Virus record (IMG/VR): IMGVR_UViG_3300024346_000141
Location: 1 to 43,703 of that record
DNA length: 43,703 bases
Origin: a virus
Reading direction: 5' to 3' (one strand)
The notes under the pieces are model-generated. The model was not told where the DNA came from. It did not search any database and saw only the letters and a list, made by a program, of their open reading frames with translations. Position 1 is the stretch's first letter; each line of letters begins with the position of its first letter. Both the position numbers and the translations under genes were made by a program. Positions 1 to 43,703 of this stretch are shown here, in pieces.

Positions 1-51
1 AGTCAAACTATAGTTGGAAAACTCAAGAGCTTTCTGTAGACGTTCGTCCAT
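1..51 (-). CDS. 5' end of an unknown gene, cut by the window edge
   Basis: Only the first 17 codons are present, reading MDERLQKALEFSNYSLT, and the gene continues beyond the left edge. The ATG at position 51 is preceded on the minus strand by a good AGGAGT ribosome binding site about 6 bases upstream, and by a late promoter box about 30 bases upstream. Both support a real, separately promoted late gene rather than a chance ORF. The N-terminal style (short helix ending in FSNY) recalls small conserved proteins of T4-like marine phages, but no function can be given from 17 residues. Confidence 0.7.
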   Translation of the reverse strand, partial: MDERLQKALEFSNYSLT

Positions 52-81
52 CTGTTTACTCCTTGAATAATATTATACTAT

Positions 82-90
82 TATTTATCC
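82..90 (-). promoter_or_regulatory. T4-type late promoter box
   Basis: On the minus strand this reads GGATAAATA, matching the T4 late consensus TATAAATA in seven of eight positions. It lies about 30 bases upstream of the ATG at 51, in the gap between that gene and the stop of the next gene upstream (130). It would be read by the gp55-type late sigma factor encoded at 24,053. Confidence 0.65.
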
Positions 91-129
91 TAATTATATA
101 CTATGTTTATGAGGAAGTCAAGTATTCTT

Positions 130-1332
130 TTATGTCCAGGCACTTACTTGGGCGACTGTGGGTTGAACTTTTTCATCAAATCTGTATTGTGTGCTGCCTA
201 CTGTAAAGAAACTTGCGTTTGAACCAATAGCCGCATGATCTGGAGTATTAATTGGTTGTAAGTTATAACAACTTGCTACTATAACAGTATCCATCAGTTG
301 TGTATCATCTGGATCATCAGTTAGTTTTACTTTTGCAGTAATCACAAAGTTTCCACCAGTTTCAACACCTTTATATAGTACTTCAACTGCTCTGTCACCA
401 TATTGTGCCGTTTCATTTCCAGCACCCTTGAGTGGTGTTGCGTATGCGTAACTGTATGCGTATGCGTATGGACCGAATCCACTTGCCGTAAACATACTTG
501 TTTCTCCTCCGGCATGGTCTAAGCCATAAAAACCATCACCACCTATACCGTTTGATCCTGTTCTATCACATGATTCTGCTTTAAAATGAATTTCTCCAAT
601 ACTACGGAAAATTTCCAACCAGTCATCACTTCCGTTTGTACCACCGCCTACGCCTGGGTTAGTTCCGGGTCTGTTTATGTTTTCTACTGCTGATGCGTTG
701 CCTTTTGAATTTGACCAAGCACCAATACCTGCTGTTAAATCAACTACTATACTTCCACCACTGTTAAAATAGTGTCTTGCTTCTGTATAACTTGCAAATG
801 TCCAGGAAACTTCACATGTAAGTGAGTTTTGCCACCCTGTGCCACCGTTACTAACATCAACAAAGTAATTTGTATCTGAATAACTGTCTTCGCCACTAAG
901 AGCTCCGAGCTTGTGTTTATTTGTGTTGATAGTATTTGCTACTTCGCTTTGTATTCCCAACCAACCCTTGGAGTTTAGTCCTGAAGGTGTTGCTGGAACT
1001 GTATTAGAGCTGTCAGCGTAAACGCTGTCAATTGTAGCGTATTTCACTAGTAAAGGTAAATCATTATCACAATGGTATAAACCTGAGTTTATTTGTGCTA
1101 CTAGATCGTTAACATTATCCGCCTCAATAAGAGATGTAACTGCTACGTCTGTTAAACTAGTTGTTTGTCCCCAGCCTTTACGTCTAACTAAATCAGTTGA
1201 GTGGTTACTATCATATGTATATGTAATAACGTTTCCGGAACCATCTTTAGGATCTTTCCAGAACACATCATATGTGGCTGTTATCGCATTGAAATCTGCT
1301 GCTGTGATAATACCTTTTTTGCTGACTGCCAT
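130..1332 (-). CDS. Fibre-like virion structural protein (400 aa)
   Basis: This is probably a tail-fibre or other exposed virion protein. Residues 8-50 carry a pattern (ITAADFNAI, then a GWGQ turn, then a stretch beginning SLIEADNVNDL) seen in a family of structural proteins of marine T4-like phages; this is family recall, not a search. The body is rich in Gly, Asn, Ser, Thr and aromatic residues with few Lys, as is usual for beta-rich fibres. Near residues 288-299 is an alternating Tyr-Ala run (YAYAYSYAYA) encoded by tandem GCATAC-like hexamers. The ATG follows an AGGGAT site. It lies 11 bases after the stop of the upstream gene with no promoter between them, so it is probably co-transcribed from 2,900. 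The exact role is unknown. Confidence 0.7.
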   Translation of the reverse strand: MAVSKKGIITAADFNAITATYDVFWKDPKDGSGNVITYTYDSNHSTDLVRRKGWGQTTSLTDVAVTSLIEADNVNDLVAQINSGLYHCDNDLPLLVKYATIDSVYADSSNTVPATPSGLNSKGWLGIQSEVANTINTNKHKLGALSGEDSYSDTNYFVDVSNGGTGWQNSLTCEVSWTFASYTEARHYFNSGGSIVVDLTAGIGAWSNSKGNASAVENINRPGTNPGVGGGTNGSDDWLEIFRSIGEIHFKAESCDRTGSNGIGGDGFYGLDHAGGETSMFTASGFGPYAYAYSYAYATPLKGAGNETAQYGDRAVEVLYKGVETGGNFVITAKVKLTDDPDDTQLMDTVIVASCYNLQPINTPDHAAIGSNASFFTVGSTQYRFDEKVQPTVAQVSAWT

Positions 1333-1343
1333 GTCTTATATCC

Positions 1344-2267
1344 CTATTTGGTGCCGACTACTACTTCTAATAAACCTACTGATTCTGACGTTTTATCTGC
1401 TAATGCTCTTCCAACAATACGATACCAATCTAACGCTTCTTGATGTTCGTAATCGCTGACTGCTCTAGCAACGCCAGGTGTTTCACTTGAAACCAAACGT
1501 TGTCCTTTGCGTACAGGACCAATTACTTTACATGGTACACGGCCTTCAAGTGCTATTGCAACACCTTCTGTTCCGCTATTCATCAAGTAAGCAGGATCTG
1601 TACTAACAATACCGAAAACTTCCGGACAAAATCCGTCAGTTGTCTGTGTTACTTCTGCTTCGCCACCAATTTTAACCACTGTACCCGGCTCATAATCTGC
1701 ATCCGATGTATACATCTCTGCAACGTCGGCGTATTGTGCTTGGGTGGCAATACCGTGAAGTTTAATTGCATCACTGCCTGCGACCGCTGATGTTGGATTA
1801 AGATTTATACCCTTGGCAATCTGTGTAGCACCCCATATTGCATATAGTGTTGCTGTATCGCCTAGTGCTGTAGTACTTAGAGTAAATGGTTGGTTATTAG
1901 ATGTTACACTAATAATAACTCCACCTACTGTAGTGATTGAAACAGACTTATCGACGTCTGCGTTGTCTTTTACCACAGCGTTTTTAGATCCGCCTGCTGG
2001 TAATCCACTCCATGATGTTCCATTAAAGTATTTGTATTCATCTGAAGTAGTATTGTAATAAATCTGTCCTTGTACTGCTGTTGCAGTTGATGGATCAGTT
2101 GCTTGTGCATGATTCTCTAATAAATGCAAGAAGTTTTCAGCAATGTATTCGCCATAGTTGTAGAAATTCTTACCCACTAGAGATAGTTGTGTTGTTGCGT
2201 TTATTGTACCGTCACTAACCGAAATCGCTGCTTTGGTTGTGTTTGTATAATTTACGTTATAAGGCAT
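1344..2267 (-). CDS. Fibre-like structural protein with a C-terminal peptidase_G2-like domain
   Basis: This is a 307-residue virion protein. The N-terminal part (about 1-95) includes a segment around GQIYYNTTSDEYKYFNGTSW that is common in phage fibre proteins. The C-terminal part (about 170-305) begins YADVAEMY, then GTVVKIGG, continues through FGIVSTDPAYLMN and RVPCKVIGPVRKGQRLV, and ends in GLLEVVVG. This order matches the peptidase_G2/IMC-like domain of many phage fibres, where it can act as a self-cleaving trimerisation chaperone. Whether it cleaves here cannot be told. A GGGAG site precedes the ATG and only 3 bases separate it from the gene upstream, so the two are translated from one message. 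Confidence 0.75.
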   Translation of the reverse strand: MPYNVNYTNTTKAAISVSDGTINATTQLSLVGKNFYNYGEYIAENFLHLLENHAQATDPSTATAVQGQIYYNTTSDEYKYFNGTSWSGLPAGGSKNAVVKDNADVDKSVSITTVGGVIISVTSNNQPFTLSTTALGDTATLYAIWGATQIAKGINLNPTSAVAGSDAIKLHGIATQAQYADVAEMYTSDADYEPGTVVKIGGEAEVTQTTDGFCPEVFGIVSTDPAYLMNSGTEGVAIALEGRVPCKVIGPVRKGQRLVSSETPGVARAVSDYEHQEALDWYRIVGRALADKTSESVGLLEVVVGTK

Positions 2268-2270
2268 TTT

Positions 2271-2870
2271 CTAACTCCCTGCTCTAATTCTAATTGTGTA
2301 GATCACTTGGATCTTTCTATTCGCCGATTTTTCGATCGGGTGGAATATAATATGAGAAATATAACTTCCTGTTTCAGTAATTAAACCAATCTCATCAAAT
2401 GCAAAATCACCTGTTAGGGTAGTTGAGTTATCAACTGTTTCCTGTGCGGCTGGTTCTGTATAATCAAGTGTACTGGTGATTACAATGTCACTGTAAACTA
2501 ATCCATCAAACTTTTGAACCACTGTTGTGTTCTCACTAGGCAATATTGCGTCTGTACCATCAACAAGTTTCTCATAAGTCTTGTTGTATAGTGCGCCTGC
2601 CTCTGTGTCTGTGTTTGTAGACCTATACTCAATAGCACCCGTGCCATCAATAAGTGTTCCTCCGTTACCGAAAGCCATCTTTTTAATTACATAGCTTAGT
2701 CCAGATTCTGAATCTACTTCTCCGCCCAATACTCTAGCCATAGCCAAAGCCATGTTTGTAAAGTTAATAGCGTTATGTTTGTTTAATAATACTTCACCAG
2801 TGTCTGTGTCTTTTATAAGAACGTGACCTTCAACTAAAGCTGATGCATTATCTTTAAGATTATTTTCCAT
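2271..2870 (-). CDS. Small virion structural protein (199 aa)
   Basis: This protein is unrecognised in detail. It opens with a polar N-terminus, then GHVLIKDTDTGEVL and a predicted beta-rich body with NFTNMALAMARVLGG near residues 36-50. It ends in an YTIRIR strand, which suits a small tail or fibre-attachment protein. The ORF can be extended to an ATG at 2903, giving an N-terminus MLNTRTES, but those codons contain the late promoter box CTAAATAC. I therefore chose the ATG at 2870, with GGAGAG about 12 bases upstream. It sits between the giant structural gene and two fibre-like genes, which suggests a distal-tail role. Function is not established. Confidence 0.65.
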   Translation of the reverse strand: MENNLKDNASALVEGHVLIKDTDTGEVLLNKHNAINFTNMALAMARVLGGEVDSESGLSYVIKKMAFGNGGTLIDGTGAIEYRSTNTDTEAGALYNKTYEKLVDGTDAILPSENTTVVQKFDGLVYSDIVITSTLDYTEPAAQETVDNSTTLTGDFAFDEIGLITETGSYISHIIFHPIEKSANRKIQVIYTIRIRAGS

Positions 2871-2892
2871 TTCCGTTTTACTCTCCGTTCTT

Positions 2893-2900
2893 GTATTTAG
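2893..2900 (-). promoter_or_regulatory. Late promoter box CTAAATAC
   Basis: The box overlaps the very end of the giant gene and the apparent MLNT start of the next ORF. The identical word sits in the same position before the nucleotidyltransferase at 23,979, and CTAAATAC also precedes the genes at 35,988 and 41,800. It would start a message covering the three distal minus-strand genes. Confidence 0.65.
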
Positions 2901-2902
2901 CA

Positions 2903-5900
2903 TTATAATTCGATACCTTTTGTACTTGCTTGTATTTGTACTGGTAATCTATTAGTTGCTGTTGAATCCAATAGGCTTTTACCCAAACCGTTAATCAACA
3001 CCTCTGTTTGATATCTTCCTGTGCTTGGATCTGCACCGCCTGTTGTTATTCCTGAATCTATTGCCAACGCTGAGTCTGTAATATCAACAATTGTTGATGC
3101 TGTCGCGTGTTTCTTAGCTTTAGTAAGTCCAACACCTCTGGTTATGTTTTGTAGGTTGTTTCCGTTTACATCACCATAGTGTATAATCTCACCATTAATA
3201 TATGCAAAGCCTGTTTTACCAAACTTCGTTCCGTCTGTTACCGGAATTGTTGTTAGCGTAATGCTAACCGCTGAAGTAACAGTTGTTGCGTTTGCGTCTT
3301 CCAAACTATATGCCGCTAGAGTTAGATCATTGTTTTGTTGATATAATAGTGTTCTACTATCAGCACTAACAGTTGATCCTGATGTGTTTGTTATTACGCT
3401 AATTGCCAAGTCTTCCAGGGTCTGTAGTCTAAATGTTGTTCTTTCATCGCCCTTACTTGCGTTTAGGAACACTTCATTACCTATTGAGTCATACGCTGTA
3501 CTGCTTGTAAACGCTTTTCCAACATATGCATTACTAGGAGTAGTTGCAAAGTCGCCACCCGTTACTACTGTGCCTGCATATGAGGCTCTGTTTTCGTTTT
3601 TGGCATAATTTGCCACAATATTTTCCTGAACGTTGTGATCGTTTAGTCTACTAGTAATCATCATGTTACGTGACTGTTCAGTTATTGAAGTGTCTGCTTC
3701 ATCTAATATAGTATTTGCATCGAACACGTTGCGTATCTTTGAATGGAAAGGCTTAACTGTGTTTATATAGCCTATCAGTTCATTTACACCATTCTTTCTG
3801 TAGCGTCTTAGCGTTGTTGATATCGGTGTGGATAAACCCAGCTCCAAGTATGTTGTTTTGTATACCCAGTCAACTGACTGCTGATCTGCTAGTGCGTGAT
3901 AAATCATTGCAAAGAAGAACAAGTTAAAGTTATCTACATATTTGTCTATGAATATATCTTTCCTTAGAGCTTTAACAAAATAGTATGAATAAACATCTGT
4001 GTTACCATCATATGCAATACTATCCCATGCATTTTTATCCCATGCATCAATGTTTGCTGGATTATAAATTGTATCGTTGAACTTGATAGTAGCATTTTTC
4101 TTTTCTACCATTATCCATTCAGTACCATTCCAACTTTGAAGTTCGTCTCTATCCAAACCATCTTTAACAATTTTAATCTGTACAAGTTGATGCTTTGCAG
4201 TATCAATACCAGCAAGTAGACTTGGTCTATTAATAATCACACTAGGTATTGCATTTACATTCTTATCAACACTTACATAGTCTGCCCATTCCCACATTGT
4301 AGTTAGATCATAAACAGTAGCGGCTCGTCTCCACTTACTAGGTTCATCAGTTATAAAGTCAACTGATGATGTATGTGCAACTTTACAAATATATATCTCT
4401 CTTCTATATGCAATTCTGTTACCAACTACATAGGCCTTACTTGCAGTCCAATCTGCTGTTGCTTTTTCACTTACTTCAATATCGATTACTTTGTTTTTAA
4501 GTCCAATACTTCTATCCCACTTGCCAGCTAGATCTCCAATTAAATTCATATGCTTCAATAATCTATTTGCGGCACCTACTGCCTCACGTCTTGCATCAAG
4601 TGTTTCTGTATACCAACTCTGTGCTATGGATCTGTCATCACCATATCTATTAACTTCATGTAGGCTTAGGTTAGGTAACTCTATATCTGTTGATAGTTGT
4701 TTACCCACAACATTATCTCTAACTCCCAAGTACCAATACTCTGGAATTACTCCGTTGCCTTCTTGCAGTAGTGTCCAGTTTGAGTGAGCACCATTAGTTA
4801 ACTTTCTATTAACCTGTAATACTGTGTCAGTGCCTACATATGCATCTACGTTTGATATAATTAAGTTTTGGTCATCAATGGCCGCCGCCCAACTAATACC
4901 ATTTGCTGTAGGATCAGCAATAATACTTGCAAGGCTTTTAACATTTAATCTTCTGTTGCTACGTGAAGGTGTAGTTGTCTTATCATATACCCAGAAGTAA
5001 TACACAGTATCATAATTTCCAGTATTGGGATTGTAGTCTTCCAGTTGGCTATAGAAATAAACCTCTTCATTAAGTTCATTACTAAATTCACTAAATGCTT
5101 TACCAGTTGCTGGTTGTCCAAACATATCTACGCTTGTGCTTACTGCATTCTCCCATTCGTCCGGAGCAACAGTTGACTTTGTCCACTCATAAACTTTCAT
5201 TTCAGTACCAGGGAATAAATTACCCCAATTGCCCATTCTATATTCTGCTGAACCCTGTGAGTAATCAATATATACTAGACTGTTTGTATTCCACCAAGTG
5301 GAACCAATACGTCCTTCTCCCCAGGCATTTTTAGGATCTGCTTCATCAAATTCACCTAACGCTGTACTATGTGTGTAAACAGCATGGTCCAGTGGACTCT
5401 TACTGTCAATCTCTCTGTCAGCTATGCCAGGAATAATACCAACTACTGGATCATATATTTCCAGTTCTAATTGTGTTGACTTTGTTGCATTATCATATAA
5501 CACAATACGTTCTAGTTGGTTGTTTGTGGGTCTAGTTGTGACTGTTCTAGTTGTATTAAGTGTCCATGTTGCACCATCATAGTCCCATCTATATGTTCCT
5601 CTATTGACGGATGCGTTGGCATCTGCTTGTGTTAAGTAATTAGTCCAAGCAATATCTTCATTCTGCCATCTATATTTGGTAGAGCTTGCTCCTGCGCCTA
5701 TTGTGGCATCAAGTGCTTCTTTGTGTTCGAAACGACAGTTTCTCAATACATATACTTCTTGAGCACTACCACATTCCTCAATAAATCTGTCTATATAAAA
5801 CTTACTAGGATTGTTTAGATCTCCCAGAGCAGTTACTCTATGAATTCCATCCACTGCTGGTTTAGTGTTTGTGTTGACTAACATTACATAGTCACCAATT

Positions 5901-8900
5901 TCTAATCCATGTGCAATTGGTAAGTTAGTTGAGTCTGCTATACTTACTTCAGCATCATTACCATCACTTGTTGCCGTACCAGCACATATACTACATGAAC
6001 TTGTGTATGTTATATTTCCACTTGCATCTAATATAGCATTGCCATTGGCATCAACTGCTTGGCCCAAAGTGTACCAACCAAAACTGTGTGGTTGTAATAC
6101 ATTCCAGCCTTCAAATTTACTTTTAACTGTGCCAGTTAATCCGTCATTATTAATAATAGCACTATCATCAACTACTTGGATTCTAAAACGTGTTGGATCA
6201 TATGTTTCTTCGCTCCAGTCACTTACATCAAATACGTTTGCAATAACTGTGGCTGTTGCATACTGTATGCCAGTTTGTGGGAAACCTGCAGTTACATTCA
6301 TTGGGTTTGTTTTAGCACCTAGATTAATATTATCATTTGTTGAGGTGATTGTCAACCTATTTCCTGTTGTAGTTGCTGTTACTCCAGTAATACCAGCTGC
6401 CAAAATACTTGCGGCCGCTTCAGCTACACTACTTGGTCTTGGTGTGTCTGTAAATGTCATTGGACCGTATGTTGTGTTAAATCCATTTAGTGGACCTGCT
6501 GTGCCTGTAATAGTTAAACTATCACCTGAACCTACTGCTGTACTACTTGTTGGTGTTTTTGTTATAAGCAATTGATCTGTGCCACTTACACTTGCAACAA
6601 TGTTTGCTGGCAAACTTCCGTTTGCATTAATTAGGCCAGCCTGTATGGTTGGCGACATTGGACTGTCAACGTTACTTTGTATTAGTGCTGGTGAATATGT
6701 TGCTACACTTAATCCTAAATCTGTATTTGCTGTACCGGCGCCAATAACAAGTTGTCCTGCCGCATTATTCTGCACATCATATACAATTTTAATTGCTGTA
6801 CCTGTATCACTTGCTACCAGTCTACCACTGGCATCACTTGCATTAATTAAAGTAACAATTTGTGCTCTAGTTAGGTTTGCTGTTGTACTAATTGGTATTG
6901 TGCCACCATTATACATGTTAATAGTTGCACCATTAATAAGTAAGTTCTTGCCTGTGTTATCTGTAATTACTGGATTAGTTAGTGTTCCTGTTGTAATATG
7001 AGGATTGCCATTTTCTGCCGCTGAACTATCAACTTGGTTTGTTAATGGCTGGTAACTTAGTGGTATTGATAAAGTATCAATAGTAATATCACTTGGAGAA
7101 GCTACTGTTTGTCCTGCTGTTCCTGTTGCTACTAGGTTGCTGAACACTCTAGTTGTTTCATCAAACCAAACGCTTATACCATCAATAATTGCACTAGCAG
7201 GATTACCTGCGGATTGACTTGCGTATTCAAATGTTGGACTAATTTCTGTACCAATAAATGTTAAATCAGTTGGTGTTGTATCATAACCAATACTTGACGC
7301 TTGTAATCTATAATAGACGCCGTCCTTACGAACTACATCTCTTCTCTTATAACTTGTTTGTCCATTCCATGTTGGGATATTGGCATAATCTGCTGTTGAA
7401 TCATATGCTGTTCCGATGTTTGTAACATCAAAAACTGCTTTTTTCACTTCTGAGACTATAACCTCGCCTGCTGTTCTAAATCTATTTTCTTGTTCTAGGT
7501 GTGCTTGGAATGATATTTCCTCAAAAACATTTGTTGTCTTTTTGTTGTTTACCCAATCAGCATCTGCTATTGAACCAAACTTAACTAGGTGTTTCTTTTG
7601 CTTAATGGTACCAACATCTAGAGCTATTTCAGTTGCGTTTACATTCTGTGTGTCTCCGAAGTGACTCATACGGAACATCCACTCTTCATTGAGTGATACT
7701 AAACTATCTCCACCATTTATTAGGTTGCTTCTAGCAAAACTTTGTGCTACTCTAGTTGTACCTTTGTCTCTGATCATACCTTTATAGAACTCACCAAACA
7801 CGCTGTTTGGTAAATTAGTTTCTGTAATCCAATCTCTACCATAATTGCCAATAGTTAAACTTTCAGCTTTGGTTACTCCCTGATTTACATTTTCAATATC
7901 ATAGTTATAGAAGTCATCAATTGATTGTACACTTGTATCCCAGTTCTCAACTACTGTCTCAGCAAACACTAGATAACCAGGAGCTCGTTTATTTCCGTCC
8001 CAGTCTTTTGTTCTTTGTCCTTCAATGCTGAGTCTATAATGTCTTTGATTGTTTACTGCATTATATAATACATCGTTGAACTGTGTAATGTTTTTAAATA
8101 CTGCCGCATGTTCGAAGTTTACTTCTGCAAAACTAACACTACCAACTTCCATAAACGTATCGTCATTTACTGTGACTGTCAAACTGTCTGAAGTTCTGTC
8201 AATGAATACTTCGCTCTTATCAATTGCTTTTCCTGATGTGCTTAGTAGTCCGTTTGTTTTGTTTGGTAACTTGTCAAACTCTAGAATGTAACCGTGATTT
8301 GATTTATATGTTACTGCACTCCCAAGGAATACTGTATGTACATCTCCGTTTTCTGCCGTTACTGCCCAGGTCGCCAATCTCAATGCTTCAGCATCTTTAT
8401 CTTCTTCAAATGTAATACCCTTTGATTCTAGGTATTGCCTGTTGCCTCTAATAAAATCATATATGTCTTGAATCTTTGCTAGTGTGCTTCCGAACTCAAC
8501 AATACTTGCTGTAGTATTAAAGTTTTTATATTTCTTAACTGTTGATGCAGTTGTTACCTCAACATCAAAATAGTTTGTATCTTTAATACATTCTAAAATT
8601 TTAAATCTCTGTTTTGCTGAACTTAGTCCTGATACAATATAGTTGGTACCTGATTTAGTTATTGTAACATCACTTGCAGTAATAATATCTGTAGGAACAC
8701 CACTATACATTTTTAGACTAAAGTCATTTTCATTAATTCTATATTCGCCACTAGGACCACTTTCAGTTTTAAATGTTAGTAGATTCTTATTTGTAAATCC
8801 AGATATTTTTTGCACTAACTGAGTATCCAAACTATAGTACTGTTGCTCTAGGTTATCTGTATAGAAGTTTCTGTCTAGATTATTCTTTTGTGCTTCGTTA

Positions 8901-11900
8901 ATACCATTTGTTCTTTCAGCGATTTCAACTGTTTCAATTGCTAACTCTGTATATACGTTGGCTACTGATGAACCGTTAATAACATCCAAAATTGGTTTAG
9001 CGTTGTAATCAATACCTCTATTTGTGAGAGCTACACCTACTACTGTTCCACCCTGAATGTCCAGAGTAGCTGTTGCTGATTTTCTACTAACAAGATCTAA
9101 TATATCAATTGTAGCCGCTGAAACATAACCAGTTGTTGAACTAACAACCTTAAGACTCTTAATCTTTTTACCATATATCTTTCCGCTGTATATTACATCT
9201 TTAGGATTAATAAGTTTATTTCCTACATGGTATACTTCCTTTGAAATATTTGCATCAACAGTAGACTTAATTGTACCCGGTTGGAAGAATTCATTAAATG
9301 CTTCGTTTGGATTTAGTTTGACGGCAGTATCAACAAGTGTACTATGTCCTAAACTACTTGATCTCCATATAAATTCTACAGGACCCCAGTCACCAAATAC
9401 AAATGGCGCCGCTTTGTCTACATTGGCAGGTGTGCCTAGAATCGCTGATCGAGCGACTAGAGCTCCACTTGAATTCACTGGACACTTTGTAGCGAAATCC
9501 CAATAAAGGTTTGCGTAGTTAATATTATTCTTTACGTCTGGATTTTCTGCAGGATTATTTACATGTCCTGTATTCAACGCTTTAATTAGGGCTGTACGCT
9601 TAGTTGCATCTGTCCAACTATAATATGTGTCCCACCAACTTGGTTTCATACTGTGTCCTAGCATATGCCAAGGAGTTAGGTGTGGTGTATGTGTTCCGAA
9701 TAGAACTGTGTATGCACCTTTCCAATGTCCAGGTAATTTGTTACCAGTGAAATTATTTCCAAATACCATTGAATTATAATTCCAAGTTGTGTCGTCTGCA
9801 TTGTCGTAATAGTTAGTAGGATTTAAACTAGTAACTCCTGTCTTTGCTTTCCAGTCTGCAAAATGTTGTTCTGCATATAGATCCATATCAGCAAGTTTAT
9901 ACCAATGTCCATTGGATAGTGAAGGCATGTACTTAACAGCACTCACTGTATTCTCATGTTCTACTATACCTGCGTATGCTCTTTTCTCTAATTCATAATA
10001 GGCCGCATTTACTACATCGTATTTTCTGTCAAGAGGATTATCCAACTTGGCGCCTGCTTGCATTTGATACTCACATCCATCATGTCCAATAATAGTTACG
10101 CCACCTACAATTTGTGGGTGTGTTACATTACTCATTCCTAACTTGGCGATACTTGCCGGAACATGACAATCATAATCCATATCATGCCACACAATATCTA
10201 GTGTTGGTGTTCCACTACCAGCTACTGGATTTATTAATAGTGTAAGTGTGTTACCTGCAAACGTATAATCAACATCTTTAACCAACATTCTTTGAACGTA
10301 TGCAATTGATCCGTCTGTTAGTGTTTGTTGATCTGTTAGGTAAACATATACATGGTCTCGTTGTGTGAGATCACTGTTTGCTGTATAATTTGTTGTGTAA
10401 ACTAACTGGGCAACTACACATTCTATAGTCTGTACCTTGTCATCATATGCGTAAACCATGTTACTAAACTGATGTAACTTGCTACCTTTTTTAGTTGAAC
10501 TAATGGCGTTGATTGCATCATTAACAATGGCTTTAGTTGTTGTATAACTGTTTGTGCTATATAAACGTTTAACTTGGCTTTCAAATCTACGCTTGAATGC
10601 CCACCAGTCTCTACCCTGAGCCGCCAAACTTTCTTTAATATTAATTCTGTTGTCTGCATAATTTAAATCATGCATAATACTAGGCTCATTGTGTATGAAT
10701 ATTTCACCACCAAGTCCTGTTACTTTAGTTTTCTTATGTGAGTTATTGTTACCATATGAAAGTCCAGTAAAGTCAATTGTTGAGCGTATCTTACTTTCCC
10801 AATGTCCAAGTGTTTCAGTAATTGTTAAAGTTTCCAGCATTTTGTTTGTGGCATTGTGACTATGTGTTTCAACATCTAGTGTGTCACTACTCAATAGTTC
10901 TGAACTGTTACTGTAATATTCTACGTCAATTATTGAAGTGTCTGCTAGTAAACTGGCTGGTACTGTTATCTCTGTTGAACCAATTGTATATGAAGCAGGT
11001 GCAATCCATTTTCCATCAATATATAAATTGTGGAAGTGTGTATCCAAATCTGCTACTACAATAATTCTAGCAAGTTTATGTCCTACGCCTGTTGAGTATC
11101 CGTAATAGTATACTCCATTTGTACTAGGAGTAAAAGTTAGTGTTTCATTAAAACTATCGCCATTATTATCTGAGTATGCAACACCAGATGATATAACTGT
11201 TGTTTTGTCCTCAGCATAAATTTTTAGATTGTTAGTGGACGCTGATCCAATAAGATCGTGGAATATAGTTGCATCGCCATTTACTAGAACAATGTCAGGG
11301 TGTACTTTACGTCTTTCAGTTGTTAGTCCATCTGCAAACTTCTGTGCTACACTGAATCCATTTAGTTCTGCTCCAGTTCCGTAAACCCAATACGCTGTAG
11401 TTTTACGCCAGTTGCTGTGGCCTACTGATACTGTTGCATTTACTGTTCCATCAGTAACTATTGTTTGTGCTTGACTTTTTGCACCCGAATTCATTATACT
11501 AGGAACATACAAGTGTCGTCTATCAGTACCACTACCATATGCAAACAAGCCTTCTACGTTTCTAGTTCCACCAACTAGTCCACCTGAACTTGTGCTTACA
11601 TTGTAAGAACTTGTTAGTGTATGTAGGAATGCTTCGAATACATAGTCTGCTTTGGAACCAGTATCTTTGTAAGTTAGAGCAAAGCCCAGTTCTGTATCTG
11701 CTGTTCCTGTGCCTATTTTATATCCGAATAGTTTGTTACCCACAAACGAATTGCCTGGATATTTTGTTTCATCTTTTAGCTCACAACCTGCATCGTCCCA
11801 TACTAAAAATAATGGAGCCTGATTTTCTGCTGTTTTTTCTTGCCCGATTGTTATTGATGTTCCGTTGAAGAACAAATCTTTAAGTGCATACTTGAATTGG

Positions 11901-13867
11901 TTTGCTGTAATATAATCTGGACTACTGAGTGCAAGTAAACTATCACCAGTTGTCATAACAGTATCAACATCAAATATTCTAGTCACAACGCCTGAACCTG
12001 TTGGCGTTCCTGTTGCAAGGAAAACTGTACCTACTGTACTGTCTGCCGCTCCTGCTGTTGTAAAGTCTGTTGTACCTGCTGTTGTAATTTCATATACAAA
12101 TCCTGAAGCTACACTTGTGGCCGCTATGCTTGGTGTCTTAACAATCTTATAGATGTTTTGATCATTTAGCAATACAAACCTTGAACCAATCTGCATACTA
12201 ATTGACTTAGTCTTTGCACTAAGGACAGCTGATACTGGTCCTTGCCATTGACATGTCTCGTTTTTAATATTTCCAAACAAGTGTAAGTCTTGATTAAATT
12301 CTATAATTGGTCTTCTGGCTTGAAGTGCATCAGTAGTATGTGTTGATGCTTTGTAACCCAGTACCATACCTTCTAAACTTTGTAGTGTATCCTTATGCAC
12401 CCAATAGTTTCCTCTGGACCAAATTGTTCCTGTGTCATCTCTTGTTGAGATAACCAAATAATCTTTTACAGAAGTTGTTAGGTAATCTCTATCCCAACTT
12501 TCACCGTCCCACATATCATTAACAAAGTCTTTTTGGGCTTGTGTTAAACTGGCTGGTAGAAGCTGAACCACACTAAAGTCTCCACTTGCTTCATCTTGGT
12601 ATCTAGCACTAACTAGAACAGTAGTGGAAACTTGTCCATCTGCCGCAATAGAGGCTTGGTATATTTTAAATTGATCTAAGTAGCCGCCTTTGAAAAGTTT
12701 GGCTGTTCCAGTTCCGGCACTACCATTATTGGTAGCTCTAAACGTTACACCAACTGCGGCTGAACTTGCACCTAAGTTTACCCAGTTTGTTGTTCCTACT
12801 GATGTAATTTGATACACATCGCCAAGTTTAATTTGTGATTCTGTTTGTGCTACTGGTTGCATTTCTGGCCAGTCACTATCCAGTTTAAAGATCATATCAT
12901 TAGATATGTATGACTTCTTTTCCTGTCCACCATCATAAAAGTATAAAAGTGGTGGTGCCGTATTTGCTATAACCTGTGTATTGTATGAACTAATAAGTGA
13001 GTGTATACTACTAAAACCTCTAGGGTCTGCTCCTTGGAAAGTTAGTGAACTAGCCCAAGTTGTAATTTTATCATTGTCCCAATACTGTCCAACAATGTCC
13101 TTGTATGTTGAATCGTCTGTCCATATTCTTTCATATCTAGAACCTGTAGTGTGATATTCTGTGTGTAATTGTAATTTAATGCTGTCGCCAACACCAGTAA
13201 CCAAGTATGTGTTTAGAGTTACAGAACCATAACCACTCATCAACTTAATTAACATTCCATTTTCTAATTCAAATGTCTTATTATCATCTATAAATGTGTG
13301 TGCAGTTTTACCGTTGACATCTGTTAGTAGATCAGCAGTATATGTGCCTGTACCATTAGTATTATCACTCTCATATACTGGCATATCACTTACCCAATAA
13401 TATGAATTGTAGTTTACAAACTTGTCATTGTCAATTGGTGGTGCGAAGCTGTAGGTCTGTGCATTGTAGGCACTATTATAATTGTAGTTGTCAAATTCTA
13501 TACCAACACTATTTGCAATATCATCTGGTGTCAACATACTGTTAATTGTTGAATCTTCTAGTTTTGTTACAATACTTGGATCCAGTTGTCTATTTCTGCG
13601 TACTGTTGTTTTGCTTGCTTCCTTTAGGTATACATCGCCTTGTTTAGCAACGCCGCCTTGAGTACTACCAACATAAGCATCAATGTCTTCTAAGCTGCCC
13701 TTGGAGATCATTTGATCCAGAGTTGCATCCATCCATTTTTGATTTAGTGGAGTGTCAAAGACTGACGGTAAGTAGTCAGTTGCCTTGATCTTATTTGTTT
13801 TATAAGTTCCAGATCGCTTTTTATTTTCAGCAATTGTCTGTTTCTTGGATTCGTAGTTCTCGGACAT
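2903..13867 (-). CDS. Giant virion structural protein (3,654 aa)
   Basis: This is the largest gene in the window. Its N-terminus (KATDYLPSVFDT, PLNQKWMDATLDQMI, then FVNYNSYYWVSDMPVY near residue 160) and a central segment (GHDGCEY ... ELEKRAYAGI, about residue 1265) match the very large structural proteins of T4-like cyanophages, which are tail or fibre associated. Two copies of a roughly 45-residue module with the core GTTxxxxxGA occur near residues 345-390 and 587-631; a third copy is in gp6. Residues about 2,265-2,550 hold repeated flagellin-IN-like units with cores such as ANLTRAQIVTLINA and VAEAAASILAA. The rest is Asn/Thr/Ser-rich and low in Cys. The gene ends in overlap with the next start. 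It has an AAGG site and lies 8 bases after gp6, so it belongs to the baseplate operon. Its precise position in the virion is unknown. Confidence 0.85.
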   Translation of the reverse strand: MSENYESKKQTIAENKKRSGTYKTNKIKATDYLPSVFDTPLNQKWMDATLDQMISKGSLEDIDAYVGSTQGGVAKQGDVYLKEASKTTVRRNRQLDPSIVTKLEDSTINSMLTPDDIANSVGIEFDNYNYNSAYNAQTYSFAPPIDNDKFVNYNSYYWVSDMPVYESDNTNGTGTYTADLLTDVNGKTAHTFIDDNKTFELENGMLIKLMSGYGSVTLNTYLVTGVGDSIKLQLHTEYHTTGSRYERIWTDDSTYKDIVGQYWDNDKITTWASSLTFQGADPRGFSSIHSLISSYNTQVIANTAPPLLYFYDGGQEKKSYISNDMIFKLDSDWPEMQPVAQTESQIKLGDVYQITSVGTTNWVNLGASSAAVGVTFRATNNGSAGTGTAKLFKGGYLDQFKIYQASIAADGQVSTTVLVSARYQDEASGDFSVVQLLPASLTQAQKDFVNDMWDGESWDRDYLTTSVKDYLVISTRDDTGTIWSRGNYWVHKDTLQSLEGMVLGYKASTHTTDALQARRPIIEFNQDLHLFGNIKNETCQWQGPVSAVLSAKTKSISMQIGSRFVLLNDQNIYKIVKTPSIAATSVASGFVYEITTAGTTDFTTAGAADSTVGTVFLATGTPTGSGVVTRIFDVDTVMTTGDSLLALSSPDYITANQFKYALKDLFFNGTSITIGQEKTAENQAPLFLVWDDAGCELKDETKYPGNSFVGNKLFGYKIGTGTADTELGFALTYKDTGSKADYVFEAFLHTLTSSYNVSTSSGGLVGGTRNVEGLFAYGSGTDRRHLYVPSIMNSGAKSQAQTIVTDGTVNATVSVGHSNWRKTTAYWVYGTGAELNGFSVAQKFADGLTTERRKVHPDIVLVNGDATIFHDLIGSASTNNLKIYAEDKTTVISSGVAYSDNNGDSFNETLTFTPSTNGVYYYGYSTGVGHKLARIIVVADLDTHFHNLYIDGKWIAPASYTIGSTEITVPASLLADTSIIDVEYYSNSSELLSSDTLDVETHSHNATNKMLETLTITETLGHWESKIRSTIDFTGLSYGNNNSHKKTKVTGLGGEIFIHNEPSIMHDLNYADNRINIKESLAAQGRDWWAFKRRFESQVKRLYSTNSYTTTKAIVNDAINAISSTKKGSKLHQFSNMVYAYDDKVQTIECVVAQLVYTTNYTANSDLTQRDHVYVYLTDQQTLTDGSIAYVQRMLVKDVDYTFAGNTLTLLINPVAGSGTPTLDIVWHDMDYDCHVPASIAKLGMSNVTHPQIVGGVTIIGHDGCEYQMQAGAKLDNPLDRKYDVVNAAYYELEKRAYAGIVEHENTVSAVKYMPSLSNGHWYKLADMDLYAEQHFADWKAKTGVTSLNPTNYYDNADDTTWNYNSMVFGNNFTGNKLPGHWKGAYTVLFGTHTPHLTPWHMLGHSMKPSWWDTYYSWTDATKRTALIKALNTGHVNNPAENPDVKNNINYANLYWDFATKCPVNSSGALVARSAILGTPANVDKAAPFVFGDWGPVEFIWRSSSLGHSTLVDTAVKLNPNEAFNEFFQPGTIKSTVDANISKEVYHVGNKLINPKDVIYSGKIYGKKIKSLKVVSSTTGYVSAATIDILDLVSRKSATATLDIQGGTVVGVALTNRGIDYNAKPILDVINGSSVANVYTELAIETVEIAERTNGINEAQKNNLDRNFYTDNLEQQYYSLDTQLVQKISGFTNKNLLTFKTESGPSGEYRINENDFSLKMYSGVPTDIITASDVTITKSGTNYIVSGLSSAKQRFKILECIKDTNYFDVEVTTASTVKKYKNFNTTASIVEFGSTLAKIQDIYDFIRGNRQYLESKGITFEEDKDAEALRLATWAVTAENGDVHTVFLGSAVTYKSNHGYILEFDKLPNKTNGLLSTSGKAIDKSEVFIDRTSDSLTVTVNDDTFMEVGSVSFAEVNFEHAAVFKNITQFNDVLYNAVNNQRHYRLSIEGQRTKDWDGNKRAPGYLVFAETVVENWDTSVQSIDDFYNYDIENVNQGVTKAESLTIGNYGRDWITETNLPNSVFGEFYKGMIRDKGTTRVAQSFARSNLINGGDSLVSLNEEWMFRMSHFGDTQNVNATEIALDVGTIKQKKHLVKFGSIADADWVNNKKTTNVFEEISFQAHLEQENRFRTAGEVIVSEVKKAVFDVTNIGTAYDSTADYANIPTWNGQTSYKRRDVVRKDGVYYRLQASSIGYDTTPTDLTFIGTEISPTFEYASQSAGNPASAIIDGISVWFDETTRVFSNLVATGTAGQTVASPSDITIDTLSIPLSYQPLTNQVDSSAAENGNPHITTGTLTNPVITDNTGKNLLINGATINMYNGGTIPISTTANLTRAQIVTLINASDASGRLVASDTGTAIKIVYDVQNNAAGQLVIGAGTANTDLGLSVATYSPALIQSNVDSPMSPTIQAGLINANGSLPANIVASVSGTDQLLITKTPTSSTAVGSGDSLTITGTAGPLNGFNTTYGPMTFTDTPRPSSVAEAAASILAAGITGVTATTTGNRLTITSTNDNINLGAKTNPMNVTAGFPQTGIQYATATVIANVFDVSDWSEETYDPTRFRIQVVDDSAIINNDGLTGTVKSKFEGWNVLQPHSFGWYTLGQAVDANGNAILDASGNITYTSSCSICAGTATSDGNDAEVSIADSTNLPIAHGLEIGDYVMLVNTNTKPAVDGIHRVTALGDLNNPSKFYIDRFIEECGSAQEVYVLRNCRFEHKEALDATIGAGASSTKYRWQNEDIAWTNYLTQADANASVNRGTYRWDYDGATWTLNTTRTVTTRPTNNQLERIVLYDNATKSTQLELEIYDPVVGIIPGIADREIDSKSPLDHAVYTHSTALGEFDEADPKNAWGEGRIGSTWWNTNSLVYIDYSQGSAEYRMGNWGNLFPGTEMKVYEWTKSTVAPDEWENAVSTSVDMFGQPATGKAFSEFSNELNEEVYFYSQLEDYNPNTGNYDTVYYFWVYDKTTTPSRSNRRLNVKSLASIIADPTANGISWAAAIDDQNLIISNVDAYVGTDTVLQVNRKLTNGAHSNWTLLQEGNGVIPEYWYLGVRDNVVGKQLSTDIELPNLSLHEVNRYGDDRSIAQSWYTETLDARREAVGAANRLLKHMNLIGDLAGKWDRSIGLKNKVIDIEVSEKATADWTASKAYVVGNRIAYRREIYICKVAHTSSVDFITDEPSKWRRAATVYDLTTMWEWADYVSVDKNVNAIPSVIINRPSLLAGIDTAKHQLVQIKIVKDGLDRDELQSWNGTEWIMVEKKNATIKFNDTIYNPANIDAWDKNAWDSIAYDGNTDVYSYYFVKALRKDIFIDKYVDNFNLFFFAMIYHALADQQSVDWVYKTTYLELGLSTPISTTLRRYRKNGVNELIGYINTVKPFHSKIRNVFDANTILDEADTSITEQSRNMMITSRLNDHNVQENIVANYAKNENRASYAGTVVTGGDFATTPSNAYVGKAFTSSTAYDSIGNEVFLNASKGDERTTFRLQTLEDLAISVITNTSGSTVSADSRTLLYQQNNDLTLAAYSLEDANATTVTSAVSITLTTIPVTDGTKFGKTGFAYINGEIIHYGDVNGNNLQNITRGVGLTKAKKHATASTIVDITDSALAIDSGITTGGADPSTGRYQTEVLINGLGKSLLDSTATNRLPVQIQASTKGIEL

Positions 13868-13875
13868 TTTAAACC

Positions 13876-16800
13876 TTAAGCTGCTCTAATATTACTTTGT
13901 GTGATATTATCTATAATATCAATGTCTGTTGCTGACACATCAGGAATCAACAGTTCTCCTCCCATTGGTGTAATCTGGAAAAGATCTCCAAACACACTAG
14001 TAGACAATTGTGGTACAATAACAAAACTGCTAATGATACCTGCTAGTTCTTTATGTACATAAGCCGCCAGTTCAGTGAAGTAGAATGTTTCACCAAAGTC
14101 CCAATTGTCTATGTTAAAGAAGTTACCAATCTCTTCTACTACTTTATCTTTTATTTCATTATCAGTAAATCTTGTGCCTGGCACTTTGATAATTCTAAAC
14201 TTTGCTTGTAGTGATGCATCTGCTTTGGCGCCAAATAATACTTTGTAATTTACTGGTCTGTAAATAATACTATCACTCATTGCCTTTTTACCTGTTTGCT
14301 GTGAGAAACTCTGCTTCAACTCATCAATTGTAGGTGGTACAGGTTTTACTAGATCCTCTCTAGTATCCTTTAACCAATTTCTATATGCTGTGTCGTAGTA
14401 ACGTGTTAACACAAAAACATCTATTAAGTTTGTAAAACTAGGATCAACAACTTCATTATCTGCAGGAACATGTGTCCACTCAAAACGTAGATTGTCCTGT
14501 ACGTTTCCGTAAGCAGTACCAGTTCCTAAACCGGCACCTGTCGCTGTAAATGTTACACCAACTGTATTTGCACTAGCACCAAGTCCAGTAAAATCTGTTG
14601 TACCTACTGTACTGATTGTGTATGATCTACCAACTACAAATGCACCAGCAGTTTCTACAGTAATACTATTGAAGCTATCTGGATCATCTGGTCTGTCATC
14701 ATTGTTGTTATCCACTAGACTTAGAATAATTTTGTTTTGATTATATATTCCACTCTGGTCTCCCTGTGTGGCAAACTCATATCCGTATATGAAGAAGTCA
14801 CTGCTTGGAAATCCAGTTCTAGTTAAGTCTTGTAATTTAACTCTATCTCTTTGTTTCTTGTTGCTCTGTTCATTTAATTGAAATTCGTTAGTAATATTAC
14901 TAAAGTCTATCTGCGTACTTTCCAGAGTATAACGTAAAACTCTAGTTGTTATATCCCATTTGTCTGTTGCACTAGTTGAATCAAATGCAATATGTATTGT
15001 CCAGTTATTATCTAAACTAACAGCATCAGCTGGATTGTAAGCAAAAGGAGTAGGGAAAGCCGTATCCACCGCACTAGGCAATGGATCTCTATCTATAATA
15101 TCCCAACCCAAATTTAAGAAATCATACTTTAGTGCAAACGTTTGTCTGTTACCCAAGTACTCAATAATGTTAGCTCTTTCAGTTGGATCAAACTGCCTTG
15201 TATACGCTGGAATAATATACATCATCTTATAGCCGTTTGGAATTGTTGCATCAAGACTAATTGCACCAAAGTTTCTGTTTGCTGTTAGTCCTGTTGGGTT
15301 ACCATCAGCACCATCAATACCTAATCCACTTGCAAAAATCTTACTTACTTTTGCCCACTTAACTGTGCCACCTGTTGCAAGTAATCCAGTCCCGGCATCT
15401 AATGCACTACCGAATTTAACAAGAGCACCTACTCTTAGATATTTTAAATAGTTGTTCTGTGTTTTACCAGTACGTTTGATTACGCTATCACTATCAGTAA
15501 AATATCCTGTGTTGGTATTACCTGTTTGTTGCCAAGTAAACGGAAATTTTGAATCTCCATTTCTATAAATGGTATCCTCAATAGTGTCAAATGTTCCTCT
15601 ATACTCGCTGAAGTATAGATTAATTAGTTCGTCATCTTGAATAATCTGTTTAAGCAATTGATCAAAGACTGTACTAGGTGTCATGTCTGTTGCATATTTA
15701 ACTTTAGTCTGCGTAGTCTTTGTTACTTTACCATCAGTTGCAAATAAGTTTAGATTAGTATACGCACCAGTTGGATCATTAAGCGTTACAAAACGACTAT
15801 GTCCACTATGTGTTCTATTGATACTTTTAATTTTTCTAATATTATCGCTCTGTGTATACAAATAACTATTGTAATCATCTGCCGTGATCATGCGGTCCTG
15901 CGTTGCATAAATGCGTGGCGCATTTGTTTTTATATCGTCCAAACTTTCACTGCTACTAGCGTTGGTTACACTTTCTCTTAGTTGTACTGCAAGTACGGCT
16001 GTATAATTATTACCGTCTGCACCTGTATAGTCTATGCTAATACGTTTTGTTCCAATGTCATCAGGTCTTAACACATATGTTTGGTTCTCACTTTTACGAT
16101 ACCATATACGAATTATTCCTTTTGGTGGATTACCAAAACTTTTATCAGCAAAGCATACACTAATTTTATTATCTTCTCTTGTCTTAACGCTGTAAATGTC
16201 TCTAATACCTTGGTTAATAAAATTATAGTTTGCACTCTGTCCATAGATATTATCTACCTTAGTCCATTTTTTATTAACTGTTCCGTCTGCATTTACTGTC
16301 TGTACCCAAACGTCCGTTGAGTTGATGTTAATCTCATCTATGTCCAGCGTCATTCCACTTAGTGATTCAGTAATATTAAAATCTTTAAATGTTAACTGTC
16401 CTTGTTTGAATCCCACAAAGAAACCTGTGTGGTTACTGCTGATACTTTGTCCATCATTTTTATATTGGATACTAAATGATCCACTTGGATCAGGTGTATT
16501 TTCAATCATTGTCTGTTGCACTATATCGTAATCCAAACCAACAGCATTAAATGATACACTTGAACCCTGTGCAAGTCCAGTAAATGTAAACACAATCTGG
16601 TCTGCTACATTGTTTGTATTATAGTATTGTGTAGCCACACCATTTTCTGTTACTTGTCTACGAGGACTACCGAATTGATTACTTTGTACAAACAGAGCAT
16701 TCATTACTGTTGTAAAGTTATCTAGGTTGTCTGCTGTAGTTGTATTCTCAAACCGAATCTCTTCTCCACCAAGTGTTGTACCACTAGCGCCTATAACATT

Positions 16801-17181
16801 CTCGTTTGTTTTTATACTTGTAACTTTTAACAATCCAAAAGGCGTAACGTTTCGTCTAGGTTTGTATCCCAAAAACTCTGAGAGTTTAAAGACGCTGTCC
16901 TGTCTTTCTGCTGTACTTAAAAAGTTATTTCTGCTGTTTAGATCTACTCTAAATGCTAAGTTGTGTCCGAACTGTGCTATAACATCGAGGAGTGCAACAA
17001 ATTCTGCACTTTCTACCCAATCACTATAGCTTTCCGGATAATTATTACTAATGTACTCAATCATTGAAGTACGGATAGTATCAAAATCATATGCTTGGAA
17101 GTTTGCGTTCACATAGGACTCATAAACTGCTTTATAATCCTCTGCCGCAAATAACCTGCTCTGTCTTACCTGTTGTGCCAT
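13876..17181 (-). CDS. 6: Baseplate wedge protein gp6
   Basis: gp6 forms the ring that joins the wedges of the T4 baseplate. The N-terminus (FAAEDYKAVYESYVNANF, then EYISNNYPESYSDWVESAEF) and the following segment, which ends in an LGYKPRRNVTPFG-type motif near residue 105-120, are typical of the gp6 (baseplate J-like) family. At 1,101 residues it is much longer than T4 gp6 (660 residues). The extra length lies in the middle and C-terminal third and includes, at about residues 847-890, one copy of the GTTDFT module also present in the giant protein. It follows gp25 by 2 bases and precedes the giant gene, so wedge proteins and the giant protein are made together. Confidence 0.92.
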   Translation of the reverse strand: MAQQVRQSRLFAAEDYKAVYESYVNANFQAYDFDTIRTSMIEYISNNYPESYSDWVESAEFVALLDVIAQFGHNLAFRVDLNSRNNFLSTAERQDSVFKLSEFLGYKPRRNVTPFGLLKVTSIKTNENVIGASGTTLGGEEIRFENTTTADNLDNFTTVMNALFVQSNQFGSPRRQVTENGVATQYYNTNNVADQIVFTFTGLAQGSSVSFNAVGLDYDIVQQTMIENTPDPSGSFSIQYKNDGQSISSNHTGFFVGFKQGQLTFKDFNITESLSGMTLDIDEININSTDVWVQTVNADGTVNKKWTKVDNIYGQSANYNFINQGIRDIYSVKTREDNKISVCFADKSFGNPPKGIIRIWYRKSENQTYVLRPDDIGTKRISIDYTGADGNNYTAVLAVQLRESVTNASSSESLDDIKTNAPRIYATQDRMITADDYNSYLYTQSDNIRKIKSINRTHSGHSRFVTLNDPTGAYTNLNLFATDGKVTKTTQTKVKYATDMTPSTVFDQLLKQIIQDDELINLYFSEYRGTFDTIEDTIYRNGDSKFPFTWQQTGNTNTGYFTDSDSVIKRTGKTQNNYLKYLRVGALVKFGSALDAGTGLLATGGTVKWAKVSKIFASGLGIDGADGNPTGLTANRNFGAISLDATIPNGYKMMYIIPAYTRQFDPTERANIIEYLGNRQTFALKYDFLNLGWDIIDRDPLPSAVDTAFPTPFAYNPADAVSLDNNWTIHIAFDSTSATDKWDITTRVLRYTLESTQIDFSNITNEFQLNEQSNKKQRDRVKLQDLTRTGFPSSDFFIYGYEFATQGDQSGIYNQNKIILSLVDNNNDDRPDDPDSFNSITVETAGAFVVGRSYTISTVGTTDFTGLGASANTVGVTFTATGAGLGTGTAYGNVQDNLRFEWTHVPADNEVVDPSFTNLIDVFVLTRYYDTAYRNWLKDTREDLVKPVPPTIDELKQSFSQQTGKKAMSDSIIYRPVNYKVLFGAKADASLQAKFRIIKVPGTRFTDNEIKDKVVEEIGNFFNIDNWDFGETFYFTELAAYVHKELAGIISSFVIVPQLSTSVFGDLFQITPMGGELLIPDVSATDIDIIDNITQSNIRAA

Positions 17182-17183
17182 TA

Positions 17184-17570
17184 TTAAAACTCTGCCTCTG
17201 CAAATTCTCTATCGAACTTCAATCGTAATACTGTCTCTGTCGTAGTAGGCAAATATAACAATTGTATACTAATTGTAATTGAACTGCTGTCTTCAGTCAC
17301 TCTAACATTCTTAGTCATTAGACTGAACCGAGGATCGTAATTAACTACGTCATTTACGTCTTGTTCAATTAGCTCTATTGTATTCTCATCCAATGGTTGA
17401 AATACATAAAAAGGCAACATGCTACCAAATGAGGGTTGACTCCATTTTTCACCCTTACGGATTTTGAAATGGTTGTCAAGGTCCTGTTTTGCTAGGTCCA
17501 GCTTAGTCATTTGCTTCGCTGATCTTTTCTGACCTCTTGTTGTGTATCCTATACCTGTGCTATTGTTCAT
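17184..17570 (-). CDS. 25: Baseplate wedge protein gp25
   Basis: gp25 is a small wedge component with a fold related to that of VgrG-system and R-pyocin lysozyme-like baseplate proteins. The 128-residue length fits (T4: 132). The conserved core motif appears as NYDPRF (78-83), equivalent to the EPR motif of the family, and the C-terminal strand pair ends in LRLKFDREF. The chosen start, MNNSTGIGYTT, aligns with the usual beginning of marine-phage gp25. Its ATG has no purine-rich ribosome binding site, and only 4 bases lie between it and a late promoter box. It may therefore be translated from a nearly leaderless message. It is followed by gp6 after 2 bases. Confidence 0.9.
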   Translation of the reverse strand: MNNSTGIGYTTRGQKRSAKQMTKLDLAKQDLDNHFKIRKGEKWSQPSFGSMLPFYVFQPLDENTIELIEQDVNDVVNYDPRFSLMTKNVRVTEDSSSITISIQLLYLPTTTETVLRLKFDREFAEAEF

Positions 17571-17574
17571 ACTA

Positions 17575-17582
17575 ATATTTAG
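17575..17582 (-). promoter_or_regulatory. 25: Late promoter box CTAAATAT before gp25
   Basis: The minus strand reads CTAAATAT followed by TAGT and then the gp25 ATG. In T4, late transcripts start about 6 bases past the box, which would place the start of the message at or within the start codon. It marks the head of the gp25-gp6-giant operon. Confidence 0.55.
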
Positions 17583-17607
17583 CTGAAAAAAACCGACGTT
17601 TCTAATT

Positions 17608-18162
17608 CTATACAGTTATAACTAAACTTTTATCAACAGATACTAATTCTTCAGGCCAAAATAGGAAATCACGCCAGGATTCGTCCGGAATATACAATGT
17701 GAACAGTCTTGCGTTGCGATTTATTTCATGATAGCTGGGTTGATAAGGGATTGAGATGGGTTGGATTAGTTTGTTGGACTTTGAACTGTTGCATGGCTTA
17801 CATGCACTAGCACAATTTGTCCATGATGTTCTGCCTCCGTGGCTTTTTGGGATAACGTGATCTATTGTTAAATCTCCTTGCCGGTGTTTTGTGCCACAGT
17901 ACTGACAAGTATAGTTATCTCTTATAAACATGTTTCGCCTGGTAAATTTTGCTCTCGTTGGTAGCTTATGATAACGATTAAGCATTACAATACTTGGCAT
18001 TGGCATTACGAAGTTTTCACTATGCAAGGGTTTATCCTCATAGCTCTTTACAATTTTTATCTTATCGGAAAAATATGCTTTGACGGCACTCTGCCAACTA
18101 ATTGTGCTTAGTGGCAACAGGCTTAAAGGCTGTGCATCTGCATTAAGTAATAGTACACTCAT
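17608..18162 (-). CDS. HNH endonuclease (184 aa)
   Basis: This is a standalone HNH nuclease with a complete motif set: CxxC at Cys86/Cys89, the catalytic DH pair at Asp101-His102 within LTIDHVIPKSHGG, Asn116, and a second CxxCN at Cys121/Cys124/Asn125. The cysteines would bind a structural zinc. The N-terminus (LLLNADAQPLSLLPLSTISW) is the conserved leader of this HNH family found in bacteria and marine phages, so the start is secure. It interrupts the baseplate cluster between gp25 and the lysozyme-fold gene. It could be a mobile free-standing homing-type nuclease or have a packaging or DNA-metabolism role; the sequence does not decide. It lacks a ribosome binding site and starts 5 bases after a late box. 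Confidence 0.9.
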   Translation of the reverse strand: MSVLLLNADAQPLSLLPLSTISWQSAVKAYFSDKIKIVKSYEDKPLHSENFVMPMPSIVMLNRYHKLPTRAKFTRRNMFIRDNYTCQYCGTKHRQGDLTIDHVIPKSHGGRTSWTNCASACKPCNSSKSNKLIQPISIPYQPSYHEINRNARLFTLYIPDESWRDFLFWPEELVSVDKSLVITV

Positions 18163-18167
18163 GTCAA

Positions 18168-18175
18168 TATTTATG
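18168..18175 (-). promoter_or_regulatory. Late promoter box CATAAATA before the HNH gene
   Basis: The minus strand reads CATAAATA, then TTGAC, then the HNH start codon. The box overlaps the stop codon of the preceding gene. As with gp25, the expected transcription start falls at about the ATG and no ribosome binding site is present. Confidence 0.5.
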
Positions 18176-18902
18176 TAGACAGATTTGCTAAGTTAACAAT
18201 TTGCCTTTTTCTAGATTGTGTCATCTTGGGTAAGAATCTATTTGTTTCTTTATAGTATACATACTCTGCTTGGTTTAGAGATTTAGTTGTCTCAAATCCA
18301 TTAGGGTATAGTGTTCTAATATTTTGTAGTCCTTGTGCTTTGAGTAATGCTCTTGATTTGATACTACCATAGTCAGCCAACATCATAATCTTTGCTTCTC
18401 CCTGACGCACTATTCGTTGATTGCCACTCAGCACTAGAGCGGTTGCAACAAATTGCCATTGTTCATTCACGATGTAACTGTTTATCTTAAACTGTCTATC
18501 CGGTGTTCCTGTTTTTGATATATCACCAGTAAAATAGAATAGACTAAACAGAGCATCATAATTTGTTTGACTTATAAGTGATAGTGGTAGGATCTTTTTA
18601 AATGCTCTCTCTTTGTTTTTTAAGTCTTCAATAAAATAACTATAGGCTTCTGATTCTGTTAGTCCATTACTATCATTACCATTTGAGAATCCATAACCAA
18701 TAACTGGTAAACTGTTTACTGTATATACAAATGGTGACCAGGATTTTTGTTTAATTATATAACTTATAACACTGGTGCTTGCTTCTAGATCTGTCAGCGG
18801 TATTTTTGTATCTGTCATTGTACTGTTTAGATTTGTAAACAAGTCAAACTCTACCAGATCGTTTTCTGATATTGTGTTTGATAATGTATAGGTTCTTGGC
18901 AT
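18171..18902 (-). CDS. Degenerate T4-lysozyme-like (GH24 fold) protein
   Basis: The middle of this 243-residue protein follows the GH24 phage-lysozyme pattern in order. It has a VIGYGFSN turn (residues about 68-75, equivalent to TIGIGH in T4 lysozyme), LTESEAYSYFIEDL (equivalent to the KDEAEKLF helix), NYDALFSLFYFTG (equivalent to YDALVSLAFNIG), and a late helix with RQGEAKIMML. The catalytic triad is absent: the position of the essential Glu reads KQKSW, the Thr before IGYG is Val, and no Asp occupies the expected place. I infer a lysozyme fold kept for structure or binding, not hydrolysis. It lies next to gp5, which in T4 carries the lysozyme domain internally and here does not. An AGAGGG site precedes the ATG. 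Confidence 0.65.
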   Translation of the reverse strand: MPRTYTLSNTISENDLVEFDLFTNLNSTMTDTKIPLTDLEASTSVISYIIKQKSWSPFVYTVNSLPVIGYGFSNGNDSNGLTESEAYSYFIEDLKNKERAFKKILPLSLISQTNYDALFSLFYFTGDISKTGTPDRQFKINSYIVNEQWQFVATALVLSGNQRIVRQGEAKIMMLADYGSIKSRALLKAQGLQNIRTLYPNGFETTKSLNQAEYVYYKETNRFLPKMTQSRKRQIVNLANLST

Positions 18903-18903
18903 C

Positions 18904-20115
18904 TTAAGTATTACCCTCTGAATTTCTAAACTTTTCTTCTTGTTTGTTTACACCCTTCCAAGGATGATGTTCCGGAACTCTGCTTGCCGCACTTGACAAT
19001 ACATTCTTATTCTCAACCAACTGATTAGTAATAATTCTACTAGGTACTGTGGGAACCGGACCGTTCATATCAATTCTAGCCGCCTGTTCCATATAGTTAC
19101 CTGCAACAGTTACATTACCATTAAGTGCCGCTTGCACATTCATATTGGCTCCTGTATATAAATTGTAGTCTCCAGTAGTTGCTTCAACTTTAACACCTTC
19201 AGTACCTGTTGATCTAATGTTTACACCCATATCACTTTCAATATTAACATTGCCTTTGGCATGTATATTAAAGTCTTCTTCACTATGAATACTAACACTT
19301 GTTTCACTATACACATCGATTCTACCATCAGAGTCCAATTCAACCCAAGCATTACCTTTGTGGTTGGTTATAAACATAAATTCGTTTGTATCATCTATTA
19401 ATATTTGAGCACCGCCTCTGGTTCTGAAACGCATGTTTGTACTTTTGCCTTCAATGTCACCATCATCCATTGATATAACATGTCCACCTCGAGTTGTAAT
19501 ACCAAATACTCTACTGGGTGATTCTCTTCTAGCACTACTGTTTGAATGCCCTCTACTAAAATCTTCAGTTAATCCTTGTGTAGTTAGTGTTTGTAACTGC
19601 TTGCCGTCAATTGGTTTTTTATCTGGATCTGTCTTATCATATGGATTCTTCTCACCAACTGGTGCTAGTTTTCCATCAGGTTGTCCTTCTGAACTTGCTC
19701 TGCCTCCCAGCATATGATTTCTATCTTTTGAAATAAAACTTCCCATTAGAAAGCCTTCTTCTCTGCTGGTTGTAAATGCAATTAATACTTCTGTACCAAC
19801 AGCAGGAGGTTGTGGCCACATGCCATAACTTTTTGGAGTGCCGTTTTCTCCGCCCTCTTCAGTACCATATTTTGTAGGATCAAAACTTCCTTCTAATGCT
19901 TCTGTTGTTCCACCAAATGGGGATACCAACAGTACAATTCTAGGAGCACTCGTACTTCCAAACTCTGGAATCTGTACTTCAATTCTACCTGAGTATAAAC
20001 TGTCTTTATTTTTAACTACGCTACCAACATATAAACCATTAATATTATTGATACCACTGCCGCCACCTTGTTTAACTCTATCAGGTACTCTTGTGCCATC
20101 AGTTCTAACTAACAT
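18904..20115 (-). CDS. 5: Baseplate hub / tail spike protein gp5
   Basis: gp5 is the central membrane-piercing spike of the baseplate. Residues about 25-135 form the gp5-type OB-fold (LYVGSVVKNKDSLYSGRIEV, ending in GFLMGSFI). After a linker with GRASSEGQP and KNPYDKTDPDKKP, the region from about 205 to 345 is built of short repeated strands (SVSIHSEE, DFNIHAKG, NVNIESDM, GVNIRSTG), the eight-residue ladder of the trimeric beta-helix. The lysozyme domain that sits between these parts in T4 gp5 is missing, as in other marine relatives; a lysozyme-like protein is encoded next door. A strong GGAGGT site precedes the ATG, whose A overlaps the upstream stop. Confidence 0.92.
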   Translation of the reverse strand: MLVRTDGTRVPDRVKQGGGSGINNINGLYVGSVVKNKDSLYSGRIEVQIPEFGSTSAPRIVLLVSPFGGTTEALEGSFDPTKYGTEEGGENGTPKSYGMWPQPPAVGTEVLIAFTTSREEGFLMGSFISKDRNHMLGGRASSEGQPDGKLAPVGEKNPYDKTDPDKKPIDGKQLQTLTTQGLTEDFSRGHSNSSARRESPSRVFGITTRGGHVISMDDGDIEGKSTNMRFRTRGGAQILIDDTNEFMFITNHKGNAWVELDSDGRIDVYSETSVSIHSEEDFNIHAKGNVNIESDMGVNIRSTGTEGVKVEATTGDYNLYTGANMNVQAALNGNVTVAGNYMEQAARIDMNGPVPTVPSRIITNQLVENKNVLSSAASRVPEHHPWKGVNKQEEKFRNSEGNT

Positions 20116-21989
20116 TATCTAACCTCCATCTCGTTCACTAGTAATATTGTACTTACATTTCTATTTCTATATGCAACTAGTGTCTGATCAAATTTTCCTT
20201 GGCTCATTGATGTTTCAATCTTTCTAACTTCATATACGCCACTGGCCGCTACATCTATTTCTCCACCTACACTTGCTTCAGGATCAAGCATAGCTTCGTC
20301 TGGTAAATGGTTTAGGAATAACACTAGACTATCTGTATTTAGATAGTTGGCTGATGTTACAACCGCTTCATTTGTATATACTCCAGGCGTACCCATCCAA
20401 AATGGATCACCTTTAATTTTAAACTTAACTTGAATATAGTCTGTGTTTCTACTTCTAAATTCTAAATCAGCTAGTGCATCTATTGTGTCAATAGCACCCG
20501 GGCCTTTTGATTCGTTTACTTGTTGACTATCAGGACTTGCGACAGCATAAGCATATGCAACACGTTCCATGAATCCCTGATGTGAACCATCCACTTCACT
20601 TAATGAAGTTGCGTATGCACCGCTGGCAGTCTTGGGGACTGTAATTGGTGTTGGGTTAGTAGGCACATGTGATTGTTTAATTTCTGGATATGCCAAACCA
20701 TTTGCAGGATCTTTTGCCATAAAAAATGCATTATCAATCATTAGGTCAAAGTTTTGTATTTCTGTATTCATTCCATTATACAAGTAATCATACTTTTTTG
20801 TAATAGGTAAACTTTCAAATAGAGTACGTTGAAATCCTCTATCATTCTGTTTTTCTTTTTGTTTTGCTGGATCGTTTTGTGGTATACTATAAGTTATATC
20901 CAAGTCAACTACTAGTTCTATTTCCATTTCACTTGTATCAGTAAATTCATCTGTTCCATCACCAAATGTAACATTAGGAGTTACACTGATTACTGTTCGC
21001 TTAACACCGTCTGTTCTTTCCAATGCGTTTAGTTCTCCTAGTGCAGGAACGTTTGAAGTTAAGAACTTTCTAAGATAACTTATTAAGTTTGTTTCACTAT
21101 TGATGTTTGCATTGATTGTATCTTTATTTTCTGTATTTCTATTCTGTCCGCCAGCCGTTTCGGCATTACTTGTACCAGCAATAGGTTTTGAACCTAGATC
21201 AAAACTTTCCGTTACACTTGCTTTGCCATATGAATTGGGTCCTGGGCCGTTACTTGGTACTGATTTACCAACTGATGTTGTAGCGTTAGGTCCTAGTGTT
21301 ATCTTCCAGGTATGCTTACTAACCGGATCCTTATTCTCTGGTGACTTTCTGTATTCTATTTCTGATTCATTTAGTTTTGCTTCCAGTAATTTTAAGTATT
21401 GTTTTACTGTGCTTGCACCTTCCACAACAATATCTGTTTTTACTTTGGATAAAGCAATTGCTGTCTTTGGAGAGTTGTGTGCAATAATATTATGCTGTGT
21501 TCCGCTCTCATTAATTGAACTTTGAATCTGCTTAAAAATTAGACTGTAAAAGAATTGTCCGCCATATTTTACATTCTCTTTTGTTTGTGCATCTACTCCT
21601 TGATATTCTACTTTTAGAACATACTTAGCACTCTGAAGTGTTATAAAGTTAAAGGGTCTACTATATTGTAATACTCTGTTTAGAAGTTTAAATCCTAAGA
21701 TCTCATACACATTGAATTGAAATACACCACTGACTGTATTACCACTTGTGCTACCCGGAGTAACATAACTTATAATACTTAGGTTGTCAATAGCGTATGT
21801 AGACGTTGCTCCACTTTCTGCAATTACAACCGCGAGTGGTTGTCCTGTGCTATCCCTAGGAACTTCAAGACTCGCTAGAGTATTTGGATTATTCCAGACA
21901 CTAGGATGCACCAAGTATAATGTTAACTTGTATGTCGGACTATCAACTGTTGACATCCAATTGGGTGTGATTTTTACTTGTGTTGCCAT
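20115..21989 (-). CDS. Baseplate hub-associated structural protein (624 aa)
   Basis: I do not recognise this protein with certainty. It opens with ITPNWMSTVDSPTYKLTLYL, and a region rich in Asn, Thr and Gly follows. The C-terminal half contains DYIQVKFKIKGDPFWMGTPG (about residue 515-535), where the GDPFWMG turn is typical of hub or tail proteins with a late-control/gp27-like fold. The stop overlaps the start of gp5, and gp53 lies 1 base away. This tight coupling suggests it partners gp5 in the hub, where T4 uses gp27; that is inference from position. The ATG has only a weak ribosome binding site, so translation may be coupled to gp53. Confidence 0.6.
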   Translation of the reverse strand: MATQVKITPNWMSTVDSPTYKLTLYLVHPSVWNNPNTLASLEVPRDSTGQPLAVVIAESGATSTYAIDNLSIISYVTPGSTSGNTVSGVFQFNVYEILGFKLLNRVLQYSRPFNFITLQSAKYVLKVEYQGVDAQTKENVKYGGQFFYSLIFKQIQSSINESGTQHNIIAHNSPKTAIALSKVKTDIVVEGASTVKQYLKLLEAKLNESEIEYRKSPENKDPVSKHTWKITLGPNATTSVGKSVPSNGPGPNSYGKASVTESFDLGSKPIAGTSNAETAGGQNRNTENKDTINANINSETNLISYLRKFLTSNVPALGELNALERTDGVKRTVISVTPNVTFGDGTDEFTDTSEMEIELVVDLDITYSIPQNDPAKQKEKQNDRGFQRTLFESLPITKKYDYLYNGMNTEIQNFDLMIDNAFFMAKDPANGLAYPEIKQSHVPTNPTPITVPKTASGAYATSLSEVDGSHQGFMERVAYAYAVASPDSQQVNESKGPGAIDTIDALADLEFRSRNTDYIQVKFKIKGDPFWMGTPGVYTNEAVVTSANYLNTDSLVLFLNHLPDEAMLDPEASVGGEIDVAASGVYEVRKIETSMSQGKFDQTLVAYRNRNVSTILLVNEMEVR

Positions 21990-21990
21990 A

Positions 21991-22278
21991 TTATGTAAAG
22001 TTCGTAGGTATTTGGATCTCTAAACCCGAAACAAAATCCACTATTGGATCTTTTAGTGTATCAGGATTGAACTCTGCGAATACCCACCATAGTCTTGCAT
22101 TTCCATAAAGTTCATGTGCAAGTTTATCAGGTTTGTTCTCGTATGCAGATGTAATAGTAAATGGTTCCAATAACATTTCAGCTTTGTTTCCTATGCTACT
22201 GTCCATGATATCTAAGTAGCCACCATTTACAAATTTTGTAGTTCTATACATACTGTCTGTTCTATATTTTGTAGACAT
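21991..22278 (-). CDS. 53: Baseplate wedge protein gp53
   Basis: gp53 locks neighbouring wedges together in the T4 baseplate. This 95-residue version is shorter than T4 gp53 (196 residues) but keeps the LysM-like core: DKLAHELYGNARLWWVFAEF (about 53-72), followed by NPDTLKDPI and a final GLEIQIP strand. The same arrangement, in which a helix is followed by WW, FN and a closing hydrophobic strand, is usual in marine T4-like phages. An AAGGA site lies 8 bases before the ATG. It overlaps the stop of the upstream gene by 1 base. Confidence 0.82.
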   Translation of the reverse strand: MSTKYRTDSMYRTTKFVNGGYLDIMDSSIGNKAEMLLEPFTITSAYENKPDKLAHELYGNARLWWVFAEFNPDTLKDPIVDFVSGLEIQIPTNFT

Positions 22279-23381
22279 TAGTTAAATCCTTTTGTCAATG
22301 CTTTGCCTGTTGCGTATTCTCTGACATTAAATGCGGTCTGTACGTTTGCAGGAGTCTGTTGTACTGCTAAGTCAATTGACATCACAAACTGTACAGGAAT
22401 ACTTGTTGAGTAATCAACTTTCCATTTCTCACTTCTTGATTCATTGCTTGGTGACTTTTGAGAAGGATCAACTGTTACAAAGTCAACATCTTCTGCATAG
22501 GTATAGTTTACGCCTCGCACCACTACTGGAATTTTTTCTGCATTGCCAGATCCATATGCACTAAACAATAGTACTGGTGGTGGGCTACCTGCTGTAGCGT
22601 TTCTTTCCTTTGCATCACCTAGGAAAGCACCAAAGTCTCCCTTAGTTGCAAACCTTAAAAAGTGTAGGCTTGCTAGTGAGTATTCTGATTCAGCGATTGT
22701 TGTTGCTGTGAATGTTGCTGTTATCTGAATTGTTGGATTGGGAGTATTCTGCCAATACTGTTGTTGGTATACACTATGCGTTGTATCATAGGTTCCATAA
22801 TTAGCACTATAATTCCACATGATAGTTGGTGTATATGGAAATATAATTCCAAATCCTGTCTTAAGAAGTGGCTCCATTAATCCGCCACTCATTAGTAGGT
22901 TATTCTTTGCATTTGTTGAGTATAGTCTTACTCTATTTTCACTAGGTATACCTGCTACTATCTGTGGCTCCACAGGATCAACTGGTGCTTTATAATCTTC
23001 AAAACTATCCGGTTCTACAATGGCAGGACCACTTGCATCTTGTTTCTTTGGAACTACTTCTGGTTCGGCTTCATCTTTTTTATATGCTACACCACTCCAG
23101 TCTTCACCTGCCGCTTCTAGTCTTTGTTGTTCTTTAATATTCTCTTTTAGAGCTTGTGCTTCTGATGGTTTAAGTCTTCCCTGATCAACTAGGAAGTTTG
23201 CCTGTTCTTCATTAACGAGTGCATAGCCTCCACTATCAGGCTCAACAGTACCGTCTTCATTAATAAACGGCTTAATTTTTACTGGAGCCGCACCTGAATT
23301 CAAGTTGTCACCTGCTCTTGTATAGCTGGTGTCATCATTCAGTAGCATTTGGTCTGGACTTATTTTTTCTATTTTTGCCAT
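22278..23381 (-). CDS. Baseplate tail-tube cap/initiator-like protein (gp48/gp54 type)
   Basis: The C-terminal two thirds carry GIIFPYTPTIMWNYSANYG (about 185-203), TFTATT.AESEY and LHFLRFATKGDFG, with a final PVQFVMSIDL strand. This order (FPYTP near the start of a beta domain, then a helix with FxR.xTKxxFG) is that of the T4-like gp48/gp54 tube-cap and tube-initiator proteins, related to the tail tube itself. The first 150 residues are low-complexity, acidic and Pro-rich, probably flexible. Length (367) is near T4 gp48 (364). I cannot separate gp48 from gp54 by eye, so no symbol is given. It lies between the nucleotidyltransferase and gp53 genes, with an AAGAGG site. Confidence 0.65.
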   Translation of the reverse strand: MAKIEKISPDQMLLNDDTSYTRAGDNLNSGAAPVKIKPFINEDGTVEPDSGGYALVNEEQANFLVDQGRLKPSEAQALKENIKEQQRLEAAGEDWSGVAYKKDEAEPEVVPKKQDASGPAIVEPDSFEDYKAPVDPVEPQIVAGIPSENRVRLYSTNAKNNLLMSGGLMEPLLKTGFGIIFPYTPTIMWNYSANYGTYDTTHSVYQQQYWQNTPNPTIQITATFTATTIAESEYSLASLHFLRFATKGDFGAFLGDAKERNATAGSPPPVLLFSAYGSGNAEKIPVVVRGVNYTYAEDVDFVTVDPSQKSPSNESRSEKWKVDYSTSIPVQFVMSIDLAVQQTPANVQTAFNVREYATGKALTKGFN

Positions 23382-23962
23382 TAGCCTCTTAACTTCTCCT
23401 CGATGAAATCAAATACTTGTTGGTCAAACTTACCAAAGAAGTCAGTAAAGACTGCTTTTTTCTTTTGATCATCTGCGTCTGAACGCATAACTGCACGGAA
23501 GTCACTAGCACTTCTGCCCTCATCTTTAATAGGCACAGTATACACATAACCAGCTTCATCTGATGTTACAAGTGGTTCACCGTCTTTCCACCATTGTAGG
23601 TATCCCATTTTCAATCTGTTGGCATCTTTTTCACCATATACCAGCACAATTGCTGTTTTGGTTGGATCTCTGCCTGCTTTGGACATGTCAACATTGTATG
23701 GGTGTGTTTGAATAATATGATTTGCTGGTATGCCAAACATTTTTGTCATTAGCCCAGCTTTCTCATCAAAAGTAAACGGATCACGCTCTGCTTCTGCATT
23801 CTTGCCCACCATAGTACTGATAAATACATTGTCTGCACCAAACTTACGAACTAAGTCCTGATAAACTTGATGGTGTCCACTATGCATAGGTTGGAATCTT
23901 CCGCCATAGAACACCGCAATATCAGTGGTAGCGGCTTCCATTAATAAATCTGTATAACGCAT
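23381..23962 (-). CDS. Cytidylyltransferase-like nucleotidyltransferase (NMNAT type)
   Basis: This is a 193-residue enzyme of the HxGH nucleotidyltransferase superfamily, which transfers a nucleotidyl group from an NTP to a phosphorylated acceptor. Residues 16-30 read AVFYGGRFQPMHSGH, giving the HxGH motif (27-30) that binds the triphosphate. GRFQP is typical of NMN adenylyltransferase relatives. A late SASDFRAVMRSD segment stands in the place of the ISxTxxR motif, with Ser and Arg kept. The ORF extends upstream to an MLNT start, but that contains a late promoter; the ATG at 23,962 has AGGAG at the right distance. It is the first gene of the minus-strand late operon, so the protein is made with tail proteins, hinting at a virion-linked or late role. 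Substrate unknown. Confidence 0.8.
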   Translation of the reverse strand: MRYTDLLMEAATTDIAVFYGGRFQPMHSGHHQVYQDLVRKFGADNVFISTMVGKNAEAERDPFTFDEKAGLMTKMFGIPANHIIQTHPYNVDMSKAGRDPTKTAIVLVYGEKDANRLKMGYLQWWKDGEPLVTSDEAGYVYTVPIKDEGRSASDFRAVMRSDADDQKKKAVFTDFFGKFDQQVFDFIEEKLRG

Positions 23963-23978
23963 TGTAAATCTCCTACTG

Positions 23979-23986
23979 GTATTTAG
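23979..23986 (-). promoter_or_regulatory. Late promoter box CTAAATAC heading the baseplate operon
   Basis: The minus strand reads CTAAATACC, 17 bases before the nucleotidyltransferase ATG, with AGGAG between the two. It lies only 15 bases from the -35 element of the divergent early promoter, so this short gap switches between early (plus) and late (minus) transcription. Confidence 0.65.
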
Positions 23987-24001
23987 CATGGAAAAAACAG
24001 G

Positions 24002-24030
24002 TTGACATGGTACCTAATAGGTGTTAGTAT
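24002..24030 (+). promoter_or_regulatory. Sigma-70-like early promoter before gp55
   Basis: A perfect TTGACA (24,002-24,007) is separated by 17 bases from TAGTAT (24,025-24,030), four of six matches to TATAAT. No TAAATA box is present on this strand here. It would let the host polymerase transcribe gp55, gp47, gp46 and the genes behind them before the late switch. Confidence 0.6.
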
Positions 24031-24052
24031 TAGTAATAACAAAGGAATAATC

Positions 24053-24922
24053 ATGGCTAGAAACCACTATCTATCGAACAAAGAACTATTAAAAGAGATC
24101 CATCGTTCAAAACTATCCTATAGTTGGGTAAGTGATGAGAAATACGAATGGAACGATCTAATTATTAACAGTCTGGATGAGATTAATCCAGAAACAATTG
24201 CTGAAGCAAAGCAGACAAGAGCTGTTAGGATGCAAAAAGAGGCACATGAGGCACAAGTAAAATTGTGGGAACAAGGATTGCTGGAAAGAAAGACAAAGCC
24301 CAGAGCTATTGACTTTGCAGTTGATCCTGATACTATCCCAGAAACAGATGTTGTATTTCGTGTTATGACTTTCGAGCATGTTCCAGAAGAGCCTGGAAGA
24401 AAAAGCAATCCCAAACAAGAAGCAGATTACCACACACGTTGTAACTTCCCTCCCTTCAAACATTTTGCACTAAAAGGTAAAAAATGGACTGAGGTAGCTA
24501 GAAGTCACTGGGAAGGTGGTAAAGACAATGGACACTTTAGTATTACAAGTGGTAATACTACTGAAAGACTTGCTAAGATGTATATCATGCTATGTCATAG
24601 ATATAGTATGCGAGGTAACTGGCGTGGATACACATATGTAGATGAAATGCGAGGACAAGCCTTGTTGCAGTTAGCACAGATAGGTCTACAGTTTAACGAA
24701 GCAAAGAGTCAAAATCCTTTTGCTTATTATACTGCCGCCATTAATAATAGTTTCACAAGAGTATTGAACCTAGAGAAACGTAGTCAGAATATTAGAGATG
24801 ATATTCTTGAGGAAGAAGGATTGAATCCAAGTTTCACTAGAACATTCAATGCAGAGTGGGAACAGAAGATGGCCAACATTGCAGAAGCCAATCCACAAAA
24901 AGAAGAAGAGACAAAGGAATAA
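24053..24922 (+). CDS. 55: Late-transcription sigma factor gp55
   Basis: gp55 replaces the host sigma factor and directs RNA polymerase to late TATAAATA promoters together with the sliding clamp. The signature is the segment from about residue 195: YTYVDEMRGQALLQLAQIGL, followed by NPFAYYTAAINNSFTRVLNLEKRSQNI. These correspond to the sigma region 2 core of T4-like gp55. The N-terminus MARNHYLSNKELLKEI also fits marine relatives. At 289 residues it is longer than T4 gp55 (185), the extra part being a charged region at about 30-140. I chose the ATG at 24,053, which has AAGGA 6-7 bases upstream; an upstream extension to 24,002 overlaps the promoter. Many TAAATA boxes in this window are its expected targets. 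Confidence 0.93.
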   Translation: MARNHYLSNKELLKEIHRSKLSYSWVSDEKYEWNDLIINSLDEINPETIAEAKQTRAVRMQKEAHEAQVKLWEQGLLERKTKPRAIDFAVDPDTIPETDVVFRVMTFEHVPEEPGRKSNPKQEADYHTRCNFPPFKHFALKGKKWTEVARSHWEGGKDNGHFSITSGNTTERLAKMYIMLCHRYSMRGNWRGYTYVDEMRGQALLQLAQIGLQFNEAKSQNPFAYYTAAINNSFTRVLNLEKRSQNIRDDILEEEGLNPSFTRTFNAEWEQKMANIAEANPQKEEETKE

Positions 24923-24925
24923 GTT

Positions 24926-25954
24926 TTGTTATTTGATGAAGTAGTAGTCTTTACCGATATCCATTTCGGTATGAAGAATAATAGTCGCCACCACAACCAA
25001 GATTGTGAGGACTTTATTATATGGATGATTGATCAAGCAAAAGCTCGTGGTATTACAAAATGTATTTTTATGGGAGACTGGCACCATCAACGTGCAAGTA
25101 TTAACGTAAGTACACTCAACTATACCATAAGTAATTTGCGAAGAATCAATGATGCATTTGAAGAAGTGTATATGATTATGGGAAATCATGATCTCTATTA
25201 TAGAGAGAAACGTGAGATCAATAGTATACCAATGGCAGAAGAATATCCCAACATTACTGTTGTTAACGAACTGCTAGTCAAGGATAATATTGCTATTGTT
25301 CCCTGGCTAGTTGATGATGAGCATAAAGCTCTTAAAGATCTAAATGTAAAGTATATGTTTGGACACTTTGAGTTGCCTAGTTTCTATATGAATGCTATGG
25401 TGCAGATGCCTGACCATGGACACGGAGTTAAGGCTGAAGATTTAACTAAGCCTGAGCTTGTGTTTAGTGGACACTTCCACAAACGCCAGAGAGTAGGCAA
25501 CATTATATATACAGGTAATGCTTTTCCACATAATTACTCAGATGCATGGGACGATGACAGAGGACTTATGTTCTTAAAATGGGGAGGCGAGCCGGAATAC
25601 GTTGCTTGGCCTGATGCTCCTAAATATAGAACGATATCTTTAAGTAAACTTATTGACAAACCAGAAGAAGTGTTGTCTAATAAAGTACATTGTCGTATTG
25701 CACTAGATGTTCCTATTACATATGAAGAAGCAAACTTTATTAAGGAAACATTTGCCGCTCAATACAATCTTCGTGAGATTGCTCTTATGCCCAGCAAGAA
25801 AGAGGAACACACAAATGATTGGAATACAGGAATAGATATCGAAGTTGAAAATGTGGATCAAATAGTCCTAAGTCAGCTGGAAACGATACAGAGTGATACT
25901 ATAAGAAACGAACTACTAATCAACATATATAACGGTTTATCAATAAATGCTTAG
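24926..25954 (+). CDS. 47: Recombination nuclease subunit gp47 (Mre11/SbcD family)
   Basis: This is the nuclease half of the gp46/gp47 complex, which resects DNA ends for recombination-dependent replication. All metallophosphoesterase motifs are present in order: D11-x-H13 (TDIHFG), GD 50-51 (MGDWHHQR), GNHD 86-89, GH 146-147 (GHFE) and GHFH 182-185. Length (342) matches T4 gp47 (339). The start is a TTG immediately after the gp55 stop; AAAGGA lies just upstream and no in-frame ATG precedes the first motif, so TTG is the real start. The 3' end overlaps gp46 by 8 bases, consistent with coupled translation of the two subunits. Confidence 0.95.
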   Translation: MLFDEVVVFTDIHFGMKNNSRHHNQDCEDFIIWMIDQAKARGITKCIFMGDWHHQRASINVSTLNYTISNLRRINDAFEEVYMIMGNHDLYYREKREINSIPMAEEYPNITVVNELLVKDNIAIVPWLVDDEHKALKDLNVKYMFGHFELPSFYMNAMVQMPDHGHGVKAEDLTKPELVFSGHFHKRQRVGNIIYTGNAFPHNYSDAWDDDRGLMFLKWGGEPEYVAWPDAPKYRTISLSKLIDKPEEVLSNKVHCRIALDVPITYEEANFIKETFAAQYNLREIALMPSKKEEHTNDWNTGIDIEVENVDQIVLSQLETIQSDTIRNELLINIYNGLSINA

Positions 25955-27716
25955 AATCAAAAATATTACAGTAAAAAACTTTATGAGTGTGGGTAATGTT
26001 ACTCAAGCCGTACAATTTGATGATCAAGGACTAACTCTAGTCCTAGGTAATAACATTGACTTGGGAGGAGATGGTTCTCGTAACGGTACAGGTAAAACTA
26101 CAATAGTTAATGCCCTAAGTTATGCACTATATGGCAATGCTCTGTATAATATCAAGAAGGATAACCTAGTTAACAAAACCAACAACAAACAAATGTTGGT
26201 AACTGTTGACTTTGAGAAAGATGGACAAAGTTATCGTATTGAACGAGGTAGAAAACCAAATTTGTTCAAGTATATAGTTGATGATGTTGATAATGCATCA
26301 ACAGATGAGATGCAGGGTGAAGGACGTGAGAGTCAAGCAGTAATTGAACGTACTCTGGGTATGAGTCATACTATGTTTAAGCATGTTGTGGCACTCAATA
26401 CATATACTGATCCTTTCCTTAGTATGAGAGCTAATGATCAACGTGAACTTATTGAACAATTGTTGGGTATTACAAAGCTCAGTGAAAAAGCTGATGTACT
26501 TAAAGATCTTGTAAAGCAGAGCAAAGATAGTATTCAAGAAGAGACATATAAAATTAGAGGTACTGAAGAAGCCAATGAACGTATTGGTAGTAGTATTAAG
26601 GATCTAGAACGTAGACAATCAGTATGGTCCAACAGACGTGATAGAGATGTTGTGGATCTATGCCAGGAACTAGCTGATCTTGAGAAAGTTGATATTGATG
26701 CTGAACTACAAGCACATATTGCCTTTACAGAGTTCAATACTCGTAGAACACAGATAGACACAGTAAATGGCGAGATTGCACGGTTACAAACTACTATTGA
26801 ACGTGAACAAAAACGCATGGATAAAGCACAAAAGGACTTGGATCATACCCTAGATCACAAATGTTATGCATGTGGACAGGAACTACATGATGATGCACAT
26901 GAAAAGATTGTGGCAACTAAGACAGAGGCTGTTGCAGATTCAGTAAGGCACATTACTTCTGACAGCGAAAAGATAAATGATTATAAGAGTGCCTTGATGG
27001 ATATTGGTGAACTAGGCAAAGCACCAGTACTGCATTATAACACAGTACAAGAAGCATATGAACACCAAAACAAGATAAGTACCACAGGTACAGAGATTAA
27101 ACGTAAGCAAGAAGAATTAGATCCTTATGAGGAGCAGATTGATACACTTCGCAATACTGGTTTACAAGAAATAGACTGGAGCGAAGTCAATAGACTCACA
27201 GAGCTTAAGGATCACCAGGACTTCCTACTAAAGTTGCTTACAAATAAAGATAGCTTTATCCGTAAAAGGATAATTGAACAAAATCTACAGTTTATGAACA
27301 GTAGATTAGAATATTATATTACTCGTTTGGGATTACCACATGAAGTGCAGTTCCAATCGGATCTAACAGTTAGTATTATACAGTTAGGACAGGATTTAGA
27401 TTTTGACAATCTATCTCGTGGTGAACGTAACAGACTTATACTAGGTTTAAGTTGGGCGTTTAGAGATGTGTTTGAGAGTATGAATCATCCTATTAACCTA
27501 ATATGTATTGATGAACTTGTTGATAGTGGTATGGATACTATTGGTGTGGAGAGTGCTCTAGGAGTACTTAAAAAGATGGAACGTGAACGTAACAAAAACA
27601 TTCTACTTATATCACACCGTGATGAACTTGTTGGTCGTGTTAATAGTGTACTGCAAGTCACAAAAGAAAACGGCTTTACTACGTTTAGTACAGAAGTGGA
27701 AATAGTTGACGCATAA
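25947..27716 (+). CDS. 46: Recombination nuclease subunit gp46 (Rad50/SbcC family)
   Basis: This is the SMC-like ATPase partner of gp47. Walker A is GSRNGTGKT at residues 43-51. A long charged coiled coil (about 175-440) is interrupted by the zinc hook Cys306-x-x-Cys309 (KCYACGQEL). The ABC signature LSRGERNRL lies at about 489-497 and Walker B LICIDE at 518-523, followed by a D-loop VDSGMD. Length (589) is close to T4 gp46 (560). It overlaps gp47 by 8 bases and its TAA overlaps the ATG of a small gene, so a translationally coupled operon is likely. No missing key residue was seen. Confidence 0.96.
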   Translation: MLRIKNITVKNFMSVGNVTQAVQFDDQGLTLVLGNNIDLGGDGSRNGTGKTTIVNALSYALYGNALYNIKKDNLVNKTNNKQMLVTVDFEKDGQSYRIERGRKPNLFKYIVDDVDNASTDEMQGEGRESQAVIERTLGMSHTMFKHVVALNTYTDPFLSMRANDQRELIEQLLGITKLSEKADVLKDLVKQSKDSIQEETYKIRGTEEANERIGSSIKDLERRQSVWSNRRDRDVVDLCQELADLEKVDIDAELQAHIAFTEFNTRRTQIDTVNGEIARLQTTIEREQKRMDKAQKDLDHTLDHKCYACGQELHDDAHEKIVATKTEAVADSVRHITSDSEKINDYKSALMDIGELGKAPVLHYNTVQEAYEHQNKISTTGTEIKRKQEELDPYEEQIDTLRNTGLQEIDWSEVNRLTELKDHQDFLLKLLTNKDSFIRKRIIEQNLQFMNSRLEYYITRLGLPHEVQFQSDLTVSIIQLGQDLDFDNLSRGERNRLILGLSWAFRDVFESMNHPINLICIDELVDSGMDTIGVESALGVLKKMERERNKNILLISHRDELVGRVNSVLQVTKENGFTTFSTEVEIVDA

Positions 27717-27895
27717 TGATTGATGATGAGGACGATGCTGAAGGATTCATTAGTTTGGATATGTTCAACAACAAAGGACACAAGCAAAACGAAGAAGTTT
27801 TCACCACAACACCTGATTATGGAATACTAGAAGTTAAGAAAGAACTAGGCGTGGATATCATACAAGAAATAAAGAAGACATTTGAAGATGAATGA
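27716..27895 (+). CDS. Small acidic protein of 59 aa
   Basis: The ORF starts at an ATG sharing its A with the gp46 stop codon and ends inside the start of the next gene, so it fills the space between two coupled genes exactly. The protein begins MIDDEDDAEGFISLDMF and ends in an amphipathic helix, KKELGVDIIQEIKKTF. It is acidic, with no Cys and no membrane segment. The overlaps at both ends and the lack of any other reading of this stretch make it a probable real gene. No family is recognised; a gp46-linked accessory role is only a guess from position. Confidence 0.6.
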   Translation: MIDDEDDAEGFISLDMFNNKGHKQNEEVFTTTPDYGILEVKKELGVDIIQEIKKTFEDE

Positions 27896-28397
27896 ATATG
27901 TTATTCCCTTGCCTGATTTCCAATGGGATAAACAAGCTCTGTATACGGCACAGATAGATCATGTTAATTACAAAGCCAATGGTTTATATAAAAAACTTCA
28001 TGAATTTGATACGGCTACTGAAGCAAAGATGTGGGATCTAATGGAATATAATATTCCTGTGGCAAAGGAAATTGAAGATAGATTTAATTGCAAAACAGAC
28101 AGCAAGTTTACAAAGGTACTGGCAGGTGGTTATATGCCCACACATATTGATCCAGGCAGAACTGCGGTTGCTATGTTTTCGTTAACAGACAACCCTAGTC
28201 CGATTGTATACTTTGATGGACAAAAAGAACTGTTTACATATCACTATGAATGTGCTACTATTATAAATGCAAAGATACATCACGGCGTTCCTGATAATGC
28301 AAGTGATAGGATTGCATTCCAGGTAAATCTATATTTGACTTGGGACGAAGTATGTAAAATGCATCAGGAAGGAACATTATATGACTCACACATTTAA
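27888..28397 (+). CDS. 2OG-Fe(II) oxygenase-like protein (169 aa)
   Basis: The protein has the metal-binding pattern of the double-stranded beta-helix oxygenases: His86-x-Asp88 (PTHIDPGR), a distal His at 131-132 (KIHHGVPDN) and Arg141 nine residues later (DRIAFQVNLYL), which would bind 2-oxoglutarate. Strands between them (VAMFSLTD, PIVYFDG) fit the fold; the closest style is the aspartyl/asparaginyl beta-hydroxylase group. Such genes are common in marine T4-like phages, with unknown substrates. The ATG at 27,888 is preferred over an in-frame TTG at 27,882. It overlaps both neighbours, so it is in the gp46 operon. A cupin without oxygenase activity is the alternative. Confidence 0.6.
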   Translation: MNEYVIPLPDFQWDKQALYTAQIDHVNYKANGLYKKLHEFDTATEAKMWDLMEYNIPVAKEIEDRFNCKTDSKFTKVLAGGYMPTHIDPGRTAVAMFSLTDNPSPIVYFDGQKELFTYHYECATIINAKIHHGVPDNASDRIAFQVNLYLTWDEVCKMHQEGTLYDSHI

Positions 28398-29244
28398 GAG
28401 AGGCGTTGTTTGGCAGGCAGGCGCAAGTGGAAATTTTCTATGTAGTCAGTTTGTTCCACCCGAACAAGTCATGTACTTTGAAGAAGGAAACGAATACAAA
28501 GTAAAGAATGACTTTAAATATTTTTTAAACATCAGTAAAGAAATAACTCCTCAAATGGAAACCCTTGCTTGTCATCCTTTTCCCACTAAGTGGATACAAG
28601 ATAATGACATATACATTGATGACCTTATAATGGTTAAGCCTGATTGGTTTAGTGAGTTACTGTTATACGCAAAAAGAATGATGCAGTTTAGATCATCACC
28701 AAACGATTTAGTTTGGATGATCAAACAATCCTACAAGTTAAGTCACAATAAAGAATTGGATTGGCATAATTTTAAAGATGTACAAGCACTAATAAAGATT
28801 ACTGATAGAATAAAACAAGAATTTGGATTAAACACTGGTGATATTCAGCGCCAATCCACCTTGTGTGTTTTATACATGGTATGGTTAAAGTCTAATAAAC
28901 TTAGTGACGACAATGATAATATAAAAGTATTTGTACAACAGGAAATTATTGATCCTTGTATGAAAGCAGTTAAAAATAACACGCATCTAAACACTGAACC
29001 GTATGATAATGCAGTTATAGAGTTGGAGGCAACAGGAAAGATAGGCAAAGTTCATAATATAGATTATGAAGATTTGTTTATTAACTGTAACAGTATTATT
29101 GGTATAGATGTCAATAATATAAAAGATTACAGTACCAAGAATGTAGACTTGCTGACTACAATTTGTAAAATTGCTGATCGAAATGATCTGCTGGCAAGAC
29201 TGGATTCTTATAGAGAGAAACTAAACAAGGCAACTAATGAGTGA
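28381..29244 (+). CDS. Conserved unknown protein (287 aa)
   Basis: I do not recognise this protein. It starts VVWQAGASGNFLCSQF (residues 9-24), a small-residue turn reminiscent of, but not matching, a nucleotide or PAPS-binding loop: the Lys-Ser/Thr of a P-loop is absent. The middle is helical with many Lys, Trp and Met, and the C-terminus is charged. A sulfotransferase-like fold is one possibility, since such proteins in marine phages begin with a similar glycine-rich turn, but the support is weak. It overlaps the oxygenase-like gene by 17 bases and the endonuclease gene by 8, so the three are translated together. Confidence 0.65.
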   Translation: MTHTFKRGVVWQAGASGNFLCSQFVPPEQVMYFEEGNEYKVKNDFKYFLNISKEITPQMETLACHPFPTKWIQDNDIYIDDLIMVKPDWFSELLLYAKRMMQFRSSPNDLVWMIKQSYKLSHNKELDWHNFKDVQALIKITDRIKQEFGLNTGDIQRQSTLCVLYMVWLKSNKLSDDNDNIKVFVQQEIIDPCMKAVKNNTHLNTEPYDNAVIELEATGKIGKVHNIDYEDLFINCNSIIGIDVNNIKDYSTKNVDLLTTICKIADRNDLLARLDSYREKLNKATNE

Positions 29245-29701
29245 TTGGAAGTATAAGAGACAAATCGTTGAAAGTCTACCGGAAGACTGTGTCGGCTTTG
29301 TCTACATAATCACTAATACTATTACAGGCAAAAAATACATTGGCAAAAAACTGGCAAAATTCGCAAAAACAAAATACAAAATGCACACACAAAAAAATGG
29401 CAAAAAAGTTAGAAAAAAGATAAAATCAAAAATAGACTCAGACTGGCAAGAATATTATGGCTCCTCAAAGGCACTAACAGCAGATATAGAAAACTTAGGC
29501 AAAGAAAAATTTAAAAGAGAGATATTGTTCTATTGTGCCTCAAAGGCAGAATGCTCATACGTTGAAGCAAGAGAACAATTTACACATAAAGTACTCGAAA
29601 GTGATGACTATTACAATGGTCATATACAAGTTCGTGTTCATGGCTCACATATACTAACAGAACAACTATTAAACAATCCCACAGACACAAAGTCAAACTA
29701 A
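29237..29701 (+). CDS. GIY-YIG endonuclease-like protein (154 aa)
   Basis: The N-terminal domain has the two-strand GIY-YIG signature as FVYIITN (21-27) and KYIGKK (33-38), where VYI stands for GIY. A very Lys-rich insertion (about 38-66) follows, then YYGSSKAL and a helix with FKREILFYC. The helix YVEAREQ (about 110-116) supplies the Glu expected in the active site, and YYNGHI closes the domain. This layout matches small GIY-YIG proteins of T4-like phages sometimes called SegE-like. It may cleave DNA as a free-standing homing nuclease or act in host DNA breakdown. It is the last gene of the early block and is followed by a gene-free region. Confidence 0.75.
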   Translation: MSDWKYKRQIVESLPEDCVGFVYIITNTITGKKYIGKKLAKFAKTKYKMHTQKNGKKVRKKIKSKIDSDWQEYYGSSKALTADIENLGKEKFKREILFYCASKAECSYVEAREQFTHKVLESDDYYNGHIQVRVHGSHILTEQLLNNPTDTKSN

Positions 29702-29704
29702 TAT

Positions 29705-29940
29705 AGGCAAAGAATGCTCCGATTGGTCGTGATAGCTCGACCCACCTTGAACGCATGGGAACGCATGTTTGGATCTGGTGTAGCAAAGTGTCACTGCGTT
29801 GGTTTGACAAACCGAAATGATCAAGCTCTTCTGACAATTGAAACTTGAGGGTAGCACAAAGTCGTTGATATGGCAATGTGTGTTCCTGCGTTATTAAGCA
29901 GTAAGTAAAAAGGTACAGCGTAACCGCCTTTTCCTAGCGT
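29705..29940. ncRNA. Candidate structured RNA in a GC-rich, gene-free stretch
   Basis: The gap 29,702-30,169 has no convincing gene. Its first 240 bases are about 45% G+C by hand count, against roughly 27% in a 60-base sample just upstream (29,401-29,460). Hairpins include 29,725-29,742 (GGTCG/CGACC), 29,801-29,813 (GGTTT/AAACC), 29,822-29,848 (TCAAG/CTTGA), 29,886-29,901 (CTGC/GCAG) and 29,908-29,932 (AAAAGG/CCTTTT). Two tandem copies of GAACGCATG start at 29,749. No tRNA, tmRNA, RNase P or group I intron core is recognisable, and strand and ends are undecided. It follows the early operon. The remainder to 30,169 is AT-rich and holds the late box and leader hairpins listed separately. Confidence 0.45.
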
Positions 29941-30045
29941 TAATTAGGTTTTACTATATCGATGTGTTGACTTTGACGGGAAAAGTCGATTTTGCATTTG
30001 GCCTTATCAGGCTAAGTGTGAATGACAGATCAAGGAAAAGACGTA

Positions 30046-30053
30046 TATAAATA
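30046..30053 (+). promoter_or_regulatory. Late promoter TATAAATA
   Basis: This is an exact match to the T4 late consensus on the plus strand. It is about 115 bases upstream of the gene at 30,170, giving that gene an unusually long late leader. Confidence 0.7.
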
Positions 30054-30104
30054 CCATATAATATATACTATTATAACTATATAGATATTAGTAATAATAA
30101 TCGA

Positions 30105-30150
30105 AATACCGTAAGGTATTGAAGATTAGATGCCGTAAGGCATCACTAAT
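30105..30150 (+). promoter_or_regulatory. Two tandem GUAA-tetraloop hairpins in a leader
   Basis: The first hairpin is AATACC-GTAA-GGTATT (30,105-30,120). The second is GATGCC-GTAA-GGCATC (30,129-30,144), and flanking TTAG/CTAA can pair to lengthen it. Both have perfect 6-bp stems and the same GNRA-type loop, eight bases apart. No T-run follows, so they are not classic terminators. They may protect or regulate the message of the gene at 30,170. Confidence 0.6.
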
Positions 30151-30169
30151 GTAACAGCAAAGATATATA

Positions 30170-30610
30170 ATGAACTTCGACATATTCCAAATGAAATTCC
30201 TTGAGTGGACAGAGAATGTTATAGAGCAGAAAAAAGACGATGGTTTTGCTATCTGTCCGTTTGCCAAAAAGGCACGTCTAGACAATAAAATACAGTTCAT
30301 AGATTGTACAATAGCTACTAGTGAGTTACTTGAATTTGACAAAGAAAAATACGAAATAGGTATTGCTTGGTTAGGTGATGATGCGAACATGGCTATCATT
30401 GATGAAGTTCTAGAGCTTTATAAAGCAGAAAACCCGGACCTATTATACTTTACAAGTACAACAGATTCAGGCTATTTTGCTAAGAACTTTACTAATTGTG
30501 TTTTTATTCAACTGAGGGGCGATATAGATAATCGTAGAGAACAGTTACATAAAACCAAGTACTATGACAGTTGGCCAGAGCATTACTATAAAATAATAAC
30601 CGGACATTAA
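30170..30610 (+). CDS. Conserved unknown protein with a CPFA motif (146 aa)
   Basis: The protein has FLEWTENVIEQ followed by ICPFAKKARLDNKIQF (residues 28-43). This order, a helix with W, then CPFA, then a basic stretch and a strand, recalls the bacterial DUF1415 family, although the match covers only the N-terminal third and is by eye. The remainder has no motif I recognise. It is driven by the late promoter at 30,046 through a leader with two hairpins; the ATG lacks a clear ribosome binding site. Its stop codon overlaps that of the convergent ORF on the other strand. Function unknown. Confidence 0.7.
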   Translation: MNFDIFQMKFLEWTENVIEQKKDDGFAICPFAKKARLDNKIQFIDCTIATSELLEFDKEKYEIGIAWLGDDANMAIIDEVLELYKAENPDLLYFTSTTDSGYFAKNFTNCVFIQLRGDIDNRREQLHKTKYYDSWPEHYYKIITGH

Positions 30611-30864
30611 CTGCGTTTATTCATTTCCTCTGTACGCTTATTCATTCTCTCGATCAACATCTGAACAGCCGGCAAAGGCATAGTCATGATTTCATGATAA
30701 CCAACGGCACCACCACTATATAATACTATGTCTATGTAGCTTTCTTCAACGGCTTTTCTCTGCTCGTCATAGCGTTCTACAATTTCTTGAATCTCCAACG
30801 GCTGACTAGTGGATATCAACCTACGAAAAAATTTGACACATCCAGTTCTACTTCTTGTGTCCAT
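30607..30864 (-). CDS. -1-frame extension of gp26 (probable frameshift product; gp51-like position)
   Basis: The open frame from 30,864 to 30,607 overlaps the last 49 bases of gp26. Its apparent start (ATG at 30,864) has no ribosome binding site and lies within gp26 coding sequence. At 30,834-30,828 the frames meet at the heptamer A AAT TTT, read in the gp26 zero frame, with a stem-loop 6 bases later. A -1 slip would add 73 residues (from codon 13 of this frame, FRRLISTSQ onward) to gp26 residues 1-275, making a 348-residue fusion. The extension contains a helical stretch (EIQEIVERYDEQRKAVEES) and MPLPAVQMLIERMN. The layout resembles lambda G/GT tail chaperones beside a tape measure. Separate translation remains possible. 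Confidence 0.7.
   Translation of the reverse strand: MDTRSRTGCVKFFRRLISTSQPLEIQEIVERYDEQRKAVEESYIDIVLYSGGAVGYHEIMTMPLPAVQMLIERMNKRTEEMNKRS
30800..30834 (-). promoter_or_regulatory. Programmed -1 ribosomal frameshift signal
   Basis: The slippery heptamer AAATTTT (30,834-30,828) is in the correct phase (codons TCA AAT TTT) for tandem tRNA slippage. After a 6-base spacer, GGTTGA (30,821-30,816) pairs with TCAGCC (30,805-30,800) around a 10-base loop. The gp26 stop TGA lies within the 5' arm of the stem. Confidence 0.65.
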
Positions 30865-31652
30865 TCATTAGCACATTCAATACACTTGGCTTTGAAGTTT
30901 GTATCCATGCCATCATCACTTAGTGCTTCAATTCTATCTTTGATTGCATCGTGATCTTTCTTACTGATATTTTGTAACCACTCCCGAATCATATCTTTGT
31001 CTACAATAACATCTGAACTGTCAGGTGCTTGTACACTTGTGATACAACTTGTGATAACATCAACTGTTAGCGTAGCAAGTTCAACAAAAGTTTCTCCAAA
31101 CATTTTGGACTTAGTGTTGTCATCAGCTTCACTGGCAATTAGGCTATCAACCATCTTCTGTCTTTTGATGTTTTGTATCTGCATGAGAGTTCTGTCATCA
31201 ATAGTATAGGGTCTAACAATTATTTTAAAGTTACTGGCTAGTCTTACTTCTGTAGCAAACTCAACTTCTTTAATTTGTGATAGTAGTTGAGCACTATCAA
31301 TTGTCAATTGATTAAGGTGTTTACATTTTGGGCATTCAAGATCTACGTCAAACTTGTTACCATACGTTGCTTGTCTAATAGCAATTAATAGTACAAGTAG
31401 ATCGTTAACTGGAATCTGTCTGGGATTTTGTATATCCGGACAGCATGATTCGAGTAGTGCAACATTGGCTTCTCCGTTAAACAACGCATCAGGCGTTTTT
31501 GTTAACAGTTCGTCTCTGGCACTCATAGGATACACGGCTAGTTCATTATCAACACTTAATTTTGGCTTTGGATCGTACCATTTCGCCCCTGAAGGCAATG
31601 ATACAAACACAGCAGGCTTTTTATATGCCTGGATTAGAGGATTTTCTGACAT
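30816..31652 (-). CDS. 26: Baseplate hub/tail assembly protein gp26
   Basis: This is the T4-like gp26 family, needed for hub and tail assembly. The N-terminus (KPAVFVSLPSGAKWY), NELAVYPMSARDELLTKTPD (about 36-55) with LFNGEA, and the helix DLLVLLIAIRQATYG (84-98) are the family hallmarks. Two CxxC pairs, Cys107/Cys110 (ECPKCKH) and Cys257/Cys260 (CIEC), could bind one zinc. The second pair lies just before the frameshift site, so both the short and the fused product keep it. At 278 residues it is longer than T4 gp26 (208). A CGGAGA site and a late promoter about 46 bases upstream drive it, divergent from the tape-measure genes. Confidence 0.8.
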   Translation of the reverse strand: MSENPLIQAYKKPAVFVSLPSGAKWYDPKPKLSVDNELAVYPMSARDELLTKTPDALFNGEANVALLESCCPDIQNPRQIPVNDLLVLLIAIRQATYGNKFDVDLECPKCKHLNQLTIDSAQLLSQIKEVEFATEVRLASNFKIIVRPYTIDDRTLMQIQNIKRQKMVDSLIASEADDNTKSKMFGETFVELATLTVDVITSCITSVQAPDSSDVIVDKDMIREWLQNISKKDHDAIKDRIEALSDDGMDTNFKAKCIECANEWTQEVELDVSNFFVG

Positions 31653-31667
31653 CTGGTGTTTTCTCCG

Positions 31668-31675
31668 AATAAATA
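31668..31675 (+). promoter_or_regulatory. Late promoter box AATAAATA for the tape-measure genes
   Basis: This box is on the plus strand, about 50 bases before the ATG at 31,726. It lies inside the leader of the opposite gp26 transcript. Confidence 0.55.
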
Positions 31676-31697
31676 CTTATGTATAAAGCGTCAATAG

Positions 31698-31705
31698 TAT
31701 TTATA
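31698..31705 (-). promoter_or_regulatory. 26: Late promoter TATAAATA for gp26
   Basis: The minus strand is an exact match to the T4 late consensus, 46 bases before the gp26 ATG. It faces the plus-strand box at 31,668, so the two late transcripts would overlap at their 5' ends. Confidence 0.65.
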
Positions 31706-31725
31706 CATTAAATAGGTAGTTAATT

Positions 31726-33822
31726 ATGGATTTAGGACAAATTGCTAGTATATTTTCTTCTTTGCCCAGCTGGGTTTCAGAAGATACTATGCAAGGTATA
31801 TTGAGAAGTCAACGAGGTAACGTTGATGCCAATATAGCCAAGATCAATAAGATTTCTGCTAAATGGGGTTTAGATCCTATTGAATCACAAGTTGACGATA
31901 TAATTGACAACAAACAAAAAGGCATGCAGGATACTAAGCGTATGTCTGCACAGATGAAACAAGACGTAAATGATCTAATGCGAGAAAACGATCCTCTCTT
32001 AGGCCTGACAGCTGGTATTACTATGGTTGGTGGAGCAATGGGACAAGTCGGCAAGGGCTTTGACTTCCTAACAGGCAATAAAGCAAGTAAGTTTCTCAAA
32101 AAATCATTAGGTAAAGATTTATTAAAAGCAGGAAACAAAGGGCTAGGTGCTCTGGCGGGAGTCGCCGGATTTACTGCTGGTACAAGTGCTTTCATAATGA
32201 GTTTGGAACGAGATATTCGTGCAATGGTTGAAATGAGCGTATTCACTAATTCAGCTGAAATGCAATATATTAAAGAAGCCGCCAATGGTGTTGGTATGAG
32301 TATGGTGGAAGCCACAAAGATGTTATCGGGCAGTAGTGCAATGGTAGCCTATGTCGGAGACGGTGATGTAGCATCAGGCACACTAAAGTTTTTAAAGTTT
32401 GCAAGTAAAATAGAAGAAATGAACACCAACGGTAAAGGTGGTGTTAGTGACTTTGGTTTGGGTGTAGATCAACTTGCACAAAGAATGGCACAGGAAACGG
32501 CATTGCTATATGATCTAAATGAATTGACAGAAAGAGACTTAACTGCCAAGGGACAAGCATATAAAAACTTTGAAACAATGGAAGGCATGATGACCTATAT
32601 GGCAGACTGGACCGGCGTTAGAAAGAGTGAATTACTTGACCAGGGTATGCAAGCTGATGCAATGATAGATTATAGAATGGCTTTAAAACAAAACAAAGCA
32701 CATTTGGAAGAGGCATATGGCGAAGGCACTATGATGGCAGTCAATAATGGCAGAAGAAGATTAGCAATGCAACTAGCAATGGTTCCAGAACTGCAAAAAG
32801 AACTATTGTCTGCTGTTGATAAAACAGTAAACGACATACAATATAATGGAGGCGATTCAGTAATCTCCTTTAACCAAGAATTTTTAGATAAGATGAATGT
32901 CCTGGATCCAAACTTAGCAAACAGAATGACAAAACTTGTTAGTGATATAAGCACAGGACAATTTAAAGATGATCCAATACAACAGGATATAGAAGTTAAG
33001 AGACTATTAAAGGACATCAGTAATGCAAAAACTGTAGATGGTCCTGGAGCAATGTTTAAAGAAGTTAACTCATTAATTGCCACAACTAATCTAGTTCCTA
33101 ATCTTGATATGTCAGATGCTGAACAAAGAGAAAAAGCGGCAAGTGTAAAAGAGAAAGCTGAACAAGGCGATGTAATGGTTGATTCAGTAGATAATACTCG
33201 TAAAGCACTACGTCAAGGTGTTACTGCTATTGCACCGTCAACAAAAACAGTAGTTGATTTATTTGGTGACCTGACAGGTGGTGTGCAATTGTTTGGTAAA
33301 GCAGTATCCTACATTCCAGGATTTGAACAGATGCAAAGTGCTCTGGGAGAAGATGCAATTGGAAAGTATCGTGTTGATCCAAGTACAACATATGGTCCAC
33401 AGATGTCTGATTTTGCTGATCCTACTCCAGGACCAAAACGAAATAGAAGAAAAAGACGTAGAGGTGATAGGTCAGGTGTAACCGGCGAACCAGTAACAGT
33501 ACCAATCACTGCTACTGATCCAAAAGAAGAAAACAGCTTCCTAGGAAATATATGGGATAAGATTACAGGCAAGTCTGATGAGAAAGAAGACTCTCGAATA
33601 GCAGGATTAAAGACACCAGTTCTAACAGCAAAACTTGAAGAAGTCAAGAAGAAAATTTCAGACTTGGAAAAATTAAAGGGTTCAGCTAAAAACCGTGGAG
33701 AACGTGGAAAGATATTTAGAGCAATCAAATCCCATGAAAGAGCAATGGCTAGAATACTGGCTGACATAGAAGCAAAGACAAAACAATCAACACTTTCGGA
33801 GACAGTAGAAAATGGCAAGTAG
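31726..33822 (+). CDS. Tape-measure-like tail protein, first of a pair (698 aa)
   Basis: This is probably one part of the tail-length ruler that fills the tail tube. It has a helical, Lys/Glu/Met-rich composition with two Gly/Ala-rich hydrophobic segments (LLGLTAGITMVGGAMG at about 86-101 and GLGALAGVAGFTAG at about 139-152) and a basic C-terminal linker (KRNRRKRRRGD) before a coiled coil. Its N-terminus, LPSWVSEDTMQGIL, is paralogous in pattern to VPAWATEQTLQSVA in the next gene. T4 gp29 (590 aa) is the functional counterpart; the identity is inferred from composition, position and the neighbour's C-terminus. It overlaps the second gene by 11 bases. A weak AGGTAG site precedes the ATG. Confidence 0.6.
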   Translation: MDLGQIASIFSSLPSWVSEDTMQGILRSQRGNVDANIAKINKISAKWGLDPIESQVDDIIDNKQKGMQDTKRMSAQMKQDVNDLMRENDPLLGLTAGITMVGGAMGQVGKGFDFLTGNKASKFLKKSLGKDLLKAGNKGLGALAGVAGFTAGTSAFIMSLERDIRAMVEMSVFTNSAEMQYIKEAANGVGMSMVEATKMLSGSSAMVAYVGDGDVASGTLKFLKFASKIEEMNTNGKGGVSDFGLGVDQLAQRMAQETALLYDLNELTERDLTAKGQAYKNFETMEGMMTYMADWTGVRKSELLDQGMQADAMIDYRMALKQNKAHLEEAYGEGTMMAVNNGRRRLAMQLAMVPELQKELLSAVDKTVNDIQYNGGDSVISFNQEFLDKMNVLDPNLANRMTKLVSDISTGQFKDDPIQQDIEVKRLLKDISNAKTVDGPGAMFKEVNSLIATTNLVPNLDMSDAEQREKAASVKEKAEQGDVMVDSVDNTRKALRQGVTAIAPSTKTVVDLFGDLTGGVQLFGKAVSYIPGFEQMQSALGEDAIGKYRVDPSTTYGPQMSDFADPTPGPKRNRRKRRRGDRSGVTGEPVTVPITATDPKEENSFLGNIWDKITGKSDEKEDSRIAGLKTPVLTAKLEEVKKKISDLEKLKGSAKNRGERGKIFRAIKSHERAMARILADIEAKTKQSTLSETVENGK

Positions 33823-35947
33823 TTATAATATAAATTTACCTGACGGTTCAAGTCTACCAGTTCCGGCCTGGGCAACAGAACAAACGCTACAATCTGTAGC
33901 ACAAATGCTGAGTAAGAATAATTTATCAGTAGATATTATCACTGATCTAATGCAAGAAAATAATATGGACGTAAGTGATGTTGCGGCTAAGATGTCACAA
34001 CTTGCTGATGTAGATAAACAAGAAGCAAAACAAAGACTACAAGAAGCAAAAAAACAAGGCAAAAACTTCGGTGCTAAACTAACAGGTGTATTAGACAAGT
34101 TTAACAATACAGAAAAACCACTAAGCAGTTTAGTTGATATGGCTACTGGATTAGGAAAAGAGATAAAAGACGGTGCAAGTAGTTTTGGTAAAGACAAATC
34201 AAAAATAAGTAAAGGCTCTGGTGTAATGAGTGGTGTCCTGGATAAACTGGGCAAGGGCATGGGAGTAGCAGGTGATATTGCCGTTGTATATGCTGGTTTC
34301 ATGGCTGGTAAAGCAGAAGAATTTGCCAAAGCACAACAAAATATGATTGATAGTGGTGCTATCTTCTTTGAAAATGCGGCGGCCTTTAATGCACTACAAA
34401 CACAGGCCAGAGATGCAGGAATTGGTTATGAGAAGTTTACAACTATTGTGGGTAACTTCGGAAGTGCAATGGTTGGACTAGGTGGCAACGTTAGTAATGG
34501 TGCTGTGGAGTTTGCCGTTCTAGCAGAAAAACTAAATGATGCAAGTGACCAGTTCGGAGACTTTGGTATGACAAGTGAAAACCTAGCAGAAGGTTTTGCT
34601 GAGTTTATTGAAACACAACGTATGGCCGGAAATATAGATAGAACACAAGTAGGATACGGAGACAAGTTAGTCAAAGCATATCAGGAATTATTAATTGAAA
34701 CAGGTTCATATGCAAGTGCCACAGCGTTCACAAGAAAACAGATGTTGGAATCATACACAGAGGCTATGAGTGCTCCGGTATTTGCAGGTACAATGAAAAT
34801 ACTAGACAAACTTGGCGAAACTGGTACTAAAGAGGCAGCTCAACAAATACAAACACAATTAACACTACTCAACAAAGCTGGTGTTACAGATATAGCAGGA
34901 CCGTTACTTGGTGCTTTTGAACAGGCGTTAAGTTCATCAACAGGTGATTTACAAAGTTTTGATATTACTAGTTATCTAGCAGAAAATGGTGGTGAACAAT
35001 TAATCGCAACACTTGATAATGTAAACTCTACTCTGTTAACAGACATCAATACAGCAATCCGTAATGGAGAAAAGATATCTGGAGATATGTTACAGGACTT
35101 GGTTGCGGCATATGAAACTGTTAAGCCTGGAATGGTTATTCCTGCTGGTGCAACAGATGGCCTAATGGGTTATATGAAACGAACTCAAAACCAAATGGAA
35201 GAGTTCCGTTTAAAAACTAAAGCAGTATCTGAGATGTCAGCAGAAGAACGTGCAGGTCTTAAAGAAAAACATAAGAAAGATTTAGAAGGTGCTGGTAAGT
35301 TAACTAAAGTAATGAACGATGTTACTGAAGGATACCTAAAGGCAATGGATGCTCTAACACTTCCAATGGACACGTTTGGATGGGTTCTAGATGGAGTAAC
35401 AACTGGAATAAGCAATGCAACTGGTAATATGGTTGAAGGCATGAGTACAGAGGGTAAGAGTTTTATGCCTGGATATGAGGGATACCATGCCGAAGGTGCA
35501 GCAATGCGTGGTGAAGGCGCATTAGACACACAAAGAAAAATAATGATTGATGGGAAGCCAAATGGACTGAGATCCGGCGGACCTATCGGAGCAGGATCCA
35601 TGGCTCTTGTGGGAGAAGAAGGTCCGGAATTATTACAAATGGGTGATATGGGAGGGATGGTATTCCCTAACAACACATTGAATAATTTGGTTGACATGTA
35701 TAAAGAAAGCATGTATAATACAGATAATAAAGCTATGGTATCTCCCAATGTCACTTCCTCGGAATTGAATATGGCCTTTGGTGAAGGAATGGGCGATACT
35801 TCGGAATCCGGTGAAGAATACACGGATCTAGAGGATATTCTAAGGATGAAAGAAGAAACAGTAAACACTCTTAGAAGCCTCGACGGTGTATTAGCCGGTA
35901 TGTTTGCTCTAAGCGAACAGCGAACAATTGCTTCTGAGATGTCTTAA
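33812..35947 (+). CDS. Tape-measure-like tail protein, second of a pair (711 aa)
   Basis: The helical body contains a Gly/Ala hydrophobic segment (GVAGDIAVVYAGFMAG, about 151-166) and ends with the signature common at the C-terminus of many phage tape measures: GGPIGAGSMALVGEEGPELL (about 589-608), then FPNNTLNNL. The N-terminal VPAWATEQTLQSVA shares a pattern with the preceding protein, suggesting an old duplication. The start codon overlaps the end of that gene, so both are made together in a coupled way. It lies directly before the portal gene. I infer that the two proteins share the tape-measure role of T4 gp29; one could instead be an internal or ejected protein. Confidence 0.65.
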   Translation: MASSYNINLPDGSSLPVPAWATEQTLQSVAQMLSKNNLSVDIITDLMQENNMDVSDVAAKMSQLADVDKQEAKQRLQEAKKQGKNFGAKLTGVLDKFNNTEKPLSSLVDMATGLGKEIKDGASSFGKDKSKISKGSGVMSGVLDKLGKGMGVAGDIAVVYAGFMAGKAEEFAKAQQNMIDSGAIFFENAAAFNALQTQARDAGIGYEKFTTIVGNFGSAMVGLGGNVSNGAVEFAVLAEKLNDASDQFGDFGMTSENLAEGFAEFIETQRMAGNIDRTQVGYGDKLVKAYQELLIETGSYASATAFTRKQMLESYTEAMSAPVFAGTMKILDKLGETGTKEAAQQIQTQLTLLNKAGVTDIAGPLLGAFEQALSSSTGDLQSFDITSYLAENGGEQLIATLDNVNSTLLTDINTAIRNGEKISGDMLQDLVAAYETVKPGMVIPAGATDGLMGYMKRTQNQMEEFRLKTKAVSEMSAEERAGLKEKHKKDLEGAGKLTKVMNDVTEGYLKAMDALTLPMDTFGWVLDGVTTGISNATGNMVEGMSTEGKSFMPGYEGYHAEGAAMRGEGALDTQRKIMIDGKPNGLRSGGPIGAGSMALVGEEGPELLQMGDMGGMVFPNNTLNNLVDMYKESMYNTDNKAMVSPNVTSSELNMAFGEGMGDTSESGEEYTDLEDILRMKEETVNTLRSLDGVLAGMFALSEQRTIASEMS

Positions 35948-35958
35948 TTAAATTATAG

Positions 35959-35966
35959 CTAAATAC
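35959..35966 (+). promoter_or_regulatory. 20: Late promoter box CTAAATAC before the portal gene
   Basis: The box is 22 bases upstream of the gp20 ATG, followed by an AAAAGG ribosome binding site. It heads the capsid operon. Confidence 0.65.
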
Positions 35967-35987
35967 ATTAAATAAAAGGTTACACAA

Positions 35988-37649
35988 ATGAGTTGGAAGA
36001 AACATTTTACGAGATATGATGGCGATGCAAGAGCTGGCCAAACGAAAGCGAATCGTTGGCAGAGCTGGCTACCTGAAGTATACTCCGGTATGCCCAATCG
36101 TACAGAACGTTATGTTCAGTATGATCAGATGGATCAAGACAGTGAAATTAATGCGGCACTAGATACTATTGCTGAATTTAGTACACAAAAAGAAACAAAG
36201 AATCTATTACCATTTGAAATTAACTATAAAGATGAAGCAACAGAATCAGAAGTTAATGCATTAGAAACAGGAATGAAGCAGTGGTGTAATATCAATGACA
36301 TGGAAAGACGTGTATTTGGTATGTTCAGAGCGGCTATTAAATATGGTGATCAGTTCTTTATTCGTGATCCAGAAACATATAAACTAATATGGGTTGATCC
36401 CAGTGATGTTAGTAAAGCAATTGTTAATGAAAGTAATGGTAAAGAAATTGATCAGTATATCATTAAAAACGTTGCACTAAACTTACAAGACATGGTAGCA
36501 GTTGACACAAAGAAGACTGCCAATGTTGCACAAAAAGGACAAACAACTAGTTATACAACTCCACCAAATACCAATGCAGGTGTTTATCATGGCAATTACA
36601 ACAGTAGTAATACTGAATATGCAGTTGATGCCAGTAACGTTGTACACATTGCACTAACAGATGGTATGAGTGCTAACTGGCCTTTTGGAACAAGTATTCT
36701 TGAAAGTGTATTTAAAGTATACAAGCAAAAAGAATTACTAGAAGATTCAATTATCATTTACAGAGTACAACGTGCTCCAGAACGTAGAGTGTTTTATATT
36801 GATGTTGGTAATATGCCGGCACATAAAGCAATGAGTTTTGTTGAGAGAGTTAAAAACGAAGTACATCAAACTCGTATACCTAACAAGACAGGTGGCGGAA
36901 CAAACGTAATGGATGCGGCCTATAACCCACTATCAATTATGGAAGACTACTTCTTTGCTCAGACAGCAGAAGGACGTGGTTCCAAAGTTGATGTTCTACA
37001 GGGTGGTGATAACTTAGGTGAGATTGATGACCTAAAGTACTTTAACAATAAACTTATGCGAGGTTTGAGAGTACCAAGTAGTTACCTACCAACAGGTGGC
37101 GAAGATGGAACGGCAGCATATAATGATGGTAGAGTTGGAACAGCTCTAATCCAAGAATTTAGATTCAGCAAGTACTGTGAAAGAATTCAAGCAATTCTAC
37201 AAACCTCACTTGACAATGAATTTAAACTTTTCCTCAGACACAGAGGAATTGAAATACCAAGTAGTTTATTTGATCTACAATTTACTGAGCCACAGAGCTT
37301 TAGTCAATATAGAGACATTGAACTAGAATCCCAACGAGCTACACTATTCTCACAGATTGAAGGTGTTGGTTACTTGAGTCGTAGATTCTTAATGAAGAAG
37401 TATCTAGGCCTAACTGAAGATGAGTTAGTTGAAAATGAACGTATGTGGAGAGACGAAAACGATATTAAGTCAGAAGCAGAAATAGATTCTAAAGGAGATC
37501 TTGGAAGTCTAGGATTACGTTCAGGTGATGTTGAAGGATTTGAACCTACTGATGTCGATGCAGAAGTAGATGATATTGATGGAGATGTACCAGGCGTTGA
37601 TGGCGGTGGTGAGTCTCCTATATCAGGAGAGGCTCCGGAGGAGAACTAA
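35988..37649 (+). CDS. 20: Portal vertex protein gp20
   Basis: gp20 forms the dodecameric DNA channel at one capsid vertex and starts head assembly. Residues 1-75 (MSWKKHFTRYDG, YVQYDQMDQDSEINAALD) and the central segments (YRVQRAPERRVFYIDVGNMP, about 253-272; DVLQGGDNLGEIDDL, about 340) are highly typical of T4-like gp20. A helical stretch with SSYLPTGGEDGTAAYNDGRV follows. Length (553) is close to T4 gp20 (524). The C-terminal 60 residues are acidic and Gly-rich (DIDGDVPGVDGGGESP), as in marine relatives. It is preceded by an AAAAGG site and a late box, and is followed after 1 base by a small gene. Confidence 0.97.
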   Translation: MSWKKHFTRYDGDARAGQTKANRWQSWLPEVYSGMPNRTERYVQYDQMDQDSEINAALDTIAEFSTQKETKNLLPFEINYKDEATESEVNALETGMKQWCNINDMERRVFGMFRAAIKYGDQFFIRDPETYKLIWVDPSDVSKAIVNESNGKEIDQYIIKNVALNLQDMVAVDTKKTANVAQKGQTTSYTTPPNTNAGVYHGNYNSSNTEYAVDASNVVHIALTDGMSANWPFGTSILESVFKVYKQKELLEDSIIIYRVQRAPERRVFYIDVGNMPAHKAMSFVERVKNEVHQTRIPNKTGGGTNVMDAAYNPLSIMEDYFFAQTAEGRGSKVDVLQGGDNLGEIDDLKYFNNKLMRGLRVPSSYLPTGGEDGTAAYNDGRVGTALIQEFRFSKYCERIQAILQTSLDNEFKLFLRHRGIEIPSSLFDLQFTEPQSFSQYRDIELESQRATLFSQIEGVGYLSRRFLMKKYLGLTEDELVENERMWRDENDIKSEAEIDSKGDLGSLGLRSGDVEGFEPTDVDAEVDDIDGDVPGVDGGGESPISGEAPEEN

Positions 37650-37650
37650 G

Positions 37651-37848
37651 ATGAGATTTGGTGAATTAGCACAATCGGCTGAGAATGATGAGCATAATAA
37701 ATGGGACATCGATGATACTCGACGCCCTAGACTTACATTAAGACAACTTAATAAGATGCGTGGCATGAGAGAAATCGCAAAGGCAGAGCATATTGAACAA
37801 GTTGATCAGTTTAAAACAATGTACGGTGCAACTGCTCCTGCCGAGTAA
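37651..37848 (+). CDS. Small basic protein between portal and core genes (65 aa)
   Basis: The real start is the ATG at 37,651, which has GGAG just upstream; an in-frame extension into gp20 is a chance ORF. The protein is MRFGELAQSAENDE, then a basic core RRPRLTLRQLNKMRGMREIA and an acidic/Gln helix. The position, between gp20 and the acidic core gene, equals that of T4 gp67, a small prohead core protein, but I see no clear sequence similarity. A role in prohead assembly is inferred from position alone. Confidence 0.7.
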   Translation: MRFGELAQSAENDEHNKWDIDDTRRPRLTLRQLNKMRGMREIAKAEHIEQVDQFKTMYGATAPAE

Positions 37849-37877
37849 AACCCCTAAAATTTATCTATTATTATCGA

Positions 37878-37899
37878 AAACACGGTTTTAACCGTGTTT
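37878..37899 (+). terminator. Hairpin between small head gene and core gene
   Basis: AAACACGGT and ACCGTGTTT form a perfect 9-bp stem around a TTTA loop. No uridine run follows (the next bases are CGCCTTAG), so it is at most a weak or factor-dependent terminator, or an RNA-processing or stability element ahead of the late box at 37,923. Confidence 0.45.
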
Positions 37900-37922
37900 C
37901 GCCTTAGTTTACACCGATACGT

Positions 37923-37930
37923 CTTAAATA
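37923..37930 (+). promoter_or_regulatory. Possible late promoter box CTTAAATA
   Basis: The box matches the TAAATA core and lies 35 bases before the acidic core gene, which has a GAAGGAG ribosome binding site. The box is less perfect than the others. Confidence 0.45.
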
Positions 37931-37965
37931 TGTATGTTATAACCTATCTATAGAAGGAGATTATT

Positions 37966-38766
37966 ATGAGTGCTCAAGATCGTTATAAAAAAATCGTAGA
38001 GTCCCTAGTAAATGATGAGACAGATCAAGCGTCTGAACTTTTACATGAGGCTTTCGTAGAAAAAGCTCGCGAAATCTGGAATGATTTGCTAGAGCAAGAT
38101 GAACTCATCGAAGATGAGATCGAAGAAGAAGATATCGAAGAAGCAATTGGTGATGAAAAATCTGGAGACTTTCTAGACGACATCGAAACTGCAGAAGAAG
38201 AAATCGAAGCTGAAGAGGCTTTTGGTGAAGGCGATGATGATGAAGATGATGGTGATATGGATCCAGCTGACATCGACGCTGAACTAGAGTTAGCTGACCC
38301 AGACATGGACGCTCCAGAAGGAGAAGAAGGTGTTGAAGCGGCTATGGATAATGTTGAAGATGCTCTAGCGGCATTGAAGGCAGAATTTGCATCTATTATG
38401 GGTGACGATGACGGAGAAGTAGAAGGCGAGCCAGAAATGGATATGCCGGAAATGGAGTCAGAGGAACTAGCTTTCGAAGAAACTGATGAAGTTGATGAAG
38501 AAGTAGAAGAACTAGATGAAGCAGCAGAACTTAAAGCCGTTAGTGCCCCAGCAAATACTGGTGGAGACGATGGTAAAAAGTCCCCTATTGCAGACATGAA
38601 CAAGAATGATCCTGCCAAAGGAGTTGGTGCAAACGCTGAAGCGTCTGCAGTTGATTTCACTGGTGGCAATGAAAAAGGCGGAAAAGCACCTGCACCAAAA
38701 GACATGGGCGTAACTGCTCCTGCTGATGCTGGTAGTCCAAAGCCTGCTCCAAAGCCAAAAGGATAA
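37966..38766 (+). CDS. Acidic prohead core protein (266 aa)
   Basis: The N-terminus (MSAQDRYKKIVESLVNDETD, then ASELLHEAFVEKAREIWNDL) forms two helices of a type seen in core/scaffold proteins of marine T4-like phages. From about residue 48 to 185 the chain is extremely rich in Asp and Glu, with runs such as EDEIEEEDIEEAI and GDDDEDDGDMD. The last 70 residues are Pro/Ala/Gly-rich and carry several Lys. The position between portal and protease equals that of the T4 core genes 67/68. I infer an internal core protein, cleaved or expelled on maturation. Many LxE-type sites recognised by T4 gp21 are present (for example LIE, ELE). Confidence 0.7.
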   Translation: MSAQDRYKKIVESLVNDETDQASELLHEAFVEKAREIWNDLLEQDELIEDEIEEEDIEEAIGDEKSGDFLDDIETAEEEIEAEEAFGEGDDDEDDGDMDPADIDAELELADPDMDAPEGEEGVEAAMDNVEDALAALKAEFASIMGDDDGEVEGEPEMDMPEMESEELAFEETDEVDEEVEELDEAAELKAVSAPANTGGDDGKKSPIADMNKNDPAKGVGANAEASAVDFTGGNEKGGKAPAPKDMGVTAPADAGSPKPAPKPKG

Positions 38767-38772
38767 TTGATA

Positions 38773-39414
38773 ATGCGTGGAATAACTCTTACTGAACGTT
38801 TATCTTTCGACAAGGCAAATATCGTCGTTGAATCCAAAGAGGATGGCAATGGCGGTAAAAACCTATACATGGAAGGTATTTTCGTTCAGGGAGACAAACG
38901 CAATCAAAACAAAAGAGTTTACCCTACAAGTGAGATCCAACGTGCTGTTAAGAATATACAGACAAAGATCGATGAAGGGTTTTCAGTATTAGGTGAAGCG
39001 GACCATCCAGATGATTTACAAGTAAATCTAGACAGAGTGTCCCACATGATAGAAAAGATGTGGATGAACGGCGCTGATGGTTACGGAAGACTTAAACTAT
39101 TGCCTACTCCAATGGGACAAATATGTATTACACTATTGGGGAACGGCGTAAAGCTAGGCGTGTCAAGTCGCGGCAGCGGAAACGTTACAGAATCAGGTAA
39201 CGTATCAGAATTCGAGATACAGACGGTGGACATTGTTGCCAACCCAAGTGCTCCTGATGCTTATCCAGATCCAATCTACGAAGCTATTATGAATGGTCCT
39301 CGTGGAAATATTTTAATGGACGTAGCCAATGCAACTAATCATGACACAAAGGCACAAAAGTACCTCCAGGAAGAGGTACTTAGATTGATAAACAACCTAG
39401 GTATTAGGAGATAA
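38773..39414 (+). CDS. 21: Prohead core protease gp21
   Basis: gp21 is the serine protease that digests the scaffold and trims the capsid protein. The family catalytic residues are visible: His78 in GEADHPDD and Ser131/Ser132 in GVSSRGSGN. Nearby DIVANPSAPDAY (153-164) is the conserved strand that closes the active site. Length (213) equals T4 gp21 (212). I chose the ATG at 38,773; a TTG six bases upstream is too close to the AAGGA site. It lies between core protein and scaffold genes, the standard T4 order. Confidence 0.93.
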   Translation: MRGITLTERLSFDKANIVVESKEDGNGGKNLYMEGIFVQGDKRNQNKRVYPTSEIQRAVKNIQTKIDEGFSVLGEADHPDDLQVNLDRVSHMIEKMWMNGADGYGRLKLLPTPMGQICITLLGNGVKLGVSSRGSGNVTESGNVSEFEIQTVDIVANPSAPDAYPDPIYEAIMNGPRGNILMDVANATNHDTKAQKYLQEEVLRLINNLGIRR

Positions 39415-39416
39415 GA

Positions 39417-40514
39417 ATGGCTCATGCAATCGAACAACTCCTAAGTTCAGAAGTACTTTCAGAAGAAGTCAAAACCACACTTTCAGAAGCGTGGGAATCT
39501 AAACTTTCTGAAGCTCGCGAAGAAATCACTGTTGAATTACGTGAAGAATTTGCGAACCGTTACGAAGCTGATAAAGATCAAATGGTAGAGGCACTAGATG
39601 CCATGCTAACTGATACTTTAAAAAGTGAACTAACAGAATTTGCTCAAGATAAGAACGAGGCTGTAAAAGCTAAAGTTCTATATCAAAAGCAAATCTCAGA
39701 ACATGCAAAACTTCTAGATGGTTTCGTAATGGAAACCCTTAAAAAGGAAATCCAAGAATTACGTGACGATCGTAAATTACAAGAAGGTAACTTTGTAAAG
39801 TTAGAGGACTTCGTAATGGAGCAACTAACAACTGAACTTAATGAATTCCACCAAGATAAGAAAGACGTTCTCGCAGAGAAGGTCAAATTGGTGAAAGAAG
39901 GTAAGAAAATGATTGCCGAAGCGAAGGCGAAATTCATATCTAAAGCAAGTACTAAACTAGCTGGTATTGTAGAATCTACACTAACATCAGAATTAGGACT
40001 GCTTAAAGAAGACATTCAGAAAGCAAAAGAAAATAACTTTGGTCGTAAGATCTTTGAAACTTTTGCAGCTGAATTTATGAGTTCCAACTTAGCAGATGGT
40101 ACACAAGTTTCAAACTTAGCTCAGGAAGTAGAAAATATGAAGAAGCAATTAGCTGAATCAGAAAGTCTATTAGCTGAGAAAGACGGTAAGATTATGAAAG
40201 CAGAAAAGAAAGCAGATCGTATTGCGGAAGCAACCGAACGTGCTGGCGTTCTAGCAGAACTACTTAGCCCTCTTGCAAAAGACAAGCGTGAATTGATGGG
40301 TAACTTACTTGAATCAGTAGCGACTACTAAATTAAAAGTATCCTACAACAAGTATCTACCAACTGTTCTAAATGAAACAGTTAAAACAACAACAAAAGCG
40401 AAAACACTAAACGAATCTCAGAAGACTGAGATTACAGGTAACAAGGCAAAGACACAGGATACTGATGTGGACGCTGAAATTATTAACCTAAGAAAATTAG
40501 CCGGTATTAATTAA
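39417..40514 (+). CDS. 22: Prohead scaffold protein gp22
   Basis: gp22 is the main scaffolding core around which gp23 assembles; in T4 it is later digested by gp21. The protein is almost all charged helix: coiled-coil regions at about 10-190 and 225-275 (NMKKQLAESESLLAEKDGKI), with ELLSPLAKDKRELMGNLLES at about 281-300, a motif that is usual near the end of marine gp22, and a final NLRKLAGIN. Length 365 (T4: 269). Potential gp21 sites of the LxE type are numerous, as expected. TAGGAGAT precedes the ATG, only 2 bases after gp21. Confidence 0.93.
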   Translation: MAHAIEQLLSSEVLSEEVKTTLSEAWESKLSEAREEITVELREEFANRYEADKDQMVEALDAMLTDTLKSELTEFAQDKNEAVKAKVLYQKQISEHAKLLDGFVMETLKKEIQELRDDRKLQEGNFVKLEDFVMEQLTTELNEFHQDKKDVLAEKVKLVKEGKKMIAEAKAKFISKASTKLAGIVESTLTSELGLLKEDIQKAKENNFGRKIFETFAAEFMSSNLADGTQVSNLAQEVENMKKQLAESESLLAEKDGKIMKAEKKADRIAEATERAGVLAELLSPLAKDKRELMGNLLESVATTKLKVSYNKYLPTVLNETVKTTTKAKTLNESQKTEITGNKAKTQDTDVDAEIINLRKLAGIN

Positions 40515-40533
40515 CTTTAAAGGAGATACCCAA

Positions 40534-41697
40534 ATGTCACAAAACCTATTTGAAAACTGGAGTGTAACTAAAGACGCTCTTACTGACGGTTTGACAGGCA
40601 ACAAGAAAGTCGTAATGGAAACCGTTCTTGAGAACGCAAAAAACCAACTTTCAGAATCAGCCTTATCAGGCACAACAATGGCAGGTAACATTGCAACACT
40701 AAACAAAGTTATCCTTCCAGTAATCCGTCGTGTCATGCCAACTGTCATCGCTAACGAACTAGTTGGCGTACAACCAATGACTGGTCCAGTAGGCCAGATC
40801 CATACACTTCGTGTACGTTATTCACAAACAGCAGCAGGCGTTTCTGCTGGTGATGAAGCACTATCACCATTTGCAATTGCAAAAGGTTATTCAGGTAATG
40901 CTAGTACAGGAAAAGCTGATTCAACATCAGCATACGAAGCCGAAGCTGGACGCAAAATGTCCATCCAGGTACTAAAACAAACTGTTGAAGCTAAAACACG
41001 CAAACTATCAGCACGTTGGACTTTTGAAGCAGCACAAGATGCTCAATCAATGCACGGTCTAGACGTTGAAGCTGAAATTATGCAAGCTCTAGCTCAAGAG
41101 ATCACAGCTGAAATTGATCAAGAAGTTTTAACTTCACTTGATACATTAGCTGGTGCGGCTGCAGATACTTACAACCAAGCTGGTGTAAGTGGTACTCCAA
41201 CATTCGTTGGTGACCAACATGCTGCCCTAGCAGTTCTAATTAATAGATCAGCTAACCTAATCGCGGCAAGAACACGTCGTGGTGCAGGTAACTGGGTTGT
41301 GGTTTCACCAACAATCCTAACAGTACTACAATCAGCGACAACTTCAGCGTTTGCAAGAACAACTGAAGGTCCTTTTGAAGCACCTACAAACACAAAATTC
41401 GTTGGAACTCTAAACGGTACAATGAAAGTATTTGTAAACCAGTATGCGGCAGATTCTGCCAACGTACTAGTAGGCTACAAAGGCGAAGGCGAAATTGATG
41501 CGGCAGCTTTCTATTGCCCATACATTCCGTTGATGTCATCTGGTACAGTACTAGATCCAGCAACATTTGAGCCAGTAGTTTCATTCATGACCCGTTACGG
41601 TTATGTAGAGCTAACTAACCAAGCTTCATCGCTTGGTAATGCAGCTGACTACCTAAGCAAAATTGGTGTTAACAGTGGTAACCTAGCGTTCCAGTAA
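40534..41697 (+). CDS. 23: Major capsid protein gp23
   Basis: This HK97-fold capsid protein forms the hexamers of the head. Typical segments are VILPVIRRVMPTVIANELVG (residues about 54-73), VQPMTGPVGQIHTLRVRYS (74-92), RKLSARWTFEAAQDAQSMHG (about 155-174) followed by LDVEAEIM, and PYIPLMSSGTVLDPATFEP (about 330-348), all strongly conserved in T4-like gp23. At 387 residues it is compact compared with T4 gp23 (521), so it probably lacks the insertion domain. An LSE at residues 39-41 is a plausible gp21 cleavage site, which would remove an N-terminal peptide. An AAAGGAGAT site gives strong initiation; a strong terminator follows the stop. Confidence 0.97.
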   Translation: MSQNLFENWSVTKDALTDGLTGNKKVVMETVLENAKNQLSESALSGTTMAGNIATLNKVILPVIRRVMPTVIANELVGVQPMTGPVGQIHTLRVRYSQTAAGVSAGDEALSPFAIAKGYSGNASTGKADSTSAYEAEAGRKMSIQVLKQTVEAKTRKLSARWTFEAAQDAQSMHGLDVEAEIMQALAQEITAEIDQEVLTSLDTLAGAAADTYNQAGVSGTPTFVGDQHAALAVLINRSANLIAARTRRGAGNWVVVSPTILTVLQSATTSAFARTTEGPFEAPTNTKFVGTLNGTMKVFVNQYAADSANVLVGYKGEGEIDAAAFYCPYIPLMSSGTVLDPATFEPVVSFMTRYGYVELTNQASSLGNAADYLSKIGVNSGNLAFQ

Positions 41698-41721
41698 AAT
41701 TTATTTTACAAGGAAAACGAA

Positions 41722-41748
41722 AACAGCACCTTCGGGTGCTGTTTTTTT
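41722..41748 (+). terminator. Strong intrinsic terminator after the capsid gene
   Basis: AACAGCACC and GGTGCTGTT form a 9-bp stem closed by a TTCG loop (a very stable UUCG tetraloop), and the downstream arm runs into a seven-T tract. It ends the portal-to-capsid operon. Confidence 0.9.
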
Positions 41749-41762
41749 ATGACTAAAATAAA

Positions 41763-41770
41763 CTAAATAC
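41763..41770 (+). promoter_or_regulatory. Late promoter box CTAAATAC
   Basis: This box lies between the capsid terminator and the next gene, 30 bases before its ATG. It restarts late transcription right after the terminator. Confidence 0.65.
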
Positions 41771-41799
41771 ATATATAGAACGAATTGGAGAGTTTTGAA

Positions 41800-42468
41800 A
41801 TGGCAACCATAATCAACCCTGATAACGGAGAGTTTATCGTAAAAGGAACTATAACATCTAATGCCGTAGGAGCAAATAGTTCAGCAAAAATTAGAATCAC
41901 AAGTACTGATGATATAGATCTTAACAGTATTCCAGTAGACTTTGCATCAGCCGATGTTGCACTAAACATTGCAGGCGGTTGTTATACTGCTGGTAACCAT
42001 TATATAGATGGAACATTTGTTGCTAACGGAGATATTATTTCTTTAGGCAACGTGGGCGGAAGCCTAAGCCTTGGAGCAAACATTAGTAGTAATCTTTTGC
42101 CTAATGCAAACAACAGTTTTAATATAGGCTCTGCTTCAAATAACTGGGCAAAAGTATATATGAATCATCTCATTTTAGATGATGACGAACTAACAATTAC
42201 ATCTGGATGGACAGATGGAAATTCCACAAGTAAGATTACTTCGGGAACATCAAGTACCATTACATTAGGTAATGGAACTGTAGGCGGAGTATATGTATTT
42301 TATGTTGATTCAACAGGTGCAGGTTCTGGAAGTTCAGTAACTATAACACCTACTACAGCTAACGGCTTTACTACTATGACATTTACTGCTGCCGGAGATA
42401 GCGTAACAGCAACATATAGAGCAGACGGTTGGACAATCATGAATGCTTTTAGGACTACGATAGCTTAA
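41800..42468 (+). CDS. Fibre-like virion protein (222 aa)
   Basis: This is a beta-rich, Asn/Ser/Thr/Gly-rich protein. It contains NLLPNANNSFNIGSASNNWA followed by KVYMNHL (about 98-124), the IGS..NxWxxVY motif common in phage fibre and capsid-decoration proteins. Strands such as GSSVTITPTTANGFTTMTF and YRADGWTIMNAF near the C-terminus are typical of tail-fibre domains. The start is the ATG at 41,800, with GGAGAG upstream; an in-frame TTG at 41,785 overlaps the binding site. It has its own late promoter. It follows the capsid operon, so it may decorate the head or belong to a fibre; this cannot be settled from sequence. Confidence 0.7.
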   Translation: MATIINPDNGEFIVKGTITSNAVGANSSAKIRITSTDDIDLNSIPVDFASADVALNIAGGCYTAGNHYIDGTFVANGDIISLGNVGGSLSLGANISSNLLPNANNSFNIGSASNNWAKVYMNHLILDDDELTITSGWTDGNSTSKITSGTSSTITLGNGTVGGVYVFYVDSTGAGSGSSVTITPTTANGFTTMTFTAAGDSVTATYRADGWTIMNAFRTTIA

Positions 42469-42476
42469 TAATATCG

Positions 42477-42484
42477 TATAAATA
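42477..42484 (+). promoter_or_regulatory. Late promoter TATAAATA before the PKD-repeat gene
   Basis: This is an exact T4 late consensus, 27 bases before the TTG start at 42,511, in the short gap after the preceding gene. Confidence 0.75.
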
Positions 42485-42510
42485 CATTAAGGAACCAGAG
42501 GAATTATAAA

Positions 42511-43703
42511 TTGCCAATTAATATAAATCATGCACAAAATAAACTCTCAACAGATAGCACATTAACGGTTGATTCAACCAACAATGTCAGTCTAAGTGGA
42601 ACTTCGCAAATTAAAAATGCCGTTGATCCAACAGATGCACAAGATTTAACAACAAAGGCATACGTCGACTCACAAGTAGCAGGAGGTGGGGGTGATCTTA
42701 CCTTAGGAACACCAACTGATGGTACTTTTGGAGACGGCTCATATAAAGATTTAGATTCAACGTCAACAATTACAGATGCTATTGATGATCTAAACGAAAC
42801 AATAGAAAATATCCGTAACAATACATTTGTTCGTGATGTTGATTTTACTGCTGATGTTGATACAGGTGGAGCGGGTTTATTAGTAACATTATCAACTACA
42901 GTAGATGGAAACGCAAATCAATTTGTTATAGATTGGGGTGATGGTTCTTCACTATTAACTACAGTTGATACAACACCTTCACATACATATAATACAAATG
43001 TTGGAAGTCCTTTTAATGTTTCAGTAACTGCAAAAAATACAGGCGGTAGTGGATCTGGATCCAATTCAGTAGAACAAAAAAATTCTTTTATTACAATCTA
43101 TACAGCAACACCGGTTCTTAATTTAGCGGCCTACTCAGCTAGTTCAGGAGGTAGTCCAATAACAACATGGGACGACGGCGATACAGTATATTTTGAGAAT
43201 ACAACAACCAATACATCAGGAGCAACACTACAGTATACATATAATTGGGGAGATGGAACCAGTATTGATACAGTAAATGCAGACTCTGATCCGGGCGGAG
43301 TAGGAGGCGGACGCCTTGCTCACACATTTGCATCAGCAGGAACAGAAACAGAAGTTACTAGATTAGTTACTTTAACTCTTGTATCACATTCAACAGCAAC
43401 ACCATCAGAAATTCCAATTGTTGAAAGTGATAGTTTTAAAATATATGATGAACACACTCCTAGTTTTAACATAGATTTAACAACAGGAATTAATGAAGAA
43501 TCATCCAGTGGTTTAACTGTTAACGTAACAAACACAACAGAAACAACAATAGGTAGTTACTCTACATATGGTATTCGATACTTATGGACATGGGGTGATG
43601 GTGATACCGATTCTGTAAATACAGGATCTGGATTCTTTGGTGATACTGGAAATACATTATCACACAAATACACACTAAGCAATAGTGATCAAGCAAATGG
43701 CGT
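42511..43703 (+). CDS. PKD-repeat virion protein, 3' end beyond the window
   Basis: An open frame runs from a TTG at 42,511 to the window edge (397 complete codons, no stop). No in-frame ATG is available, and GAGGAA lies about 7 bases before the TTG. The N-terminal part has VDPTDAQDLTTKAYVDSQVA (about 37-56), the segment by which many phage fibres lead into their shaft. It is followed by three PKD-type (polycystic-kidney-disease, Ig-like) domains, each marked by WGDG and a later xHxY/F: WGDGSS with SHTYN, WGDGTS with AHTFASAG, and WGDGDT with SHKYT. PKD domains usually bind surfaces, polysaccharides or other proteins. Its own late promoter and nearness to the capsid gene suggest a virion surface protein, perhaps a functional parallel to the Ig-like Hoc of T4. 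Confidence 0.8.
   Translation, partial: MPININHAQNKLSTDSTLTVDSTNNVSLSGTSQIKNAVDPTDAQDLTTKAYVDSQVAGGGGDLTLGTPTDGTFGDGSYKDLDSTSTITDAIDDLNETIENIRNNTFVRDVDFTADVDTGGAGLLVTLSTTVDGNANQFVIDWGDGSSLLTTVDTTPSHTYNTNVGSPFNVSVTAKNTGGSGSGSNSVEQKNSFITIYTATPVLNLAAYSASSGGSPITTWDDGDTVYFENTTTNTSGATLQYTYNWGDGTSIDTVNADSDPGGVGGGRLAHTFASAGTETEVTRLVTLTLVSHSTATPSEIPIVESDSFKIYDEHTPSFNIDLTTGINEESSSGLTVNVTNTTETTIGSYSTYGIRYLWTWGDGDTDSVNTGSGFFGDTGNTLSHKYTLSNSDQANG

Follow-up and report, generated by a model that had tools for sequence, protein, structure and literature searches.

Gene 26 (gp26) in the window, i.e., the whole 43,703-base virus record taken as the sequence under study, very probably ends in a programmed −1 frameshift, by which a short and a long form of one chaperone would be made. 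This reading is drawn from the sequence and its relatives, and the locus is likely, by analogy, to serve as a tail assembly chaperone gene. The slippery site is probably T TTT TTC rather than A AAT TTT, the heptamer named in the earlier note.

Gene 26 and its overlapping heptamers

The gp26 product matched Pfam T4_baseplate PF12322 (E 8.9e-17, 61.9 bits, residues 47 to 276; curated cut-off of 24.5 passed) as well as phrog_150 (baseplate hub; E 5.2e-22), and two CxxC pairs were present in it. The 3′ end of the gene read TCA AAT TTT TTC GTA GGT TGA on the minus strand and contained two overlapping X XXY YYZ heptamers, both in phase with the gp26 frame: A AAT TTT, present in the right phase as had been claimed, and T TTT TTC. 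Slippage at either of them would lead to the same peptide SNFFRRL... and the same predicted long product of 276 + 72 = 348 aa, which agrees with the 348-residue fusion proposed in the earlier note beside the 278-residue gp26. The coordinates of all features are listed in Table 1.

Table 1. Features at the gp26 locus of the window
Feature	Coordinates	Strand	Evidence
gp26, likely short tail assembly chaperone (TAC-N), 278 aa	31652..30816	minus	PF12322, phrog_150
T TTT TTC slippery heptamer, conserved slip site	30831..30825	minus	109/114 distinct relatives
A AAT TTT heptamer, overlapping T TTT TTC; possible second slip position	30834..30828	minus	lineage-specific
gp26 stop TGA, within hairpin 5′ arm	30816..30818	minus	sequence
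7-bp hairpin GGTTGAT/GTCAGCC, 8-nt loop; probable stimulator	30821..30800	minus	7 core pairs in 10/10 aligned
−1 extension, predicted C-terminal part of long form (TAC-NC), 72 codons + TAA	30607..30825	minus	conservation, pN/pS, helical model
698-aa ORF, divergent from gp26; candidate tape measure	31726..33822	plus	position between gp26 and portal
711-aa ORF; second candidate tape measure	33812..35947	plus	weak blastp to RaK2 protein

A chance test was applied to a window gene set of 28 picked ORFs (13,335 codons). These ORFs harbored 41 in-phase heptamers, three of which lay at most 15 codons from a gene end, and an extension of at least 20 codons was reached only from the two gp26 heptamers. 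The same 28 ORFs encoded 15 FF dipeptides, nine of them as TTC TTT, and the T|TTT|TTC coding was found only in gp26. Several other window genes displayed long −1 frames past their stops, mostly corresponding to the next ORF, with no heptamer feeding into them.

Conservation of the slip site across relatives

Eighteen loci were obtained when IMG/VR was scanned with gp26, and all of them had an in-phase T TTT TTC and a −1 frame open for 70 to 79 codons past the gp26 stop. The tblastn search against named phages matched 63 records, from which 14 jumbo-phage records were chosen to span the list and examined; all 14 carried the slip site (12 as T TTT TTC and two as T TTT TTT), with the −1 frame open for 58 to 76 codons past the stop. 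The search with T4 gp26 gave 1,275 records, and six diverse ones besides T4 were taken from among the matches listed: IC12, phiAS5, and Sf-FS3 had T TTT TTC, RL38J1 had T TTT TTG, and the remaining two, Aes508 and Cygsa01, had no slip site at the gp26 end.

Further scans, including one keeping the best 80 of at least 591, raised the number of loci to 169; T4, the locus of the window itself, and two loci truncated short of the gp26 end were excluded, and 165 remained. Some contigs had been fetched twice, and the merging of identical ends resulted in 114 rows, 63 of them from cyanophages. A poly-T slip site T TTT TTN was present in phase in 112 of these 114 distinct gp26 ends (T TTT TTC in 109, T TTT TTT in two, T TTT TTG in one, and none in two). 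The conservation of heptamer and overlap that the earlier note had proposed to look for among marine T4-like phages was thus found well beyond marine phages. Because cyanophages dominated the rows, cluster counts are a fairer measure: the 112 rows in which 190 aa or more were read were grouped into (i) 56 clusters at 90% identity, with T TTT TTC in 52, T TTT TTT in two, T TTT TTG in one, and none in one, and (ii) 18 clusters at 50% identity, with the slip site in 17. Chance or an assembly error as the source of the site was ruled out, as the site and the extension recurred in separate contigs and in sequenced isolates.

The A AAT TTT heptamer was found in 22/114 rows and 14/56 clusters, being absent from L010, L013, L014, L016, and L017 and from every one of the 63 cyanophage rows. 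This count of 14/56 ruled it out as a general slip site, and what is left of the earlier proposal is that slippage in the window clade might also take place there, the conserved heptamer being T TTT TTC one codon downstream. The distance from the slip to the short-frame stop varied from 3 to 13 codons across all rows, so the stop moves while the slip site and the −1 frame stay.

The −1 frame extension

The −1 frame of the window was terminated by TAA at 30609..30607, leaving 70 codons open past the gp26 stop. In L001, which is nearly identical to the window, 73 codons followed A AAT TTT, 72 followed T TTT TTC, and 70 followed the gp26 stop; the earlier note had reported 73 open codons.

The extension TAA and the stop of the convergent ORF 30170..30610 (plus strand) overlapped end to end, with zero intergenic space, and the extension therefore fills what would otherwise be an intergenic gap.

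Across relatives, the extension had 58 to 81 codons after the slip in all 110 slip-bearing rows (of 112) in which it was uncut. Upstream, the −1 frame was closed by a stop 3 to 22 codons from the gp26 stop in 111/112 slip-bearing rows, the exception being RL38J1 with 78. The −1 frame peptides upstream of the slip differed between loci, and peptide conservation started at the slip: FFR was invariant in 24/24 rows of alignment A4, and a residue other than R after FF was seen in PA5oct, IC12, RL38J1, XacN1, and CM1, all outside A4. In the 16 pairs compared, the extension had pN/pS values between 0.00 and 0.48, that of the window versus L003 being 0.25; these values indicate at the sequence level that purifying selection acts on the extension. 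The AlphaFold2 model of the extension was confident and helical (pLDDT 88), and its comparison with the PDB gave no informative match. The extension behaves like a real protein domain.

Relation of the extension to gp51

T4 gp51 matched PF12322 over residues 1 to 201, and the cyanophage extension matched it at residues 207 to 245; by these matches, T4 gp51 is a natural fusion of a gp26-like part and the extension, and T4 thus has a gene of its own for the long form. The profile comparison of alignment A5 with single T4 gp26 or gp51 was also tried, and was replaced by the Pfam matches because of poor alignments.

At the extension position, the cyanophage Sf-FS3 and Cygsa01 each had a small ORF carrying the gp51 label, baseplate hub assembly catalyst. 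The Sf-FS3 extension matched phrog_634 (gp51, baseplate hub assembly catalyst) with E 7.9e-27, and the cyanophage extension profile matched the T4 gp51 C-terminus. The window extension had no match in PHROGs and matched the cyanophage extension profile weakly (probability 29.5%). The gp51-like tail assumed in the earlier note was therefore clear in cyanophages only, and for the window itself the sequence comparison suggests such a link weakly.

Start codons and independent initiation

The −1 frame of the window contained an upstream ATG at 30864 (giving an 85-aa ORF), with no GGAG, GAGG, or AGGA in the 20 bases before it, and a TTG overlapping the gp26 stop (TTGA). The earlier note had given the −1 frame no ribosome binding site of its own; this held for ATG 30864, with the qualification that the upstream ATG and the TTGA exist. 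They bear on a second explanation, under which the extension would be a separate small gene, as in the annotation of cyanophage gp51, translated by termination-reinitiation at a start overlapping or following the gp26 stop. ATG, GTG, and TTG codons were counted in the stretch of the −1 frame that begins at its upstream stop and extends 15 codons beyond the slip.

In the window clade, an ATG or GTG was found before the slip in 6/13 rows and a TTG at most 15 codons after the slip in 10/13; none of the 13 rows lacked every start codon in this range, as a separate gene would have it, but no single start was common to all, the stop-overlapping TTG read CTG in L015, L161, and L165, and 6/13 rows had neither ATG nor GTG in range. 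Starts of any of the three kinds were missing altogether from 10/18 rows of the L016 clade and from 6/15 of the jumbo set (the 14 named records plus L168), and yet the T run was kept there. The cyanophages suit a separate gene, with an ATG at most 15 codons after the slip in 63/63 rows, invariant in the 35 aligned; so do the ATGA overlaps of Phosso and Atu_ph07, the TAATG of 121Q, and the TAATG at the gp26 stop of Cygsa01, which had no slip site. Against it stand also the conservation of the −1 peptide from the slip itself and the organization of T4 gp51 as a full fusion. A separate gene in place of frameshifting is accordingly considered very unlikely. Reinitiation may contribute alongside slippage, most of all in cyanophages; it cannot replace slippage across the family, since the start codons were unshared or missing in many rows.

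The earlier note had named as contrary evidence any relative that lacks the heptamer and keeps the second ORF with a start of its own. One such relative was found, namely Cygsa01, and we take its state to have arisen secondarily in its own lineage.

Two of the loci differed in how they combined the two elements: slip site plus TAATG start in 121Q (L029:3205-3429) and start codon only in Cygsa01 (L039:2698-2982). They are possible intermediates between frameshift and separate gene.

Hairpins and other candidate stimulators

The hairpin of the window was composed of the arms GGTTGAT (30821..30815) and GTCAGCC (30806..30800), the 5′ arm holding the gp26 stop. The earlier note had described a 6-bp stem GGTTGA/TCAGCC after a 6-base spacer; the stop does lie in the 5′ arm, the stem has 7 bp, and the spacer to the core stem is 6 nt when measured from A AAT TTT and only 3 nt from T TTT TTC. 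When the window was folded, a 39-nt stretch was stable (z −2.81), and stretches of 71 nt (z −0.49) and 101 nt (z −1.02) were not unusual, a different structure winning over the hairpin at 101 nt.

The core helix (7 pairs) could be formed in all 10 aligned window-clade sequences. Changes on both sides were seen in three of nine pairs, one core and two outer; one core pair occurred as U-A, U-G, and C-G, and the two outer pairs were each unpaired in 5/10. In the covariation controls, sliding the helix lost most of the pairing, four measures were matched by 31 to 52 of 500 shuffles, and a fifth was matched by 343. The alignment thus suggests modest covariation of the hairpin in the window clade.

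Stability was tested against synonymous shuffles keeping the −1 protein, for 10 window-clade sequences (the near-copies L001, L002, L008, and L014 being left out) and 38 distinct cyanophage sequences: (i) in the window clade, 10/10 were more stable than the shuffle mean and 6/10 at the 5% level, the window's own hairpin being equalled in stability by 14.7% of shuffles and hence not significant alone, and (ii) in cyanophages, 22/38 were significant at 5%, with a mean z of −1.84. A hairpin common to all relatives was ruled out: the 38 rows outside the window clade and cyanophages, which include the cut-off cyanophage loci L057 and L076 placed there by the script, displayed mixed stability with a mean z of −0.76.

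Cyanophages had a different hairpin, which enclosed the gp51 ATG, with 84.3% of cells paired; its covariation score was reached by 0/500 shuffles and its number of double-change pairs (one) by 497/500.

GGAGG was located exactly 10 nt before the slip in 52/63 cyanophage rows (L037 and L041-L120, e.g., L037:3160-3240). The Glu codon at that position was GAG in 58/63 rows, versus 345/1,403 elsewhere in the same genes; the cyanophage loci are related, and these element counts are not independent events. A spacing of 10 nt is that of the dnaX frameshift stimulator. No GGAG-type element was found before the slip in the window clade.

These elements also bear on a further alternative, by which RNA polymerase rather than the ribosome would slip on the T6 run and produce a frame-changed mRNA. 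Such slippage would suit a common element that is a run of six or seven T, and the two processes look alike in sequence because the FF codons fix the phase. A run of six T is, however, shorter than the runs usually needed for bacterial polymerase slippage, and the hairpins of the window clade and cyanophages together with the cyanophage GGAGG look like ribosomal stimulators, so that polymerase slippage is regarded as extremely improbable and ribosomal slippage is preferred.

Structural comparison, virion content, and gene neighborhood

The gp26 model (pLDDT 85.1) had the HK97 tail assembly chaperone 2ob9 as its first PDB row, with Z 6.7 (below the tool's caution line of 8), rmsd 5.1, and 102/107 residues; this row was 1.7 above the next. 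With Foldseek alone, the 2ob9 chain was at E 5.2 and rank 14. Tail assembly chaperones are nonetheless the family that the other evidence would predict. The gp26 profile gave 0 matches against PDB sequences at E up to 1, and NCBIfam gave nothing above cut-offs for the six proteins submitted. The tail-chaperone reading of the earlier note gains support from the T4 gp51 fusion and, more weakly, from the first rank of the HK97 chaperone. The T4-like tail chaperone genes of Vladimirov et al. 2022 are reportedly genes 26 and 51.

Under another reading, compatible with the same mechanism, the frameshifted short and long forms would act in baseplate hub assembly and not as tape-measure chaperones. 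The family labels in Pfam and PHROGs do read baseplate; the first structural match was nevertheless a tail chaperone, that of HK97, the T4-type gp26 of Acinetobacter phage Stupor (among the matches listed) was annotated as "tape measure protein assembly chaperone", and passages in citing papers mention such chaperone genes for T4-like phages, though without naming genes 26 and 51. A baseplate hub role is therefore judged unlikely, and the tail assembly chaperone role is retained.

The virion mass spectrometry table of phage CBB (PMC5259590) lists 55 proteins, including CBB_251 (29 peptides), which is encoded next to CBB_250. CBB_250 (the gp26 homologue) and CBB_249 (the annotated part of the extension) are not listed in that table, as expected of a chaperone; the same source states that some structural proteins may have been missed (PMC5259590).

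CBB_250 (L021 2489-3346) bears the GenBank label "structural protein", though the virion table omits it.

Long ORFs between gp26 and the portal gene, such as the two candidate tape measures of the window, were likewise present in XaC1, CBB, GAP32, 121Q, and RaK2. Family searches with the 698-aa and 711-aa ORFs gave no match below E 0.01. The 711-aa ORF matched a RaK2 protein weakly in blastp (E 0.007 in a nine-sequence database), and the record of the RaK2 gene in that place notes similarity to tape measure protein.

Two adjoining ORFs (698 and 711 aa) occupied the place of one long virion-protein gene in the RaK2-like records examined. Paralogy of the two was considered and received weak backing only, namely 22% identity over 267 aa with E 0.014 in a nine-sequence database; this mutual similarity hints at an old duplication.

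Proposed mechanism

From a single start, the locus would give rise to two forms of a T4-like tail assembly chaperone. We infer that slippage occurs, and at such a rate that most ribosomes would end at the gp26 TGA and release the 278-aa short form, and a minority, with tRNA-Phe on the TTT and TTC of T TTT TTC (probably the heptamer used), would slip back by one base, helped by the hairpin just downstream with the gp26 stop in it. The slipped ribosomes would read 72 more codons and complete the 348-aa long form. If lambda gpG/gpGT is a guide, the tape measure protein would be coated by many short and few long copies, the helical C-terminal domain of the long form would recruit tail tube subunits, and both forms would leave before tail completion.

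Implications for annotation and for the origin of the long form

Among 19 annotated records besides T4, 17 carried the slip site and none had a joined long-form CDS; the tail in these 17 stood as an ORF of its own, hypothetical or predicted, in 14, as a "baseplate hub assembly catalyst" in one, and was unannotated in two. The present locus matters for how T4-like and jumbo phages are annotated. We give about even chances to a joint reading with three parts: (i) gp26 frameshifting is ancestral in T4-like phages outside the T4 family; (ii) lineage-specific stimulators are arranged around the same T TTT TTC, these being a covarying, stop-holding hairpin in the marine clade and, for the cyanophages, an internal Shine-Dalgarno sequence of the dnaX type plus a hairpin burying the gp51 start; and (iii) cyanophage "gp51" is mainly a frameshift tail. 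Two points are possibly new, namely the stimulators particular to each lineage and the probable mistaking of cyanophage gp51 for an independent gene. The relatives range naturally from a slip site, through a slip site with a start codon and a start codon without a slip site, to a separate fused gene, and such a series is useful for studying how phages set the short-to-long chaperone ratio.

Comparison with known systems

A review covers the lambda frameshift case and its wide conservation "except T4" (PMC5009743). According to passages in citing papers, (i) tail chaperone genes in T4-like phages were identified by Vladimirov et al. 2022, (ii) poly-T −1 frameshift signals are present in TAC-N genes of T4-like phages, and (iii) some T4-like phages carry the fused form as a second gene beside the short one. 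The window locus is not the first frameshift for T4-like phages, because poly-T signals in T4-like tail chaperone genes are mentioned in those passages; frameshifting in T4-like tail chaperones is already described in kind, and the locus here is a well-conserved further case. Among the papers listed for jumbo-phage or cyanophage frameshifting, no title or abstract concerned this locus, and the word "frameshift" was not found in PMC7824862, PMC11273794, PMC6102473, PMC7247149, PMC12619734, and PMC5259590.

The chaperone locus of the Vandenendeviridae Pseudomonas phage Adele is described as having a −1 frameshift at a T-rich GTTTTT with the downstream ORF annotated separately (PMC12846349); this phage is not T4-like. 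The RaK2-like jumbo phages (RaK2, 121Q, GAP32, CBB, and Munch) shared with the window the slip site and the −1 extension, and gp26 lay beside a long virion-protein gene in them, with an annotated portal in four of the five records; they differed in having no consistent hairpin, and they displayed a separate small ORF or nothing annotated in place of a joined CDS. The short and long tail assembly chaperones gpG/gpGT of lambda are the analogous pair, and gp26 is about 2.6 times as long as the chain of the HK97 tail assembly chaperone, with no sequence match in the PDB; compared to lambda and HK97, the gp26 gene of the window is oriented divergently from the candidate tape measures. Like gp26 of the window, T4 gp26 and gp51 both belong to PF12322. 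T4 differs from the window in that the FF near the end of gene 26 is retained but coded TTC TTT, without a heptamer, and in that its fusion is encoded apart from gene 26, on the opposite strand.
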